Assembly (NCBI RefSeq): GCF_000021565.1
Contig: NC_012440.1
Location: 1,008,210-1,072,209 of the forward strand
DNA length: 64,000 nucleotides
From: Persephonella marina EX-H1
GTDB lineage: Bacteria > Aquificota > Aquificia > Aquificales > Hydrogenothermaceae
Reading direction: 5' to 3'
The position numbers and the translations under genes are program-made. How positions within the stretch are numbered: the stretch's first letter is position 1; every line of letters starts with the position of its first letter. Shown here in pieces: positions 1 through 64,000 of this stretch. The notes beneath the pieces are model-generated. The model was not told where the DNA came from. It saw nothing but the letters and a program-made list of their open reading frames with translations, and searched no databases.

Positions 1-463
1 CGTGTGCAACAACAAGAACATCATGACCATCTATAATATCTCCAAGTATCGCCCTTTCAAGGAAAGGTATAGTTCTTGCCGCTGTATCCTTCAGAGATTC
101 CCCTTCAGGTGGTGGTATATCGTAACTTCTCCTCCAGAGATGGACTATCTCAGCACCCCATTTCTCCCTTGCTCTGTCTTTATTCAGACCCTGTAATGCA
201 CCGTAATGCCTTTCATTGAGAGCCTGATCCTTAATAACAGGTATATAAAGACCAATTGTCTCAAGTATTATCTTTAATGTTTCCTGAGCCCTTGTTAATG
301 CTGATGTATAAGCCACTGTAAATCTTATATCCTTTAAAAGTTCTCCAGCTTTATACGCTTCCTCTTTACCTTTTTCAGTTAGAGGAACATCAACCCATCC
401 TGTAAATCTGTTCTGTAAATTCCAGACAGACTGTCCATGTCTAACAAGAACCAGTTTTGGCAT
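1..463 (-). CDS. gpmA: 2,3-bisphosphoglycerate-dependent phosphoglycerate mutase (partial)
   Basis: This enzyme interconverts 3- and 2-phosphoglycerate in cytoplasmic glycolysis and gluconeogenesis. Reading leftwards from ATG 463, residues 8-15 are RHGQSVWN, the phosphohistidine motif of the histidine phosphatase superfamily, and [10 protein letters not shown] further on is typical of the cofactor-dependent mutase branch. The window edge removes the C-terminal third: about 154 residues are visible of the roughly 250 usual for the family. A GAGGAG ribosome site lies just before the ATG. It is the last visible gene of a leftward group starting at atpC. Related acid or sugar phosphatases share the fold, but the [10 protein letters not shown] block favours the mutase. 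Confidence 0.9.
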
Positions 464-504
464 TTACCGTCTCCTCACTTTTTTATTTTTATTATATCAG
501 GGAA

Positions 505-792
505 TCACCTGCCTGAGATACTTTTTTTCATAGGAATAAAACCGAAAGGAACAACGGAAAGAATAAAAAATTTTATTATCTCAGTTCTATCTAAAAGATT
601 TTTTATCCTTGCCTCATTTAAAACATATAAAAATGCAAGCCAGAGAAGTCCGTGAGCTGAACCTACAATAAGAGTTGCTACTTTATACCCACCTAAATAC
701 TTTAGGGGCATAGCTATAAATAGAAGAACTATCAGTGAGATACCTTCGAGAACCGATATTACAGTCAGCTTTTTCAGTGTGCTTTTCTGCAT
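505..792 (-). CDS. DUF3817 family small membrane protein
   Basis: A 95-residue integral membrane protein with about three hydrophobic segments. The layout, including the GSAHGLLWLAF stretch in the middle, matches the DUF3817 family, whose biochemical role is unknown. It sits between trmN6 and gpmA on the same strand, probably co-transcribed, with only about 10 bases separating it from trmN6. Nothing in the sequence shows a substrate or a catalytic residue. Family assignment is by recognition of the pattern; function is not assigned. Confidence 0.7.
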   Translation of the reverse strand: MQKSTLKKLTVISVLEGISLIVLLFIAMPLKYLGGYKVATLIVGSAHGLLWLAFLYVLNEARIKNLLDRTEIIKFFILSVVPFGFIPMKKSISGR

Positions 793-803
793 TTAAACCT
801 CCT

Positions 804-1544
804 TTAAACAAACTTTTCTAAGAGAAATTGTAGCTCCTGTGAGTACTTTTTAATATTAGGATTATCATAAATGATCATAGGTTTTTCTATAATCTCCCCT
901 CCTTCCTTTCCAGATCTCATCCCTTCTATAAGAAAATGGGTTGACCTCTCATCTTTTGAAGGATGAACAAACCTGTATCTCTTAGGCTGTACCCTGTTTT
1001 CAACCATCACTCTGGTTATGTATGAAAGCCTCTCAGATGGATAGATCATATAGAATCTTCCCTTATCTTTCAGTAGATAAGATCCGGCCTTTATAAAATC
1101 CTCAACTGTTGCTGTTATCTCGTACCTTGCTATTTTTTCCTCCTGAGAGGCCTTCTGTGTGAACTCCTTTTTGAAGTATGGGGGATTCGTTATCACATAA
1201 TCAAAATACTGTGGTTGATATAACTTTTTAATATCCTTGATATCACCTTTAATGAGATTGACATTTACACGATTTAGCTCAAAATTCCTTTTTGCCATAT
1301 CAAAAAGATCTTCCTGTATCTCAATGGCATGAAACTCAAGATCTGGATACTTCAGGGAGAGAAGTATAAGAATGATTCCTGAGCCTGTTCCAAGATCTAT
1401 AATCTTTCCTTTTTTCTTCGTGATCTCTGGAAAAGATGAGAGTATTACGCTGTCTATATTGAATCTGTAACCTTCTTTCTTCTGGATAATAGATATCTTT
1501 CCCCGTATAAACGGGGAAAGGGTTTCATCAGGTTTTAATTCCAA
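804..1544 (-). CDS. trmN6: tRNA1(Val) (adenine(37)-N6)-methyltransferase
   Basis: A 246-residue class I SAM-dependent methyltransferase of the YfiC/TrmN6 type, which methylates N6 of A37 in tRNA-Val. The SAM-binding glycine motif DLGTGSGI is at about residues 50-57, an acidic residue ending strand two follows (AIEIQ), and the N6-adenine catalytic tetrapeptide NPPY is at 120-123. Length is that of the family. It starts one base after the stop of atpC and probably shares its transcript. The family also contains other NPPY methyltransferases acting on rRNA or protein, so the tRNA substrate is inferred from overall similarity. Confidence 0.82.
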   Translation of the reverse strand: MELKPDETLSPFIRGKISIIQKKEGYRFNIDSVILSSFPEITKKKGKIIDLGTGSGIILILLSLKYPDLEFHAIEIQEDLFDMAKRNFELNRVNVNLIKGDIKDIKKLYQPQYFDYVITNPPYFKKEFTQKASQEEKIARYEITATVEDFIKAGSYLLKDKGRFYMIYPSERLSYITRVMVENRVQPKRYRFVHPSKDERSTHFLIEGMRSGKEGGEIIEKPMIIYDNPNIKKYSQELQFLLEKFV

Positions 1545-1545
1545 T

Positions 1546-1956
1546 TTATCTGACTTTTACACCTGCAAGTTCTAATAATATCTCAGCTCTTTCCTTCATT
1601 CTTTCGTAATTCTCTATCTCTTCAAGTGATAATGTCTCTCTTTCCTCAAGCTTCGCTTTAGCCTCTTCAAGAAGTCTCTTCTCTCTCTCAACATCTATCT
1701 CAGATATACCAAAGGCTTCCTCAACAAGAACGATAACCTTATCTCCTCTAACATCTATAACACCGTGTGTTACAGCATACTCCTTAGGCTCCTCTTCAGG
1801 AATCTCAATTCTCAGCTTTCCAGGAACAACATTTGTGAGCAGAAGCATATGGTTCTCAAGTATACCTATCTCACCGTCAGCTGTGTTTATAACCGTCTGT
1901 TCTACCTCACCTTTAAAAACTATTCCTTCAGGTGTGACAACCTCTAATGGATACAT
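1546..1956 (-). CDS. atpC: F1Fo ATP synthase epsilon subunit
   Basis: A 136-residue epsilon subunit of the F1 sector, which sits on the central stalk and couples rotation to catalysis. The N-terminal beta-sandwich opens with MYPLEVVTPEGIVFKGEVE and contains the family-typical GEIGILENHMLLLT; the C-terminal part is a charged helical hairpin. An AGGAGG ribosome site precedes the ATG. The gene heads a leftward group with trmN6, a DUF3817 gene and gpmA, with no atpD next to it. In most bacteria atpC ends the atp operon, so it is displaced here, as is known for scattered atp genes in Aquifex. Confidence 0.93.
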   Translation of the reverse strand: MYPLEVVTPEGIVFKGEVEQTVINTADGEIGILENHMLLLTNVVPGKLRIEIPEEEPKEYAVTHGVIDVRGDKVIVLVEEAFGISEIDVEREKRLLEEAKAKLEERETLSLEEIENYERMKERAEILLELAGVKVR

Positions 1957-2037
1957 TATTTACCTTGCCTCCTGATGATTGTATATCTATATTAGTTTAC
2001 AATAAATTAGATAAAGATGTCTAACAGGAGGGAAGAA

Positions 2038-2694
2038 ATGAGAGTAGGTGTTTTACTTGCAGGGTGTGGTGTATTTGATGGAGCAGAAATACATGAGGCA
2101 ACATTAACACTTTACTTTCTTGATAGGGAAGGTGTTGAGATCGTCTGCATGGCACCAAACATCCCACAGAAGGAGGTTATAAACCATCTGACAGGAGAAA
2201 AATCGGATGAGAAAAGAAATGTTCTTGTTGAGGCTGCAAGGATAGCAAGGGGTGAGATAAAGGATATCAATGATGTAACAGCTGATGATATTGATGCGCT
2301 GATAATGCCAGGAGGATACGGTGTTGCAAAGAACTTCTCAAACTTCCTTGAGAAAGGGGCTGATGCTGATGTTATCCCTGAGGTGAAAAGACTCCTCGTT
2401 GAGATGTTTGAGAAAGGAAAACCTATAGGAGCTGTATGTATATCTCCTGTTATTGTTGCTGCAGCACTCAGAGAGGCAAAAGTTAAACTTACAATAGGAA
2501 GTGATGAACAGGTTTCTAAGGCTATAGAGGCTATGGGACAGCAGCATCTTGTTTGTCCTGTATCTGAAGCTTTAGTTGACGAGGAGCACAAGATAGTTTC
2601 AACACCTGCATATATGGAAGGTAAAACGATAAAGGATGTTGCAGAAGGAATTGAGAAGCTTGTAAAAGAGGTTTTAAGACTTGCAGGTAAGTAA
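2038..2694 (+). CDS. elbB: ElbB-like DJ-1/PfpI superfamily protein (isoprenoid biosynthesis glyoxalase)
   Basis: A 218-residue protein of the ElbB branch of the DJ-1/PfpI glutamine-amidotransferase-like fold. It opens RVGVLLAGCGVFDGAEIHE, a hallmark of ElbB, and carries the nucleophile-elbow cysteine in GAVCISPVIVAA. In E. coli ElbB has been linked to isoprenoid metabolism and glyoxalase activity. I chose ATG 2038 because an AGGAGGG site lies just upstream; an in-frame upstream start at 2017 has no ribosome site. Transcribed divergently from atpC. The 3' end overlaps a possible tiny lipoprotein gene. Confidence 0.88.
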   Translation: MRVGVLLAGCGVFDGAEIHEATLTLYFLDREGVEIVCMAPNIPQKEVINHLTGEKSDEKRNVLVEAARIARGEIKDINDVTADDIDALIMPGGYGVAKNFSNFLEKGADADVIPEVKRLLVEMFEKGKPIGAVCISPVIVAAALREAKVKLTIGSDEQVSKAIEAMGQQHLVCPVSEALVDEEHKIVSTPAYMEGKTIKDVAEGIEKLVKEVLRLAGK

Positions 2695-2803
2695 GATCTT
2701 AATTTTTTTAGGGCTCATTGGAGCCCTTTTTCTTACATCAGGATGTTCAATCCATGTAAGTGGATCTGTAGGAAAAAATTTTTATTTTCGTATAAACAAC
2801 TGA
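2681..2803 (+). CDS. Putative 40-residue lipoprotein
   Basis: A short reading frame starting at TTG 2681 inside the end of elbB, with GAGG nine bases upstream. It encodes a short polar start, a hydrophobic run (ILIFLGLIGALFL) and a lipobox-like LTSGC at residues 18-22, then a 19-residue mature peptide beginning CSIHVSG. This is the classic plan of a small bacterial lipoprotein exported and lipidated at Cys22. The stop TGA abuts the ribosome site of the next gene, as expected in an operon. The lipobox has Thr rather than Leu at -3, so it is imperfect. The same bases also form a terminator-like hairpin, so the frame could be fortuitous. Confidence 0.5.
   Translation: MQVSKILIFLGLIGALFLTSGCSIHVSGSVGKNFYFRINN
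2711..2731 (+). terminator. Hairpin with T-tract after elbB
   Basis: GGGCTC and GAGCCC form a perfect 6-bp stem with a four-base loop followed by five T residues, a standard intrinsic terminator form placed 16 bases after the elbB stop. It lies inside the possible lipoprotein gene, where the same bases encode part of the signal peptide. It may therefore act as an attenuator rather than a full terminator. Confidence 0.55.
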
Positions 2804-2813
2804 GAGGAAAAGC

Positions 2814-3287
2814 ATGTTAATATCTTCAAGAGTTCTTAAAGATCTGATAAAAAAGGAAGAGATCCAGATAGATCCATTTGATCCAGATTTCCAGATGAAA
2901 GGAAACTCTGTTGATATAAGGACTTCAGACAGGTATTTCAGTTATCCGGAATACCTTGAACCTGAAATCACAATGTTAGATCCTAAAAACCCGTATCTCA
3001 ATCTATTGGAAAGAGATTATATATCACCTGAAGGGATAGTTTTAGAACCAAACAGATTTCTGATCGTTGAATCCCTTGAGTATATTAAAATTCCAGATAA
3101 TATCTCAATTTTTTTAGAATCTAAACTGAGAATTTCACAGATGGGGATAGGGATAATAAATACAGGCTGGATAGATGGCGGTTTTGAGGGAAATATTATA
3201 CTTACCATTAAAAACTTCAATAACATACCTGTCAGAATTTATCCTGAGATGTTTATAGCCCATATATTCTTTTCACAGATAAAATGA
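2814..3287 (+). CDS. dCTP deaminase/dUTPase-fold protein, catalytic residues altered
   Basis: A 157-residue protein with the trimeric dCTP deaminase/dUTPase fold: NSVDIR near residue 31, a serine/arginine-type loop region at 102-113, and GWIDGGFEGNIILTIKNF at about 118-135, matching the active-site block of Dcd. In Dcd enzymes this block reads ...G.I.LE, where the Glu is catalytic; here it is Thr131. The preceding RSS.AR loop is replaced by ESKLRIS (102-108). Canonical deaminase activity is therefore unlikely. It could be a dUTPase-like enzyme, a regulatory paralogue or a divergent binding protein. GAGG lies nine bases before ATG. It precedes hom on the same strand. Confidence 0.72.
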   Translation: MLISSRVLKDLIKKEEIQIDPFDPDFQMKGNSVDIRTSDRYFSYPEYLEPEITMLDPKNPYLNLLERDYISPEGIVLEPNRFLIVESLEYIKIPDNISIFLESKLRISQMGIGIINTGWIDGGFEGNIILTIKNFNNIPVRIYPEMFIAHIFFSQIK

Positions 3288-3350
3288 TTTAAATAATCTC
3301 CTAAAAAATTTATAATTGATTAATGTTCTAATAAATAAAGGGGGTATTTG

Positions 3351-4676
3351 TTGAAAAGAATAGATATTGGACTGGTAGGTTACGGCGTTGTAGGTAATGG
3401 TGTTGCAAGGATACTTGAAGAGAAAAAGGAACTGCTCAGTAAAAAAAGTGGTGTTGAGATAAATCTGAAAAAGGTTTTCACAAGAAACTGGAATAAAAGC
3501 TTTCCATACCCATTACCTGAGAGTAAAAAAGCTTACTCCCTTGATGAGATCTTACAGGATGATGATATATCAATCGTTGTTGAGCTTACAGGGGGTATTG
3601 ATTTTCCCTACAAACTAATCTCAGAAGCTGTAGAAAAGGGAAAACATGTTGTTACAGCTAACAAAGCGCTTCTCGCTGAAAGGGGGAAGGAGATATTCCT
3701 GAAGGCTGAACAGAAAGATATAAGAATAGGATATGAGGCTGCTGTTGCAGGGGGAATACCTATAATAAGAGCCCTCAGAGAAGGACTGATAGCCAACGAT
3801 ATAATTAAAATCTACGGGATCTTAAACGGGACTACAAACTACATTCTGACAAGTATGTACAAACAGGGTAAGGATTTTAAAACAGCGTTGAGGGAAGCCC
3901 AGGAGCTCGGATATGCTGAGGCTGATCCAACACTTGATATAAACGGAACAGATGCAGCACATAAGATAACTATACTCGCATCTCTTTCTTACGGTGGTTT
4001 CCTTGATTTTTCTCAGGTTTATGTTGAAGGTATAGAGAGTATACACCCCCTTGATATAGAGCTTGGGAAGGATCTTGGTTATGTCTTAAAACTTCTTGCT
4101 ATAGCTAAGGGACATAACGGTGAGGTTGAGGTAAGGGTTCATCCTACATTCATACCTGAGGATAACCCACTTGCAAAGGTTGATGGTGTTTTCAATGCTG
4201 TTATGGTGGAAGGTGATGCTGTAGGAGAGAGTATGTTTTACGGTAAAGGTGCAGGTAGCCTGCCTACAGCAAGTGCTGTCATAAGTGATATAGTTGATAT
4301 ATCAAAGAGTATAGCTGAAGGTGTGGGAAGGGGTATTGAGATAACATCAATGAACTGGGAACATAAAGATCTGACACTAACAAGGGTTCCTGACTTTTAC
4401 ACAAGATACTATCTCAGGTTTACAGTCCCTGATGTTACAGGCATACTTGCAAAGGTTGCCGCAGTATTTGCGAGATTCAATATAAGCATAGCTGCTGTTA
4501 TACAGAAGGAAAAGGTTGTAAGTATGTATGAAAGTAAAGAAAAGGTCGTTCCCCTTGTAATTCTCACACACACAGCCTCTGAAAACAATATACAGAAAGC
4601 TATAAAAGAGATAGAACAGCAGGGAATTACGGTAGAAAAGACGGTCATAATAAGGGTGGAAGACGAAGAAAAGTAA
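3351..4676 (+). CDS. hom: Homoserine dehydrogenase
   Basis: A 441-residue NAD(P)-dependent homoserine dehydrogenase, reducing aspartate semialdehyde to homoserine for threonine and methionine synthesis. The Rossmann motif GLVGYGVVGNGV is at the N-terminus, the conserved GILNGTTNYIL block lies in the middle, and an ACT regulatory domain (YLRFTVPDVTGILAKVAAVF) occupies the last 90 residues, suggesting feedback control by an amino acid. Two adjacent TTG codons (3348, 3351) could start it; 3351 has the better spacing to the AAAGGGGG site. A transporter gene follows after three bases. thrB, the next enzyme of the threonine branch, is at 27.8 kb. Confidence 0.95.
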   Translation: MKRIDIGLVGYGVVGNGVARILEEKKELLSKKSGVEINLKKVFTRNWNKSFPYPLPESKKAYSLDEILQDDDISIVVELTGGIDFPYKLISEAVEKGKHVVTANKALLAERGKEIFLKAEQKDIRIGYEAAVAGGIPIIRALREGLIANDIIKIYGILNGTTNYILTSMYKQGKDFKTALREAQELGYAEADPTLDINGTDAAHKITILASLSYGGFLDFSQVYVEGIESIHPLDIELGKDLGYVLKLLAIAKGHNGEVEVRVHPTFIPEDNPLAKVDGVFNAVMVEGDAVGESMFYGKGAGSLPTASAVISDIVDISKSIAEGVGRGIEITSMNWEHKDLTLTRVPDFYTRYYLRFTVPDVTGILAKVAAVFARFNISIAAVIQKEKVVSMYESKEKVVPLVILTHTASENNIQKAIKEIEQQGITVEKTVIIRVEDEEK

Positions 4677-4679
4677 AAA

Positions 4680-6128
4680 ATGAAAATAAGCAGTTATGAA
4701 AAAAATAGAAAAAAGATAGGGATATTTCTTGCTCCGTTACTTTCTGTTATTGTTTACATAATCCCTATGGATATCTCAAATGATGCACATCTTGTTTTCT
4801 CAATAATGACTTTCTGTCTTGTGTTCTGGCTTACAGAAGTTATACCCCTTTCTATGACGGCACTGTTAGGTGTCTCTGTTGCTGTTATTTTAGGAATAGT
4901 AAGTGTAAAGGAGGCATTTTTAAGTCTTGGACATCCTGTTGTACTTCTCTTTATAGGGAGTTTTCTTATTGCCCAATCAATGACAAAACACGGTCTTGAT
5001 AAAAGGTTTGCACTGAACCTTCTCTCAAAAGAGTTTTTTATAAAAAGCCCTATAAGGCTTATTATAGGCTTCTCAGTTATCTCATTCCTTCTTTCTATGT
5101 GGATAAGTAACACAGCAACAACAGCCATGCTTTTACCACTTGCCCTCGGGATAATCTATATGTTTAAAAGCAAACATATAAAGGATATTGGAAGTTTCGC
5201 ATTCTTTATACTTCTTTCAATCGCTTACTCAGCCTCTATAGGTGGTGCAACAACACTTGTTGGAACACCAACAAACCTGATAGGTGCAGGATTTTTGAAG
5301 GAGGAAGGTTACGATATAGACTTTCTCCAGTGGATACTTTATGCCGCTCCTATTACAGTTCTTTCATATATAGCTCTGATAGTTTATATAAAGTTCCATA
5401 TAAGAAATTTCAGGTATGATCTTAAAACGGTAAAATCCATTATTCTGAAGGAAAAGGAAAAACTTCCAAGAATGAACAGAGGTGAGAGAAACACACTTTT
5501 CGTTTTCTCACTTGCTGTTTTTATGTGGATACTTCCCGGTATCGCAAACATACTTGGAAATCAGGAGATGTATAAATTCTTAAAAGCCCACATACCTGAG
5601 GCTATCGTTGCACTTCTTGCAGGTATACTTCTCTTTCTCCTTCCAGTTAATAAAAAAGAAAGTACACTCTCAGTTGATGATCTTAGAAAGCTTGACTGGG
5701 ACACAATACTTCTGTTTGGCGGTGGTATAGCCCTCGGAAAACTTATAATAAAAACAGGTCTTGCTTCATATATAGGAAAGAAGATAGCATCAGTAGTTTC
5801 ACCTGAGATGGTGGTTTTACTTATATTTGTTCTTGTATTTTCAATGATATTCTTAACAGAGGTAAGCTCAAATACAGCTACAGTTATCACATTTGCCCCT
5901 ATTCTGATAGGTCTTCTTAATGAGATGAAAATAGATTTATTTTTCCCTGTGTTTGGTGTTATAATATCTGCCAGTTTTGCTTTTATGCTTCCAATTGCAA
6001 CGCCACCAAATGCTATTATTTACGGCAGTAAGATGATTCCTATCCAGAGAATGGCTAAAGTTGGATTTTTTATGAACATTATCGGCGCATTTATTATAGC
6101 AGTGATAATACTAATATATATGAAGTGA
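4680..6128 (+). CDS. DASS/SLC13 family anion transporter
   Basis: A 482-residue polytopic inner-membrane protein with about 11-12 hydrophobic segments. It has the paired signature of the divalent anion:sodium symporter family: SNTATTAMLLPLALG in the first half and SSNTATVITFAPIL in the second, forming the two Ser-Asn-Thr substrate and sodium sites, plus GGATTLVGTPTNLI. Such carriers take up dicarboxylates or sulfate with sodium. The substrate cannot be read from the sequence. It starts three bases after hom with only a weak ribosome site, suggesting translational coupling. Confidence 0.87.
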   Translation: MKISSYEKNRKKIGIFLAPLLSVIVYIIPMDISNDAHLVFSIMTFCLVFWLTEVIPLSMTALLGVSVAVILGIVSVKEAFLSLGHPVVLLFIGSFLIAQSMTKHGLDKRFALNLLSKEFFIKSPIRLIIGFSVISFLLSMWISNTATTAMLLPLALGIIYMFKSKHIKDIGSFAFFILLSIAYSASIGGATTLVGTPTNLIGAGFLKEEGYDIDFLQWILYAAPITVLSYIALIVYIKFHIRNFRYDLKTVKSIILKEKEKLPRMNRGERNTLFVFSLAVFMWILPGIANILGNQEMYKFLKAHIPEAIVALLAGILLFLLPVNKKESTLSVDDLRKLDWDTILLFGGGIALGKLIIKTGLASYIGKKIASVVSPEMVVLLIFVLVFSMIFLTEVSSNTATVITFAPILIGLLNEMKIDLFFPVFGVIISASFAFMLPIATPPNAIIYGSKMIPIQRMAKVGFFMNIIGAFIIAVIILIYMK

Positions 6129-6137
6129 GGTGAGTGA

Positions 6138-6572
6138 ATGGAAACAAAATGGGAGTTTTCCGCCGGAGGAGTCGTTTTCAGAAAGGACGAGAATAACAAT
6201 CTTGAGATCTTACTGATAAGGGTTAAAAACAGATGGAGCTTTCCAAAGGGAAATATAGAAAGGGGTGAGCCTAAGGATCAGGCAGCCTTAAGGGAGGTTA
6301 AAGAAGAGACAGGTGTTGATGCTGAGATCGTAGATTATTTAGGTGAGGTTGATTACTGGTACAGTATGGGACTGACAAGAATACATAAGTTTGTTTATTA
6401 CTACCTGATGAGGTATGCAGGAGGAGATATCGTTCCCCAGAAAGAGGAGATAGATGAGGCTAAGTTCATACCTTTTGATAAAGTAGAGGAAACATTATCA
6501 TATGAAACTGATAAAGAGATATTCAGTAGAGCTGTAAAATCTTTAAAAAAGATAGGCGAAATTAATGGATGA
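6138..6572 (+). CDS. Nudix hydrolase (Ap4A hydrolase-like)
   Basis: A 144-residue Nudix enzyme. The full Nudix box G-x5-E-x7-REVKEETGV starts at GNIERGE and supplies the metal-binding glutamates. The N-terminal EFSAGGVVFR and the SFPKGNIE context resemble the diadenosine polyphosphate hydrolase branch, which cleaves Ap4A-type nucleotides. Exact substrate specificity in Nudix proteins is not readable from the box alone. Its last eight bases overlap the acyltransferase gene that follows, indicating an operon. Confidence 0.85.
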   Translation: METKWEFSAGGVVFRKDENNNLEILLIRVKNRWSFPKGNIERGEPKDQAALREVKEETGVDAEIVDYLGEVDYWYSMGLTRIHKFVYYYLMRYAGGDIVPQKEEIDEAKFIPFDKVEETLSYETDKEIFSRAVKSLKKIGEING

Positions 6573-7443
6573 GGTTTTAATAAGATTAATCTTTGGTTAC
6601 CTTAAAAAGCTAAACAGAGATAAAGCATTAAAAAGGGGAGAGGAGATTGGCACTCTTCTATACAGACTTGGCTACAGAAAGGATGTAATTAAAAAAAATC
6701 TTGATATAGCATTTCCCCAGAAAGATGATGAATGGAAAAGATATATAGCTTTAGAATCTTTAAAAAATTTGGGAAGGGTTCTTGCAGAACTTCCAAAACT
6801 TCCCGAGTACCTGAAAACAGGCGAGATAAAAAGTATATTCAGGATCAGATCAGGAGACGAACTACTTGAAAAATACAGAGATGAAGGTTTTATACTTCTC
6901 ACAGGACATCTTGGAAACTGGGAGATTATAAATATAGGTCTTTCATATCACGGGTATAGGATGTCAGCCCTTGCCTACAGACAGAGAAACAGAAAGATAA
7001 ACAGGATCATTGAGGAGATCAGAACGTCCGCAGGATCTCAGATAATATACCATGACCAGCCTATGAGAAAGTTCATCAATGCTTTAAACTCAAAAAGGAT
7101 CATATCATTTCTTGTTGATCAGAACACATTAAGACACAGGGGTGTTTTTGTTGATTTCTTTGGAGAGAAAGCCTCAACAGTTTTCTTCCCAGCAAAGGTG
7201 GCTCTAAAGTATAAAAAGCCTGTCCTCTTCTGTTATTCCGTTTTTGATAAAGAAACAAAAAATTACCAGTTTTTCGTAAAAGAGGTAAAAACTGATGATC
7301 TTACTGAGAAGGATGTACCTGTTCTCGTCCAGAGATACACATATGAGGTTGAGAATGCTGTAAGGGAATACCCAGAACAGTATATGTGGACACACAAAAG
7401 ATGGAAAACAAGACCTGAAGGTGAACCTGAAAATATCTATTAA
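6565..7443 (+). CDS. Lipid A biosynthesis acyltransferase, LpxL/HtrB family
   Basis: A 292-residue lysophospholipid-type acyltransferase of the LpxL/LpxM (HtrB/MsbB) family, which adds secondary acyl chains to lipid A on the inner membrane. The catalytic HX4E motif is HLGNWE at residues 115-120, and a conserved VDQN block follows near residue 182. The N-terminus is only weakly hydrophobic, which is unusual because LpxL normally has a clear membrane anchor. It fits with lpxC and hldD elsewhere in the window, which imply a lipopolysaccharide outer membrane. Confidence 0.85.
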   Translation: MDEVLIRLIFGYLKKLNRDKALKRGEEIGTLLYRLGYRKDVIKKNLDIAFPQKDDEWKRYIALESLKNLGRVLAELPKLPEYLKTGEIKSIFRIRSGDELLEKYRDEGFILLTGHLGNWEIINIGLSYHGYRMSALAYRQRNRKINRIIEEIRTSAGSQIIYHDQPMRKFINALNSKRIISFLVDQNTLRHRGVFVDFFGEKASTVFFPAKVALKYKKPVLFCYSVFDKETKNYQFFVKEVKTDDLTEKDVPVLVQRYTYEVENAVREYPEQYMWTHKRWKTRPEGEPENIY

Positions 7444-7486
7444 TTCTTTTAAATCTATGTATCTCCGGAAATCACAGATATATAAA

Positions 7487-7495
7487 TGGTATAAT
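7487..7495 (+). promoter_or_regulatory. Extended -10 promoter for hemL
   Basis: TGG followed by TATAAT forms an extended -10 element 31 bases before the hemL ATG. No good -35 hexamer is visible at the expected distance, which extended -10 promoters can tolerate. Confidence 0.5.
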
Positions 7496-7526
7496 TTTTT
7501 AAATATTCTAATTAAGAGGTTAGAAG

Positions 7527-8813
7527 ATGAAAATGGAAAGATCATTAAACCTTTTTGAGGAAGCACAGAGATATCTTGTAGGTGGGGTTAACTCACCTGT
7601 AAGGGCTTTTAAATCTGTTGGTATGGAGCCACTTTTCATACAGAAGGGAAAGGGAAGCAGAGTATGGGATGTTGATGGAAATGAGTATATAGATTATGTC
7701 CTTTCATGGGGACCTTTAATACTCGGTCATGCAAATGACCAGATAGTTAATGCTATAAAGCAGGTTGCAAACTACGGAACAAGCTTTGGTGCACCAACAG
7801 AGCTTGAGATTGAGATGGCAAAAGCTGTTGTTGATGCAGTTCCATCAATAGAGATGGTAAGGTTCGTAAACTCAGGAACAGAAGCAACAATGTCTGCTAT
7901 AAGACTTGCAAGGGGATACACAGGAAAGAAAAAGATAGTAAAGTTTGAGGGATGTTACCACGGTCATGTTGATTCTCTCCTTGTTTCAGCTGGATCCGGT
8001 GTTGCAACACTATCAATACCGGGAACACCCGGTATTCCTGAGGAGTTTGCAAATCTCACAATAGTACTTCCCTACAACAATATAGATGCTGTTGAGGAAA
8101 CTTTTAAGAAACACGGTGATGATATAGCATGTGTGATAATTGAGCCTGTTGCCGGGAATATGGGTGTTGTTGCTCCTTCAAAGGAGTACCACCAGAGACT
8201 GAGGGAGATAACAAAGGAGTACGGAGCATTACTTATATGGGATGAGGTTATGACAGGTTTCAGACTGGCATACGGTGGAGCTCAGGAGCTTTATGGGATA
8301 GAGCCAGATCTCACAACACTTGGAAAGGTTATAGGTGGCGGTCTTCCTGTTGGAGCATACGGTGGAAAGAGGGAGATAATGGAGTATGTTGCACCTGTTG
8401 GACCTGTCTATCAGGCAGGAACCCTCTCAGGTAACCCCCTTGCCATGGCAGGAGGTCTCAGACAGCTCCAGATATTAAAGGAGAAAAATCCATACCCTGA
8501 TCTGGACAGAAAAGGTAAAAAACTTGAGGAAGGTCTGAGATACCTCTCAGAGAAATACGGGATACCAGCTACAGTTAACAGGGTTGGATCAATGATAACA
8601 GCTTTCTTTACAGATAAAGAGGTTGTGGATTTTGAGACAGCAAAAAGTTCTGATCTTGATAGATTTGCAAAATTCTTCAGACTTATGTTAGAGAAAGGTG
8701 TTTATCTTGCACCATCACAGTTTGAGGCTGCATTCCTGAGTACAGCACACAGTGATGAGGATATTGATGAGACATTAAATAAAGCTGAAGACTGCTTTAA
8801 ACAGCTTTTATAA
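7527..8813 (+). CDS. hemL: Glutamate-1-semialdehyde 2,1-aminomutase
   Basis: A 428-residue PLP enzyme making 5-aminolevulinate from glutamate-1-semialdehyde in the C5 route of tetrapyrrole synthesis. Family blocks are all present: [10 protein letters not shown] near the start, the [15 protein letters not shown] block, the WDEVMTGFR aspartate and the PLP lysine in [18 protein letters not shown]. Length is that of the family. AGAGG lies before the ATG. hemD, another tetrapyrrole gene, is found at 41.6 kb. Followed after 11 bases by a small NTF2-like gene. Confidence 0.97.
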
Positions 8814-8824
8814 AGGAGATAGTC

Positions 8825-9226
8825 TTGGAAGGAAAATCACCTGTTCAGACAACGATAGATAACTGGATAGAAGGTTGGAATGAGAAAAATCTTGATAAGA
8901 TTTTAGAAAATTACGCCGAGACAGCTGAGCTTTTTGATCCTAAAACAAAAGAGGTGATCCCCGAGAAGTTTACACTTGAGGGGATAGACGAACTGAGGAA
9001 GTATTTCTCAGTTATACTGAATGTTTTTCCAGAACTTAAGATAAAGCCTCTCGGTCTGTGGATTAAGGGACACACCGCTCTCCTTGAGTATTACATATAC
9101 ACATCAGAGGAAACAAAGATAGATGTTATCTCAAAATTTTACCTTAACAGGGACTACAAAATTCAGGGACATTTTATATATTATGGTTTAAGTTACAAAG
9201 AGTTGAAGGAGGATAAACCTAATTAA
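8825..9226 (+). CDS. SnoaL/NTF2-like protein
   Basis: A 133-residue protein with the cone-shaped NTF2/SnoaL pattern: an N-terminal helix (TIDNWIEGWNEKNLDKILENYAE), an aspartate-containing strand and several alternating beta strands. Members are diverse small-molecule enzymes or binding proteins, so no function is assigned. It starts at TTG 8825 after AAAGGAGA, and its stop overlaps the nrdR start by one base, so it is in an operon with hemL and nrdR. No conserved catalytic pair is clear enough to name. Confidence 0.65.
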   Translation: MEGKSPVQTTIDNWIEGWNEKNLDKILENYAETAELFDPKTKEVIPEKFTLEGIDELRKYFSVILNVFPELKIKPLGLWIKGHTALLEYYIYTSEETKIDVISKFYLNRDYKIQGHFIYYGLSYKELKEDKPN

Positions 9227-9684
9227 TGAAATGTCCAAAATGTGGATCGCTTAATGATAAGGTTGTTGATACAAGACAGTCAAAAGATGGAACTGTTATA
9301 AGAAGAAGAAGGGAATGTCTTGACTGTGGTTACAGATTTACAACATATGAGAGATTTGAGGAAGAGAAGATAGTTGTTAAAAAGAAAAATGGAACAACAG
9401 AACCTTTTAATAAGGATAAGATAATAAGAGGAATAAGGCTCGCCTCAAAAAACAGACCTGTATCTGAAAAGCAGATGGTAGAGATAGCTGATGAGATAGA
9501 AAAGTATTTACTGGAGGAAGGAAAGCTTGTTGTTGAGAGTACAGAAATAGGGGATCTCGTTCAGGAAAAGCTGAAGAAGATAGATCCTGTATCATACTTA
9601 AGGTTCAAGTCTGTTTACAATGAGTTTCAGGATATAAAGGATTTTGAGAAGGCATTAAAGGAGATAGAGGAAAAAGGGGAGTAA
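9226..9684 (+). CDS. nrdR: Transcriptional repressor NrdR
   Basis: A 152-residue repressor of ribonucleotide reductase genes. Residues 1-45 form the zinc ribbon with CPKC and CLDC and the RRRRECLDCGYRFTTYER block, and the rest is an ATP-cone domain that senses ATP/dATP. Length and architecture match the family closely. It starts overlapping the previous stop by one base. The nrd genes it would control are not in the window. Its stop codon lies inside a perfect inverted repeat that probably ends transcription. Confidence 0.96.
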   Translation: MKCPKCGSLNDKVVDTRQSKDGTVIRRRRECLDCGYRFTTYERFEEEKIVVKKKNGTTEPFNKDKIIRGIRLASKNRPVSEKQMVEIADEIEKYLLEEGKLVVESTEIGDLVQEKLKKIDPVSYLRFKSVYNEFQDIKDFEKALKEIEEKGE

Positions 9685-9694
9685 ACTCCCCTTT
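9673..9694. terminator. Bidirectional hairpin between nrdR and the lipoprotein gene
   Basis: A perfect 10-bp inverted repeat, AAAGGGGAGT and ACTCCCCTTT with two bases between them, overlaps the nrdR stop codon and precedes the convergent lipoprotein gene's end. The T/A-rich stem ends could serve as a short U-tract in both directions. Confidence 0.6.
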
Positions 9695-9698
9695 AAGT

Positions 9699-10889
9699 TT
9701 AAATTGAACATACACCTTCAAGCTCATCAAGACTCTTGATTTCAGACTGTCCATCTATAGTTATTTCCACTTTGGTTATGCCATTTTCAGTGAAAAATCT
9801 GTATCTGGCTCCGTTTATCTCTATAATTCCGCCTCTAAACTCATCTGTCCAGTAATCATAAGTGATAGGGTAAATAGTGCTGAACTGATAGGTTCCCTCA
9901 AAACATACATCAGGTGTGTAATTTATATACACCTTCCCACTGACTGATAGACTCTCAGTATGATTAATATAGTCTATAGTTGAGCTTCTTTTAAAGCTGT
10001 AAAACTTGTACTCAAGGCTGAGGCTATCTGTTCCATCTGTCTCACTGTAAGATATACTTCCGTCTGTTGTCATTGTGATAGATTCCTTATCTTCGGTCTG
10101 TGTCTTTATCTCTTTCCAGCTTATACTGTTTTTAAAGTTACTGATTGTTGACTCATAAGTAATATTGGGAGTAACAGATTTATCTACAGCTCTTATCTTT
10201 CCATTTATTGAAGTTGTTGCTGTTCCTTCAGTCCCTGCAGTGTTTTCACTGTACTTTCCGTAAACTGTTAATGTCTGGAGAACCTCTACTTCTGCTGATG
10301 TATCGGAAAGTTTGAATCCTTTGTTCACTTTAAATGTGTACCCATCATTCCTGTTTCCTTTTAAGCTACCTGTTCCGTGAATTGTTATATCTGTCTCTTG
10401 ACAGCTATTAAACTCAAAGTTTATATCGTAAATCTCATTTGTCTCGTCTATAGTTCCGCTACATTTCCAGTTTCCTCCAATTGTACAGTTTCGAACCGTT
10501 CCATCACAGATACTCTGTGATTGTTGTGAGCTAAGCTGACCGGATTTAAGGATAGAGTCTTTAACCCTCTCTGAAAGATAAACAGTAAGACCAGCAGGTA
10601 TGAATATCTTTTTTGATGAAGATATCTCAGCCTTTGATGTTGGATTTAATATCTGGACTGACAGGACTGACTGAACAGACTGAGTGTTTCCATTAAACAT
10701 ATTCCCAATACTGTTTTGGGGTGCTATGAGAAGTGTAGAGCCTGAGATCGCCTGTTCAGCCTGTTCTGTGCTGGTAATCTGTGATGCAGGTGGAACTGTT
10801 TCCCCTCCTCCACCACCTCCGCCACATGATGTATAAATAACTGAGCCGGTTATAACTATGAAACCTGTTGTGATAAAAAATTTTTTCAT
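9699..10889 (-). CDS. Large predicted lipoprotein of unknown function
   Basis: A 396-residue secreted protein. I place the start at ATG 10889, which follows GGAGGGG; an upstream in-frame ATG lacks a ribosome site. Residues 1-21 look like a lipoprotein signal ending in TSC, then a run of seven glycines as a flexible linker, a common plan for surface lipoproteins. The rest is Ser/Thr/Asn-rich and predicted to be beta-strand-rich, with paired cysteines in CDGTVRNC and near the C-terminus. No known domain is recognised. Tyr at -3 makes the lipobox weak. Monocistronic and convergent to nrdR. Confidence 0.7.
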   Translation of the reverse strand: MKKFFITTGFIVITGSVIYTSCGGGGGGGETVPPASQITSTEQAEQAISGSTLLIAPQNSIGNMFNGNTQSVQSVLSVQILNPTSKAEISSSKKIFIPAGLTVYLSERVKDSILKSGQLSSQQSQSICDGTVRNCTIGGNWKCSGTIDETNEIYDINFEFNSCQETDITIHGTGSLKGNRNDGYTFKVNKGFKLSDTSAEVEVLQTLTVYGKYSENTAGTEGTATTSINGKIRAVDKSVTPNITYESTISNFKNSISWKEIKTQTEDKESITMTTDGSISYSETDGTDSLSLEYKFYSFKRSSTIDYINHTESLSVSGKVYINYTPDVCFEGTYQFSTIYPITYDYWTDEFRGGIIEINGARYRFFTENGITKVEITIDGQSEIKSLDELEGVCSI

Positions 10890-11033
10890 TACATTCCCCT
10901 CCATTTTAAGTCTGTTTATATTAAAAGCTGTCATTAAAAAATTATTAATTCAATACTGGTTATTATTAAAGCTTGAAAAAGACAAAAATATTCAGAGATT
11001 AAATATTAAATATATTTAAAAGGAGGGTGTGAT

Positions 11034-11483
11034 ATGGCTGTTGTTGGTGCATCAAAGATAGAGGCACTCATGAGAAAAGCTGCTGGACTTGATATTGAGA
11101 AAAGTAAGGTGAAGGAGATAACGGATATTGTTGAGAAAAAACTTTACGATCTCCTTCTTATTGGTGAAAGAAATGCAAATTACAATAACAGAGAGGTTAT
11201 ATGGGAGTCAGACATTCCTTTAACAAAAGGATTTTTAGAAAGTATGAAAAAGTTTGTAAAACTTGAGGAAGAGATAGCTATAGAGGATGTTCTGAACTTT
11301 TTAGCAACAATGCCACCATTAAAATATCCTTTAGAGGCAGAACTTGAGAAAAGGCTTCCTGAGATAGTAGGAACACTTATTTACATACTTGCATTACTTA
11401 TTAAAGAGATAGCCCCGGGAGAGAGAAAACCTTCGGTTGAAGATATACAGAAGGCAGGAAAGATCCTTGATCTGACCATGTAG
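11034..11483 (+). CDS. DUF1931 double-histone-fold protein
   Basis: A 149-residue protein matching the DUF1931 family, known structurally from an Aquifex aeolicus homologue in which two histone folds are joined in one chain. Two helical units can be seen, one around residues 5-65 (KIEALMRKAAGLDI...) and one around 75-145 (FVKLEEEIAIEDVLNFLA...). Unlike true histones it is acidic, so DNA wrapping is doubtful and its role is unknown. An AGGAGGG site precedes the ATG. Monocistronic, with a hairpin at its end. Confidence 0.8.
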   Translation: MAVVGASKIEALMRKAAGLDIEKSKVKEITDIVEKKLYDLLLIGERNANYNNREVIWESDIPLTKGFLESMKKFVKLEEEIAIEDVLNFLATMPPLKYPLEAELEKRLPEIVGTLIYILALLIKEIAPGERKPSVEDIQKAGKILDLTM

Positions 11484-11499
11484 GTCAGGTCTCCTTTTT
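11470..11499. terminator. Hairpin between convergent genes
   Basis: CTGACC and GGTCAG pair around a five-base loop, followed by a CT-rich stretch ending in five T residues. The stem overlaps the stop codon of the histone-fold gene and lies just before the end of the leftward small membrane protein gene. Confidence 0.55.
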
Positions 11500-11733
11500 A
11501 TTCTCTTCCTGTTTTACATACTTTTTGTATCTCTCATCTTCCTGTGCGTGTTTCTTCATATATCTGAAGATAAAAACAAAAATACCTATAACTATGGTCC
11601 ACCCAATAAAATGTATAATCCCCTGCATAGCTGTGTAATGGCCTTCATCCATACTTATACTGCCCTGATAAGGCTCCATAACCTTAAAGCCATCAATAAG
11701 TAAACCTGTTAATAGATCTATTAAAATATCCAT
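11485..11733 (-). CDS. Small single-span membrane protein, unknown function
   Basis: An 82-residue protein with one clear membrane segment (IIHFIGWTIVIGIFVFIF) near its middle, then a highly charged lysine- and glutamate-rich tail. No family is recognised. GCAGGTGAGG before the ATG is an acceptable ribosome site. It is convergent with the histone-fold gene and divergent from mrp. The conserved-looking Gly-Ser-Ile-Ser-Met segment before the membrane helix might face the periplasm, but this is a guess. Confidence 0.55.
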   Translation of the reverse strand: MDILIDLLTGLLIDGFKVMEPYQGSISMDEGHYTAMQGIIHFIGWTIVIGIFVFIFRYMKKHAQEDERYKKYVKQEENKKET

Positions 11734-11874
11734 AACCTCACCTGCTTCTTATTTAATTAAAGAATTTTAGCAGATATCAATGTTTTATGTGAAATTTAAG
11801 GTTATGATTGGTATCATAGCTTAATATGATATATGATTTATTCTATTCTAAAATAGTTTTAGCAGGAGGTTTTT

Positions 11875-12945
11875 ATGGCACTTCAGGGTGTAATTGACAG
11901 ACTAAAAAAAACATCTCTTGAGGAGATAGGTGTAAGCTTTTCTCTTGCTGACATACTGAGGGATATGAAGATAGAAGGTAACAGTATCTATATAAAACTA
12001 TTTTCTCCTTCAGATAAGTATCACGATTTTCTAAAGAAAAAAGCGGAACAGGTTTTAAGAGAGATAGGTGCAGAAAATGTAGATATTGAGTTTACAAATG
12101 AGCCACCAAAGGCAACAGCTCCACAGACACCACCTCCACAGGCACAGCAGAATCCTTTTGAGAACAAGAGAAGAATCCCTAAGGTTAAAAAGGTTATAGC
12201 GGTTGCCTCAGGTAAAGGGGGCGTTGGAAAATCAACTGTTGCTGTTAACCTGGCTGCTGCCTTAAAAAGAATGGGTTACGATGTAGGTTATCTTGATGCT
12301 GATATGTATGGACCTTCAGGCCCTACAATGCTTGGAGCTAAAGATAAACAGGTCTTAGCAAGGGAAGACGGTAAACTTATACCACCTGTTGCCCACGGAA
12401 TAAAGATGATGTCCATAGGACTTTTACTCCCATCTGAAGATACACCTGTAATATGGAGAGGACCTGTACTATTTAAGGCTTTATCACAGTTCCTTTTTGA
12501 TATAGACTGGGCTGAAGATCAGCTTGATTTCCTTATAATAGACCTTCCACCAGGAACAGGTGATGTTCAGATAACACTGGGACAGACAGCTGAGATAGAT
12601 GGTGCGGTTATCGTCACAACACCTCAGGATGTAGCTCTTATAGACGTTAAAAAGGGTATCCAGATGTTTAACGAGGTTATGATACCTGTGATAGGAATTG
12701 TTGAGAATATGAGTTACTTTGTGTGCCCAGACTCGGGAAAAAGATACGAGATCTTCGGAAAGAGCAGAACTGAAGAGGTTGCCAAACAGTACAATACAGA
12801 GATCCTTGGAAAAGTACCTATAGAACCTAAGGTTGCTGAGTTTGGTGATCTTGGAATACCCGTTGTTTTAGCAAAAGAGGATTCAGAATCTTCAAAGGCG
12901 TTTATGAGTATAGCAGAGAGAATAATAAAAAAGTTAACCGTTTAA
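11875..12945 (+). CDS. mrp: Mrp/NBP35-type P-loop ATPase, iron-sulfur carrier
   Basis: A 356-residue Mrp/ApbC protein, a cytoplasmic carrier that hands iron-sulfur clusters to apoproteins. An N-terminal MIP18/DUF59 domain covers residues 1-75, a proline-rich linker 78-95, and the deviant Walker A ASGKGGVGKST about 111-121. The family's C-terminal CxxC, which bridges a cluster between subunits, is incomplete: residues 284-287 are CPDS, so the second cysteine is Ser. Mrp proteins without CxxC exist, so it may bind clusters differently. AGGAGG precedes the ATG. It is followed after 17 bases by the cysteine-desulfurase homologue. Confidence 0.9.
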   Translation: MALQGVIDRLKKTSLEEIGVSFSLADILRDMKIEGNSIYIKLFSPSDKYHDFLKKKAEQVLREIGAENVDIEFTNEPPKATAPQTPPPQAQQNPFENKRRIPKVKKVIAVASGKGGVGKSTVAVNLAAALKRMGYDVGYLDADMYGPSGPTMLGAKDKQVLAREDGKLIPPVAHGIKMMSIGLLLPSEDTPVIWRGPVLFKALSQFLFDIDWAEDQLDFLIIDLPPGTGDVQITLGQTAEIDGAVIVTTPQDVALIDVKKGIQMFNEVMIPVIGIVENMSYFVCPDSGKRYEIFGKSRTEEVAKQYNTEILGKVPIEPKVAEFGDLGIPVVLAKEDSESSKAFMSIAERIIKKLTV

Positions 12946-12962
12946 ATGAGGAGGTTTAGATA

Positions 12963-14198
12963 ATGTTAAAGAAAAGAGGTTATGTTTATGCAGACCATCT
13001 GGCAACAACACCTGTTGCAGATGAAGTTTTAGAGGCAATGCTTCCATACTATAAAGATAAATTTGGAAATCCAACCTCCCTTCATCAGTTTGGTGTGGAT
13101 GCAAAAAAAGCGATAAACAGAGCAAGGGAGCAGATAGCCCAGCTCTTAAATATAAGCAGACCTGAGGATATAGTTTACACCTCAGGAGCTATAGAGGCTA
13201 ATAACCTTGCTATAAAAGGATATGCTAAGGCTCCAGGTATAACAAGAAGAGGTAAGCATATCGTTGTCTCAGCTATAGAACACCACTCAATCCTCCACTC
13301 ATGTAAATCACTTGAGAAGGAAGGATTTGAGATAACATATGTCCAGCCTGATCAGTACGGGATAATTCATCCTGATAAGCTTGCAGAAGCTGTAAGAGAG
13401 GATACCATACTTGTTTCTGTAGGTTATGCAAACAGAGAGATAGGAACACTTCAGGATATGCCTGCTCTTGTTAAGGCTGTAAAGGAGAAAAATCCCAGAA
13501 CTGTTTTCCATTCAGACATAGCTGCTGCTGTAGGTCATACACCTGTTGACCTTGAAGGCTGGGGAGTTGATATGGCATCATTCACAGGTCATTACTTCTA
13601 TGCTCCTAAAGGTGTAGGAGGACTGTATGTTAAAAAAGGTGTAAGGCTCAAGCCTTTAATTGAAGGTGGAATACAGGAAGGTGGTAGAAGAGCCGGAACA
13701 GAACCTGTGCCGGAGATTGTTGGTATGGGAGCAGCTGCTGAACTTGCAATAAAAGAGATGGATGACAGGGTTAACAGACTTAAAAAGCTGAGAGACAAAC
13801 TTAAAAAGGGAATAGAAGAGAAGATAGATTATATACAGTTTACAGGTCATCCTGAGAAAAGACTTCCAAATCATCTTTCACTTATTGTTATGTACATTGA
13901 AGGTGAGGCTATGCTCCTAATGCTGAACTACAAAAAGATATACACAGCATCAGGATCAGCATGTGTATCTTTTGCATTAAAACAGTCTCACGTTCTGGCT
14001 GCTATAGGTATTGATAAGGAAGCATCTAACGGATCTATAGTTTTCTCACTTGGAAGGGAAAACAGTGAGGAAGACATAGATTATATAATTGAGGAGTATC
14101 CAAAGGTTATACAGAGATTGAGAGAGATATCTCCTTTTGGTCCTGAAAACTGGGATCAGTTTGCCAAAAAGGCTGACAAGTATAAACATGTGAGATAA
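12963..14198 (+). CDS. IscS/NifS-like protein lacking the PLP lysine (pseudo-desulfurase)
   Basis: A 411-residue class V aminotransferase-fold protein closely following IscS/NifS: DHLATTPV at the start, SGAIEANNLAIKG, YANREIGT and a catalytic-loop cysteine in GSACVSFALKQS (Cys334). Several cofactor and substrate residues are changed. The Schiff-base lysine of SGHK is Tyr211 in TGHYFYAPKGVG, the phosphate-binding Thr of GAT is Ile, the Asp-x-x-Gln glutamine is Ala, and the Arg of SIRFSLGR is Val. Cysteine desulfuration is therefore unlikely, while the loop Cys is kept. Archaeoglobus IscS likewise lacks this lysine and shares a cluster with IscU. Placed between mrp and iscU; GAGGAGG precedes the ATG. 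Confidence 0.85.
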   Translation: MLKKRGYVYADHLATTPVADEVLEAMLPYYKDKFGNPTSLHQFGVDAKKAINRAREQIAQLLNISRPEDIVYTSGAIEANNLAIKGYAKAPGITRRGKHIVVSAIEHHSILHSCKSLEKEGFEITYVQPDQYGIIHPDKLAEAVREDTILVSVGYANREIGTLQDMPALVKAVKEKNPRTVFHSDIAAAVGHTPVDLEGWGVDMASFTGHYFYAPKGVGGLYVKKGVRLKPLIEGGIQEGGRRAGTEPVPEIVGMGAAAELAIKEMDDRVNRLKKLRDKLKKGIEEKIDYIQFTGHPEKRLPNHLSLIVMYIEGEAMLLMLNYKKIYTASGSACVSFALKQSHVLAAIGIDKEASNGSIVFSLGRENSEEDIDYIIEEYPKVIQRLREISPFGPENWDQFAKKADKYKHVR

Positions 14199-14217
14199 GG
14201 GGGACACTCCCCCTTTT
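14197..14217 (+). terminator. Terminator after the desulfurase-like gene
   Basis: AAGGGGG and CCCCCTT pair around a seven-base loop, followed by further T residues, overlapping the stop of the desulfurase-like gene. It separates the mrp pair from the iscU operon and could also end the convergent winged-helix gene. Confidence 0.65.
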
Positions 14218-14218
14218 A

Positions 14219-14398
14219 TTACCCTGAAGGTGCGTAGTAGCATCTTTTAGGTGACTCAATCTTTCCTTCCTTCTTAAGTTTTTTAATTGCCTTCTCAACC
14301 TCTTTTTTATCAAGTCCTGTAAGCTCGGCTATCTCGCCTGATCTTAAAGGCTTTCCTGCTTTCTGCATAGCTTCCAGAACCTGCTGTTCAATACTCAT
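14219..14398 (-). CDS. Small winged-helix DNA-binding protein
   Basis: A 59-residue protein read leftwards from ATG 14398 (GGAGGG upstream) to the stop at 14219. Residues 3-50 fit a minimal winged helix: EQQVLEAMQKAG, then KPLRSGEIAELTGLDKKEVEKA as helix-turn-helix and KKLKKEGKIESPKRCYY as wing, a pattern seen in MarR, FeoC and archaeal TrmB-like mini-regulators. The single Cys lies in the wing. It sits on the opposite strand in the gap between the desulfurase-like gene and iscU, divergent from iscU, so it is a natural candidate regulator of that operon. The ligand is unknown. Confidence 0.72.
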   Translation of the reverse strand: MSIEQQVLEAMQKAGKPLRSGEIAELTGLDKKEVEKAIKKLKKEGKIESPKRCYYAPSG

Positions 14399-14470
14399 AG
14401 AAACCCTCCTGAATTAGTTTTATAATTTATATTTCGTTAACAGGTTAATATGATTTAACTCATTGAGTAA

Positions 14471-14487
14471 TATAACCGCAGGTTATA
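14471..14487. promoter_or_regulatory. Perfect 7-3-7 inverted repeat, candidate operator
   Basis: TATAACC and GGTTATA are separated by GCA in the 129-base gap between the divergent winged-helix gene and iscU. The position, about 40 bases before the iscU ATG and 73 before the regulator's ATG, suits an operator controlling both. A dyad of this size suits a dimeric winged-helix protein. Binding is inferred. Confidence 0.5.
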
Positions 14488-14527
14488 AATTGAGAACAAG
14501 AATTAGCTAACCGGAGGAGGTTTAGAG

Positions 14528-14986
14528 ATGTTTGAGTACACAGAGAAAGTGATGGATCATTTCATGAATCCGAGAAACCTTGGAGAGATACCAAACCCAG
14601 ATGGATATGGACAGTGTGGTAATCCTTCATGTGGTGACGCAATGCTTTTTACTATAAAAGTAAATAAAGAGACAGATGTTATAGAGGATGTTAAGTTCAA
14701 AACATTCGGTTGTGGATCAGCTATTGCTGTTTCATCTGTTTTAACTGAGATGGTTAAAGGAAAACCTATAGATTATGCATTAAACCTTACATACAAAGAG
14801 ATATTTGAGGAACTTGGAGGTCTTCCACCTCAGAAGATACACTGTACAAACCTTGGACTTGAGACATTACATGTTGCTATAAAAGATTACCTTTTAAAAC
14901 AGGGAAGAGTTGAGGAGGCTGCAAAAATACCAGACTGTATAGAAGAAGAGGAAGAAGAAGGTATTGATTTAGAACATGTTGGGTAA
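14528..14986 (+). CDS. iscU: Iron-sulfur cluster scaffold IscU
   Basis: A 152-residue IscU/NifU N-terminal scaffold on which Fe-S clusters are built. All three ligand cysteines are visible: CGNPSCGD with its Asp, KTFGCGSAIAVSS, and KIHCTNLG. The C-terminal acidic extension after residue 138 (EEEEEEG) resembles the Aquifex IscU. A strong GGAGGAGG site lies seven bases before the ATG. The 3' end overlaps the PP-loop gene by 11 bases, starting a six-gene unit (iscU, PP-loop, tusA, DUF1858-like, nifU-C, aroE). The nearest desulfurase homologue is the lysine-lacking one upstream. Confidence 0.96.
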   Translation: MFEYTEKVMDHFMNPRNLGEIPNPDGYGQCGNPSCGDAMLFTIKVNKETDVIEDVKFKTFGCGSAIAVSSVLTEMVKGKPIDYALNLTYKEIFEELGGLPPQKIHCTNLGLETLHVAIKDYLLKQGRVEEAAKIPDCIEEEEEEGIDLEHVG

Positions 14987-16034
14987 GATGAAAGGTAAAA
15001 AAGCTGTAGCTTTATACTCTGGAGGTCTTGATAGTACGCTTGCGATAAAGCTTATCCAGAATCAGGGTATAGATGTTACAGCAGTCCATTTTTATACAGG
15101 GTTCTGTATAACTGAGACAAAAAGAAGACGTGGTGAGAAAAAGGAAGACGGATCTCACTACATGAATCCAGCACTGAAGTACGCTGCAAAATACGGTTTC
15201 AAACTTGAGATAGTTGATATATCTGATGAGTACTTCAATATAGTCACAAATCCTAAATACGGTTACGGCTCAAATATAAATCCATGTATTGACTGCAGGG
15301 CTTTCATGTATAAGAAAGCCAGAGAGATTATGGAAGATATTGGGGCAGACTTCCTTGTCTCAGGTGAGGTTTTAAACCAGAGACCTATGAGCCAGCACCT
15401 TAAAGCTATGAAGATTATAGAAAGGGAAGCCGGTGTCGAAGGTCTTGTTGTAAAACCATTATCCGCAAAAGTTTTACCTCCAACAATTCCTGAGATAAGG
15501 GGATGGGTGGACAGGAATAAGCTAGAAGGTATAGTCGGAAGAAGCAGAAAGAGACAGCTTGAGCTTGCAAAACAGTTCGGGATAGATGAGTACGAACAGC
15601 CTGCAGGAGGATGCTGTTACCTCACAGATGAGAATTTTGCAAGGAAGTACAATGAGGTTATATCATTCCAGGGAAGCATAAGCAGGGATGATCTTTACCT
15701 GCTGACTATAGGAAGACATTTCAGACTTCCTTCCGGAACAAAGGTTATAGTAACAAGAAATGAAGGTGAGGGAAGATTTATCAGAGGACTGAGTAAAAAT
15801 TACTGGTTCTTTGAGCCTGTTGGAAAAGGTGCCGTAGCTATAGCAAAGCCTGTTGAGGATAGAGATCTTACAGATGATGAGATAAAAGCTGTTGCCGATC
15901 TTGTGGCAAGGTACTGTAAAACGGATGAAAACGGAAGAATTAATATTAAATACTCTTCACCACACGGTGAAAAAGAAGGTATAATTTTAGGAGAAAGACT
16001 GAAGGAAGAAAGACTTGAAAGCTGGAGGATATAA
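14976..16034 (+). CDS. PP-loop ATPase, MnmA/ThiI-like sulfurtransferase
   Basis: A 352-residue adenylating enzyme with the PP-loop SGGLDST near residue 15, used by tRNA thiolases to activate the target base. Cysteines cluster in GFCITE, NPCIDCRAF and AGGCCYLTD; such pairs serve as sulfur acceptors or cluster ligands in thiolation enzymes. It resembles proteins often labelled tRNA methyltransferase/thiouridylase in epsilonproteobacteria. A C-terminal region after about residue 245 may bind RNA or the carrier. ATG 14976 gives the overlap with iscU; ATG 14988 is an alternative. Co-transcription with tusA suggests persulfide sulfur is its substrate. The exact modification is unknown. Confidence 0.75.
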   Translation: MLGKMKGKKAVALYSGGLDSTLAIKLIQNQGIDVTAVHFYTGFCITETKRRRGEKKEDGSHYMNPALKYAAKYGFKLEIVDISDEYFNIVTNPKYGYGSNINPCIDCRAFMYKKAREIMEDIGADFLVSGEVLNQRPMSQHLKAMKIIEREAGVEGLVVKPLSAKVLPPTIPEIRGWVDRNKLEGIVGRSRKRQLELAKQFGIDEYEQPAGGCCYLTDENFARKYNEVISFQGSISRDDLYLLTIGRHFRLPSGTKVIVTRNEGEGRFIRGLSKNYWFFEPVGKGAVAIAKPVEDRDLTDDEIKAVADLVARYCKTDENGRINIKYSSPHGEKEGIILGERLKEERLESWRI

Positions 16035-16285
16035 TGGCTGAATTAGAAAACATAAAACCTGATATAACACATGATGCTACAGGAACATACTGCCCTATAC
16101 CGATAACAGAGCTTGCAAAGGTGATGAGACAGGCAAAAAAAGGTCAGATTGTTGAGCTCTTGGCTGATGACGAAGGGGCAATTCAGGATGTACCGGCATG
16201 GTGTGAGACAACAGGTAATGAGTTTCTTGGATACAAAGAAGAAGATGGTGTATATATATTTTATGTAAAGAAAACACAGGACTGA
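16034..16285 (+). CDS. tusA: TusA-family sulfur carrier
   Basis: An 83-residue TusA (SirA-like) protein that carries sulfur as a persulfide on the cysteine of the CPIP motif (Cys20, DATGTYCPIPITEL). The rest matches the two-layer alpha/beta fold, including a second cysteine in PAWCETTGNEFLGY, a pattern seen in many TusA proteins. It overlaps both neighbours by one base, so translation is coupled with the PP-loop enzyme, its likely partner. In Aquificota TusA also serves sulfur oxidation, but no hdr or sox genes are here. Confidence 0.9.
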   Translation: MAELENIKPDITHDATGTYCPIPITELAKVMRQAKKGQIVELLADDEGAIQDVPAWCETTGNEFLGYKEEDGVYIFYVKKTQD

Positions 16286-16539
16286 TGGTAAAGATGAGAA
16301 TAACAGAGGACATTAAGGTTTTTCATCTTCTTGAGGAGTATCCTGAAAGTGAAGAGGTTGTTAGAAAGTACTTTGCATACTTCTACCAGAACAGGCTTGT
16401 TGATATCGCCCTTAAAAGGCTGAGTATAAAGGGAGCTTTTAATGTCCTTGATATACCTCAGGAAAAAAGAGAACAGTTTTTCAGGGAACTTTACGAAAAA
16501 CTAAATTTAGAGATGCCGAGAAATAACAATATAGAATAG
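16285..16539 (+). CDS. DUF1858-like small protein
   Basis: An 84-residue protein beginning MVKMRITEDIKVFHLLEEYPESEEVV, which fits the DUF1858 pattern (a short helical domain often found near hybrid-cluster or iron-sulfur proteins). Unlike many relatives it has no cysteines. ATG 16285 overlaps the tusA stop; ATG 16294 is also possible. Being within the iscU operon it probably assists sulfur or cluster handling, but its biochemical role is not known. Confidence 0.65.
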   Translation: MVKMRITEDIKVFHLLEEYPESEEVVRKYFAYFYQNRLVDIALKRLSIKGAFNVLDIPQEKREQFFRELYEKLNLEMPRNNNIE

Positions 16540-16550
16540 AGGTATTAAAG

Positions 16551-16820
16551 ATGGTTGAAGATTTAAAAACAAAAGAGCAGGAAGTTGAGGAGGTTTTAAA
16601 TAAGATCCGTCCTGCTTTAGCTTTAGATCAGGGAAATATTAAACTGATTAAGGTAGAAAATAACGATGTTTATCTTGAGCTTCTTGGTGCATGCAGTACA
16701 TGTCCTGTTCCTGACATAACAATGAATGATGTGATAATAACAACGATAAAACATCTTCTTCCATGGGTTGAGACCGTTCATATAGGACAGAATAAGTTTG
16801 AGCTGAACAACTCAATATAA
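16551..16820 (+). CDS. NifU C-terminal domain protein (Nfu-type)
   Basis: An 89-residue stand-alone Nfu domain. The CxxC motif lies in GACSTCPVPDITM, which holds a [4Fe-4S] cluster between two subunits for delivery to apoproteins. The N-terminal VEEVLNKIRPALALDQGNIKL matches the usual start of the domain. GAGGT lies 10 bases before ATG. It follows the DUF1858-like gene by 11 bases and precedes aroE by one base. With iscU it separates scaffold and carrier roles that NifU joins in one chain. Confidence 0.9.
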   Translation: MVEDLKTKEQEVEEVLNKIRPALALDQGNIKLIKVENNDVYLELLGACSTCPVPDITMNDVIITTIKHLLPWVETVHIGQNKFELNNSI

Positions 16821-16821
16821 G

Positions 16822-17667
16822 ATGGATACAGTTATAAACGGAGAAACGGAAGTTTACGGTATTTTTGGTTATCCTGTAAAACACTCTAAATCTCCCCTCT
16901 TCCAGAATGCCGCCTTTTCCTATCTTGGTATAAACGCTGTATATCTTCCTTTCAGTGTGAAACCTGAAGATCTAAAAAATGCTGTTGAAGGTATAAGAGC
17001 TTTATCTATCAAAGGTGTGAATATTACAGTTCCACACAAAGAAGAAGTTCTAAAGCTTGTTAATGAGATCTCTGAAGAAGTCAAATACATAGGTGCCTCA
17101 AACACAATAAAAAATATAGATGGATATCTGATAGCATACAACACAGATGCGTACGGATTTATACAGGGTTTAAAGGAGCTTGTGGAAAATATATCAGGGA
17201 AAAAGGTTCTTGTTATCGGTGCAGGTGGAGCTTCAAGGGCTGTTGTTTACGGACTCATAAAAGAAGGGGCTGAAAAGATATATATATCAAACAGAACACT
17301 TAAAAGGGCTGAGGATATAATTAGAGACTTTTCAAAACTGAGCAGATTTACAGAAAAGATTTTAGAACCTTTACCATTATCACAGATAGAAGAGCTCCTG
17401 TGTAATGTTGATATTATCGTGAACACAACATCAGTTGGACTCAGGGATGAGGACAGACCTCTATTTGATTATTCTAAGATTGAGAAGAGACATATCGTCG
17501 TGGATATTATCTACAGAAAAACACCTCTACTAAAAGCTGCTGAAGAAAAAGGCTGTTTATGGCAGGACGGACTTCCAATGCTTCTTTATCAGGGAGCCAG
17601 ATCATTTGAGATATGGACAGGAAAAAAAGCACCTATTAATATTATGAAAAAGGCTCTTTCTGATTAA
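16822..17667 (+). CDS. aroE: Shikimate dehydrogenase
   Basis: A 281-residue NADP-dependent enzyme reducing 3-dehydroshikimate in aromatic amino acid synthesis. FGYPVKHSKSPLFQNAAF near the start binds shikimate, NITVPHKEEV carries the catalytic lysine, NTDAYGF the aspartate, and VIGAGGASRAVVYGL the dinucleotide loop. Length is normal. It has almost no spacing from the nifU-C gene, so it is probably the last gene of the iron-sulfur operon, a metabolic passenger. No T-tract terminator is visible on this strand after it. Confidence 0.95.
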   Translation: MDTVINGETEVYGIFGYPVKHSKSPLFQNAAFSYLGINAVYLPFSVKPEDLKNAVEGIRALSIKGVNITVPHKEEVLKLVNEISEEVKYIGASNTIKNIDGYLIAYNTDAYGFIQGLKELVENISGKKVLVIGAGGASRAVVYGLIKEGAEKIYISNRTLKRAEDIIRDFSKLSRFTEKILEPLPLSQIEELLCNVDIIVNTTSVGLRDEDRPLFDYSKIEKRHIVVDIIYRKTPLLKAAEEKGCLWQDGLPMLLYQGARSFEIWTGKKAPINIMKKALSD

Positions 17668-17690
17668 AAAAATCCCCCTAAGTGGGGGAT
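17666..17690 (-). terminator. Intrinsic terminator of the leftward cimA-yjbQ operon
   Basis: ATCCCCC and GGGGGAT (17672-17678 and 17684-17690) form a 7-bp GC-rich stem with a five-base loop; on the minus strand it is followed by seven T residues. It lies about 100 bases after the yjbQ stop and faces the end of aroE. Confidence 0.8.
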
Positions 17691-17731
17691 GGAGAGGGGA
17701 GGAGGTTTAGGAGAAAACATCATCGGCGCTT
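17666..17731 (-). ncRNA. Candidate anti-Shine-Dalgarno small RNA
   Basis: Read on the minus strand, TATAAT (plus positions 17738-17743) is followed about seven bases later by a possible start near 17731, a C/U-rich stretch opposite GGAGGAGGTTTAG (17698-17710), then a strong hairpin with seven U residues ending at 17666. That 13-base plus-strand sequence is identical to the ribosome site region of iscU (14513-14525); 12 bases match that of the desulfurase-like gene (12948-12959) and nine that of mrp. C/U-rich loops before a terminator are a known sRNA plan. It may equally be the 3' UTR of the yjbQ operon. No -35 element is clear. Confidence 0.4.
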
Positions 17732-17787
17732 CATCTGATTATAAATATAAAACATATGATGTGAAAAAATTGTGAAGAAAAGTGGAA

Positions 17788-18219
17788 TCAGATACCCAGT
17801 ATTTTTATAACCACCCTTTTTGGTCTCTGACCATCATACTCAGCGTAAAATATCTCCTGCCATGGTCCAAGATCAAGTCTTCCTTCAGTAACAGGTAGTA
17901 CAACCTGAAGATGTGTTAAAAGATTTTTTAGATGTGCATCACCGTTATCCTCACCTGTTAGATGGTGTCTGTAATCAGATCTGAATGGTGCCAGTTTTTC
18001 AAGCCAGTCCCATATATCCTGATGGAGACCTTCCTCATCATCCTGTATGAAAACAGAAGCTGTCAGATGCATTGCAGAAACAAGACAGAGACCTTCCTGA
18101 ATACCAGATTTTCTTACAGCTTCCTGAACTCTTTCTGTGATTCTTACCAGTTCCCTTCTGTTTTTTGTATTGAATGTTAAATACTCAGTGTAAACCTTTG
18201 TTTTACCTTCCTTAAGCAT
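17788..18219 (-). CDS. YjbQ family protein (UPF0047)
   Basis: A 143-residue protein of the YjbQ family. Conserved blocks are [17 protein letters not shown], the [15 protein letters not shown] histidine/aspartate segment thought to bind metal, and [14 protein letters not shown] near the end. Some members show a low thiamine phosphate synthase activity, but the true role is unsettled. Its start overlaps the end of nfi by eight bases, making it the last gene of a seven-gene leftward operon. Confidence 0.87.
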
Positions 18220-18907
18220 ACTTTTTCCTCCTGTACTCCTGAAGTCTGTTGTGTGCTTTTCTTGTAGGCTCTGGAAGTTTATAACCGTTCAGACATTTTA
18301 TTACAAGTTCTAAAGATGAATCTACAGAGATATTATTACCTGGAGATACAAAGATAGGTTTTGTGTTCTTTTTTGTTCTAAGTATGTAACCTCTTTTCTC
18401 ACCATCTATATAAACAGGCCTGTAACTCAAGTTTTTATTTTCAGGCTCTTCAAACTGACCAACAAGCTTGGATTTTCCACAGCCTACAGATATCTCTCCT
18501 GTTATAACACCAAAATGTGATGCTATTCCCATCTTCCTTGGATGAAGTATTCCCATACCGTCTATTATAAAAGCGTCAACCTCTGATCTTATCTTTTCGT
18601 AGGCGTCCAGTACAGGTGGAAGTTCTCTGTAAGCTAAAAATGTTGGTATATACGGAAAGTCTATCTCCCTCTCAGAGAAGACAGTTTCAACCTCTTTAAA
18701 GTTATCCTTTATATCAATAACTGTGATACAGGCTATAGCCACTGTCTCTTTTTTCCATATATCTGTAAATGTTACATCAACCCCTGCAACATATCTTATA
18801 TCCTGAACAGGTCTTATATCTTTCAGCTGGAGTTTTTTTGAGAGTTCTATCTGTTCTCTTTTAAGCCTTTCTATTGTTTCTGGATCTACACCGCCAGGTA
18901 TTATCAT
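18212..18907 (-). CDS. nfi: Endonuclease V
   Basis: A 231-residue DNA repair nuclease that cuts next to deaminated bases such as hypoxanthine. VAGVDVTF carries the first catalytic aspartate, [12 protein letters not shown] is the wedge segment with its PYIP motif and Glu, and [19 protein letters not shown] carries the second aspartate and the lesion-recognition loop. Deamination repair is expected to matter in a thermophile. It overlaps proB by four bases and yjbQ by eight. Confidence 0.94.
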
Positions 18908-20010
18908 CCGAAAACCACCATATTATCCCGGTGTATAACCTCTGTGAACTTCTTCTTCAAAACCTTCTCAACATCCTTTGATTTAAGTCCCTTAATCTTT
19001 TTAATCTCCCTGTAGCTGTAATTGACTATACCTTTCCCGATTATCTTCCCATCCTCATTCTGTATAGCAACAACATCATTTTTTGAGAAAATTCCCTCAA
19101 TATCCTTTATCCCCGCTGGAAGTAGACTTTTACCTTCCCTAATAGCCTTTTCAGCTCCCCTATCAACAGTTATTATCCCCTTTGCTACAGATAATGTCTG
19201 AAGCCAGCTTTTCTTTCTTGATCTTTTTCTCTTTTTTTCAGGATGTATAAATGTCCCTATCCTCTCACCTGATAATATTCTGGCTACTACACCTTTCTCC
19301 TTAGGGGCTATAACAACAGGGATTGAGTGTGAGACAGCTACCTTTGCCGCCTCAAGTTTGCTTCTCATCCCACCTGTACCAAATTTTGATTTTGAGGATC
19401 CTGCAAACTTTAAAGCCTTATCTATATCTGAAAGTTCCTGTATAAGCTGTGCGTCCTTCTCAGAAGGATCCTTCGTGTACAGCCCACCTGCTGTTGAAAG
19501 TATTACAAGAAGATCAGCATTGACAAGTACCGAAACATGGGCTGCTAAAAAATCATTATCACCAAAAACTATCTCCTCAACAGCTACAGTATCATTCTCA
19601 TTTATTACAGGAACAACATCCATCTCCAGCAGCTTATTAAGTGTGTTCTGGGCAAGGATATACCTTCTCCTCTCCTGTAATCCTTCAATTGTTAGAAGTA
19701 CCTGCCCTATTATAAGGGAGTTTTTTGAGAATATCTTATCGTATATCTGCATTAGATAGGCCTGTCCTACAGATGCAACAGCCTGCTTTTCAGTAACTGT
19801 TTTTGGTTTTGATTTAAGTCCTAACTTCTTTATACCTGCAAGGACAGCTCCTGAAGAAACTATCAGAACTTCTATATCATTTTTCTGTAAACTCTTTATC
19901 TGATCTGAGAGATCCTTTATAAAATCCAGATCTACATCACTGTTCTTTTCAAGAAGATGTGATCCTATCTTTACAACAACCCTTTTTATACTCCTCAGTT
20001 CTTCTCTCAT
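18904..20010 (-). CDS. proB: Glutamate 5-kinase with PUA domain
   Basis: A 368-residue enzyme phosphorylating glutamate in the first step of proline synthesis. The amino acid kinase domain starts IKRVVVKIGSHLLE and contains SSGAVLAGIKKLG, NENDTVAVEEI and GTGGMRSKLEAAK; the last 80 residues are a PUA domain (GIITVDRGAEKAIREGKSLLPAG). ATG 20010 is chosen because it follows the trmI stop by one base and has AGGAAAGG upstream; a start at 20028 would give a longer overlap. proA is not in the window. Confidence 0.95.
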   Translation of the reverse strand: MREELRSIKRVVVKIGSHLLEKNSDVDLDFIKDLSDQIKSLQKNDIEVLIVSSGAVLAGIKKLGLKSKPKTVTEKQAVASVGQAYLMQIYDKIFSKNSLIIGQVLLTIEGLQERRRYILAQNTLNKLLEMDVVPVINENDTVAVEEIVFGDNDFLAAHVSVLVNADLLVILSTAGGLYTKDPSEKDAQLIQELSDIDKALKFAGSSKSKFGTGGMRSKLEAAKVAVSHSIPVVIAPKEKGVVARILSGERIGTFIHPEKKRKRSRKKSWLQTLSVAKGIITVDRGAEKAIREGKSLLPAGIKDIEGIFSKNDVVAIQNEDGKIIGKGIVNYSYREIKKIKGLKSKDVEKVLKKKFTEVIHRDNMVVFG

Positions 20011-20011
20011 A

Positions 20012-20770
20012 TCAGCCTTTCCTTGCAAAGATCAGATATCCTGTATGAGCTACCATTCTGTCCTCAGGTCTTAGCCTGTCCGGAACTGGTTTGTAATTTC
20101 TTAGCAGTATCTCTTTAACTTCAGGCTGTATAAACCCGTGGTATGAAAGTGATTCAAGTATCCTGCTTACCTGATTTGTTGTGGGAAGTAGAAAACCTAT
20201 AGGTGATCCTCTTTTTAATGCTGACTTAACATTTTCCATATAAAGCCAGGGCTCTCTAACATCAATAAATGCAGCATCAAAGTAGTCTTCAGGCAGTTTT
20301 TCAGAAAGATCATGGTGGAACAATGAGACATAATCTTCCATACCTGCAAGTCTCAGATTTTCTTTTACTGTATCTATATACTTCTCTTCCTTTTCATAAC
20401 CGTAAATCTTCCCTGAAGGCTTGACAGCATTCGCCATAACAATAGTTAATGCTCCACTTCCTATACCTGACTCTAAAACCCTCATGCCGTCTGTTATACC
20501 GAGTTTCAGTGTTATGTACGCTGAATCTTTTGGGTATATGATCTGTGTCTGCCTCTTTATACCAAACATTATTATCTCGTAAAGTGTCGGCTTTAAAATG
20601 AGAAACTCATTTCCTTTGTGGGTTTTTACAGTATCCCCAAACTCCTTTCCTATTATCTGATCGTGGTATATATTCCCCTTATGGGTTCCGAATATCTCCC
20701 CTTTTTTAAGCTTTATAAAAAAGGAGTTCTTCCTGTCTTTAAGCTGGACTGTGTCACCTTCCTTTATCAT
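20012..20770 (-). CDS. trmI: tRNA (adenine(58)-N1)-methyltransferase TrmI
   Basis: A 252-residue SAM-dependent enzyme that methylates A58 in the T-loop of tRNAs, a modification important for tRNA stability at high temperature. It has the N-terminal beta domain (HDQIIGKEFGDTVKTHKGNE), the YPKDSAYI block and the SAM motif VLESGIGSGALT, typical of TrmI. The first codons overlap the end of the unknown gene upstream by four bases. The bacterial family is well conserved in thermophiles and actinobacteria. Confidence 0.92.
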   Translation of the reverse strand: MIKEGDTVQLKDRKNSFFIKLKKGEIFGTHKGNIYHDQIIGKEFGDTVKTHKGNEFLILKPTLYEIIMFGIKRQTQIIYPKDSAYITLKLGITDGMRVLESGIGSGALTIVMANAVKPSGKIYGYEKEEKYIDTVKENLRLAGMEDYVSLFHHDLSEKLPEDYFDAAFIDVREPWLYMENVKSALKRGSPIGFLLPTTNQVSRILESLSYHGFIQPEVKEILLRNYKPVPDRLRPEDRMVAHTGYLIFARKG

Positions 20771-21414
20771 CCTGTCAGTATGTAAAGGCTGAGCTCCTTG
20801 TTGTTATACAGGTCTATAGAGTAGTTATCCCAGAAAACACACGTTCCACCTGCTATAAACTTACCTCCAGACTCAGGGTGTACATACTCTGCGAATAGAA
20901 GAAGATCAAGCCCAAGTTTTGATTTTGCAGTATCAGATCCGTATATAAGAGGTCTTACCTCTTTTTTTGTTGTGGTAAGTGTGTCTGTACAGGCGAGCAT
21001 AACTTTTTTGATATTTTCAGGCAGATTTGTGCAGTCAGATGCGACTATCAGCAGATCATCATTTTCGTAATTACTGAATGGGTCTGTAACTATATCTCCG
21101 TTAAACTTTATACCAAATCTCTCTGAAAGTGTGTTGCATGTATCAGCTATCCTGTCCTCATTCTTGTAATACCCGAAAATACCTACAGTTTTACCCTTCC
21201 TAACAAGCTCCTCTATAAAATCAACCTCCTCTTCCTTAAAAGGTATCTCAGGGTAGTTAAATATCACTGTATCGTAATCTGAGAACCTCTCAACATCATC
21301 AACCTCATCAATCTTTATGTCGTTTTCCCTGGCATACCTTTCAAGCTTTGAGAAGTAATAATGGTCAGAAATAATAAACTCCTGGTGTGCCAGACTCCAA
21401 GCTACCTTTCTCAT
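20767..21414 (-). CDS. Unknown protein with amidotransferase-like fold
   Basis: A 215-residue cytoplasmic protein without a recognised family name. Alternating strands and helices (FSDYDTVIFNYPEIPF, VRKGKTVGIFGYYKNED) and a late glycine-rich block (GGKFIAGGTCVFWDNYSID) followed by NNKELSLYIL resemble class I glutamine-amidotransferase-like domains used for sensing or binding rather than catalysis. No Cys-His pair is obvious. It lies between the beta-hydroxyacid dehydrogenase-type gene and trmI, overlapping the latter by four bases, so it is translated with them. Function is not assigned. Confidence 0.55.
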   Translation of the reverse strand: MRKVAWSLAHQEFIISDHYYFSKLERYARENDIKIDEVDDVERFSDYDTVIFNYPEIPFKEEEVDFIEELVRKGKTVGIFGYYKNEDRIADTCNTLSERFGIKFNGDIVTDPFSNYENDDLLIVASDCTNLPENIKKVMLACTDTLTTTKKEVRPLIYGSDTAKSKLGLDLLLFAEYVHPESGGKFIAGGTCVFWDNYSIDLYNNKELSLYILTG

Positions 21415-21424
21415 GTAACCTCCT

Positions 21425-22297
21425 TTAATCAGTGTAGTTTGATAATTTTTTAAATATCTCTAATACAGAGCAGAAATCTTCATCTTCAAGGCCGTATGCC
21501 TTAGCACTGTTAAAAAGCTCTCTTGTAACGGATGTTAAAAATAAAGGGTATCTGTTTTTATGTGCTATATCTATGGCGTACGTCAGATCTTTGTGTATAA
21601 GTCCTACTGAGAAATGGGTTGAGTAGTCCTCTTTCAAGAGTTTCTCCTTTTTGGCTTCAAGAACGAGGGATCTGCCTGCTCCATTCTCAAGTACTGAGAG
21701 TGCAAGCTCAGGATCTATACCAACCTTTTTAGCAAAAGCAAAAGCTTCAGAAAGAACAGCCATAAAAGATCCAAGAACCGTGTTGTTTATAAGCTTCATT
21801 GTTGACGCTATACCGTAATCTCCCATATAGAAGATCTCTTTTCCAAGAACCTCAAAGATGTCTCTGTTCTGATCAAACTTATCCTGATCTCCACTGACAA
21901 CTATCGTGAGTATCCCTTTCTTTGCCGGGATAACACTACCCAAAACAGGAGCCTCTAAGAAATCAGCCCCTTTTTTTATAAGATCCTCAGCAACCTTTCT
22001 CGCTGTTTCTGGATGGACCGTTGTCATGTCTATAAAAAGTTTTCCTTTCAGATCAACACCTGATTTAAGTATTCTGGTGTAAAGATCGTTCACAGACTCT
22101 GATCCAAAGAGCATTGTTATGATTATATCCTTTTCCTTTACAAGCTCGTTTAGATCTCTTTTATAAGGAAGTCCTGACTCCTTAGCCTTATCTAATGTTC
22201 TGTTCCATACATGGATATCATAACCTGCGTTAAACAGATTTGTTGCCATAGGAAGTCCCATGTGTCCAAGTCCGATCCATCCAATCTTCTTTGACAT
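21425..22297 (-). CDS. Beta-hydroxyacid dehydrogenase family oxidoreductase
   Basis: A 290-residue NAD(P)-dependent enzyme of the 3-hydroxyisobutyrate dehydrogenase/glyoxylate-succinic semialdehyde reductase family. The dinucleotide motif is IGLGHMGLPMATNL, the substrate segment is DFLEAPVLGSVIPAKKG, and the catalytic lysine lies in MKLINNTVLGSFM. Members reduce small aldehydes or oxidise hydroxyacids; the closest guess is a glyoxylate or semialdehyde reductase. It follows cimA by nine bases in the same operon, but no direct link in pathway is evident. Confidence 0.87.
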   Translation of the reverse strand: MSKKIGWIGLGHMGLPMATNLFNAGYDIHVWNRTLDKAKESGLPYKRDLNELVKEKDIIITMLFGSESVNDLYTRILKSGVDLKGKLFIDMTTVHPETARKVAEDLIKKGADFLEAPVLGSVIPAKKGILTIVVSGDQDKFDQNRDIFEVLGKEIFYMGDYGIASTMKLINNTVLGSFMAVLSEAFAFAKKVGIDPELALSVLENGAGRSLVLEAKKEKLLKEDYSTHFSVGLIHKDLTYAIDIAHKNRYPLFLTSVTRELFNSAKAYGLEDEDFCSVLEIFKKLSNYTD

Positions 22298-22306
22298 GGC
22301 AACCTC

Positions 22307-23881
22307 CTATACGCCATCCTTCATAAGTTTGTATATAAAACTGTCAACAACAGCCTGCCATGATGCTTCAATGATGTTGTCTGAGACACCTACAGTTCCC
22401 CATTTTTTCTCCCTGTCCTTACTCTCAACGAGAACCCTTATCTTTGCAGCCGTTCCGGCTGTCTCATTGACTATTCTCACCTTATAATCAATAAGCTCAA
22501 CCTCTGCAAGTGATGGATATATCCCAACAAGAGCCTTTTTCAAAGCCCTATCAAGTGCGTTAACGGGACCGTAACCGAGTGATGCTGTATGCTCGTAATG
22601 ATTATCTATCTTTATCCTTACTGTAGCCTCAGAAACAGGCTCTTTATCTGTGTATCTTCTTGCTATAAGAACCCTGTACGCATCAAGATCAAAGTACTTT
22701 TTAAGCATTCCAAGATGTTTTCTGATTAATAGTTCAAGGGATGCTTCAGCAGCCTCAAAATGGTAGCCGTAGTTCTCAAGCTGTTTTATCTCCCTTACAA
22801 GTTCTGCAATTCTTGGATCTTTCTCATCAAGCTGTATACCAAGCTCTCTTGCCTTGTAGATAATGTTACTCTTTCCTGCAAGATCTGAAACAAGTATCTT
22901 CCTTCTGTTTCCAACCTGCTCAGGATCTATATGTTCGTAAAGTCTGCTGTTTTTAATTACAGCTGAAGCGTGAACACCTCCTTTGTGGGCAAACGCACTG
23001 TCCCCGACATAGGGCATATTCTTTGGAACGGGTAGATTCACAAGATCTGCAACAAAGTTTGAGATCTCTTTAAGTCTTTTAATGTTTTCCCTTGGGATAG
23101 TCTCATAACCGAGTTTTAATGTCAGATCAGGAATTATTGAGCACAGATTCGCATTTCCACATCTCTCACCAAAACCGTTTATAGTTCCGTGAACCTGAAC
23201 AGCACCATTTAAAACAGCAACTATTGAGTTCCAGACAGCTGTGTCAGAATCATTATGGGCATGTATTCCAAGTCTGTTGTTTATTCCTCTCTCTTTTACC
23301 TCCTTTATTATTCTTTCAATCTCGTTAGGAAGTGTCCCGCCGTTTGTATCAGCAAGGACAAGGAAGTCAGCCCCTCCTTCAGATGCTGCATTCAGAACCT
23401 TAACAGCATACTCAGGATTCGATTTATAACCATCAAAGAAATGCTCACCTATAAATACAACCTCATCTGTATGCTTTTTCAGAAACTGGACCGTATCAAA
23501 AACCATCTCAAGATTTTTCTCAAGATCCGTCTTTAAGGCCTGTGTAACATGTATGTCCCACGACTTTCCAAATATCGTTATTACAGGTGTTTCAGCCTTT
23601 ACAAGATTCTGGACTAAAGGATCATCCTCAACCTTAAGATAAGCCCTTCTTGTTGATCCAAAGGCTGCGATCTTTGAGTTTTTAAGATTTAACTTCTTGA
23701 CCTCCTTAAAGTACTGATCATCCTTAGGATTTGATCCAGGCCATCCACCCTCTATGTAATGTATACCGAAATCATCAAGTTTTTCCGTTATTCTAAGTTT
23801 ATCCTCTACAGATACATTAACCCCTTCAGCCTGTGTTCCATCCCTTAAAGTTGTATCATAGATAAGAACCTTTTTTTCCAT
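22307..23881 (-). CDS. cimA: (R)-citramalate synthase
   Basis: A 524-residue member of the isopropylmalate/homocitrate synthase family. It opens with [16 protein letters not shown] and has [12 protein letters not shown], a hallmark of CimA rather than LeuA, and a C-terminal LeuA-type regulatory dimer domain. CimA condenses pyruvate with acetyl-CoA to citramalate, starting a threonine-independent route to isoleucine. [11 protein letters not shown] supplies conserved metal-site context. It heads the leftward operon of seven genes. Confidence 0.94.
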
Positions 23882-23942
23882 GAATATCTCCAGTTACAGA
23901 ATTTTTCTTAAAAATCTATTAAAAATTCTATCATAAGCAAGA

Positions 23943-23948
23943 TATAAT
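23943..23948 (+). promoter_or_regulatory. -10 element for the hydrolase gene
   Basis: A perfect TATAAT lies 37 bases before the hydrolase ATG in the gap divergent from cimA. No strong -35 hexamer is visible. Confidence 0.4.
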
Positions 23949-23985
23949 TTGTCTGTAATACAAGTATTTAAAAGGGAGGTATGAG

Positions 23986-24744
23986 ATGAAGGTATTTACC
24001 CCTTATGCTGTTTTATTCTTACATGCTTTTCCTCTTAATAAAGAGATGTACAGATCACAGTTTGAGTTTCTTGAGAAAGAAGGAGTTCCCTATGTTGCTG
24101 TTGATTACTTTGGTTTCGGTGAAGAGAGGAACATCCCTTCAGACTACTCAATATCACAGCTTACAGACTATATAGTTTACAGACTCTCCAGTCTGGGTAT
24201 AAAGAAGGTTATACCTGTAGGAGACAGTATGGGTGGATATATAATGTTTGATCTCTGGAGAAGATACAGGGATATTCTATCCGGTCTTGTTTTTGTATCA
24301 ACAAGGGCTGAAGCTGACACCGAGGAAGGGAAGAAAGGAAGATACGCAACGATAGAGAGGATAAAAAAGGAAGGTAAGGAATTTCTGATTGAGTTTATGC
24401 TGGATGCCCAGACATCACCATCAACAAAAAATGACAGAAATAAGATGAGAAAGCTTGAGTGTATTATGAGGCAGGCTACAGAAGAGGGAATAATAAAAGC
24501 ACTTAAAGCTCTTGCAGAAAGACCTGATAATACAGATATCCTTCAGAGCATTGATATTCCTACACTTGTAATTGCAGGTAGAGATGATGAGAAGGTAACA
24601 CCTCCTTCGGTTGTAAAGAAGATAGCAGATGGCATAAAAGGTTCCCGGTTTGTAGAGATAGATAACGCCGCCCATCTGCCACCTTTTGAAAATCCTGAGG
24701 CGTTTAACAGTATTTTAGGCGATTTTTTAAAAAAGGTTTTATAG
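23986..24744 (+). CDS. Alpha/beta-hydrolase
   Basis: A 252-residue alpha/beta-hydrolase. FLHAFPLNKEM provides the oxyanion segment, the nucleophile elbow is GDSMGGY, the acid is in IAGRDDEKVTP and the histidine in NAAHLPPFENP, so the triad is complete. The substrate is not evident; relatives include esterases and lactonases. AGGGAGGT precedes the ATG. It is a single gene whose last six bases overlap the end of the opposite-strand thiL. Confidence 0.82.
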   Translation: MKVFTPYAVLFLHAFPLNKEMYRSQFEFLEKEGVPYVAVDYFGFGEERNIPSDYSISQLTDYIVYRLSSLGIKKVIPVGDSMGGYIMFDLWRRYRDILSGLVFVSTRAEADTEEGKKGRYATIERIKKEGKEFLIEFMLDAQTSPSTKNDRNKMRKLECIMRQATEEGIIKALKALAERPDNTDILQSIDIPTLVIAGRDDEKVTPPSVVKKIADGIKGSRFVEIDNAAHLPPFENPEAFNSILGDFLKKVL

Positions 24745-25692
24745 ATGCTCAAATCCTCTCTCTTTAAGGGGTTTCAGCCCCTTTTCATCTTTTATAAAGA
24801 TCCCTGATCCTTTCTCCGTGTAACCTATCTTAAAGCAGTCTTTAAATTTTTCAGTATCCTGTTTATTTACGGTAAAAACAAGCTGGTAATCCTCACCACC
24901 GTAAAGTATGTAATCGTATATATCCTTACCATACTTTTTACAGAATCTTTCAAGATCAGGATCAACTGGAAGTTTATCCTTTTCTATAACTAACTTAACA
25001 CCACTCATCTTCTGTATATGTGAAAGATCACCAACAAGACCGTCACTTATATCTATACATGATCTTGCATATCTCTGTATTAAATTCTGGAGGTCATATC
25101 TCGCTTCAGGTCTTGTATGTTTCTCTATAAGTCTCATCTCAAAATCCTCATAACTTTCTCTGTCCATCAAAAGAAGCTCAAGCCCAGCCCTTGAACAGCC
25201 CGTAAATCCGGACAGTAAGATAACCTCACCTTCCTCAGCACCACCTCTTGGAACAAACCTTTCAGTCTCCCCTACAAGAAAAAGATCAAGAATGATCTCT
25301 TCCGATGAGGTCGTGTTTCCACCTATAACTGAAAATCCGTATCTATCAAGGGCATCATTCATGCCTTTATATACACCTTCAATAAATGAGTACTCTGTAC
25401 TTTCAGGTATACCAATTGAAATAAAACCCCATCTCGGCTTTCCACCACAGGCCACTATATCGCTAACATTAATTGATACAAGTTTCCATCCTAAATCCTC
25501 AGGTTTTATCTTTCCCTTTATAAAATGGTGGTTTTCAAGCTGTATATCCCCTGTAAAGAGCATGAGCTTTCCATCAAGATTTACACATGCACAGTCATCA
25601 CCAAAACCTACAACAACATCAGGATCATCTATTCTTAATATCTTTGTAAGTCTATCTATCAGACCAAACTCACCTAAACTTTTAACCTTCAT
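24739..25692 (-). CDS. thiL: Thiamine-monophosphate kinase
   Basis: A 317-residue ATP-dependent kinase making thiamine pyrophosphate. It begins SLGEFGLIDRL, has GFGDDCACV with metal-binding aspartates, and SCIDISDGLVGDLSH and YGGEDYQLVFT characteristic of ThiL. ATG 25692 is chosen because AAGGTGGG lies before it; an upstream in-frame start has no ribosome site. Its end overlaps the convergent hydrolase gene by six bases. Divergent from efp. Confidence 0.93.
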   Translation of the reverse strand: MKVKSLGEFGLIDRLTKILRIDDPDVVVGFGDDCACVNLDGKLMLFTGDIQLENHHFIKGKIKPEDLGWKLVSINVSDIVACGGKPRWGFISIGIPESTEYSFIEGVYKGMNDALDRYGFSVIGGNTTSSEEIILDLFLVGETERFVPRGGAEEGEVILLSGFTGCSRAGLELLLMDRESYEDFEMRLIEKHTRPEARYDLQNLIQRYARSCIDISDGLVGDLSHIQKMSGVKLVIEKDKLPVDPDLERFCKKYGKDIYDYILYGGEDYQLVFTVNKQDTEKFKDCFKIGYTEKGSGIFIKDEKGLKPLKERGFEHL

Positions 25693-25726
25693 AATCCCAC
25701 CTTTTATAAAAATTAACAATCTATGC

Positions 25727-25732
25727 TAAAAT
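25727..25732 (+). promoter_or_regulatory. Extended -10-like element before efp
   Basis: TGC followed by TAAAAT lies 34 bases before the efp ATG and forms an extended -10-like element. The 11-base string TATGCTAAAAT around it recurs at 43243-43253 near lpxC. Confidence 0.35.
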
Positions 25733-25765
25733 TATAAAAGTTTTATTATCAATCTGGAGGATTAA

Positions 25766-26338
25766 ATGGGAGTAAAAATTGGTATAAACCAGATCAAAAA
25801 GGATATGTTTATCGTTCATGATGGACAGCCTTATAGAGTTCTGGATTATGATCATGTAAAACCTGGAAAGGGTCAGGCTTTTGTAAGGGTAAAGGCAAAG
25901 AATATGAAAACAGGAAATGTTATAGAGATAACCTACAAATCATCTGAAAGTATAGAGCTTGCAGATTTTGAGCAGAGACAGATGTCTTACTCATACTTTG
26001 ATGGCGATTCCTACTGGTTTATAGATATGAATACAGGTGATATGATAGCTGTCCCCGCCTCCGTTCTCGGAGATGAGGCACAGTTCTTAAAGGAAGGAAT
26101 GGAGGTGTTTATATTCCTCGATAAAGGACAGCCGATCGGTGTAGAACTTCCAAAGTCTGCTGTTTATGAGGTTATTGAGACAGAACCCGGTTTTAAAGGT
26201 GATACCGCCACATCCACACTGAAACCTGCAAAGATTGATACAGGAGCCACTGTTCAGGTACCTCTTTTTATAAATGAGGGTGACAAGATAAAGATAGACA
26301 CAAGAACAGGTAAGTATATTGAAAGAGTTAATGAGTAA
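25766..26338 (+). CDS. efp: Translation elongation factor P
   Basis: A 190-residue EF-P, which relieves ribosome stalling at proline stretches. Domain I has the tip loop VKPGKGQAF, in which Lys35 corresponds to the lysine modified in E. coli; the C-terminal [14 protein letters not shown] is the classical EF-P signature. A ligase of the EpmA type is encoded at 39.1 kb, so Lys35 is probably lysylated. CTGGAGG precedes the ATG. accB follows after 11 bases, a neighbour pair common in bacteria. Confidence 0.97.
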
Positions 26339-26349
26339 AGGGGAGTATT

Positions 26350-26808
26350 ATGGATAAGGATCTAATCTTTGAGATCATTGAAAAGATAAAAGGTACAAAG
26401 ATTGAAGAGGTTGAGTTTGAAACGGAAGAGGGGAAGATAAAGATAAAGCAGTATGTAGGCCCTAAGGAGGTTGTATCACATACACCATCCCCTGTAATTG
26501 AGGTAAAGGAGGAGATCAAAGGAGTTCAGCCTCAGGTTGAGATAGAGGCAAAAACAGAAGCTCAGAAATATCATGTTATAAAATCTCCACTTGTTGGAAC
26601 ATTTTACAGAGCACCTTCACCAGGGGCACCTCCATTTGTTGAAGAAGGGGATATGGTATCTAAGGGACAGGTTCTCTGTATAATAGAGGCTCTCAAAGTT
26701 ATGAACGAGATAGAAAGTGATATTAATGGAAGGGTTGTTAAGATACTTGTTGAAAATGGACAGCCTGTTGAATACGGACAGGAATTATTTTATATAGAAC
26801 CAGCGTGA
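26350..26808 (+). CDS. accB: Biotin carboxyl carrier protein of acetyl-CoA carboxylase
   Basis: A 152-residue BCCP, which carries carboxylated biotin for malonyl-CoA synthesis. The biotinyl domain occupies the C-terminal half; the biotin lysine lies in [12 protein letters not shown], a variant of the usual EAMKMMNEI. The middle is an acidic, Pro/Glu-rich linker. AAGGGGAG lies before the ATG. accC is not adjacent in this window. Confidence 0.95.
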
Positions 26809-26820
26809 TGAGGTAAATAA

Positions 26821-27762
26821 ATGGTAAAACAACCGAATAATATTCTGATAACAGGTGGAGCCGGATTTATAGGCTCCAATCTTGCTCTCACTCTTCAGGA
26901 GATATATCCTGAAAGTAAGATTCTTATACTTGATGATTTTTCAAGTGCTAACTTTAAAAACCTTAAAAAGTTCAAAGGTGAGGTTCTAGCCTGTGATGTC
27001 TCATCTGATGAGATATTCTTTAAGGCAGATGAGTTTCAGCCTGATCTGATATTCCATCTTGCATCTATAACTGACACAACCGTTACAGATCAGGAACTTA
27101 TGATGAGGAAGAATGTTGATGGTTTTAAAAATGTACTTGAGATAGCATACGATAACGAAGCAACCGTTGTTTATGCTTCATCAGCATCTGTTTATGGAAA
27201 TGTGAAGGAGCATATCCCATTAAAGGAAGACAGGGAAAAATCACCTGAGAATGTTTATGCATTCTCAAAGTATATAATGGACAATATTGCGGAGGATTTT
27301 TCCGAAAAAACAGGTCTGAAAGTTGTTGGAGTCAGATACTTCAATGTTTATGGTTATGGAGAGGCTCATAAAGGAAAGTTTGCGAGTATGATATACCAGC
27401 TTTACAGACAGATGAAAGCAGGGAAGAGACCTAGACTTTTCAAATGGGGAGAACAGAAGAGGGATTTTGTTTATATAAAGGATGCTGTTGAGGCAACAAT
27501 CCTTGCCAAGGAAGCACCTCATTCCACCGTTTATAATGTTGGAAGTGGTGAGGCAAGATCATTTAATGATATTGTTTCCCTTTTGAACAAATACCTTGGT
27601 CTTGATCTTCAGCCTGATTATTTTGACTGTCCTTATGATTTTTACCAGGAGTATACACAGGCTGATATGTCGAAGATAAAGGAAGAGCTTGGCTTTGTTC
27701 CGAAGTACAACCTTGAGAAAGGTATAAAAGAGTACGTTGATATACTTGAAGGTAGGATCTAG
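26821..27762 (+). CDS. hldD: ADP-L-glycero-D-manno-heptose 6-epimerase
   Basis: A 313-residue extended short-chain dehydrogenase. ITGGAGFIGSNLAL binds NAD(P), SSASVYG and YAFSK form the catalytic Ser/Tyr/Lys set, and the NVYGYGEAHKGKFASMIY block is characteristic of HldD, which makes the heptose donor for the lipopolysaccharide inner core. UDP-sugar epimerases are the alternative, but the GEAHKGKFAS block favours HldD. It directly abuts thrB. Confidence 0.88.
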   Translation: MVKQPNNILITGGAGFIGSNLALTLQEIYPESKILILDDFSSANFKNLKKFKGEVLACDVSSDEIFFKADEFQPDLIFHLASITDTTVTDQELMMRKNVDGFKNVLEIAYDNEATVVYASSASVYGNVKEHIPLKEDREKSPENVYAFSKYIMDNIAEDFSEKTGLKVVGVRYFNVYGYGEAHKGKFASMIYQLYRQMKAGKRPRLFKWGEQKRDFVYIKDAVEATILAKEAPHSTVYNVGSGEARSFNDIVSLLNKYLGLDLQPDYFDCPYDFYQEYTQADMSKIKEELGFVPKYNLEKGIKEYVDILEGRI

Positions 27763-28665
27763 ATGAAAGTTCTAAAGGTTAAAGTTCCTGCCACTACAGC
27801 AAATCTTGGAGCAGGCTTTGACACACTCGGACTTGCTCTTACTCTGTACAACGAGTTTATCGTTGAGGAACATGATGGCGTAGTTATAGAGACGGAGCCT
27901 AAAAATGAGTTCCTTGAAATTCCTGAAAATAACCTTTTTATACAGGTCATAAAGTACGCCTGTGAAAGAAGAGGAAAAACATTTCACGGTGCCAAGCTGA
28001 AGCAGATAAACAGAGTTCCTGTTGCAAGGGGGCTTGGCAGCAGTGCAACGGCTATAGTTGGAGCTATTGTTGTATCATCAGCTGTAAGTAAAACAGAGCT
28101 TACCGATGATATATTCTTTGATATAGCCTACAGATTTGAACCTCATCCTGATAATCTCATCCCTGCATGGAAAGGTGGATTTATAACAGCACTCAAAGAT
28201 AGGGAAAAAACATACTACAACAGTATAGATTTTCCAGAGGATATAAAAGCTGTAGTTGTAATACCTGAGTTTGAGCTTTCCACTGAAAAGGCAAGATCTG
28301 TTCTTCCTGAAAGGATACCACTGAGAGATGGTATATTCAATGTCCAGAGGGTATCACTGTTTTTATCAGCTTTACAGAACAGAAGGTATGATCTTCTCAG
28401 AGTTGCTATGGAAGATAGATTTCACCAGCCTTACAGAAAAAAGCTTATACCGAACTTTGACAGGGTTGTCCAGAATGGTTACGACGCAGGGGCTTTAGGT
28501 GTTTCTCTAAGTGGTGCTGGAAGTGCTATACTGGCACTTGCGGATAGGAACTTTGAAGAGATAGGAAAGGCCATGACTGAAGGCTTTTCAGAAGCAGGTA
28601 TAAGATCAGAGTATAAAATCCTTGATATTGACAGGGAAGGGGCGAATTTAGAAATCTTAGAGTAA
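27763..28665 (+). CDS. thrB: Homoserine kinase
   Basis: A 300-residue GHMP kinase that phosphorylates homoserine on the way to threonine. VPATTANLGAGFDTLGLAL is the N-terminal family signature, PVARGLGSSATAIVGAIV is the phosphate loop, and LSGAGSAILAL is the third GHMP motif. The ATG follows the hldD stop directly with no gap. Completes a threonine pathway with hom at 3.4 kb; thrC is not seen. Confidence 0.95.
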   Translation: MKVLKVKVPATTANLGAGFDTLGLALTLYNEFIVEEHDGVVIETEPKNEFLEIPENNLFIQVIKYACERRGKTFHGAKLKQINRVPVARGLGSSATAIVGAIVVSSAVSKTELTDDIFFDIAYRFEPHPDNLIPAWKGGFITALKDREKTYYNSIDFPEDIKAVVVIPEFELSTEKARSVLPERIPLRDGIFNVQRVSLFLSALQNRRYDLLRVAMEDRFHQPYRKKLIPNFDRVVQNGYDAGALGVSLSGAGSAILALADRNFEEIGKAMTEGFSEAGIRSEYKILDIDREGANLEILE

Positions 28666-28670
28666 CCTTT

Positions 28671-28699
28671 TTGACATAAAGTTCTCAGATCAGTAAATT
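28671..28699 (+). promoter_or_regulatory. Sigma-70-type promoter for the flavodoxin-family gene
   Basis: TTGACA and TAAATT are separated by 17 bases in the gap after thrB, giving a near-consensus promoter with a start site about 60 bases before the ATG. This is the clearest -35/-10 pair seen in the window. Confidence 0.55.
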
Positions 28700-28764
28700 T
28701 ATCCTTAAAGATTAATAAAAACTTATCTGTACAGAAATTTACAATCTAACAGGAGGGCTGTACG

Positions 28765-29298
28765 ATGGGGAAGATCCTTGTTCTTTATGACTCAGAGACA
28801 GGGCATACAGCAAAGATGGCCGAGTATGTTGCAAAGGGAGCCAAGAAATTTCCTGTTGAGGTGAGGGTTAAATCTGTTGATGAGGCTTCAAAGGAAGATA
28901 TCCTGTGGTGTGATGGTGTTGCCGTTGGAAGTCCAACCCATCTTGGTGTTATGTCCTGGAAGATGAAAAAGTTCTGGGATGATATTGTAGATCTCTGGGG
29001 AACTATTGATGGGAAGATTGGATGTGCATTTTCCTCATCAGGTGGATGGGGTGGTGGTAACGAGGTTGCCTGTATGTCCATACTAACAATGCTTATGAAT
29101 TATGGATTTCTTGTTTTTGGTGTAACAGATTACACAGGTGAGAAGTTCACACTTCATTACGGTGCCGTTTCCGCAGGTGAACCGAGAAAAGATGAGGAGA
29201 TCAAAGCATGTGAGAGACTTGGTGAGAGACTTGCCCAGTGGGTGCTTATATATGTTGACGGCAATAAAGAATACCTGAAAAGCCTTAAAGGATCATAG
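28765..29298 (+). CDS. WrbA/flavodoxin-family NAD(P)H:quinone oxidoreductase
   Basis: A 177-residue flavodoxin-like protein. The FMN phosphate loop is SETGHTAKMAEYV, GSPTHLGVMSWKMKKFWD matches the WrbA-type FMN-binding loop, and FSSSGGWGGGNE is the third FMN segment. WrbA enzymes reduce quinones with two electrons to avoid radicals. The loop is a little shorter than in classical WrbA, so a related flavoprotein is possible. AGGAGGG precedes the ATG. It has its own promoter and its end overlaps mfd by six bases. Confidence 0.85.
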   Translation: MGKILVLYDSETGHTAKMAEYVAKGAKKFPVEVRVKSVDEASKEDILWCDGVAVGSPTHLGVMSWKMKKFWDDIVDLWGTIDGKIGCAFSSSGGWGGGNEVACMSILTMLMNYGFLVFGVTDYTGEKFTLHYGAVSAGEPRKDEEIKACERLGERLAQWVLIYVDGNKEYLKSLKGS

Positions 29299-32136
29299 AA
29301 CTGTCCCTGCTGATTCCTTTTTTGCTGACAGTATATCTGTCAGCTTATTTATCTCACTTTTATTCAGGAATATCTCTATCCTGTCTGTACCTATACCTCT
29401 TGTTTCAAAATTTCTTGCTATCTCCATAATCAGATCAGGATCAAAGTCTGAATCAAAGTAGATTGTAGATACAGGTTCCTTAAGCTCTATCTTTGTTATT
29501 CCGCTGTTCTTTGCAGCTTTTTTAAGTTTTGAGATCTCAAGGTAAAGACTGAAAGCTGAAGGGATAAAATCATAGAAGTTTTTAAGATACTCCTTTAGTC
29601 TATCAATCTCTTCAATATCCGTTGTTTTTGCTATAGCCATATATATATTCATCCTTTCCTGAGGATCAGGTATAAAATCCTCAGGTATGTAACTCTCAAA
29701 ATCAACCTGAATAACAGGTTCTCTCTCCCTCCTGTCCATCTCCTCATTAATAGCTTCCTGTAGAAGCTTCAGATACATCTCATATCCCACAGCCTTTATA
29801 TGTCCAGACTGCTCAACGCCAAGAATATTTCCAACCCCTCTTATCTGCATATCCTCTATGGAAACTTTTAGTCCAGATCCAGGTCTCGTCAGTCTCAATA
29901 TCACATCTATCCTTTTTTCTGCATTCTCTGTAATCTGTGGAGGGAGCAGTAGATAACAGTAAGCCTGTATATTCCCCCTTCCAACTCTCCCCCTCAGGTG
30001 GTATAGCTGGGCAAGACCAAAAAGATCAGCCCTCTCAATTATAAGTGTGTTTGCTGTTGGTATATCTATTCCTGTCTCTATGATAGATGTTGATACAAGT
30101 ATATCTATCTTTCTCTCTATAAACTCAAGTATGATCTTCTCTATCTCCTTAGGTCTCATCTTTCCGTGTGCAATTCCTATCCTTGCTCCCCTGAATAATG
30201 AACTTAAATGATCTGCTCTCTCTTTTATACTCTCTATCCTGTTGTGAAGATAAAAGACCTGTCCTCCCCTTTCCAGTTCAAAATTAACAGCCTTTTTTAT
30301 AAGGTCTTCACTGAAAATGGAAACAAAGGTTTTTGTCTCAACTCTCCCTTCAGGAGGTGTGCTGATAACGGACATATCCTTCAGTCCAGACAATGCCATA
30401 TTCAGTGTTCTCGGTATAGGTGTTGCCGTCATATAAAGTGTATCTACATCCTTTTTTAAAGCTTTTATCTTTTCCTTCGCTCTTACACCAAACCTGTGTT
30501 CCTCATCAATAACGAGAAGTCCGAGATTTTTGAATTTCAGATTTTCATTTAACGCTTTATGTGTTCCTATTATCACATCTATCTTTCCTTCTTTTACTCT
30601 TTTAAAAATATCCTCCGTTTCCTTTTTAGACTTTAATCTTGAAAGATTTTCAACAACAACACCAAAAGGCTCAAGCCTCTCCTTAAAATTCCTGTAATGC
30701 TGATAAGAAAGAACGGTGGTTGGGACGAGAACAAGTGACTGTTTACCGTTAACAGCATTTATAAAAACAGCTCTTATTGCCACCTCCGTTTTTCCAAAAC
30801 CTACATCTCCACATATAACCCTCTCCATAGGTCTGTCCGAAGAAAGATCCCTCTTTATATCCTTTATGGCTTTAAGCTGATCTGGTGTCTCAATGTAAGG
30901 AAATGATCTTTCAAAAGCCTCAATCAGATCATTTTCCACAACCAACGGATCCCTTCTTATCTGCTTTCTCTCTGTATATAACTTCACAAGCTGAAATGCT
31001 ATCTTTTTAAGTGAGTTTTTAACCTTTCTCTTCAGATTTCTCCAAGATGTTCCACCTATCCTGTCTAATGTTATCACACCTGATGCTTTATACCTGTGTA
31101 TCTTATCAAAATGGAGGTATGATACATAAACCTTCTCATTATTTGCATACTCAAGTATCATAAAGTCATACTTCTTTCCCCTGATCTCTCTTGTTTCTAT
31201 ACCCCTGAATATTCCAATACCAAAATCCTCATGTATTATGTAGTCACCTTCCTTTATAGGCTGTATCTCAAGGTCTACCTTTTTTGAGTCCTCAGGTATA
31301 AATGCTGTTTTTTCATCTTTTAATACAACAGGCTGTCTTAAAGGTAACCTGTTTATTTTAAAGCTGTTATCTATATCTTCCTTTTTAAGCAGTTTTTCAT
31401 TTGAACCATTTGAGTATATAGCTATTTTCTGGTTATCAGAGATCTGTCTGTATATATCCACAGTTATAAGATCAATTTTATCTATCAGATCAAAAAGCCT
31501 AACAGTCTCAATATCTCTGAACTGTAAATCTATTCCATCCCTGCTAATTAAAGGTTTATCATAAAGGGGAAATATAGTAACTGAGTTTATACTTTTCCTT
31601 GTCTCAAGTTTTGATTTTAAGAATACCGACTCAACCTGATCGCCAAAAAGGTCTATCTGAACTACCCCGTAAAATGGTATATAAACAGAGATAAAACCAC
31701 CTTTTACGGAAAACTCACCTTCATTTTCTATATACTCTTCCCTTATGTAACCTGACTCAATAAGTTTATGTATTAAGAGATCCCTGTTTATCTCAGATCC
31801 TGTTTTAATATCAATCAGTCTCTCAGAAAAATTTTTATCAACCTTTATATCAAGACTTTTTTCAGTTGCGACACCTATAAAATCTTTACCTTTTAAAAGG
31901 TACATCAAAAAAAGATTTCTCTTTATCTGTGACTCTATATCTGATGGATCGTCACTTTCAGGTAGTTCAATAACCTTTATATCTCTTTTAAAAAAATCCA
32001 GATAGGCATTAAGATCATTCAAGAAAAGTTTCTGCCTTTTCCTGTCAGGAAGGATAACAACCGTTCTTTCTTTTGCTGTACTTGCTGTTATATATTCTGG
32101 ATAAGATCCAGTAGCACCAAAAATCTTTTCAGTCAT
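29293..32136 (-). CDS. mfd: Transcription-repair coupling factor
   Basis: A 947-residue Mfd, which displaces stalled RNA polymerase and recruits UvrA. The order is: a shortened UvrB-homology region (GEFSVKGGFISVY about 140-152), the RNA polymerase-interacting domain from about residue 294 (EGDYIIHEDFGIGIFRG), a DEAD-type motor with GDVGFGKTEVAIRA and DEEHRFG, and a TRCF C-terminal domain (PEDFIPDPQERM). E. coli Mfd has 1148 residues; about 180 are missing ahead of the polymerase-interacting domain. A psiE-like gene lies four bases upstream. Confidence 0.95.
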   Translation of the reverse strand: MTEKIFGATGSYPEYITASTAKERTVVILPDRKRQKLFLNDLNAYLDFFKRDIKVIELPESDDPSDIESQIKRNLFLMYLLKGKDFIGVATEKSLDIKVDKNFSERLIDIKTGSEINRDLLIHKLIESGYIREEYIENEGEFSVKGGFISVYIPFYGVVQIDLFGDQVESVFLKSKLETRKSINSVTIFPLYDKPLISRDGIDLQFRDIETVRLFDLIDKIDLITVDIYRQISDNQKIAIYSNGSNEKLLKKEDIDNSFKINRLPLRQPVVLKDEKTAFIPEDSKKVDLEIQPIKEGDYIIHEDFGIGIFRGIETREIRGKKYDFMILEYANNEKVYVSYLHFDKIHRYKASGVITLDRIGGTSWRNLKRKVKNSLKKIAFQLVKLYTERKQIRRDPLVVENDLIEAFERSFPYIETPDQLKAIKDIKRDLSSDRPMERVICGDVGFGKTEVAIRAVFINAVNGKQSLVLVPTTVLSYQHYRNFKERLEPFGVVVENLSRLKSKKETEDIFKRVKEGKIDVIIGTHKALNENLKFKNLGLLVIDEEHRFGVRAKEKIKALKKDVDTLYMTATPIPRTLNMALSGLKDMSVISTPPEGRVETKTFVSIFSEDLIKKAVNFELERGGQVFYLHNRIESIKERADHLSSLFRGARIGIAHGKMRPKEIEKIILEFIERKIDILVSTSIIETGIDIPTANTLIIERADLFGLAQLYHLRGRVGRGNIQAYCYLLLPPQITENAEKRIDVILRLTRPGSGLKVSIEDMQIRGVGNILGVEQSGHIKAVGYEMYLKLLQEAINEEMDRREREPVIQVDFESYIPEDFIPDPQERMNIYMAIAKTTDIEEIDRLKEYLKNFYDFIPSAFSLYLEISKLKKAAKNSGITKIELKEPVSTIYFDSDFDPDLIMEIARNFETRGIGTDRIEIFLNKSEINKLTDILSAKKESAGTVL
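29324..29344 (+). terminator. Possible terminator after the flavodoxin-family gene
   Basis: GCTGACAG and CTGTCAGC form an 8-bp stem with a five-base loop 25 bases after the gene's stop, followed by a short AT-rich tail. It lies within the coding end of mfd on the other strand. The T-tract is weak. Confidence 0.35.
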
Positions 32137-32140
32137 AAGA

Positions 32141-32659
32141 TTATTTCTTCTTAGCCTTTACTACCCTTTTTGTTTTAATCTTTTCAGGTTTTGGTTTATG
32201 TTTAAGCTCAAAATGTTCTTCAGATATGAATATATATTTAGGAACATAATAGATTAATGCAAGTATGAGGGTCAGAACACCTATACCAACAAAATCAAGA
32301 GGTTTAAAATGAGGCGCTTTTATTATTATCTCCCTTAAAACAGCTATAAGGGTTGTTTTTATCATAAGTGAAGTGTCTATCCTTCTCTCTTTCAGATATA
32401 CTATGGTCAGTCTGAAAAGCTCAATCAGTATAAAAAGATAAATAAATTTTGGTATGAGATCGTATACCTTTATCTTCTCCTTCATAAGAGCAACAGCGAT
32501 ATCATAAAGAGCATATACACTGAGTATAAAGAGGAGAATTATGAGGAAGAAAACTATAATATCCTCAATAAACTCAAGGGCATCACCGAGCTTTCTGTGT
32601 ATCTTGTGTGGTTCTATAAGAGCGAGAAGTTTCTTTTTCATATCAGCTTCCAGCTCCAA
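32141..32659 (-). CDS. PsiE-like inner-membrane protein
   Basis: A 172-residue protein with four hydrophobic segments and a basic C-terminal tail (PKPEKIKTKRVVKAKKK). The middle, ELFRLTIVYLKERRIDTSLMI, matches the PsiE (phosphate-starvation-inducible E) family, whose role is unknown. It overlaps the mltD-like gene upstream by 17 bases and precedes mfd by four, so the three are probably one transcript. Confidence 0.75.
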   Translation of the reverse strand: MELEADMKKKLLALIEPHKIHRKLGDALEFIEDIIVFFLIILLFILSVYALYDIAVALMKEKIKVYDLIPKFIYLFILIELFRLTIVYLKERRIDTSLMIKTTLIAVLREIIIKAPHFKPLDFVGIGVLTLILALIYYVPKYIFISEEHFELKHKPKPEKIKTKRVVKAKKK

Positions 32660-34205
32660 CTCTTTTTATTATCGTTATCTTCTGACCTACAACAATGATG
32701 TTTGATGAAAGTCTGTTCCACTTCTTTATGTCTGATACCCTGACACCATATTTCCTGGCTATCTTTATAAGAGTATCCCCAGGTCTGACCTTATGGAATA
32801 TATACTTTATGGTTGGTTTTCTTTTTTTAACCTTCTTTTTCAGATACATCACATTTCTTGGAACTATATGGGGATCTCTCACATTCATATTTCTGACCTT
32901 TTTGTATATAACGATCCTCTGATTCGGGTATATAAATTTATCAATCCTGTTCCATCTTTTGATAGCTTTAACAGAAACCCTGAATTTTTTAGCTATCTTA
33001 CCGAGAGTATCCCCTTTCTTTACCTTGTATATTATCCCCTTTGGGGTGTATATAATATCTTCAGAAAGATCCAGGATTCTGTCTGTATAATCAGGATACG
33101 CCTCAATATAAGAAGGAACTTTTAGAACTGTCCCTCTCACTATTATGCTGTTCTCAAGATCATTTATCTTCCTTAGATAAGAAACCGTAGTCCCAAACTT
33201 TTTAGCTATCTTGTAGAGACTGTCCCCTTTTTTTACTGTGTATTCCTTTAATGCTCTGTATTTAACAATAGGTGATTTCTCCAGAGCCACCTCAACCGTC
33301 TCTTTATAACCTTCAGGTATGTAAATGTTGTACTCTCCGTCATCAGGAGGTGTAACGCCTTTTTTCAGATGTGGGTTCATCTTTTTTAAAGTAGACAGTG
33401 AGATCCCTGTAAGCTCTGAGATATAAAGAAGAGAGACAGGTTTTCTAACTTTTATAATATCAAAATGTACCGTTTCGTAATCAAAATGTTCCTCTTTAAG
33501 TATATCCTTCACAACAGATACAGCTGCGAGGAAGTTTGGTATATAATTCCTTGTCTCCCTTGAGAGATACTCATCAATATCCCAGAAGTTTATCCCTCCA
33601 TACTTGTTTATCTTTCTAATTATTATCCCCTCACCTGTGTTATAACTTGCGAGGGCGAGCATCCAGTCATCAAATATATGGTAAAGGTCTTTAAGATAAA
33701 AAGCAGCAGCAATAGTTGATTTCTCAATATCGTATCTCTCATCAATCCATTTATTTATTCTCAGACCGTACATCCTACCTGTCTGGGGCATAAACTGCCA
33801 CAGACCTGCAGCTCCAGCTGGAGATCTTGCTTTTATATTGAATCTGCTTTCTATAATAGGAAGAAATATAAGCTCATCAGGGATGCCGTATCTATCAAAT
33901 ATCTTTTTAATTAATGGTATGTACGGTTTCCCCCTCTCAACATACTTTTTTAGCTGTAAGAAGCCTTTTGTTTTGAAAAAATGTATTCTCTCATTAACAT
34001 CAGCCTTTTCCGTGAAATCCATCTTAAGGCTTAGATTTACCTTCCCCCTTGACTTCTCAAATAGATCTGTAGCATCTGAGGCATCTATTGCGATTGCAAT
34101 GATAACGCCTATATCATCAGGATTTAGATAATCATCCTCAGACCAGCTGTGGGCAAACCCGAATAACAAAAAAAGACCCAGTACTATCCTTACTGGAAAA
34201 CCCAT
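32643..34205 (-). CDS. mltD: MltD-like lytic transglycosylase with LysM repeats
   Basis: A 520-residue peptidoglycan-cleaving enzyme. A signal peptide (PVRIVLGLFLLFGFAHS) leads to the periplasm. The SLT domain has the catalytic Glu in IESRFN, then SPAGAAGLWQFMPQTGRMYGL and NTGEG. Three clear LysM repeats follow (KKGDSLYKIAKKFG, KKGDTLGKIAKKF, RPGDTLIKIARKYG), which anchor it to the cell wall; a weaker one precedes them. ATG 34205 is favoured by the AGG eight bases upstream, rather than GTG 34214. Confidence 0.93.
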   Translation of the reverse strand: MGFPVRIVLGLFLLFGFAHSWSEDDYLNPDDIGVIIAIAIDASDATDLFEKSRGKVNLSLKMDFTEKADVNERIHFFKTKGFLQLKKYVERGKPYIPLIKKIFDRYGIPDELIFLPIIESRFNIKARSPAGAAGLWQFMPQTGRMYGLRINKWIDERYDIEKSTIAAAFYLKDLYHIFDDWMLALASYNTGEGIIIRKINKYGGINFWDIDEYLSRETRNYIPNFLAAVSVVKDILKEEHFDYETVHFDIIKVRKPVSLLYISELTGISLSTLKKMNPHLKKGVTPPDDGEYNIYIPEGYKETVEVALEKSPIVKYRALKEYTVKKGDSLYKIAKKFGTTVSYLRKINDLENSIIVRGTVLKVPSYIEAYPDYTDRILDLSEDIIYTPKGIIYKVKKGDTLGKIAKKFRVSVKAIKRWNRIDKFIYPNQRIVIYKKVRNMNVRDPHIVPRNVMYLKKKVKKRKPTIKYIFHKVRPGDTLIKIARKYGVRVSDIKKWNRLSSNIIVVGQKITIIKRVGAGS

Positions 34206-34269
34206 TAATAACACCTATAATATTTTAATAGAGTTCTTAATGATTATAATACATAAAAGGGTTGAGATT

Positions 34270-35181
34270 TTGAAGTACATTTTTGGTCCTGTAAAATCAA
34301 GGAGATTTGGTTTATCCCTGGGAATAGATCTTTCCCCTGATTTTAAGAGCTGTAATTTTGACTGTTTGTACTGTGAGCTTAACAGGGGAGAGCCTGTTAA
34401 CAGGATTGTGAATGAACCTCCTGTAGATCAGATCGTAAAAGAGGTAAAGGAGTACCTTGAAAAGAATGATCACCCAGATGTTATAACCGTAACATCAAAT
34501 GGAGAGCCAACACTTTATTCACAGCTAGATAGTCTTATAGATATACTGAACAGTATTAAAGGAAGAAGCAAAACATTGATACTTTCAAACGGCTCTACGA
34601 TTTACAGAAGGGATACACAGAACATCTTAAAAAAATTTGATATAGTCAAGATCTCCCTTGACACTGTTGATGAAAAGACTTTCAGAAAGATAGACAGACC
34701 TTCAGATGATATATCCCTGTCACAGATCATAAAAGGGTTAAAGACATTCAGAGATATATACAGAGGTGAGCTTGTTATTGAGATAATGGTTGTGAAGGGT
34801 ATAAATGACTCAACTTTAGAGATGGAAAAGATAGCAGAGGTTCTGAAGAATATAAAACCTGACAGGATTGATATCGGAACTGTTGACAGACCACCTGCAT
34901 ACAGGGTCAGACCGGTTTCTGACGAGGAGCTTTTCAAACTTTCAGAGATATTTGAAGGATTCAATATAAATGTTGTTACAAGAGGAAATGACGGTATAGT
35001 AGAGAAAAGAAAGCTCAGTGAAGATCAGATATTAAAAACATTAAAAAGAAGACCTTTCACCTACTCAGATATTGAGAGTATTTTTGACAGAGAAACGGCA
35101 CAGAGAACATACAGATTACTGAAAGAAGGTATCCTTAAAACGAAAAAGGTCGGATCTGTAACGTTTATCTATTCAGATTAA
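34270..35181 (+). CDS. Radical SAM protein (COG0731-like)
   Basis: A 303-residue radical SAM enzyme. The cluster motif is CNFDCLYCEL (CxxxCxxC), preceded by FGPVKSRRFGLSLGID, which is typical of the COG0731 group related to the tRNA wybutosine enzymes. TVTSNGEPTLY provides the GE motif. The bacterial members have no proven reaction. The C-terminal 70 residues look like a small winged-helix-type domain (LKRRPFTYSDIESIF...). TTG 34270 follows AAAGGG; an upstream ATG at 34240 has no ribosome site. The end overlaps cas6 by four bases on the opposite strand. Confidence 0.82.
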   Translation: MKYIFGPVKSRRFGLSLGIDLSPDFKSCNFDCLYCELNRGEPVNRIVNEPPVDQIVKEVKEYLEKNDHPDVITVTSNGEPTLYSQLDSLIDILNSIKGRSKTLILSNGSTIYRRDTQNILKKFDIVKISLDTVDEKTFRKIDRPSDDISLSQIIKGLKTFRDIYRGELVIEIMVVKGINDSTLEMEKIAEVLKNIKPDRIDIGTVDRPPAYRVRPVSDEELFKLSEIFEGFNINVVTRGNDGIVEKRKLSEDQILKTLKRRPFTYSDIESIFDRETAQRTYRLLKEGILKTKKVGSVTFIYSD

Positions 35182-35981
35182 AGCTGTTCCTTTAACTCAA
35201 TCATACCAAAACCCTGACAGGTTCTGATCCCTATACCTGTTTTATATATGATCTCAAGGTCTTCCTTACTTCCCGATAATCGGAAAACACCTGTACTTCC
35301 TGTAAGATACATAACGGGCTTTCCAGTATTCTCCCTGAAATCTTTTAATGTATGTTTCACAACCTGTTTTTTCATATCTACAGGCTCAAACTTAAGAGGT
35401 CTATCAAGTCCCCTTCCTTTCAGATAAGGAGATGACAGTATTCTGTCCATAATCTGATTTAAATAATGATTAAATGTTTCATCTGAAAATAAAACAGGTC
35501 TGTTCTCATCATTTTCTATAAGAATAGGTGAGTTTGTTTTAAAAACAGCGGTCTCACTTTCTATCGGTTTTTCATTTATAAAGATTATTCTCTCTATCTG
35601 CCATACAAGTCTTCTGTTCTGGACAACCATATTGCAGTTAGAACTGAAGTTGAACCTTTTTATCTTTTTAAGTCCTTTGTAAATTGCGTTTATAAGTTCC
35701 TTGTCCAGCGAACCTACATAAAGGGCTATAGGCCTTTTATTTGTGTAGAAAACTATATCCTCAACTGTAAAATTCTCGTCTATCTGAATTTTGCCAACTT
35801 TCTGAGTTTTTTTTGTTGGAAGTGCCAGGTTAAAACAGTAAGGTCTTACAACTCTTTTGTCTTCAAAAAATTTTTCACTTCCGTTAGATCCAAGTTTTAT
35901 CGCATTTTTAATAAGGGAAACAACCCTATGTCTGTAAAGTATTGGCACCATATCAGATCTTATCAACACTTTAAGTCTCAT
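35178..35981 (-). CDS. cas6: CRISPR endoribonuclease Cas6, orphan
   Basis: A 267-residue Cas6, the enzyme that cuts CRISPR precursor RNA within the repeat. The C-terminus has the signature glycine-rich loop GIGIRTCQGFGMIEL (about 250-264), and a candidate catalytic histidine is His18 in ILYRHRVVSLI. RAMP-type beta strands fill the rest. There is no CRISPR array and no other cas gene in the window, so it would work in trans on arrays elsewhere. Two CRISPR-unrelated genes flank it. GGGAGGGAGT precedes the ATG. Confidence 0.85.
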   Translation of the reverse strand: MRLKVLIRSDMVPILYRHRVVSLIKNAIKLGSNGSEKFFEDKRVVRPYCFNLALPTKKTQKVGKIQIDENFTVEDIVFYTNKRPIALYVGSLDKELINAIYKGLKKIKRFNFSSNCNMVVQNRRLVWQIERIIFINEKPIESETAVFKTNSPILIENDENRPVLFSDETFNHYLNQIMDRILSSPYLKGRGLDRPLKFEPVDMKKQVVKHTLKDFRENTGKPVMYLTGSTGVFRLSGSKEDLEIIYKTGIGIRTCQGFGMIELKEQL

Positions 35982-36227
35982 CTTACTCCCTCCCGTTAAT
36001 TTAAAATATAATACATTCTCATTAATTTTTAAAGTCTTTATTAGTAATATATTAATAATTTCGTTTTCAAATGAAAAAAATTTTAAAAATTTTAAAAACT
36101 TACGGAATTTCCTCAGGATTTTTTCTGTTTTACCTGATTTACCGACACGGATTTATCTCCTGGATATTGAAATAAAATGTTCAATTTATAGATTTATAAT
36201 TCGTAGTGTTACCGGTATGAAAACAGC

Positions 36228-36236
36228 TGTTATAAT
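36228..36236 (+). promoter_or_regulatory. Extended -10 promoter for coaBC
   Basis: TGT followed by TATAAT lies 31 bases before the coaBC ATG. The remaining 250-base AT-rich gap between cas6 and coaBC shows no open frame and no CRISPR-like repeat. Confidence 0.5.
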
Positions 36237-36266
36237 TTTTTCTAATAATCAAAAAAGGAAGGAAAG

Positions 36267-37445
36267 ATGATTTTAAAAGACAGAAATATTCTCGTAGGTG
36301 TTTCCGGTTCAATAGCAGCATATAAAGCATGTGAACTTGTAAGAACACTCCGTAAAAAAGGTGCTTCGGTAAGAGTATGTATGACACCTTCAGCAAAAGA
36401 GTTTGTTGGTGAGCTTACATTCAGAGCACTTACTGAAAATGATGTTCTCTCTGACTGGAAGGATGGCGAAACAGGACTTGAGCATATATTCTGGGCAAGA
36501 TGGGCTGACAGCTTTGTTATAGCTCCTGCATCAGCAAACACTATAGCAAAAATCAGGTTTGGACTTGCTGATAATTTCTTAACATCTGTAGCACTTGCCT
36601 ATGACAGGCCTATAGTTATCGCTCCAGCGATGAACACAAAGATGTATGAAAATCCCTCAACAGTGGAAAATATAGGTATTCTTAAAGAGAGAGGGCATAT
36701 ACTCGTTGACCCTTCAGAAGGGGAACTTGCATGTGGTGAGGAAGGTTCTGGAAGACTGGCAGATGTAGAGGATATAGAAACAGCAATACTTTACTCTATC
36801 CTTCCAAAACCTTTAAAAGGGAAAAAGGTTCTTGTAACAGCAGGTGGAACAAGGGAGTTTCTTGATCCTATAAGGTATATATCAAACGCCTCATCAGGTA
36901 AGATGGGTTATGCTCTTGCTAAGATCTCCTATGCTCTTGGAGGTGATGTACTACTCATATCAGCACCAACCTGTCTGAAAAAACCTTACGGCGTTAAAAC
37001 TGTAGATGTTGTATCAGCTGAGGATATGTACAGGGAGGTTATGAATCACCTGGATGATATGGATATAGTGATAATGAATGCTGCTGTTGCAGATTTCAAA
37101 CCTGAAAGTTACAGCAGAAAAAAATTAAAGAAAGCCGAAGAAAAACCTGTAATCAATCTTGAACCAAACCCTGATATTCTTCTGGAGATAGGGAAAAGAA
37201 AGAGAGATGATCAGATCGTTATTGGCTTTGCAGCTGAAAGTGAAAAACTTATAGAAAATGCAAAGGACAAGCTGAAAAGAAAAAATCTTGATATTATCGT
37301 CGCAAATCTCCTTGAGGTTTTCAGTAAGGAGAAACACAAAGGTGTGATAATATTCAGTGACGGAAGAATTACCGAGATACCTCCGATGGATAAGGAGGAA
37401 AGTGCATACTTTATACTGAATAAACTTTTTACGAAAGACAGTTAA
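36267..37445 (+). CDS. coaBC: Bifunctional phosphopantothenoylcysteine decarboxylase/synthase
   Basis: A 392-residue fusion enzyme of coenzyme A synthesis. The N-terminal flavoprotein decarboxylase has GSIAAYKACELVR, the catalytic histidine in EHIFWARWAD, PAMNTKMYENP, and the cysteine in GELACGEEGSGR. The C-terminal synthase starts KKVLVTAGGTREFLDPIR and has MNAAVADFKP and the KKLKKAEEKP lysine motif. panC at 61.8 kb belongs to the same pathway. GGAAGG precedes the ATG. Confidence 0.96.
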   Translation: MILKDRNILVGVSGSIAAYKACELVRTLRKKGASVRVCMTPSAKEFVGELTFRALTENDVLSDWKDGETGLEHIFWARWADSFVIAPASANTIAKIRFGLADNFLTSVALAYDRPIVIAPAMNTKMYENPSTVENIGILKERGHILVDPSEGELACGEEGSGRLADVEDIETAILYSILPKPLKGKKVLVTAGGTREFLDPIRYISNASSGKMGYALAKISYALGGDVLLISAPTCLKKPYGVKTVDVVSAEDMYREVMNHLDDMDIVIMNAAVADFKPESYSRKKLKKAEEKPVINLEPNPDILLEIGKRKRDDQIVIGFAAESEKLIENAKDKLKRKNLDIIVANLLEVFSKEKHKGVIIFSDGRITEIPPMDKEESAYFILNKLFTKDS

Positions 37446-37466
37446 ATAACCATAGAGGTTAAAAAG

Positions 37467-37964
37467 ATGGAGTTTAAGGAGAGTGATTTACCAGGGATAG
37501 GAAAAAAGTTTTCAATTATAACCTCAGAAAAATTCAAGATATCTGTTGTTGTTCACGTTACAGGAAAGAGAGAGATGTTTGTCTTTGAACCGGATGATTA
37601 CGATGAACCGGTATGTGACGTTGTTTTAACAGAAGAAGAGGCAAACCAGCTCGGATCGGTTCTTATGGGTGCTTACTACAGACCTGAGCAGGAGAAGGAG
37701 AAAAAACTGCTTATAGAAAATCTTGCCATTGAGTGGATAAAGGTTCCTTCTAACTCTCCCATAGCAGGTAAAAAAATAGGTGAGAGCCAGATAAGGCAGA
37801 GAACAGGTGTAACAGTAATAGCTATTATGAAAGAGAAAGAAGGAGAAACGATAGTAAATCCGCTGCCTGATAATCTTATAGAAGGCGGTGATACCATTGT
37901 GATAATCGGCACCAGAGATCAGATTGAAAGATTCTTAAGGGAGTTTAATATAGATGGAAGATAA
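37467..37964 (+). CDS. Cation:proton antiporter regulatory subunit (KhtT/AmhT-like)
   Basis: A 165-residue cytoplasmic protein with an N-terminal small domain and a C-terminal TrkA-C (RCK_C) domain (about residues 85-160: IEWIKVPSNSPIAGKKIGE ... GGDTIVIIGTRDQIERF). Such subunits gate partner CPA2 antiporters in response to nucleotides or pH. It overlaps the start of the antiporter gene by 11 bases, the same arrangement as khtT-khtU in Bacillus, so it is almost certainly its regulator. Confidence 0.88.
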   Translation: MEFKESDLPGIGKKFSIITSEKFKISVVVHVTGKREMFVFEPDDYDEPVCDVVLTEEEANQLGSVLMGAYYRPEQEKEKKLLIENLAIEWIKVPSNSPIAGKKIGESQIRQRTGVTVIAIMKEKEGETIVNPLPDNLIEGGDTIVIIGTRDQIERFLREFNIDGR

Positions 37965-39144
37965 TCATCTGCCATTTCTACTGATTTTTGGGTTTTTAAA
38001 TCTCGCCCTTTTTGTAGCAGGTTATTTAGGAAAACTATTAAGATTCCCTGCAATACTTTTTTATATTCTCTTTGGTATTTTTTTAGGCCCTTTTATTCAC
38101 GGCGAAGAAGCCATAGAGGTATTCAGTGAGATCGGGATTGTTCTCCTTTTCTTTTATCTTGGGCTTGAGTTTAACCTGAAAAGGGCTTTCTCAACAGCTA
38201 AAAAAATATGGATAGTAGGTCTTTTTGATTTTCTTTTTGGGTTTGTTGCTGTTACGGCAGCCATGTATCTTATGGGATTTGATCCTTTTATATCAATACT
38301 CACAGGTGCCGTAGCTTACGCCTCATCTTCAGCAATAACAACAAAGATAATCGTAGATGATCACAGAATAGCAAACCCTGAGACAGAACTAATATTGGGT
38401 CTTATGGTTTTTGAGGATATTATAGCCCCAATTCTTCTGGCTGTCCTATCTGCCATAGCCATAGGAAATGCATTCAATATGCTTTCCTTAGGTGGGATTC
38501 TCTTAAAGGTTATTCTCATATTTGCCTTTGCTATTGCTGTGGCATTCTTTTTGAAAAACACTATCGCAAGCTTTATTGAGAGATTTATAGGTGAAGAGAT
38601 ATTCACACTTTTCTCTATAGGGGGTCTTATACTTTTCTCAGGGTTTACGCAGTATATAGGACTTTCTGAGGCTTTAGGAGCATTCCTTATGGGTATGATC
38701 GTATCAGAGTCAGGAAAGTCACACGATATTGAAAAAGTTATGTTCTCAATAAGAGATCTCGCAGTTGCGATATTCTTCTTCCTATTTGGTGCAGGTATAC
38801 AGTTTACAGGAAATTTTGATGGAAAGATACTGACAGCCCTCATTGTCGTTGTTATCATATCAATAATAGGAAAATTTATGACAGGATTTCTCGGTGGTCT
38901 TATATACGGCCTTTCAAAGAGAAAGGCGATAGAAACAGGACTCAGTATAATTAACAGAGGTGAGTTCTCAGTTGTTATGTCAAAGTTTGCACCTACACAG
39001 TTCATACCATTTATAGGTATATACGTATTTATAATGGCTTTTTTAGGTATCATATTTGCACAGTACGCTCCCAAGATAGCCAATCTTATAGTTCCAAAGA
39101 AAAAGAAGAAAAAGAAAAGGATTTTAAAGGAAGAACCTGCCTGA
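37954..39144 (+). CDS. CPA2-family K+(Na+)/H+ antiporter
   Basis: A 396-residue inner-membrane protein with about 12 hydrophobic segments. It has the CPA2 pattern: LFFYLGLEFNLKRAF, a glycine-rich ILTGAVAYASSSAITTKI, and LILGLMVFEDIIAPILLA with the ion-binding acidic pair. A lysine-rich tail (KKKKKKKRILKEE) ends the protein. Together with the TrkA-C subunit it forms a KhtTU-type K+ efflux system for pH and osmotic balance. epmA follows after one base. Confidence 0.9.
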   Translation: MEDNHLPFLLIFGFLNLALFVAGYLGKLLRFPAILFYILFGIFLGPFIHGEEAIEVFSEIGIVLLFFYLGLEFNLKRAFSTAKKIWIVGLFDFLFGFVAVTAAMYLMGFDPFISILTGAVAYASSSAITTKIIVDDHRIANPETELILGLMVFEDIIAPILLAVLSAIAIGNAFNMLSLGGILLKVILIFAFAIAVAFFLKNTIASFIERFIGEEIFTLFSIGGLILFSGFTQYIGLSEALGAFLMGMIVSESGKSHDIEKVMFSIRDLAVAIFFFLFGAGIQFTGNFDGKILTALIVVVIISIIGKFMTGFLGGLIYGLSKRKAIETGLSIINRGEFSVVMSKFAPTQFIPFIGIYVFIMAFLGIIFAQYAPKIANLIVPKKKKKKKRILKEEPA

Positions 39145-39145
39145 T

Positions 39146-40075
39146 ATGTTTTATTTAGAAAAATCAAAGATTTTAAAAGGGATAAGGGATTATTTTGAAA
39201 GAACAGGTGCAATAGAGGTTTTTACAGATATCTTAAGACTCTATCCAAATCTTGATGCCCATATTTTACCTGTTGAGCTGTTCTTCAATGATAATGAAGG
39301 GAGAAAAAGAGGATTTCTCCACACATCTCCAGAGTATGAGATGAAAAGAATACTCTCTGAGATAAAAAGGGATATATACCAGATAACAAAGGTGTTCAGG
39401 AATTTTGAAAGTTCAAAAAAACATAAAATTGAGTTTACAATGCTTGAGTGGTACAGGGTAGGCTACAACCTTGATGATATTATGGATGACACACAGAATA
39501 TATTTATTGAGTCTGCGATATCCCTGTATAAAAAACCTGTTGTAACATATATGGGGAAAAGATACGACCTGAGAGAATCTGAAAAGATAACTGTTGATGA
39601 GGCATTTTACAGGTTTACATCGGTTTATCCAGACAGATATGAGGATATGATCAGATTCCTGAAGGAAAAAGAGGATATAAAAGAAGAGATAGATTATGAA
39701 GAGGCATTTTTCAGAATATACGCATTTTATGTAGAACCAAATCTTGGAAAAGAGAAGCTCACTTTCATATACAACTATCCAACTGCTTTTGCTTCACTTT
39801 CAAAGATTGAGAACAACAGGGGAAAAAGATTTGAGGCTTATATTAATGGCCTTGAACTTGTTAACGGCTACCATGAACTTACCGACCCTGAAAAAGTAAA
39901 GAATATTCTTGAAAGGGAAGCTTTGAGAAAAAAGGAAGAAACAGGAAAGGACTATCCTGTTGATTACAGGTTCATAGAAATAACTGAAGATCTCCCAGAC
40001 TGCTCAGGTGCATCACTCGGTATTGACAGACTTTTTATGGTTCTGTTAAATAAATCTAACATTAAGGATATATAA
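39146..40075 (+). CDS. epmA: EpmA-like EF-P lysine ligase
   Basis: A 309-residue protein with only the catalytic core of class II lysyl-tRNA synthetase and no anticodon-binding domain, as in EpmA (PoxA/GenX). Motif 2 is FRNFESSKKHKIEFTMLEWYR-like with the conserved Arg, and motif 3 is GASLGIDRLFMVLL. EpmA attaches beta-lysine to EF-P. EF-P is at 25.8 kb with the target lysine. The aminomutase EpmB is not in the window. It is placed between ion-transport genes by position only. Confidence 0.9.
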   Translation: MFYLEKSKILKGIRDYFERTGAIEVFTDILRLYPNLDAHILPVELFFNDNEGRKRGFLHTSPEYEMKRILSEIKRDIYQITKVFRNFESSKKHKIEFTMLEWYRVGYNLDDIMDDTQNIFIESAISLYKKPVVTYMGKRYDLRESEKITVDEAFYRFTSVYPDRYEDMIRFLKEKEDIKEEIDYEEAFFRIYAFYVEPNLGKEKLTFIYNYPTAFASLSKIENNRGKRFEAYINGLELVNGYHELTDPEKVKNILEREALRKKEETGKDYPVDYRFIEITEDLPDCSGASLGIDRLFMVLLNKSNIKDI

Positions 40076-40084
40076 GGTTTTATC

Positions 40085-41638
40085 TTGAGAAAGATCATTG
40101 AGGAAAGGGAAAAACTTAAACTCCAGGGAAGGGTCAGGGTTTTCAAGATCTGGCTTTACAACATTCTTGAGAATGAAAACAGTCCTTACAACCAGATATA
40201 CAATGTATTCGCACTTTTTATTGTAATAACATCTTCAATTGGGGTTCTTATAGAGCTCACGCCACTTGAGGCAAAACTCCCACCTGATCTTGATATATTC
40301 CTGAGAGATTACGAAGAGGTGGTTCTTATATTTTTTGTTGTTGAGTATTTAACAAGACTCTGGGTTGTATCTAACTTTACAGACGACTTTAAGAGAACCT
40401 ATTTCTCTTACGAAAGTCCAAATAAATTATCAAAACTGTTCTTTGCACTGAAAGAGGCGTTCAGACCTAAAGTTCAGTGGATGAAAACACCTTATGCGAT
40501 TATTGACCTTCTATCCATACTCCCTATTATAAGACCTTTAAGGGCTTTCAGAATACTGAGGGTTCTCAGGCTTCTTAAGATCATAAGATACGGGGGTGCT
40601 ATTAAAAGCTTCATATTCGCTATAAAAGAGCAGGCATACCTTTTTTTATTCATATTCTTCACAATAATAACATGGATAGTGATACTGTCCCTTCTTGTAT
40701 ATATATTTGAGTATAACGCAGGAAATGAACTTTTCGTTTCCATGTGGCACGCAATTTACTGGGGAATTGTAACAATATCAACTGTAGGTTTTGGAGATAT
40801 ACATCCCGTTACAGATCCAGGTAGAATAATAACATCAATAATGATAGGTGGAGGGATAGTTCTTGTTGCTGCATTAACAGGTACATTCTCTGCAGCACTT
40901 GTAAGCAGATTAATGACTTTAAAGGAAGGTGGACTGAAGATGGAAAATCTTGAAAACCATATAGTTATATGCGGATGGAATGAGACAGCAGAGGAGATTA
41001 TGGAACAGATCCTCAGCATGAAGATAGAGAAGGAGAAACCTGTTGTTATAGTTACTAACCTTCCAAAATCAGCTATAGGTATAGAGCTTCCAAGGGATGT
41101 ATTTTACAAAAGGGGTGATTTTATACAGGAGAACATACTTACAGAGGTTGGTATTGAGAAAGCGGAACATGTTGTTATAGTAGCGGAAAGGGAGGAAGGT
41201 TTATCGGAGAGGAATATTGATGCGAGAACGGCACTTGCCTCAATGCTTATAAAAACATTAAACCCAAATGCCCATCTTTATGTTGAGGTTCTTCTTGATG
41301 AGGATGCTGATATATTCCAGAAAAGGATGAGGGTGAGGGAGGTTATAATACACGGCCAGATACTTGGTAAGATAATGTTTACAAGCATACTGAACCCTGG
41401 AGCAACATCACTGATAAAAACACTTGTTGATAAAGAAAGAGGAATAAAAAAGGTAAAGATAACAGGTCTTGGAAAGTTTGAGAATTTTGGACAGCTATTA
41501 ATGTACACAAGGAAGTATGGATATCTTCCTGTTGCTGTGGAGAGAAGAGGAAAGATACATCTAAATCCAAAGGATACTTTCATACTTGAAAAGGAAGATT
41601 TTGTATTCCTTATCCCGGCAGGTGGTGGAGAGGATTGA
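40085..41638 (+). CDS. Voltage-gated-type K+ channel with RCK (TrkA-N) domain
   Basis: A 517-residue six-helix channel. An arginine-rich S4-like segment (RPLRAFRILRVLRLLKIIR) is the voltage sensor, the pore has the selectivity filter TVGFGD, and an RCK domain starts at about residue 295 (HIVICGWNETAEEIM). The RCK domain usually senses nucleotides or calcium. Start is TTG 40085 with AAGG upstream. It sits after a K+/H+ antiporter pair, so potassium handling is grouped here. It overlaps hemD by four bases. Confidence 0.92.
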   Translation: MRKIIEEREKLKLQGRVRVFKIWLYNILENENSPYNQIYNVFALFIVITSSIGVLIELTPLEAKLPPDLDIFLRDYEEVVLIFFVVEYLTRLWVVSNFTDDFKRTYFSYESPNKLSKLFFALKEAFRPKVQWMKTPYAIIDLLSILPIIRPLRAFRILRVLRLLKIIRYGGAIKSFIFAIKEQAYLFLFIFFTIITWIVILSLLVYIFEYNAGNELFVSMWHAIYWGIVTISTVGFGDIHPVTDPGRIITSIMIGGGIVLVAALTGTFSAALVSRLMTLKEGGLKMENLENHIVICGWNETAEEIMEQILSMKIEKEKPVVIVTNLPKSAIGIELPRDVFYKRGDFIQENILTEVGIEKAEHVVIVAEREEGLSERNIDARTALASMLIKTLNPNAHLYVEVLLDEDADIFQKRMRVREVIIHGQILGKIMFTSILNPGATSLIKTLVDKERGIKKVKITGLGKFENFGQLLMYTRKYGYLPVAVERRGKIHLNPKDTFILEKEDFVFLIPAGGGED

Positions 41639-42336
41639 TAAACATACTGATAACCAAGTCTGAGAAAGAGCTTAAAAAAATTGAGGCTGTAAAAAACATA
41701 AGGATCGATATCATACCATTTCCTGCAATAAAAACGATCCCTTTAGATTTTGATATAAAAACTGAAGATTTTGATATCTTTGTATTTACAAGTGTAAACG
41801 CTGTTAAATATTTTTTTGAAAAGATTGAACCTGAGAGACTGGAAGGTAAGCAAATCATTGCTGTTGGTGATAAAACAAAAGCAGAACTTGAGAAAATAGG
41901 TTTTAAAAATATAAAAACACCTCAGATTCAGAGTTCTGAAGGACTCTTAGAACTCCTGTCAAACAGGAACTACAAAGATAAAAAAATCGCCCTACCAAGG
42001 GCAAAAAAAGGGATAGACCTTCTCATTAAAAATCTTGATAATGTAACACTGATACCTGTTTATGAGACCGTTTTAAACATACCTGAGAATGTTGATAAAG
42101 TTAAAGAGATGTTTGAGAAAAAGCTTGTAGATTTTGCTGTGTTCACAAGCCCTTCAAATGTTGAGAACTTTTTAAAGATATTCGAAAAAGGTCTTGATTA
42201 TCTAAAACAGACAAAAGTAGTACCGATAGGCAAAACGACGGGAAAAAAACTCAAAAGCTTGGGGATTGAGCCTTTCTTTGTCCCTGAAAAGCCTTCCATT
42301 GAAAATATAATAAAAGAGATAATATCCTCAGCCTGA
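41635..42336 (+). CDS. hemD: Uroporphyrinogen-III synthase
   Basis: A 233-residue enzyme that closes and inverts hydroxymethylbilane to uroporphyrinogen III. The family is poorly conserved, but the two-lobe pattern is clear: FVFTSVNAVKYFFE in the first lobe and FAVFTSPSNVENFL with VVPIGKTTGKKLKSLG in the second. TTG 41635 overlaps the channel stop, after GGAGAGG. Its end overlaps the convergent lpxC end by nine bases. It complements hemL at 7.5 kb. Confidence 0.88.
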   Translation: MINILITKSEKELKKIEAVKNIRIDIIPFPAIKTIPLDFDIKTEDFDIFVFTSVNAVKYFFEKIEPERLEGKQIIAVGDKTKAELEKIGFKNIKTPQIQSSEGLLELLSNRNYKDKKIALPRAKKGIDLLIKNLDNVTLIPVYETVLNIPENVDKVKEMFEKKLVDFAVFTSPSNVENFLKIFEKGLDYLKQTKVVPIGKTTGKKLKSLGIEPFFVPEKPSIENIIKEIISSA

Positions 42337-43221
42337 TACTCCAGCCTTTAGGTCTGAGATACTATCAATTACCTCAGAGGCATACTTCACATCAAACTTT
42401 GAGCTGCCTATCATCTCTCTAACAAAAGAGGCGTTAAGCCTGTGTCCGCCTTTAAATGAGTAAATCTCACCAATAAGAGGCATTCCCAGAAGATAAAGAT
42501 CACCTATAAGATCAAGAACCTTATGTTTTACAGGCTCATCCTCAAATCTGAGGCCTTCAGGATTTAAAACCGTATCACCTTTAAAAACAACAGCATTATC
42601 AAGAGATCCACCTTTAGCCAGACCTTTCTCCCTGAGAAACTCTATCTCCTCAAGGAAGCAGTAAGTTCTCGCCTTTGCAACATTAAGAAAATCATCCTTA
42701 ACAGTTGAATCATACCTGTACTTTCTGTTCCCTATTATTCTGTTTTTGTAAGAAGCCTGATATGTTGCCACAAAGCCGTTATACGGCCTTCCCTTTATAA
42801 ACTTATCTCCTTCAGAAACTGTGATCTCATCATTTATAACCGCGTATATCTTCTCTTCTTTAAGGGAGATTATTCCAGCATCTTTGATCCTTTCTATGAA
42901 CATAATAGAACTTCCATCAAGAATAGGAAGCTCCTCGGAATCAATACTTATAAAAATGTTGTCTATACCTGTAAAATAAAGAGCTGCCATAAGATGTTCA
43001 ACAGTCCTTACAGTCTGACCATCCTTATTAAGTGATGTTGAAAACTCAAAACTGTTTGCATACTCAACTCTGGCAGGTATTAAAACGTTATCTCTTATGA
43101 AGTTAATCCCATCATAGCTTTCTGCTGGTATTAACTTTATAGTTACAGGCTCTCCTGAATGGAGACCTATCCCTTTTATACTTATCTCCTTCTTTATAGT
43201 TCTCTGAAATTTACAGATCAT
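42328..43221 (-). CDS. lpxC: UDP-3-O-acyl-N-acetylglucosamine deacetylase
   Basis: A 297-residue zinc enzyme making the committed step of lipid A synthesis. TVEHLMAALYFTGIDN has the first zinc histidine, KHKVLDLIGDLYLLG the second with the Asp ligand, and GGHRLNASFVREM the catalytic histidine. ATG 43221 follows GAGGAG by seven bases, better than an upstream in-frame ATG at 43236 that overlaps that site. Divergent from the coiled-coil protein gene. Confidence 0.96.
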   Translation of the reverse strand: MICKFQRTIKKEISIKGIGLHSGEPVTIKLIPAESYDGINFIRDNVLIPARVEYANSFEFSTSLNKDGQTVRTVEHLMAALYFTGIDNIFISIDSEELPILDGSSIMFIERIKDAGIISLKEEKIYAVINDEITVSEGDKFIKGRPYNGFVATYQASYKNRIIGNRKYRYDSTVKDDFLNVAKARTYCFLEEIEFLREKGLAKGGSLDNAVVFKGDTVLNPEGLRFEDEPVKHKVLDLIGDLYLLGMPLIGEIYSFKGGHRLNASFVREMIGSSKFDVKYASEVIDSISDLKAGVSG

Positions 43222-43322
43222 AATAGCTCTCCTCATAAAAGGTATGCTAAAATCATAGAAAGCAAAAAGTATACCAATCTTACAGAGTAGTTAAATAAAT
43301 GATTCCTGTTGTAAAAAAGTGA

Positions 43323-43338
43323 TATTTTTGCAAAAATA
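43323..43338. promoter_or_regulatory. Perfect 16-bp palindrome, operator-like
   Basis: TATTTTTGCAAAAATA is a perfect palindrome 38 bases before the coiled-coil gene. A second imperfect copy, TTTTGCAAAT (43348-43357), lies with its centre 22 bases further on, about two helical turns. Confidence 0.5.
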
Positions 43339-43341
43339 AGA

Positions 43342-43369
43342 TTGTAATTTTGCAAATAACTGTTATAGT
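43342..43369 (+). promoter_or_regulatory. Promoter for the coiled-coil/HEPN operon
   Basis: TTGTAA and TATAGT separated by 16 bases place the start of transcription at about 43376, the ATG itself. No ribosome site precedes that ATG, so the transcript may be leaderless. The second operator copy lies between the two hexamers. Confidence 0.4.
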
Positions 43370-43375
43370 TTATAT

Positions 43376-44608
43376 ATGGATCAGACCTCAAAAGAAAGAC
43401 AACTTAAGATATACGAGTTAAAAACTGAAATTCTGCATCTCCTGCAGGATCTAAAAAAAGATCTTAAACTGATAATAGAAGACAGATTTCTTGATGAAAA
43501 CACACAGAAAAACGAACTTGAGAAGTTTTTTAAAGATAAAGAGTATGTTGATCTGAACATGTTTTTAAGCAAGTATCTGTCAATCCTTGAAAAACCAGCA
43601 TCATCAATGGAATCTTCAGAACTAACCGTACTGAAAGAAAAAGAGAACCTGTTAAACACAATCGATTCAATAATGAGAAGACTTGAGTTTACCGTGCACA
43701 AACTTGATAAGTTGGGAGAGAAGGCTCAGTGGGTACTGGATCAACTGTCATTTAAGGATTATATGGAACAGGTAAAAAAAGAGCTTGAACAGAATCTCGA
43801 GAAGGCGATAAGCAGAACGCTTAATAAAGATGTTTCAAAGTTGAAACAGAAGTTGAAAAAGATAGACGATATAAACAGTTATGAAGAACTTAAAGTATTC
43901 CAGAAGCAGATAGAAGGAGAGATAAACCTTTATATATCCCACGATATCTTCCCAAAAATAGAACATATATTTAACAATTACAAAAAAGATCTTGCCAAAA
44001 AGATAGATCAGTATGTTCAAAAACTTCATATAGATCCTGAACTGAAAGAGAGAATAAATGAAGAGCTCTCAGAGATGGTTGACAGCTTTGGTATAAAGGC
44101 ATCACAGTTTTACTATATAGCACCTGATTTTCCTCCTGACATATTCAACTACAGCAGAAATTTCTCAGAACTGGAGATTCTCAAAGAGAATCTTCCAAGT
44201 ACCAGATTTATAGCTATCTTTTCCTCAGGACTTCTTCTACTGGCTATTGGATTTATGATACCTGACAGAACTTATGAGCTTCTCGTATCAGGTCTGGGTA
44301 TTGTTATCCTTATCTACTCTGTTCTGGACAGTATATACATGAATGACTACTTTTACAGGAAATACACAGCTATGATCAAAAACATGATTAGAAAGGAGTT
44401 TGAGAGATCAATAGAAAATATAAAGGATGATATAAAAGAGAAGCTTATGAAGATATCAGAAAAATTTGAAAAAAACATATCCCACATTGTTGAAAAGGAA
44501 ACAAAGGATATTCAGAACTACCTTTTAGATATAAACAGCATTAGAAAAGTTTATGTAAGATACATTGAAGAACTTGAAAATTTTTCAAAGTCAGTTGAAG
44601 AGGTTTAA
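43376..44608 (+). CDS. Coiled-coil membrane protein, unknown function
   Basis: A 410-residue protein of no recognised family. Residues 1-240 are charged helical coiled coil, two membrane segments lie at about 276-295 and 301-320 with a very short loop between, and residues 330-410 are again coiled coil. Both long arms would lie in the cytoplasm, a hairpin-anchored scaffold. No nucleotide-binding motif is present. The ATG lacks a ribosome site. It ends one base before the tandem HEPN gene, so the two form a unit. Confidence 0.7.
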   Translation: MDQTSKERQLKIYELKTEILHLLQDLKKDLKLIIEDRFLDENTQKNELEKFFKDKEYVDLNMFLSKYLSILEKPASSMESSELTVLKEKENLLNTIDSIMRRLEFTVHKLDKLGEKAQWVLDQLSFKDYMEQVKKELEQNLEKAISRTLNKDVSKLKQKLKKIDDINSYEELKVFQKQIEGEINLYISHDIFPKIEHIFNNYKKDLAKKIDQYVQKLHIDPELKERINEELSEMVDSFGIKASQFYYIAPDFPPDIFNYSRNFSELEILKENLPSTRFIAIFSSGLLLLAIGFMIPDRTYELLVSGLGIVILIYSVLDSIYMNDYFYRKYTAMIKNMIRKEFERSIENIKDDIKEKLMKISEKFEKNISHIVEKETKDIQNYLLDINSIRKVYVRYIEELENFSKSVEEV

Positions 44609-45487
44609 ATGTTAGACACACAGTTTCTAAATGAAAAAGCCACCAAACTAAGATCTGCCTTAAAAAAAGTGAAACAGATTATAGACAGAGGCCCCGACGA
44701 GTTTATAAACACACCTATGTATCCGGATAGAGTCCAGTACTATATGATAATGGCTTACGATGAACTTGATCAGATAGCCTGCCATCTTCTTAAAGAGATT
44801 TCAGGGATAAGGAAGAAGGAGAACTGTATAACAGAACTAACATCTCAGGGGATCTTCTCCGGTAAGATATCACGGGCTATGACTGATTTTCAGAATTTCA
44901 GAGATGATATATTCAAAACTGGATTCAGCTATTCTCCTCAGCAGATGTATGTTTCTGTTAAGAATATACTGGACAATCTTTACGATAATTTCATACCTGA
45001 ACTTGCATCTATTGTAAAAGAGATAAAATCAAAAGAACCTGAGCTGAAGATACCTGTAAATCTAAAAAAAGTAAATGAGCAGGCAAAAGCTGTAAAATCA
45101 TCAATAAAAAAAATTAAGATTTTCTTAGATTATCCCTTTGAAGAGTTCAGGAATAACCCTATGTTTATTGACAGAACGAGATATTTTCTTGTAGTTGCTG
45201 TTGACAGCAGTCTGTGGATATGCAGGCATATACTGAGAAAGATAAAATCAAAACATAAAAACTGTTTTGATGGACTTTCTAAGGAGGGAATTTTATCTGA
45301 AGAAACAGCCGACCGGCTGAATTACCTTCTCTCCCTCAGGGATGATCTTGCAAATCCTGAAAAGGAGATAGAGGCTGAAAGACTGTTTGAGATTGCAAAG
45401 GAAAGTGTAGAGGTTTTCAGTAACTATATAAAGCAGATATCTGCAGCTATTGTAGGGAAATCAGAAAGTGGGAAGAACAGGCCTTGA
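44609..45487 (+). CDS. Tandem HepT-like (HEPN) domain protein
   Basis: A 292-residue protein made of two copies of a helical domain. Residues 12-135 and 160-280 can be aligned by eye: EFINTPMYPDRVQYYMIMAYDEL against EFRNNPMFIDRTRYFLVVAVDSS, and FRDD (97-100) against LRDD (243-246). The pattern is that of HepT/DUF86 HEPN proteins. The RNase motif Rx4-6H keeps the Arg (98, 244) but has no His in either copy, so ribonuclease activity is unlikely. No MntA nucleotidyltransferase is adjacent. Partner is presumably the coiled-coil protein upstream. The end overlaps the ABC gene by 27 bases. Confidence 0.65.
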   Translation: MLDTQFLNEKATKLRSALKKVKQIIDRGPDEFINTPMYPDRVQYYMIMAYDELDQIACHLLKEISGIRKKENCITELTSQGIFSGKISRAMTDFQNFRDDIFKTGFSYSPQQMYVSVKNILDNLYDNFIPELASIVKEIKSKEPELKIPVNLKKVNEQAKAVKSSIKKIKIFLDYPFEEFRNNPMFIDRTRYFLVVAVDSSLWICRHILRKIKSKHKNCFDGLSKEGILSEETADRLNYLLSLRDDLANPEKEIEAERLFEIAKESVEVFSNYIKQISAAIVGKSESGKNRP

Positions 45488-46282
45488 TGTTAACAACTTC
45501 CTTGTATAAGGATGGTCCGGACTGTCAAATATCTTAAAAACATCACCTCTTTCCACTATCTCACCTTTGTAAATCACAAGAACCCTGTCAGCTATCTCAG
45601 CAACAACACCTAAATCATGTGTTATGAGAAGTATCCCTATGCCCATCTCATCTTTAAGTATCCTGAATAGCTTCAATATCTGAGCGGAGACTGTAACATC
45701 AAGAGCTGTTGTAGGTTCATCGGCAAGAATAACCTCAGGGTTATTGGCAACAGCTATAGCTATAGCCACTCTCTGTTTTAAACCACCTGAAAGCTCATGG
45801 GGATACTGGTAAAACCTCTTTTCAGGATCAGGTATATGAGCCTTCTTCATAGCATCAATAGCTATATCTTTAGCCTGTTCATAACTCACATCTCTGTGTG
45901 CCAGAATAGCCTCAACAATCTGGTTTCCAACTGTGAAAAGTGGGTTTAAAACGGCTGAAGGTTCCTGAAATATCATTGATATAAAGTCGCCTCTTATCTT
46001 TCTCTTTTCATTTTTTGAAAGTCCCAGGATGTTAACCTTTTTTCCATCTCTGTGCAGAAGTATCTCACCCTTTACCTCTGCATAATTAGGAAGAAGATCA
46101 AGTATAGAGTAGCATGTAACACTCTTCCCTGAACCTGACTCTCCAACAAGGGCTACAATCTCACCTCTGTTTATCTCAAATGATATCCCTTTTAATGCCT
46201 CAACCGTTTCCTTTTCTATATGGAAACTTACAGACAGATTATTAACTGTTAGAACGGGGGATAGCGTTTTTCCATTCATCAT
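45461..46282 (-). CDS. Peptide/nickel-type ABC transporter ATPase (OppD/DppD-like)
   Basis: A 273-residue ABC ATPase. Walker A is GESGSGKS, the signature LSGGLKQRVAIA, Walker B VILADEPTTALDV, and the H-loop LLITHDLGVVAE. The phrase DEPTTALDVTVSAQIL and the C-terminal DSPDHPYTRKLL are typical of the OppD/DppD importers. The OppD C-terminal iron-sulfur or zinc region is absent. No permease or binding protein is adjacent. ATG 46282 is chosen by GGATGGGGG upstream; the first in-frame ATG (46294) overlaps that site. Confidence 0.88.
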   Translation of the reverse strand: MMNGKTLSPVLTVNNLSVSFHIEKETVEALKGISFEINRGEIVALVGESGSGKSVTCYSILDLLPNYAEVKGEILLHRDGKKVNILGLSKNEKRKIRGDFISMIFQEPSAVLNPLFTVGNQIVEAILAHRDVSYEQAKDIAIDAMKKAHIPDPEKRFYQYPHELSGGLKQRVAIAIAVANNPEVILADEPTTALDVTVSAQILKLFRILKDEMGIGILLITHDLGVVAEIADRVLVIYKGEIVERGDVFKIFDSPDHPYTRKLLTSRPVLPTF

Positions 46283-46292
46283 TCTATCCCCC
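46256..46292 (-). promoter_or_regulatory. Start-site hairpin over the ABC ATPase ribosome site
   Basis: In the mRNA GGGGGATAG (ribosome site) pairs perfectly with CTATCCCCC inside the coding region, leaving a 19-base loop with the start codon. Such a stem could block initiation until it melts or is opened. Confidence 0.45.
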
Positions 46293-46299
46293 ATCCATA

Positions 46300-47196
46300 T
46301 TATTTTAAAGCGTCAAGTACCTGACTTATCTTATCAGCTTTCATATAACCTGAGATAACAACACCTTCAGGGAATATCAATGTTGGTGTTCCTCCTATAC
46401 CGTAGGCCTGGGCAAACTCAAAATGTTTTTCTATGATCTTCTTACCTTTCTCACACTTTTTACCCAATCTGCTGAGTTTTGATTGATCCTTACTCTTGAC
46501 AGCATTAAAGCTCTCTTCAAGAATTTCCCTCTTTTTCTTAAGGCTTTTTTCACACAGTATTCTCTGGGCTATCGTCTGGGCGTGTTTGTGGAAAGGCAGT
46601 GGGAACAGTATTATCTCAAACTTCACATCGTTCCTCTTGTCCAGAACCTTCAGCATCTCATCGTGGAACTTCGCACAGAAAGGACATTCTGGATCATCAA
46701 TAACATAAATTGTGTATTTTGCTCTGCTGTTACCAAAAGTTACTGTCGTCTTAGGTATTTTTGAGATATCAACAAGGTTTACACCTGCAATTCTCTCACC
46801 AAGAACATTTTTAAGTTTTTCAACCTTTTTCTTTCCAAGTCTTTTCTCTAACTCTTTAGCTTTTTTCTCTTCCATAGCCTTTGCAAGTTCCATAGCCCTT
46901 TCTCTGGTAAGGCTCCTTCTCTCCTTCAGATCAATAATCTCTCCCGAGATAAGGTATCTCATAGAACAGTCAACATAAACAGGTATTCTTTTGTTTCTTA
47001 TCTCAATAACAACCTCGTAAAGATCCTCAACAGGTGCCCTTGAAACGGAGATAACTTTTCCATTTCCCAGCACGCTCCTCAGCTTACTCTCCATCTTCTC
47101 AGGTGAAACATCTTTTATCTTACATTCATCAGAGAAAGATGGTAGTGATACAAAAAGAATTAAAAGAAAGACTGAAAAGATACTTTTAATATTCAT
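46300..47196 (-). CDS. DsbC-like periplasmic thiol:disulfide interchange protein
   Basis: A 298-residue protein with a signal peptide (KSIFSVFLLILFVSLPSFS), an N-terminal DsbC/DsbG-like dimer domain (about 25-75), a lysine-rich helical linker that is longer than in E. coli DsbC, and a thioredoxin-fold domain with CPFC in DPECPFCAKFHDE. GGTPTLIFPEG carries the cis-proline. It would isomerise disulfides in the periplasm. The next gene downstream, the ABC ATPase, begins within 20 bases. Confidence 0.9.
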   Translation of the reverse strand: MNIKSIFSVFLLILFVSLPSFSDECKIKDVSPEKMESKLRSVLGNGKVISVSRAPVEDLYEVVIEIRNKRIPVYVDCSMRYLISGEIIDLKERRSLTRERAMELAKAMEEKKAKELEKRLGKKKVEKLKNVLGERIAGVNLVDISKIPKTTVTFGNSRAKYTIYVIDDPECPFCAKFHDEMLKVLDKRNDVKFEIILFPLPFHKHAQTIAQRILCEKSLKKKREILEESFNAVKSKDQSKLSRLGKKCEKGKKIIEKHFEFAQAYGIGGTPTLIFPEGVVISGYMKADKISQVLDALK

Positions 47197-47236
47197 AAAA
47201 TCCTCCCTTTAGGATATTTAGATATCTTGTATATAG

Positions 47237-47242
47237 TATAAT
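47237..47242 (+). promoter_or_regulatory. -10 element for rpiB
   Basis: A perfect TATAAT lies 45 bases before the rpiB ATG in the gap divergent from the DsbC-like gene. Confidence 0.4.
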
Positions 47243-47287
47243 ATTTCTGTGAAAATTTTGTGATTTTTTGACTGTATGGAGGTATTA

Positions 47288-47734
47288 ATGAAAATCTCTA
47301 TAGGAAGTGATCACGCAGGTTTTGAACTTAAAGAGATTATTAAGGATCATCTTCAGAAGAAAGGATATGAGGTTGTAGATAAAGGAACTTACTCAAAGGA
47401 GAGCGTTGATTACCCTTTATTTGGTGAAGCTGTAGGAAGATCCGTTTCTGAAGGTGAGACAGACAGGGGGATCGTTATATGTGGAACGGGAATAGGTATA
47501 TCAATCTCGGCAAACAAGATAAAAGGTGTCAGGGCTGCGCTCTGTACAAATGAGTATATGGCGAGAATGTCAAGGAAGCATAATGATGCAAATGTGCTTG
47601 CATTAGGATCAAGGGTTCTGGGAATAGATCTCGCATTAAGTATAGTTGATACCTTCCTTTCAACAGATTTTGAAGGCGGAAGACATGAAAGAAGAGTTCA
47701 TCTCATCCAGAATATAGAAAAAATTAATCTTTAA
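47288..47734 (+). CDS. rpiB: Ribose-5-phosphate isomerase B
   Basis: A 148-residue enzyme interconverting ribose-5- and ribulose-5-phosphate. It begins MKISIGSDHAGFELK and has the catalytic-loop GIVICGTGIGISISANKIKGVRAALC with Cys and Thr. ATG 47288 follows GGAGG by seven bases; ATG 47276 overlaps the ribosome site. glyA follows after 13 bases, an arrangement common in bacteria. Confidence 0.95.
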   Translation: MKISIGSDHAGFELKEIIKDHLQKKGYEVVDKGTYSKESVDYPLFGEAVGRSVSEGETDRGIVICGTGIGISISANKIKGVRAALCTNEYMARMSRKHNDANVLALGSRVLGIDLALSIVDTFLSTDFEGGRHERRVHLIQNIEKINL

Positions 47735-47747
47735 GGAGGTTAAGTAG

Positions 47748-49010
47748 TTGTTAAAACATCTTAAACAGGTTGATCAGGAAGTTTTTGAGGCTGTCTCAAA
47801 GGAGTTTAAAAGACAGCAGGAACATTTAGAGATGATCGCTTCTGAAAATTACACCTCTTATGCTGTTATGGAAGCACAGGGTTCTGTTCTTACAAACAAA
47901 TACGCTGAGGGACTTCCACACAAAAGATACTACGGTGGATGTGAGTATGTTGATATAGTTGAAGATCTTGCAATAGAAAGATTAAAGAAGATATACGGTG
48001 CTGAACATGCAAATGTTCAGCCACACTCAGGATCACAGGCAAATCAGGCTGTTTATTTCTCACAGCTTCAGGCTGGCGACACAATAATGGGAATGAGCCT
48101 CGCCCACGGTGGACATTTAACTCATGGAGCAAAGGTAAACCTTTCAGGGATAGTTTTTAATGCTGTTCAGTACGGCGTAAACCCTGAAACAGAACTTATA
48201 GATTACGATCAGGTTTATAAGCTTGCCAAAGAGCATAAACCAAAGATGATCGTTGCAGGAGCATCCGCTTACTCAAGGATTATAGACTGGGCTAAATTCA
48301 GGGAGATAGCTGATGAGGTTGGAGCCCTCCTTATGGTTGATATGGCACATTACGCTGGCTTAATAGCCGGAGGAGCATATCCATCCCCTGTTCCTTATGC
48401 AGATTTTGTCACATCAACAACACATAAAACATTAAGAGGACCAAGGGGTGGATTTATACTTTCAAAGGCACAGTACGGAAAAGATATAGATAAATGGGTC
48501 TTCCCAAGACTTCAAGGTGGACCTTTAATGCATGTTATTGCAGCTAAAGCTGTAGCTTTTAAAGAGGCAATGACGGAAGAGTTTAGAGAGTATGCCCACC
48601 AGACTGTAAAAAATGCCAAGGTTCTTGCTGAGGAGCTAAAGGCAGAAGGTCTGAGGATTGTATCAGGGGGAACAGACTCGCATATCGTCCTTGTTGATCT
48701 CAGACCTCTAAATGTTAAAGGTAATCAGGCTGAAGAGGCACTTGGAAGGGCAAATATAACTGTAAATAAAAATGCGATACCTTTTGATCCTGAAAAGCCA
48801 ATGGTTACATCAGGTATAAGACTTGGAACGGCTGCCCTTACAACAAGAGGTATGAAAGAGAACGATATGAGAAGGATAGCTAAAAATATTGTGAAGGTTC
48901 TGAAGAATCTTGACAATGAGAAGATCATACAGGAAGTTAAGGATGATGTTCTTTCTTTATGTTCATCATACCCACTTTACCCAGAATGGACTGAGTATTA
49001 TTTAGATTAA
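47748..49010 (+). CDS. glyA: Serine hydroxymethyltransferase
   Basis: A 420-residue PLP enzyme converting serine to glycine and loading the one-carbon pool. [10 protein letters not shown] and [14 protein letters not shown] are family marks; the PLP lysine lies in [14 protein letters not shown]. Length is that of bacterial GlyA. TTG 47748 follows AAGGAGG by eight bases. It stands between rpiB and nadK in a housekeeping run. Confidence 0.97.
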
Positions 49011-49034
49011 TAATAAAAAGGATTTGAGAGGTAG

Positions 49035-49877
49035 ATGAAGCCGTTACCTTTTTATAAAAAAGTGAATATCTTTACAAAGGCAAGTGAAGAGGCAAGGAAT
49101 TTCTCAAGAAGGTTAAAAAACTGGCTTAACAGCTATGCTATAGAGAGCAATATATTTGAGAACCTTGCAGAGCTTGAAAATGAGAAGAATCTTAAGGGGA
49201 CAGATCTCCTCCTTGTCGTTGGAGGAGACGGTTCTCTCCTTATAGCAACAAGAAGGGTGGCGAGATTTAACATACCTGTTTTAGGGATAAACTTAGGAAG
49301 GTTAGGTTTTCTGACAGAGCTTAACGAGTACGACGCATTTGAAAAGTTAGAGGATATACTCTCTAAACCTCTCTGTTTGTCAAGGAGAATGATGCTCAGG
49401 GCTATACTCTACAGAAATGGTAAAAAGATACTTGAGGCAGATGTTCTCAATGATGTTGTTGTGAATAAAGCTATACTTGCAAGGATAGTTGATGTTGCTG
49501 TCTACGTTGGGGATACCTATATAACAACATACAACGGTGATGGGATAATAATATCAACACCAAACGGCTCAACAGGGTACGCCCTTTCAGCAGGTGGACC
49601 TATAGTCTACCCGATGATGGAGATATTCCTTGTTGTTCCTATATGTCCACACACACTTACAGACAGACCTCTTATACTTCCAACACTCGAACCTATTAAG
49701 ATAAAGCTTGTAGCAGAGGAGAAGGATGCATGGCTTACACTTGACGGACAGGAAGGTACACAGCTCCAGTACGGTGATGAGATAATAGTAAAACAGTCTC
49801 CATATTTTGCCCATCTTGTTAGAGTTCCTTACAAAAACTACTTTGATATCCTGAGGGACAAGCTTGACTGGAAGTGA
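49035..49877 (+). CDS. nadK: NAD kinase
   Basis: A 280-residue kinase making NADP from NAD. VVGGDGSLLIATRR is the GGDG motif, LNDVVVNKAILARI the conserved Asn-Asp (usually NE) block, and DGIIISTPNGSTGYALSAGGPIV the diagnostic C-domain motif. The N-E to N-D change is seen in other members. AGAGGT precedes the ATG. ispF starts one base after its stop. Confidence 0.95.
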   Translation: MKPLPFYKKVNIFTKASEEARNFSRRLKNWLNSYAIESNIFENLAELENEKNLKGTDLLLVVGGDGSLLIATRRVARFNIPVLGINLGRLGFLTELNEYDAFEKLEDILSKPLCLSRRMMLRAILYRNGKKILEADVLNDVVVNKAILARIVDVAVYVGDTYITTYNGDGIIISTPNGSTGYALSAGGPIVYPMMEIFLVVPICPHTLTDRPLILPTLEPIKIKLVAEEKDAWLTLDGQEGTQLQYGDEIIVKQSPYFAHLVRVPYKNYFDILRDKLDWK

Positions 49878-49878
49878 C

Positions 49879-50385
49879 ATGGAGTACAGGATAGGTACAG
49901 GGTTTGATATACACAGACTTGAGGAAGGCAGGAAGCTCATCATTGGTGGTGTTCAGATACCTTTTGAAAAAGGATTTAAGGCACATTCCGATGGGGATAT
50001 ATTTTTTCACGCTCTTACAGATGCACTTTTAGGAGCTATCGGTTACGGTGATATCGGACAGCTTTTTCCAGACTCTGACAAAAAATGGGAAGGGGCGGAC
50101 AGCTCAATATTCTTAAAAGAGGCATCAAGAATAGTAAAAGAAAAAGGTTATGAGATAGTAAATATCGACTGTTACATACTTCTTGAAAGACCAAAACTTC
50201 TCCCTTTCAGGGAAAAGATCATTGAAAATACAGCTAATATTTTGCAAATTGATAAAAATAGAATATTTATAAAAGGTAAATCTTACGAAAAGTTAGGTGA
50301 GATAGGAAGATCCGAAGCTGGATCAGCACATGTTGTTGTTTTACTAAGGAAAAAAAGGAGTGAAGATGAAGGGAATAGAGCTTAA
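49879..50385 (+). CDS. ispF: 2-C-methyl-D-erythritol 2,4-cyclodiphosphate synthase
   Basis: A 168-residue enzyme of the MEP isoprenoid pathway. RIGTGFDIHRLEEGRKLIIGG and HSDGDIFFHALTDALLGA supply the zinc ligands, and IGRSEAGSAHVVVLL ends the core. ATG 49879 is right after the nadK stop with GGAAGTG upstream; an in-frame TTG at 49864 is less likely. The 3' end overlaps a small cysteine-containing gene by 20 bases. Confidence 0.95.
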   Translation: MEYRIGTGFDIHRLEEGRKLIIGGVQIPFEKGFKAHSDGDIFFHALTDALLGAIGYGDIGQLFPDSDKKWEGADSSIFLKEASRIVKEKGYEIVNIDCYILLERPKLLPFREKIIENTANILQIDKNRIFIKGKSYEKLGEIGRSEAGSAHVVVLLRKKRSEDEGNRA

Positions 50386-50578
50386 AACAACAATACAGCA
50401 GGTTTTAAGAAAGTATCCTTTCACACAGAGATTTTTCAGCTCAAAGAGTATGTACTGTAATATATGCTCCTGTAAAAAGCATGAGACTATATTTCAGGCT
50501 GCAATAAACTACGGACATGATCCTGAAACCTTTTTAAAGGAGCTTAAAGAGTTTATAAAAAATAATGAGAAATCTTAA
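50366..50578 (+). CDS. Small Cys-rich DUF1858-like protein
   Basis: A 70-residue protein overlapping ispF and recG. It has a cysteine cluster YCNICSC in the middle, after a helix of the form LKTTIQQVLRKYPFTQRFF, resembling DUF1858-type modules that may bind a metal or cluster. It ends with a charged helix. ATG 50366 follows AAGGAG by five bases. Its role is unknown; a second DUF1858-like gene, without cysteines, lies in the iron-sulfur operon at 16.3 kb. Confidence 0.65.
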   Translation: MKGIELKTTIQQVLRKYPFTQRFFSSKSMYCNICSCKKHETIFQAAINYGHDPETFLKELKEFIKNNEKS

Positions 50579-52973
50579 TACAGCAAAGCAGATAATTGAC
50601 AAAGCTTTAAGCAGTGATGATATTCTGTTAGAAAGGATCACAGGCCTGTCAGAAACTCTTAACACACTGCTTGAAGGCTACATACCTGAAGGTTTCATAC
50701 AGGACCTAAAGGATCTTGATAAACTTCCTGTCAGGAAAAAAAGAGCATTTTTAGACTACCTTTCTAAAGCTGTTGAGGAGGCTCTAAACACATACAGGGA
50801 AAGATCTGAAGAGAAAAAAGAGGATACCTATATAACATTTGAGGAGCTTAAAAATATAACAGTCTCAGATCTTAAAATTTTAAAACCTATTGAAAAGAGA
50901 GCATTTAAAAAGGTGGGCATAGGAACAGTATACAACACATTTTTCTTTCCACCTAAGAAGTATGAGGACAGAAGACTTAAAAAGTTAGGAAAAATAAAGG
51001 ATGGGGAGTATGGACTTTTTGAGGTTGAGGTGGTTGATATAAAGAAGATAAAAAGAGGTAAACTGAAAACAGAACTGACTGTGAAACAGGAAAGATACTT
51101 TATGAAGGTTTACTTTGTCCATGATAAACCATTTCTCTTCTCATTCTTCAGGAAGGGAAAAAAGGTTCTTCTCTACGGGAAAGTATCTGTTTTTAAAAAA
51201 GATATATCCATGGTTCAGCCTGAGATATTCACAGATTTTGATCCTGTTATACATGACAGGATAGTTCCAGTTTACTCACTTAAAGGTGATTCAACAGTAA
51301 AAATAACATCCCAGACTATAAACCATCTCAGGAGAGGAATCTTTAAAATACTAAAAAGCTTCCTCAGATTTCACCCTGAGTATATACCTGCTGACATCCT
51401 CAAAAGACATAACTTTCCTGACATTAAAAGCTGTATAAAAAATCTACATTTTCCTGAAAAGGATCAGGATATTGAGAGTTTAAACAGTTTCAGAACAGTA
51501 TACCAGAGGAGGCTCATTTTTGACGATCTTTTTATACTTCAGCTTGCACAGATGTACAGGAAGAATCTTTTAAAGTCCGATCCGGCTGAAAGGATAACTG
51601 TAAGTGAAGGATTTATAGATGAGTTTGAAAGCAAGCTCCCATTTGAGCTTACAGAAGATCAGAGAAAAGCTATAAAAGAGATACTATCAGATATATCAAA
51701 AACAGTTCCAATGAACAGACTTGTTCAGGGAGATGTTGGTAGCGGAAAAACCGTTGTTGCAGCAGCATCTGTTATCGCTGTAGCTCTTGATAACAAGCAG
51801 ACCGCTGTTATGGCTCCTACAGAAATACTCGCAGCACAGCATTACAGAACATTTAAAGATATACTTAAAAATTTCGGTATAACACCTTACCTTCTCACAG
51901 GAAGTATCCCACAGAAAGATAAAAAAAAGATATACAGACTTATACAGTCAGGTGAGGCAAAAGTTGTTATAGGGACACACGCACTTATTCAGGATGAGCT
52001 AAAATTCAAAAATCTCTCACTTGTTGTTGTTGATGAACAGCACAGATTCGGTGTGATACAGAGAAAGGCTCTGATTGAAAAATCACATAAAGTTCCACAC
52101 ACACTAATAATGACAGCAACACCTATACCAAGGACAATGCAGATAGCAAGCTTTGGGGATCTTGATATATCAACAATAAAACAGCTTCCAAAGGGAAGAA
52201 AACCTGTAGAGACCGTTCTTATATACGATGATGAGAAAAAGATACTTTACAGAAAAGTATCACAGGAGATAGAAAAGGGCAGACAGGTATTTGTCGTTTA
52301 TCCACTGATTGAGGAGTCCGAAAAGATAGATCTCAAATCGGCTGAAGAAGGATACGAGCAGTGGAAAAAAGCCTTCCCTGATAAAAAAATCCTTCTTCTC
52401 CATGGAAAGATGCCTCAGGAGGAGAAGGACAGAATAATGGAGAGTTTCAGAAAAGGAGAGGCAGATATACTTGTATCAACGACTGTCATAGAGGTTGGAG
52501 TTGATATACCAAATGCTTCTGTTATGGTTATAGAAGAGGCACACAGGTTTGGACTTTCACAGATACACCAGTTAAGGGGAAGAATAGGTAGAGGTCAGTA
52601 TGAGGGATACTGTTACCTTGTTCTTCCTTCAAGATTTAAAAGAAAACTTGAGAACAGAGATGAGGAAAAAAGAAGGGTACAGACTGTTGAAAGGTTAAAG
52701 ATACTTGTGAAAACAAATGATGGATTCAGGATAGCAGAAGAGGATCTGAAGATAAGGGGAGGCGGAGATATAGCAGGAACAGCCCAGTCAGGTAGACTGA
52801 ACATTGGGATTGCAGATCTTTCAAGAGATTTAGACAGAAAGATACTCCAGATAGCAAAAGATGAGGCCCAAAAACTTATTGAGAAGGATCCTTATCTAAG
52901 ACACCACACTGTCTTAAAAGAGATCGTTTTTGAGAGATACGCAGACAGGTTTGATCTTGTTAATGTTGGTTAG
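50565..52973 (+). CDS. recG: ATP-dependent DNA helicase RecG
   Basis: An 802-residue helicase that remodels stalled forks. An N-terminal helical extension of about 150 residues, as in Thermotoga RecG, precedes the wedge domain, then a superfamily 2 motor with GDVGSGKTVVAAAS and DEQHRFG, and the C-terminal helicase domain with VSTTVIEVGVDIPNA and QIHQLRGRIGRG. ATG 50565 overlaps the previous gene by 14 bases. Mfd at 29 kb shares the motor architecture but lacks the wedge. Confidence 0.96.
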   Translation: MRNLNTAKQIIDKALSSDDILLERITGLSETLNTLLEGYIPEGFIQDLKDLDKLPVRKKRAFLDYLSKAVEEALNTYRERSEEKKEDTYITFEELKNITVSDLKILKPIEKRAFKKVGIGTVYNTFFFPPKKYEDRRLKKLGKIKDGEYGLFEVEVVDIKKIKRGKLKTELTVKQERYFMKVYFVHDKPFLFSFFRKGKKVLLYGKVSVFKKDISMVQPEIFTDFDPVIHDRIVPVYSLKGDSTVKITSQTINHLRRGIFKILKSFLRFHPEYIPADILKRHNFPDIKSCIKNLHFPEKDQDIESLNSFRTVYQRRLIFDDLFILQLAQMYRKNLLKSDPAERITVSEGFIDEFESKLPFELTEDQRKAIKEILSDISKTVPMNRLVQGDVGSGKTVVAAASVIAVALDNKQTAVMAPTEILAAQHYRTFKDILKNFGITPYLLTGSIPQKDKKKIYRLIQSGEAKVVIGTHALIQDELKFKNLSLVVVDEQHRFGVIQRKALIEKSHKVPHTLIMTATPIPRTMQIASFGDLDISTIKQLPKGRKPVETVLIYDDEKKILYRKVSQEIEKGRQVFVVYPLIEESEKIDLKSAEEGYEQWKKAFPDKKILLLHGKMPQEEKDRIMESFRKGEADILVSTTVIEVGVDIPNASVMVIEEAHRFGLSQIHQLRGRIGRGQYEGYCYLVLPSRFKRKLENRDEEKRRVQTVERLKILVKTNDGFRIAEEDLKIRGGGDIAGTAQSGRLNIGIADLSRDLDRKILQIAKDEAQKLIEKDPYLRHHTVLKEIVFERYADRFDLVNVG

Positions 52974-53743
52974 CCAAATGTAAGATCAAGGAACATCATA
53001 AGTATAAAACCAACGATTAAGCCTGTTGTTGCCTCTATCTCAAATCCCCTTCTGTGTGTTTCAGGTATTATCTCTTTACTAATAACAAAAACCATGGCTC
53101 CTGCTGCAAATGCAAGACCAACAGGAAGTATAATATCAGAAAGACCAAAAACAACAAGTCCGGTAAGACCACCAACAGGTTCAACAAGGCCTGATATCAA
53201 TGCTATAAGGACTGCCTTCCTTTTTGAAAAACCTTTTGCAATAAGAGCAACAGCAACAGCTAGACCTTCAGGCATGTTCTGTATACCTATTCCTGATGCA
53301 AGGGCTATACCCTTTCCTATATCACCTGTCATAAATCCAAGTGCCGAAGACATACCTTCAGGAAAGTTGTGAACTGTTATCGCAAGAACAAATATCCATA
53401 TCTTCTTTGAGTCTTTTCTGTCAAGTATCTCCGGAGAAAAACGCATAAAGTAATCTTCAGGAACAGTTTTATCAACAAACCAGAAAAGTACCGCTCCCAG
53501 TAAAAATCCACCGGATGTAATTAATGCAACGAGATAGCTCTCCGAGATATTCTTTTCAAGTATCTCAATTGATGGATTTAAAAGTGAGAAAAAGGAGGCT
53601 GCAAGCATAATGCCTGCACTGAAGCCAAGTAAGATATCTTCAGTTTTCTTGGATATATCCTTTTTTAAAAATACAAAAGAACCACCGACAGCGGTTGACA
53701 GCCCTGCAAGGAAACTTGCGATCAGCCCGTATAAAAAAAGAAT
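52970..53743 (-). CDS. ZIP-family metal transporter, unusual start
   Basis: A predicted divalent-metal uptake protein with eight hydrophobic segments. HNFPEGMSSALGF and GIGIQNMPEGLAVAVAL are the two metal-binding motifs of the ZIP family, and SGLVEPVGGLTGL follows. The frame is open upstream of the first internal ATG (53608) and encodes the expected first helix (YGLIASFLAGLSTAVGGSFVF), but it has no ATG, GTG or TTG in frame. An ATT at 53743 lies ten bases after GGAGG. A TTG at 53748 is out of frame but would join it if the seven-T run gained one base. Confidence 0.85.
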   Translation of the reverse strand: MLFLYGLIASFLAGLSTAVGGSFVFLKKDISKKTEDILLGFSAGIMLAASFFSLLNPSIEILEKNISESYLVALITSGGFLLGAVLFWFVDKTVPEDYFMRFSPEILDRKDSKKIWIFVLAITVHNFPEGMSSALGFMTGDIGKGIALASGIGIQNMPEGLAVAVALIAKGFSKRKAVLIALISGLVEPVGGLTGLVVFGLSDIILPVGLAFAAGAMVFVISKEIIPETHRRGFEIEATTGLIVGFILMMFLDLTFG

Positions 53744-53793
53744 CTCAAGCCCACCTCCGCCATTTTAGAGTGTATTATTTAAGCAGAGGCAGG

Positions 53794-55668
53794 TCACTTT
53801 TTCAACACTCTTTCGTAATGCTCAGGCTGTGAAAGATAATTACCCTGTCCACAGTCTATACCTATATCAAGGACAGCCTCGTATATCTTTTCATTCTCTA
53901 TATTTTCAGCTACAGTCTTTATACCAAGCTGTTTACATGCAGCGACTATACTTCTGACTATATTCTTTTTCTCTTCAGAGTTTCCAAGCTCCTTCATAAG
54001 GGAACCGTCTATCTTAAGATACGAAATTATCTTTTCCTCAGATATTCTTATAAGCGTTCTGAATGATGTATTTCCCGTTCCAAAATCATCAATAGAGAAG
54101 GATATGTTATAACTTCTTTTAATATCAGTTATATTGCTTATATTTCTCAGGAATTCCTGTTCATTTATATCAAAAACAGATCTGTCTTTAATAAAGATTA
54201 TCTCTTTAGCCATAGGATCAGCTATATTTTCCAGCTTATTAAGTGAAAATGAGCTGAGATTTATAAACAGCTTTTTATCATCCTCAATAAGAGGCATTAT
54301 CTCATTTTTAACTATCTCCAGAATCTCGTGATCAATAGGAACTATAAAATCCTTTCTGTAGGCTACAGTTATGAAATCCTTTGCTTCTATGTAGTTTCCT
54401 TCATCCTCAATTCTTGCAAAGACCTCATATCCTATAATCTCATCATTTTTAAAATCATAAACAGGCTGTAAAAATGGAACTATCTTCTTGTTTTCAAGAG
54501 CTTTAACCAGCTTCTCCTCAAGCTCAACAGATGATATATTCTCCTTAAGATCTATTATTGAAAAGTCAGTATCCTTACTTTCTCTGAGATCAAAAATTGC
54601 AACCTCCATATGTGTAACTATCTCTTCAGCTGAAAGTGTGATATCAGGTTCTACCTTTACAGCACAGTACACAGCTTTTGGTGAGTATATGGAATGGTAC
54701 TTAGGTGTGTTTAGCTTTATCTGGGATAGTATCTCCTTGAATCTCTTTACAATCTCATTCAGATCTATATCTCTTTTAAAAAGAACCGCAAACTCGTCAC
54801 CACTTAGCTTTCCGAGTAAAGCTGTATTATCTATATTTTCAACAAAGTTCTTAAGCTGATTTGATATCTCCCTTAAAAGCCTGTCTCCAAACTCAAATCC
54901 GTATATCTCGTTTATATATTTAAAGTTATTTATATCAATCATAACCACTGTAAGCGTACTTCTATCCTTGCTTTTAAGCAGATTATCAAACTCTTCTATA
55001 AACTTGTTTCTTTTCATAAAGCCTGTAACATTGTCATACTCGTGGAGCTCCTTTAACTTCTGGTACGCATCAAGCAACTCCCTGTTTTTTCTTTCAAGCT
55101 CTTCCTTTGTCTCAACAAGATTTGTTATATCCCTTGATATTCCAAGGATAGCTACGATCTTTCCCGATTTATTAAATAGAGGCGTTTTAATAACATCAAA
55201 ATATCTAACCTTTCCATCCTTTTCTATCTTTTCAACAGTGTGTGTTGACTGTTTCTTCTCAAGGGCCTGCATATCAGAAAATATAGACTCTTTGGCTATC
55301 TCTGAAGGGAGATACTCTATATCACTTTTACCTATTATCTCCTCTTTTTTAAGACCAAAGAGATCTGCAAAAGCCTGATTTACATAAATTATTCTTAAGT
55401 TAAGATCCTTAATCCAGATCGGATCAGGTGTTGTGTCAAGAACCTTTGTGAAAAGAAACTGTAACTTATCCTTCCATTCCTGACTGAGCCAGTCTATATT
55501 TTTGTAAATCTCATCCTTAAAAACATTCTCCTCAAGATAGAGAGCTTCCTCAACAAGTCTTGATACAAGCCTTGAAACTGAGATATGTTTTTCCCTTGAA
55601 AGCTCCTTCAGTTTGTCCTGTAATGATTTGTCAATAGCGATTGATAAGATGTTCTTTTTCTTAGTCAT
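53794..55668 (-). CDS. RHH-PAS-GGDEF-EAL cyclic-di-GMP protein
   Basis: A 624-residue protein with an unusual plan. Residues 7-46 (ILSIAIDKSLQDKLKEL, then ISVSRLVSRLVEEALYL) fit a ribbon-helix-helix DNA-binding domain. A PAS domain (about 72-190), a GGDEF domain with SGDEF at 289-293 and no RxxD inhibitory site, and an EAL domain follow. In EAL the usual EALLR is EVFAR, DDFGTG, KIDG and AENIE are kept, and the TE segment is degenerate, so hydrolysis may be lost. It may be a DNA-bound c-di-GMP sensor. It lies divergent from another PAS-GGDEF gene. Confidence 0.82.
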   Translation of the reverse strand: MTKKKNILSIAIDKSLQDKLKELSREKHISVSRLVSRLVEEALYLEENVFKDEIYKNIDWLSQEWKDKLQFLFTKVLDTTPDPIWIKDLNLRIIYVNQAFADLFGLKKEEIIGKSDIEYLPSEIAKESIFSDMQALEKKQSTHTVEKIEKDGKVRYFDVIKTPLFNKSGKIVAILGISRDITNLVETKEELERKNRELLDAYQKLKELHEYDNVTGFMKRNKFIEEFDNLLKSKDRSTLTVVMIDINNFKYINEIYGFEFGDRLLREISNQLKNFVENIDNTALLGKLSGDEFAVLFKRDIDLNEIVKRFKEILSQIKLNTPKYHSIYSPKAVYCAVKVEPDITLSAEEIVTHMEVAIFDLRESKDTDFSIIDLKENISSVELEEKLVKALENKKIVPFLQPVYDFKNDEIIGYEVFARIEDEGNYIEAKDFITVAYRKDFIVPIDHEILEIVKNEIMPLIEDDKKLFINLSSFSLNKLENIADPMAKEIIFIKDRSVFDINEQEFLRNISNITDIKRSYNISFSIDDFGTGNTSFRTLIRISEEKIISYLKIDGSLMKELGNSEEKKNIVRSIVAACKQLGIKTVAENIENEKIYEAVLDIGIDCGQGNYLSQPEHYERVLKK

Positions 55669-55695
55669 TTTATCAATTTACCCCTTTTTCGTTAA

Positions 55696-55731
55696 TAATC
55701 GTTTAATAAAATTATAAACTAATAACGATTA
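55696..55731. promoter_or_regulatory. Inverted repeat between divergent c-di-GMP genes
   Basis: TAATCGTT and AACGATTA form perfect 8-bp arms 20 bases apart, with an inner pair GTTTA and TAAAC (55701-55705, 55715-55719). It lies 28 bases before the RHH gene start and 54 before the PAS-GGDEF gene start. It could be an operator for the RHH protein. Confidence 0.4.
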
Positions 55732-55784
55732 CTATTCAACTTTATCTACTTGACTTTAGTTCGTCTTTTAACTTAACTTTATCA

Positions 55785-58151
55785 TTGAAGATATTGATGG
55801 GGTTTGTTTTGAACAGTTTTTATATTATCTTACTTTCTATATGTGCTTTTATATTCCAGAAGTATATATTTCCCGTAAAGATAACAATAGATCTTTCCTT
55901 TTTTAGCGAGGTCATTATATACTCTCTCATAGTTGTTGGACTGATTTTTACAGAAAAGCTAAAATCGGAAAGTAAAATATACATACCTCTTTTTATTGGA
56001 CTGTCTACACTTCTCATAGCACAGACTGAGGTGATATCACATTATATTTACCAGCAGCCTTACTATCTGTACATTGCAGGGGAGATAGGTCTCAGGCTTA
56101 TAGGGATAATATTTGTTCTATCAGGCTTTATAACAGGTGTTAAATTTAAAGAGGAAACGGAGAAAAAACTAAAAGAACAGGCTGAGAGATATCTCTCTGT
56201 TCTTGAAAAAGGTAATGATATTATCGTTATTATCCAGAACGGAATAATAAAGTACGTAAACAAGAAGATAAAAGATATCCTCGGCTACGACCCTGAAGAA
56301 GTTATTGGCATGCATTATATGAACTTTGTTCCATCAGAATACCACGAGAAACTAACATCATCAGATCTGACAAGAAAGTTTGAGATAGAACTGATCACAA
56401 AAAATAAAAACAGGATAGCTGTAGAGGTAAGCGCTTCTGAAGCTGAGTTTGACAATCGCAGCTCAAACATATGGATAATAAGGGATATCACGGAGAGAAA
56501 GGAAAAGGAGAATCTGCTGAAAGAGACTATGGAGATGCTCGCTGTATCCCAGAAACTGGCGAGACTCGGGAACTGGCAGTGGTTTGTTGATTCTAATAGA
56601 TTCTGGCTTTCAAAGGAAGCCTGCGAGATTATATGTGGTGAGAATAAAGAGTTCAATGGGTTTATAAAAGAGTTTTATAATTTTGTACATCCTGAGGACA
56701 AACCTCTCCTTATCACAAAGAGAAAAGAGATACTGGAAAAGGGGAAACCTTATGAGTTTGTTTATAGAGTAAGACCAGGAGAGAACAGACCTGAGATCGT
56801 TATAAGGGAGATAACAAAAGTTCTGAGGGATGAAAACGGAAATATTACAAGGGTTATAGGCATAATTCAGGATGTTACAAACCAGACAAAGACATACCAG
56901 AAGATCATTGAAAATGAGGAGAAGTACAGAAACCTTTTTGACAACTCAAATGATGCGATAATAATACATGATCTTAGCGGAACGATCATTGACAGTAACA
57001 GAAAGTCTGTAGAAATATTCGGATACAACAGAATAGATCTTGCACTTATAAATGTACAGGATCTCTATCTTGAGGATGAGCTTTTAAAGTACAAATGGGC
57101 CGTTAACAAGCTTTTAGATGATAGGTTTGTCAAGTATGAGACGGTCCTCAGATCAAAACTGGGAAGAACATTTCCAGCTGAGATATCATCAAGTCTTTTT
57201 GAGATTAGAGGTAAAAAATACATACAGGACATTATAAGGGATATAACAGACAGAAAAAGATCTGAACATGAGCTTAAACTTGCATCCATGGTATTTGAGT
57301 ACACACTTGAAGGAATACTGATCTTAGACAGAGAGGGCAATGTTCTAAGGGTAAATAAAACCTTCGCTGATATAACAGATTACACAGAAGATGAGGTACT
57401 GAATCATAATGTACTTAACCTCCCACCATTCAAAACAAACGAGAACTTTATGAAACAGATATGGAAAGAGGTGAAGATAAAAGGAGAGTGGCAGGGTGAG
57501 TTCTGGGGCAAAAGGAAAAACGGCGAGAGCTTCCCAATGTGGTTTACATTTATCTCTGCAAGGGGAAACAGAGGACAGGTCATAAACTATATCCTGATAA
57601 TAACAGATATAACTAACAGAAAGATTGAAGAGAAAAAGCTGAAAAAACTTGCCTTCTATGATGGTCTTACAGGACTTCCAAACAGACTGCTTTTCTACAA
57701 CAGACTCCAGCATACACTTTTAAGAGCAAGAAGAAACAGGGAGTATGTGGCTGTTATGTTTCTTGATCTTGATGGCTTTAAACAGGTAAATGACACATAC
57801 GGACATGATATAGGTGATGAGCTTCTGAAAGAGGTAGGGAAAAGATTACAGCATACTGTAAGGAAGATAGATACAGTTGCAAGACTTGCAGGTGATGAGT
57901 TCACAGTGATAATAGAAAATCTAAACAGTCCTGAAAATGTTAATGTTATAGCCAAAAAGATCTTAAACTCATTTAAAGAACCTTTTGTTATAAATGGAAA
58001 TAAGATAAATGTTGGAACAAGTATAGGAATAGCTGTCTTTCCTTTAGATGGAACAGATGCTGACACACTTATTAAGAATGCTGATATGGCCATGTATCTT
58101 GCTAAAAAATCAGGAAAGAATAGATATGTTGTTTACACAAAATCAGATTGA
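55785..58151 (+). CDS. Membrane-bound multi-PAS diguanylate cyclase
   Basis: A 788-residue protein. An N-terminal set of about four membrane helices (to about residue 125) is followed by four PAS domains (roughly 135-240, 265-375, 385-500, 505-625) and a C-terminal GGDEF domain with AGDEF at 702-706 and a full RxxD inhibitory site RKID (693-696). It is likely an active diguanylate cyclase with product inhibition, driven by membrane and PAS signals. TTG 55785, ATG 55797 and TTG 55809 are all possible starts; the last has the best-placed GGGG. The end overlaps the transglutaminase gene by nine bases. Confidence 0.9.
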   Translation: MKILMGFVLNSFYIILLSICAFIFQKYIFPVKITIDLSFFSEVIIYSLIVVGLIFTEKLKSESKIYIPLFIGLSTLLIAQTEVISHYIYQQPYYLYIAGEIGLRLIGIIFVLSGFITGVKFKEETEKKLKEQAERYLSVLEKGNDIIVIIQNGIIKYVNKKIKDILGYDPEEVIGMHYMNFVPSEYHEKLTSSDLTRKFEIELITKNKNRIAVEVSASEAEFDNRSSNIWIIRDITERKEKENLLKETMEMLAVSQKLARLGNWQWFVDSNRFWLSKEACEIICGENKEFNGFIKEFYNFVHPEDKPLLITKRKEILEKGKPYEFVYRVRPGENRPEIVIREITKVLRDENGNITRVIGIIQDVTNQTKTYQKIIENEEKYRNLFDNSNDAIIIHDLSGTIIDSNRKSVEIFGYNRIDLALINVQDLYLEDELLKYKWAVNKLLDDRFVKYETVLRSKLGRTFPAEISSSLFEIRGKKYIQDIIRDITDRKRSEHELKLASMVFEYTLEGILILDREGNVLRVNKTFADITDYTEDEVLNHNVLNLPPFKTNENFMKQIWKEVKIKGEWQGEFWGKRKNGESFPMWFTFISARGNRGQVINYILIITDITNRKIEEKKLKKLAFYDGLTGLPNRLLFYNRLQHTLLRARRNREYVAVMFLDLDGFKQVNDTYGHDIGDELLKEVGKRLQHTVRKIDTVARLAGDEFTVIIENLNSPENVNVIAKKILNSFKEPFVINGNKINVGTSIGIAVFPLDGTDADTLIKNADMAMYLAKKSGKNRYVVYTKSD

Positions 58152-60026
58152 TGAGAGAGCATCTTTAAGTTTTTTCAGATCGGGCTTTTTATCTCTGTAG
58201 TAGTAGCTCTCAAAAGTGGTAACAAATCTGTAAGCCTTTTCCTTCAGAACAGGGTCATCAATCCTCTCTACAAACTCTTCAAGACCTTCATGATCTTTTT
58301 TTATATACCCTTTCCTCTCCATCCTCCTTAAAAAATCCTTAAGCAGTCTCTCCTCCACACTTATTAAAAGATGCCTTTTTATGAAAAATGAGATAAAAAC
58401 AACAGCAAGAACAGAGAGAGGTATAATTATGTAATAAAAATTGATATCAGGAAGATCAGGCTTTTTAAAGCCTTCCCTGATTTTGTTAACAATGCTGATC
58501 TGCTTTTGGAGATCAAAATTTACGATAAGATTTATCCATACAAACTGGAGTGTTTCTATAAATCTGTAAAGACCCCCTTTAGAAAACTGATCTGAAAAGC
58601 CCTCCCTATAAACCCCTGAAGGTGTAGGGTCTATCCTTACCCATTTCCCGTCTATATAAGCCTCCACCCATGTGTGTGCAAATCTCTGGGGAACTATGTA
58701 GTATCCTGCCATATCATTGTAGTATCCGCCTCTATAACCAACAACAAGCCTTGATGGGATACGATTTATTCTCAGTAAAACGGCAACAGATGAGGCAAAG
58801 TACTCACAGTTACCATACTTCTTATCAAAAAGAAATTCCCACAGGGGGTCTTCAGATTCTGGCAGATCTTTAAGTGAGTATCTGTAATTTTCTTCAATAA
58901 AGTTCAGAACATTCTTTACCGTTTCAGCTTCATTATCCCCCTTGAGATCATGAGCAAGTTTTACAATATCTTCAGAGATATTCTTAGGAAGTTTAAGGTA
59001 TATCTGCCTGTCAACTCTCTCCGTATCTATATAATCAGTGATAACAGAGCTCACCCTGTACTTTATCCTGTTAAAATTTATACTTCTTGTGGTGAAGGAT
59101 ATATCAGGATCCATCTTACCTGAAACACCGTAAAATCTTACAGGTTTATCAAGACCGAAAAGGTATCTGTTCTCCTGAGGCTCTAAAATGATCTCCTGAA
59201 ATACAGTCTTTCCCCTTAAGTAAGATCTTCCGTCATCAGCAGGTATCCTCAGCCATGTCAATCCATCAAAGTAGTTAAGTGTCATTCCCCTCCAGTAAAG
59301 CTTTCTGTCATCAATCTTATCCATGATAACCCTGAAAGCTACAGTATCATCCTCCTGAATTGAGGAGACATCACCAAGCTGAACAACATCGGAAAAACCG
59401 GATCTACCCGAGGACTGTTTGTTCAGGAAATTAAAGATAGGATACTCAGTTCTTGGAAGTATAAGAAATATAAGAACCGTAACAGGTATCGCTAACAGAG
59501 GGATAAATGTGGATCTGAAAATTATCTTCAGAAAATCCTTAAAAGGAAAGGATATCTCCTCATCCTGTGTAACAAATGTAAGTAGTATCATGGATATAAC
59601 AGTAAGAAAGTATAGAATCAGGAAAAAAAGCAGGAAGATCATATCTATACTCATAAATGCAGATCCTGAAAGTAGAAAAACGGATATTGTGTATATCTGC
59701 ATAAAATCCCTGAATTTTTTATCCTCAAGAATCTTTATCCCGAGTAAAATCAGCAATGTCTGGACAACCGGAGTAACAGGATCATCAAGATTAACGGTAA
59801 AAAACATAAGACCTACAACAAAAAGAGAGATAATGTTGAGCAGATATCTCGGTAAAGGATGCCTCTTTTTAAAATCAAAAAAGAGTCCAAATAACATCAT
59901 AATCAAAAAAGAGAGGGAAAACAGAGGATCAACAAATCTGAAAACAGAGAGAAGCCCTGTTAATGAGATTATATAGGCAAGAACCAAAACAGCATTTTTT
60001 ACTTTAATTCTTTCCATAAACAGCAA
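58143..60026 (-). CDS. TgpA-like transglutaminase membrane protein (DUF3488)
   Basis: A 627-residue protein with five to six N-terminal membrane helices (DUF3488), a periplasmic transglutaminase-like domain, another membrane helix near residue 535 and a cytoplasmic DUF4129-like tail. The catalytic Cys is in YGNCEYFASSVAVLLR, the His in RFAHTWVEAYIDGKW, and the Asp in RIDPTPSG. It follows DUF58 and MoxR genes, the well-known triad thought to assist assembly or modification of cell-surface proteins. ATG 60017 or TTG 60026 may start it. Confidence 0.88.
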   Translation of the reverse strand: MLFMERIKVKNAVLVLAYIISLTGLLSVFRFVDPLFSLSFLIMMLFGLFFDFKKRHPLPRYLLNIISLFVVGLMFFTVNLDDPVTPVVQTLLILLGIKILEDKKFRDFMQIYTISVFLLSGSAFMSIDMIFLLFFLILYFLTVISMILLTFVTQDEEISFPFKDFLKIIFRSTFIPLLAIPVTVLIFLILPRTEYPIFNFLNKQSSGRSGFSDVVQLGDVSSIQEDDTVAFRVIMDKIDDRKLYWRGMTLNYFDGLTWLRIPADDGRSYLRGKTVFQEIILEPQENRYLFGLDKPVRFYGVSGKMDPDISFTTRSINFNRIKYRVSSVITDYIDTERVDRQIYLKLPKNISEDIVKLAHDLKGDNEAETVKNVLNFIEENYRYSLKDLPESEDPLWEFLFDKKYGNCEYFASSVAVLLRINRIPSRLVVGYRGGYYNDMAGYYIVPQRFAHTWVEAYIDGKWVRIDPTPSGVYREGFSDQFSKGGLYRFIETLQFVWINLIVNFDLQKQISIVNKIREGFKKPDLPDINFYYIIIPLSVLAVVFISFFIKRHLLISVEERLLKDFLRRMERKGYIKKDHEGLEEFVERIDDPVLKEKAYRFVTTFESYYYRDKKPDLKKLKDALSSI

Positions 60027-60870
60027 GTTCCCTCAGTATTTTAATCTTATGTTTATAAGAAAATTCAGGTCTGTATATTCTGTTTTCTATCTTCAGTCCA
60101 AAAGGGATGGATCTTTTGTACAGATCAAGTACAAGATATGTTGCACATGATACCTTCCTTTCTATATCTCCTTCTATCCTGTCAATATCAACTATAACAG
60201 GTCTGTTAATACTGTCGCCAAGCTCCTTTGTTTTAAGCTTGCCTGTTTTTGCTGAAGCTTTCCAGTGAATGTACTTTAGAGGATCACCTGAACGGTACTC
60301 TCTTATTGAGATAATATCTCCCTCATAACCTTTTTTGTCAGATGTTATCTCACCTTTCTTCTTTAAATTCCTTGAATGATCTGTAATACCTGAAGGTCTT
60401 TCAGGCTTTGGAAACACATAAAATTCTGTGTTAGATCTGACAGATGTACATCTCTTAAAGAAATTAAAAGGAAATACTGAGCATATATAAACCCTTTCTA
60501 TCCTGTAAACACCCCTATCAGGAAATGAAACCTTAAGATAAGCTGTAAACTCACCTTTACTTTCTACAAAAGGGACAAAAATCTTCTTACCAAACAGTTC
60601 TACACTGAGTATAAAAGAAGGTAAAAACCTTTTATTATTCTTCAGTTTTATCTTCAAAACACCCTCATTTTTAGCGTATATCTCATTTAAAACCTGTATC
60701 TCCAGATCAAGTGAGCTTATGTTTCTCTTACCTGCAAAACCTGAAACACCCATAAATGCGAGCATAGCAGAAACTATCATATAAAGAAGGTTGTTACCTG
60801 TATTTACAGCTGAAACGCCAAGAAAAATGGTAAGTCCGATAAAAAGCCAGCCAGCCTTTGTTATCTTTAT
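60004..60870 (-). CDS. DUF58 domain protein, non-canonical start
   Basis: A DUF58 protein of about 288 residues, a membrane-anchored partner of MoxR ATPases. The hallmark KGYEGDIISIREYRSGDP and KYIHWKASAKTGKLKTKE lie in the C-terminal half. The first membrane helix, typical of the family (ITKAGWLFIGLTIFLGVSA), is read upstream of the first internal ATG (60780) with no ATG, GTG or TTG available. Candidate starts are ATA 60873 or ATA 60870, overlapping the moxR stop. Residues before 60780 clearly belong to the protein. Translational coupling with moxR is likely. Confidence 0.85.
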   Translation of the reverse strand: MKITKAGWLFIGLTIFLGVSAVNTGNNLLYMIVSAMLAFMGVSGFAGKRNISSLDLEIQVLNEIYAKNEGVLKIKLKNNKRFLPSFILSVELFGKKIFVPFVESKGEFTAYLKVSFPDRGVYRIERVYICSVFPFNFFKRCTSVRSNTEFYVFPKPERPSGITDHSRNLKKKGEITSDKKGYEGDIISIREYRSGDPLKYIHWKASAKTGKLKTKELGDSINRPVIVDIDRIEGDIERKVSCATYLVLDLYKRSIPFGLKIENRIYRPEFSYKHKIKILRELAVYGKN

Positions 60871-61799
60871 TATGCTGGGAGTTTTATCTCTTCCAGTACT
60901 GATCTTATAATCTCCTCCCTTTCCATACTTTCATACTCTTCCTTAAATAAAACCCTGTGAGGGATTGTGTAAACTGCAAGCTCTTTAATATCTTCAGGTA
61001 TAACAAAATCCCTTCCCTTAAAATAAGCGTTTGTTTTTGCTGTCTTTACCAGAGCGAGCGTTCCCCTTATTGAAAGCCCAGCAGAGAAGAACTTTCCACT
61101 TCTCGTTACTTCTGCTATATCAAGTATGTAATCTATCACCCTGTCAGATATATAAACCTGATCTATCTCATTCTGTATCTTAATAACCTCATCAGGATCC
61201 ATAACAGGCTGTATTCTGTAAAGCTCTTCCCTCCTGCTTCCACCTTTAAGTATCTCCTTCTCAGCCTCCCTTGTTGGATAACCTATACTTATCTTCATCA
61301 TAAATCTGTCCATCTGTGACTCAGGTAAAGGGAATGTCCCAAACTGTTCAACAGGGTTCTGTGTTGCTATAACAAAGAAAGGTTTTGGGAGCTTGTATGT
61401 TTCTCCTTCAAGTGTTACCTGTTTTTCAGCCATAGCCTCAAGTAATGCACTCTGGGTTTTCGGTGTTGCCCTGTTTATCTCATCAACAAGAACGATATTG
61501 TTGAATATCGGTCCCGGATGGAACTCAAACTTTTCAAGATTCTTGTTGTATATTGAGAGACCTGTTATATCTGTAGGAAGAAGATCACTTGTACACTGTA
61601 TCCTCCCAAACTGAAGACCAAGTGTTTTTGCTATCCCTATCGCCAGTGTTGTTTTCCCCAGACCGGGGAGATCCTCAACAAGAAGATGCCCTTTAGAAAA
61701 AAATGTTATCAGGGAAAGTCTTAAAGGAAGCTCTTTCCCCTGAAGATACTCAGAAAGAATATCTATTATCCTGTTTATCTTTTCATTTTTTATATTCAT
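60870..61799 (-). CDS. MoxR-family AAA+ ATPase
   Basis: A 309-residue AAA+ ATPase of the MoxR family. Walker A is LPGLGKTTLA, Walker B VLVDEINRA, sensor 1 FVIATQNPVEQFGTFPLPE, all classical. MoxR proteins act as chaperones for metal insertion or complex assembly with VWA or DUF58 partners. It heads the moxR-DUF58-transglutaminase operon. The stop overlaps the presumed start of the DUF58 gene. panC lies nine bases upstream on the same strand and may share the transcript. Confidence 0.93.
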   Translation of the reverse strand: MNIKNEKINRIIDILSEYLQGKELPLRLSLITFFSKGHLLVEDLPGLGKTTLAIGIAKTLGLQFGRIQCTSDLLPTDITGLSIYNKNLEKFEFHPGPIFNNIVLVDEINRATPKTQSALLEAMAEKQVTLEGETYKLPKPFFVIATQNPVEQFGTFPLPESQMDRFMMKISIGYPTREAEKEILKGGSRREELYRIQPVMDPDEVIKIQNEIDQVYISDRVIDYILDIAEVTRSGKFFSAGLSIRGTLALVKTAKTNAYFKGRDFVIPEDIKELAVYTIPHRVLFKEEYESMEREEIIRSVLEEIKLPA

Positions 61800-61807
61800 A
61801 TCAACCT

Positions 61808-62647
61808 CTAAAGCTGGATATTATCTATAAGCCTTGTATCACCAACAAATACTGCGATAGCTATTATATCGCCTTTTTCAGCTTTTTCTTTACTCTCAAG
61901 TGTTTCAGGATCAACGATCTCCACATACTGTATCTCCCTCACCTCAGGATGAGCCAGAACTATTCTTTTAATCTCTTCTTTAAGCCTGTTCACATCATCA
62001 ACACCCTGATCAAAAAGCCTTTTAGCCTCAAAGAGTGATCTGCTTATAGAGAGAGCCGCTTTCCTCTCATTCTCCGAGAGATATTTATTCCTTGAAGACA
62101 TGGCAAGACCGTCCTTTTCCCTCACTATAGGACATCCTATAACCTGAACATCCATATTCAGATCCCTCACCATCTTCTGTATCACCTTAAACTGCTGGTA
62201 GTCCTTCTTCCCAAAGTAAGCCCTATCAGGCTTTACAATATTAAAAAGTTTTGTGACAACAGTTGTAACACCTTTAAAATGTCCAGGTCTGAAAGCACCA
62301 CAGAGCTTCTCCGTTATACCCTCAACAACAACGTATGTTGAAAATCCTTCAGGATACATATCCTCATAAGATGGATAAAAAAGATAATCAACACCTTCCC
62401 TTCTGCATATCTCCATATCCCTCTCTAAATCCCTTGGATACCTATCAAGATCCTCATTTTTACCAAACTGGAGAGGATTAACAAATATACTTACAACGGT
62501 TATATCATTCTCCTTCTTTGAAGCTCTTATTAGAGATATATGACCTTCATGAAGGTATCCCATTGTTGGAACAAAACCTATAGATCTTCCTTCCTTCTTC
62601 AGTTCTCTAATAATACTTTTCATCTCAGATATATCCTTTACAAGCAT
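61808..62647 (-). CDS. panC: Pantothenate synthetase
   Basis: A 279-residue ligase joining pantoate and beta-alanine to pantothenate. GFVPTMGYLHEGHISLIR is the ATP-binding HIGH-like motif, FVNPLQFGKNEDLDRYPR and AYFGKKDYQQF are conserved, and the MSSRNKYLS block carries the KMSKS-like segment. ATG 62647 follows GGAGAGG; an upstream in-frame ATG at 62677 has no ribosome site. coaBC at 36.3 kb continues the pathway. Confidence 0.95.
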   Translation of the reverse strand: MLVKDISEMKSIIRELKKEGRSIGFVPTMGYLHEGHISLIRASKKENDITVVSIFVNPLQFGKNEDLDRYPRDLERDMEICRREGVDYLFYPSYEDMYPEGFSTYVVVEGITEKLCGAFRPGHFKGVTTVVTKLFNIVKPDRAYFGKKDYQQFKVIQKMVRDLNMDVQVIGCPIVREKDGLAMSSRNKYLSENERKAALSISRSLFEAKRLFDQGVDDVNRLKEEIKRIVLAHPEVREIQYVEIVDPETLESKEKAEKGDIIAIAVFVGDTRLIDNIQL

Positions 62648-62729
62648 ACTTTTCCTCTCCTTTACTTTTTTTATCATTTATAATTATTATATAGATTAAT
62701 AAATTTTAAATAATTTATGGAGAAACTGG

Positions 62730-62960
62730 ATGATTACAAAGATACTGTGGGAAACATTCTCAGTAGCTCTCTTACTTTACGGACTTTATCTTGTTTATGT
62801 TTTCATCTGGTTTTCAACCTTCAGAATAACAGAAACAGACATACAGACATCAAAACTGATCGCAGGCTCTGTTATAGGGATCATTCTCATAGTCTCATCT
62901 TACAGATGGTTTAAGAAGAAAAGGGAAGAGTTGAAAGCATTAAAAGAAGAGGAAGGGTGA
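62730..62960 (+). CDS. Small two-span membrane protein, unknown function
   Basis: A 76-residue protein with two membrane segments (about 8-28 and 44-60) and a charged C-terminus (KKKREELKALKEEEG). It has no recognised family. GGAG lies 10 bases before the ATG. It overlaps the next gene by one base, and the two with the PAS-GGDEF gene that follows could form one transcript. Confidence 0.6.
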   Translation: MITKILWETFSVALLLYGLYLVYVFIWFSTFRITETDIQTSKLIAGSVIGIILIVSSYRWFKKKREELKALKEEEG

Positions 62961-63178
62961 TGTTCGTCCAGATAGATGAAGGGGTTTACATAAATTCTGA
63001 TATGGTGACAGCTGTAGAGCTGTCTGTTGTTAGCTCTGAGCCTTACGGTGAGATATTCAGATGGGCTTTTTACACGAACGCAGGTGAGAAATCTGTATTT
63101 TTCAGTAAGGATTTTGACAGCAGGGAAGAGGCTGAGAACTGGTTTGAAAATATAAGGTTTATGATAAATAAAGGTTAA
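62960..63178 (+). CDS. Small protein of unknown function
   Basis: A 72-residue soluble protein beginning MFVQIDEGVYINSDMVTAVE, with alternating beta strands and a final helix (REEAENWFENIRFMI). It has no recognised family; the plan resembles small single-domain proteins with strand-strand-strand-helix order. ATG 62960 is preferred over GTG 62957. It stands three bases before the GTG of the PAS-GGDEF gene and is probably co-transcribed with it. Confidence 0.55.
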   Translation: MFVQIDEGVYINSDMVTAVELSVVSSEPYGEIFRWAFYTNAGEKSVFFSKDFDSREEAENWFENIRFMINKG

Positions 63179-63181
63179 GAA

Positions 63182-64000
63182 GTGGACAACAGAGATAGAG
63201 ATGACCTGATAGAAAAGACGATTGTTATATCACCGCAAAGGGTTATAGAGCTAAAGGATCTTCTTTTTGTTTGCGATAGAAATGAAAGCTGTGTTCTTTA
63301 CTCTGAGGACAGGTATATAACGGACAGAGATATAGAAGAGATATACATATTAGACAGCTCAGGAAATAAATTTAAACTTATTGATCTTGTCAATGAACTT
63401 ATAGAAAGGGAAGAAGATCTTTACAGCTATGACTTTTCTCTCGTTTCCGGAGATGAGAGCATACCTGTTTACCTCTCAGTATCAACAGTTCATCTCAAAG
63501 ATGGGTATAAAGGTGCTGTTGTTACTGTAAGGGATATAACATCTTTGAGGAAAACTGAAGAGAAGCTTAACCTTTATGAAAAGATATTCCATGAAGCCCA
63601 GGATGGGATTGCCGTTATAGACAGTAAAGGAAGGTATGTTATACAGAATGTATCCCACAGGAATCTTACAGGATATTCTGATGAAGAGATAATAGGAAAA
63701 ACTCCTGCGATCTCCATCGGTGAGAAAAAGTTAAAACAGATCATAAGGAAGGTGAATGAACAGGGAAAGTTCAGAGGGATAGTGGATCTGAAAAGAAAAG
63801 ATGGGACAGTTTTAAATATTGATCTCTCCGTCTTTCCTGTAAAAGACAGGAAAGGGAAAACTATATACTACGTTGGTATAAAAAGGGATATAACAGAGAT
63901 AATAAAAAGAGAAAAGGAGCTTGAGAATCTGAATAGAAAACTTGAAAAACAGCTTTTTACAGACTCATTAACATCGCTACCAAACAGACTTAAGCTGATT
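63182..64000 (+). CDS. PAS-GGDEF sensor protein (partial)
   Basis: The first 273 residues of a soluble sensor protein, cut by the window edge. It starts at GTG 63182, seven bases after AAAGG. An N-terminal PAS-like region (about 15-125) with the usual exit VTVRDITS is followed by a second PAS (about 135-255: FHEAQDGIAVIDSKGRYVIQN to VGIKRDITE), a coiled linker and the start of a GGDEF domain, marked by FTDSLTSLPNRLKLI. Whether it is active, or also has an EAL domain, cannot be seen. Confidence 0.85.
   Translation, partial: MDNRDRDDLIEKTIVISPQRVIELKDLLFVCDRNESCVLYSEDRYITDRDIEEIYILDSSGNKFKLIDLVNELIEREEDLYSYDFSLVSGDESIPVYLSVSTVHLKDGYKGAVVTVRDITSLRKTEEKLNLYEKIFHEAQDGIAVIDSKGRYVIQNVSHRNLTGYSDEEIIGKTPAISIGEKKLKQIIRKVNEQGKFRGIVDLKRKDGTVLNIDLSVFPVKDRKGKTIYYVGIKRDITEIIKREKELENLNRKLEKQLFTDSLTSLPNRLKLI

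Follow-up and report, generated by a model that had tools for sequence, protein, structure and literature searches.

A lysine-less IscS homologue of Persephonella marina as a probable non-desulfurase partner of IscU, and the linkage of such proteins to TusA and DsrE

The gene at positions 12963..14198 (plus strand) of the analysed window, a stretch of 64,000 nucleotides from Persephonella marina EX-H1, encodes a 411-aa homologue of IscS/NifS which lacks the lysine that binds pyridoxal phosphate (PLP); the open reading frame and its product are real. Judged from its sequence, the protein is almost certainly not a cysteine desulfurase. We hold with fair confidence that it acts as a PLP-independent platform for IscU which contributes Cys334, and that persulfide would be supplied by TusA/DsrE proteins. 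The genome consists of a chromosome of 1,930,284 bases and a second replicon of 53,682 bases.

In an alignment to E. coli IscS, which served as reference for residue numbering, Tyr211 (codon 13593..13595, plus strand) occupies the position of the PLP lysine K206. As the earlier note on this DNA had stated, the phosphate-binding T76 is replaced by Ile77, Q183 by Ala188 and the substrate-carboxylate R354 by Val360, and the loop cysteine is intact (Cys334, codon 13962..13964, plus strand, corresponding to E. coli Cys328). Overlooked at that time were two further alterations, from the PLP-contacting N155 to Arg158 (codon 13434..13436, plus strand) and from S203 to Thr208, as well as the retention of H104, D180, H205 and T243. 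A second lysine standing in for K206 was ruled out, as the alignment places none at or beside the Schiff-base position. The protein stays under the cut-offs of the NCBI families TIGR03402 (463.8 bits against 530.75) and PRK14012 (389.6 against 548). Residues in contact with IscU (E309, G310, E347) are conserved; those known from E. coli to contact TusA (W45, E49, D52) are not.

The same state was encountered throughout two families among 136 Aquificota genomes, namely that of P. marina (f1) and one placed in Aquificaceae (f2), with orthologues at 62-88% identity, and no orthologue was found in families f3-f5. All 88 aligned orthologues, which comprise 79 distinct sequences, carry Ile, Arg, Thr and Val at positions 76, 155, 203 and 354, and H104, D180, H205, T243 and C328 are equally invariant; position 206 carries either Tyr (44 sequences) or Leu (44), and position 183 either Pro or Ala. 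By this alignment, the substitution pattern lies far beyond chance expectation. Pairwise dN/dS values range from 0.011 to 0.043, which together with the conservation in 88 orthologues indicates that the degenerate state is fixed and under selection and does not represent decay; a pseudogene or a gene in relaxed decay could thus be ruled out. Some genomes of Aquificaceae possess a second IscS paralogue (L114, L115, L116, L117, L097) which is degenerate in a different way, with the pattern THRDGD..EC. and the loop cysteine within SPC or TPC; L097 retains Tyr at the position of K206.

The gene is embedded in a set of genes for Fe-S cluster assembly and sulfur transfer. Directly upstream lies a gene for an Mrp/ApbC-type Fe-S carrier (11875..12945, plus strand), which was found in this place in 19 of 20 genomes, the contig of the twentieth ending too soon. 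The neighbouring IscU announced by the earlier note is present at 14528..14986 (plus strand) with a complete set of cysteine, aspartate and histidine cluster ligands, and is encoded alongside the lysine-less IscS in seven of the eight complete f1 loci with intact contigs. A 59-aa winged-helix ORF is situated between the two genes on the minus strand (14222-14401); it scores above the cut-off for HTH_24 and below that for Rrf2, recurs at 83% identity in two genomes of genus g7 and possibly represents a local regulator. IscU is followed on the plus strand by a ThiI/MnmA-like PP-loop (HUP) protein with a C-terminal NFACT-R_2 domain (14976..16034), by TusA with its CPxP motif (16034..16285), for which we propose the role of persulfide donor, by an 84-aa protein resembling DUF1858 below threshold (16285..16539) and by a protein with an Nfu-type NifU C-terminal domain (16551..16820). 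The HUP protein, which displays the motifs NPCIDC and GGCC, is on sequence grounds a probable tRNA sulfurtransferase and may thiolate tRNA with sulfur received from TusA. The small DUF1858-like gene comes after TusA in most f1/f2 genomes examined.

The f1 gene order was found to be Mrp, lysine-less IscS, IscU, HUP, TusA, the 84-aa DUF1858-like protein, Nfu and AroE. In f2, Mrp and the lysine-less IscS stand apart from IscU-HUP-TusA, an order that is kept in 13 of 13 Aquificota genomes tested from both families. TusA shares an operon with the lysine-less IscS in P. marina, and DsrE is not adjacent in Aquificota: a DrsE_2 gene occurs away from the locus in all 13 genomes with the lysine-less protein, P. 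marina included, and in neither of two genomes without it.

Outside the Aquificota the linkage to TusA and DsrE is strong. A scan of 84,980 species yielded 80 IscS loci, 14 of which lack the lysine, five in Aquificota and nine in other lineages (Chloroflexota, 'Deltaproteobacteria', Actinomycetota, Rokubacteria, Stahlbacteria and archaea). TusA and/or DsrE, usually together with IscU, were detected near the lysine-less IscS at all nine of these loci, and near canonical IscS at none of the 66 loci of the same scan. The archaeal type shows the order TusA, DsrE, lysine-less IscS, IscU, and the type nearest to Aquificota the order lysine-less IscS, IscU, zinc ribbon, DrsE_2, TusA. When the sample was widened to paralogues from the same genomes, to Dehalococcoidia and to an archaeal phylum, TusA/DsrE accompanied 27/29 lysine-less against 0/16 canonical loci in the Dehalococcoidia and 29/30 against 0/17 in the archaeal phylum. 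Altogether, TusA and/or DsrE were present at 65 of 69 distinct lysine-less loci outside Aquificota, sampled as best matches to lysine-less queries, and at none of 114 canonical loci, which include paralogues from the same genomes (Fisher p = 3e-45, uncorrected for kinship). As the TusA HMM had been seeded from lysine-less loci and might have introduced a bias, the loci were recounted with E. coli TusA alone, and the result was unchanged. IscU adjoins the lysine-less IscS at most of the non-Aquificota loci. The linkage could in part reflect common ancestry or shared sulfur metabolism. Within the literature covered, which is incomplete, no description of a cluster of TusA, DsrE and IscS-IscU was found, and we provisionally regard this genomic context of lysine-less IscS as new.

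At four Dehalococcoidia loci (L280, L288, L289, L290) two IscS genes lie close together, at three of them along with two IscU genes. These loci apparently pair one lysine-less with one canonical copy and offer a natural system in which both kinds can be compared.

The other desulfurases of Aquificota bear directly on the question of sulfur supply. P. marina itself encodes an intact NifS-type desulfurase (L001, C2:192833-193912) with the motifs SGHK and RFSFG, and an intact protein of this type also occurs in most f1 genomes. However, 20 of 23 f1/f2 genomes checked for IscS, NifS and SufS types revealed no canonical desulfurase, a number to be read as a lower bound, with ten of the 20 being single-contig assemblies; three of these ten carry the second, degenerate IscS paralogue. 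The remaining class-V matches of the 20 genomes resemble AGXT-type proteins, glycine dehydrogenase and other aminotransferase-fold proteins in score and length, by which they were sorted, the sequence having been read for the AGXT-like protein of P. marina only. IscU was found in all nine genomes that were searched for it among the 20. SufS was absent from the 136 Aquificota genomes, and SUFBD proteins were found only in f3-f5 and never in f1 or f2, so that the lysine-less IscS and SUF machineries are mutually exclusive in Aquificota. SUF or SMS as a backup in f1/f2 was ruled out, since neither was found. Short SUFBD proteins (about 315 aa; L120, L121 and others) were seen only in Aquificota families without the lysine-less IscS. 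The f1/f2 organisms without a canonical desulfurase thus appear, as far as their gene content tells, to assemble clusters without cysteine desulfuration by such an enzyme.

We propose that the protein is a PLP-independent relic of a cysteine desulfurase which has been retained specifically to work with IscU. Through the conserved surface of IscS it would bind IscU, and it would offer Cys334 as sulfur acceptor or as temporary fourth cluster ligand, and would itself take no sulfur from cysteine. TusA from the same operon would bring persulfide sulfur to Cys334 or straight to IscU, having been loaded from inorganic sulfur, with DsrE proteins assisting in other lineages. Such a relay is in our estimate moderately likely. 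With the loss of the TusA-contact residues, TusA may bind the protein in another way or have IscU as its target. We infer the inactivity of the protein, the direction of sulfur flow and the cluster ligation. The earlier note had read the protein as a structural partner or sulfur acceptor and not a desulfurase, which is well supported by sequence, conservation, the Archaeoglobus precedent and an Aquifex co-crystal, and had postulated another sulfur source, to which the relatives without canonical desulfurase and the TusA/DsrE linkage point as well. Taken as a whole, its interpretation finds partial support; what it did not foresee were the intact NifS-type desulfurase in the genome, the family-wide nature of the trait, TusA in the operon and the Aquifex orthologue among known structures.

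It is conceivable, if rather unlikely, that the protein does no more than dock IscU and ligate the cluster, that free sulfide enters IscU directly and that TusA supplies the HUP protein for tRNA thiolation. The position of the latter between IscU and TusA and the loss of the TusA contacts would agree with this, as would the finding that H2S substitutes for IscS, and not for IscU, in anaerobic E. coli (PMC13015791). However, TusA/DsrE are also linked to lysine-less IscS-IscU in lineages in which no HUP protein appears among the neighbouring genes that were read, and linkage to canonical IscS was never observed (0/114 loci). The canonical desulfurase of P. marina, encoded elsewhere, could also feed the IscU of the operon, which counts against the relay and would leave the lysine-less protein as an auxiliary subunit. 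We consider this improbable in spite of the intact NifS-type protein in P. marina and most f1 genomes, because at least 20 f1/f2 genomes keep the lysine-less protein without any canonical copy and an enzyme of the L001 type hence cannot be the general donor. Very improbable is a desulfurase of unusual mechanism, with non-covalently bound PLP or another catalytic base. In its favour, the Asp and His that in canonical enzymes hold the PLP ring are kept in 88/88 orthologues. Against it, the residues replaced comprise the PLP lysine, the phosphate-binding Thr, the Asn, the Gln and the Arg for the substrate carboxylate, just the positions restored in a series of reverted structures, and A. fulgidus IscS is inactive for lack of the lysine (PMC7585200).

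The number of lysine losses that a tree suggests depends on the columns considered. A quick tree with the active-site columns united all lysine-less sequences, whereas trees without these columns displayed two lysine-less clades, one of the Aquificota and Chloroflexota type and one of the archaeal type, and none of the sampled bootstrap trees without them united all lysine-less proteins. A single origin was not rejected by the AU test (p = 0.33).

Cysteine desulfuration is commonly regarded as the step by which sulfur in general enters ISC assembly. The chances seem to us about even that lysine-less IscS is the sign of a widespread, undescribed bacterial and archaeal variant of ISC, in which TusA/DsrE relays replace cysteine desulfuration and with which much of Aquificaceae would live without a cysteine desulfurase. 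In lineages with IscU and an IscS-shaped partner and no desulfurase, sulfur supply becomes directly testable, and TusA and DsrE are named candidates for it.

Among known structures, the P. marina protein is best matched by a single 406-aa 'cysteine desulfurase' that has been deposited in seven sequence variants (9wfy, 9wfe, 9wfb, 9wf8, 9wew, 9wer, 9wep). Entry 9wfy possesses the degenerate residues and contains IscU in the same crystal; in the tree it is identical to the protein of a genome (G001) which we take to be Aquifex aeolicus. In the other entries reversions accumulate: 9wfe restores Lys and Asn, 9wfb adds Arg, 9wf8 Gln, 9wew Thr, 9wer a neighbouring Ala and 9wep additional residues. 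The series is a stepwise reversion of the Aquifex orthologue towards a desulfurase, and the disabled state of the orthologue and its complex with IscU are thus already under study. No publication on the series was found within the incompletely covered literature. The Aquifex-type protein is about 65% identical to that of P. marina and likewise has Ile, Arg and Val at the lost positions, whereas it carries Leu instead of Tyr at K206 and Pro instead of Ala at Q183. Unlike in Aquifex, the genes for the lysine-less IscS and IscU are adjacent in P. marina.

With the E. coli complexes of IscS-IscU and IscS-TusA (PDB 3lvl, 3lvj) the P. marina protein shares the fold, the cysteine loop and the partner IscU, and TusA is a sulfur carrier both there and in the proposed system. 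In E. coli, where IscS has separate surfaces for TusA and IscU (PMC2854127), IscS generates the persulfide from cysteine and hands it on to TusA, whereas the reverse flow is proposed here. The precedent of A. fulgidus, cited in the earlier note, is borne out by the literature: its IscS is inactive because the lysine is replaced by Asp, and its cysteine is a ligand to the cluster of IscU; IscS1 of M. acetivorans is also without the lysine (PMC7585200). Structures exist for A. fulgidus IscS2-IscU (PDB 4eb5, 4eb7) and for the D199K variant (4r5f). The A. fulgidus protein resembles that of P. marina in being lysine-less, encoded beside IscU, provided with the loop cysteine and linked to TusA/DsrE; it differs in having 46% identity, Asp in place of the lysine, and Thr76 and Asn155 kept, and by the trees it probably belongs to a separate clade. 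One genome encodes an IscS with 99.7% identity to PDB 4eb5; the order there is DsrE-IscS-IscU, and around a second lysine-less copy it is TusA-DsrE-IscS-IscU, so that the linkage covers the organism of the A. fulgidus structures. The P. marina protein itself is a further member of an already published type with a published archaeal precedent, and the A. fulgidus IscS-IscU structures gain a possible sulfur donor, encoded beside that very gene.
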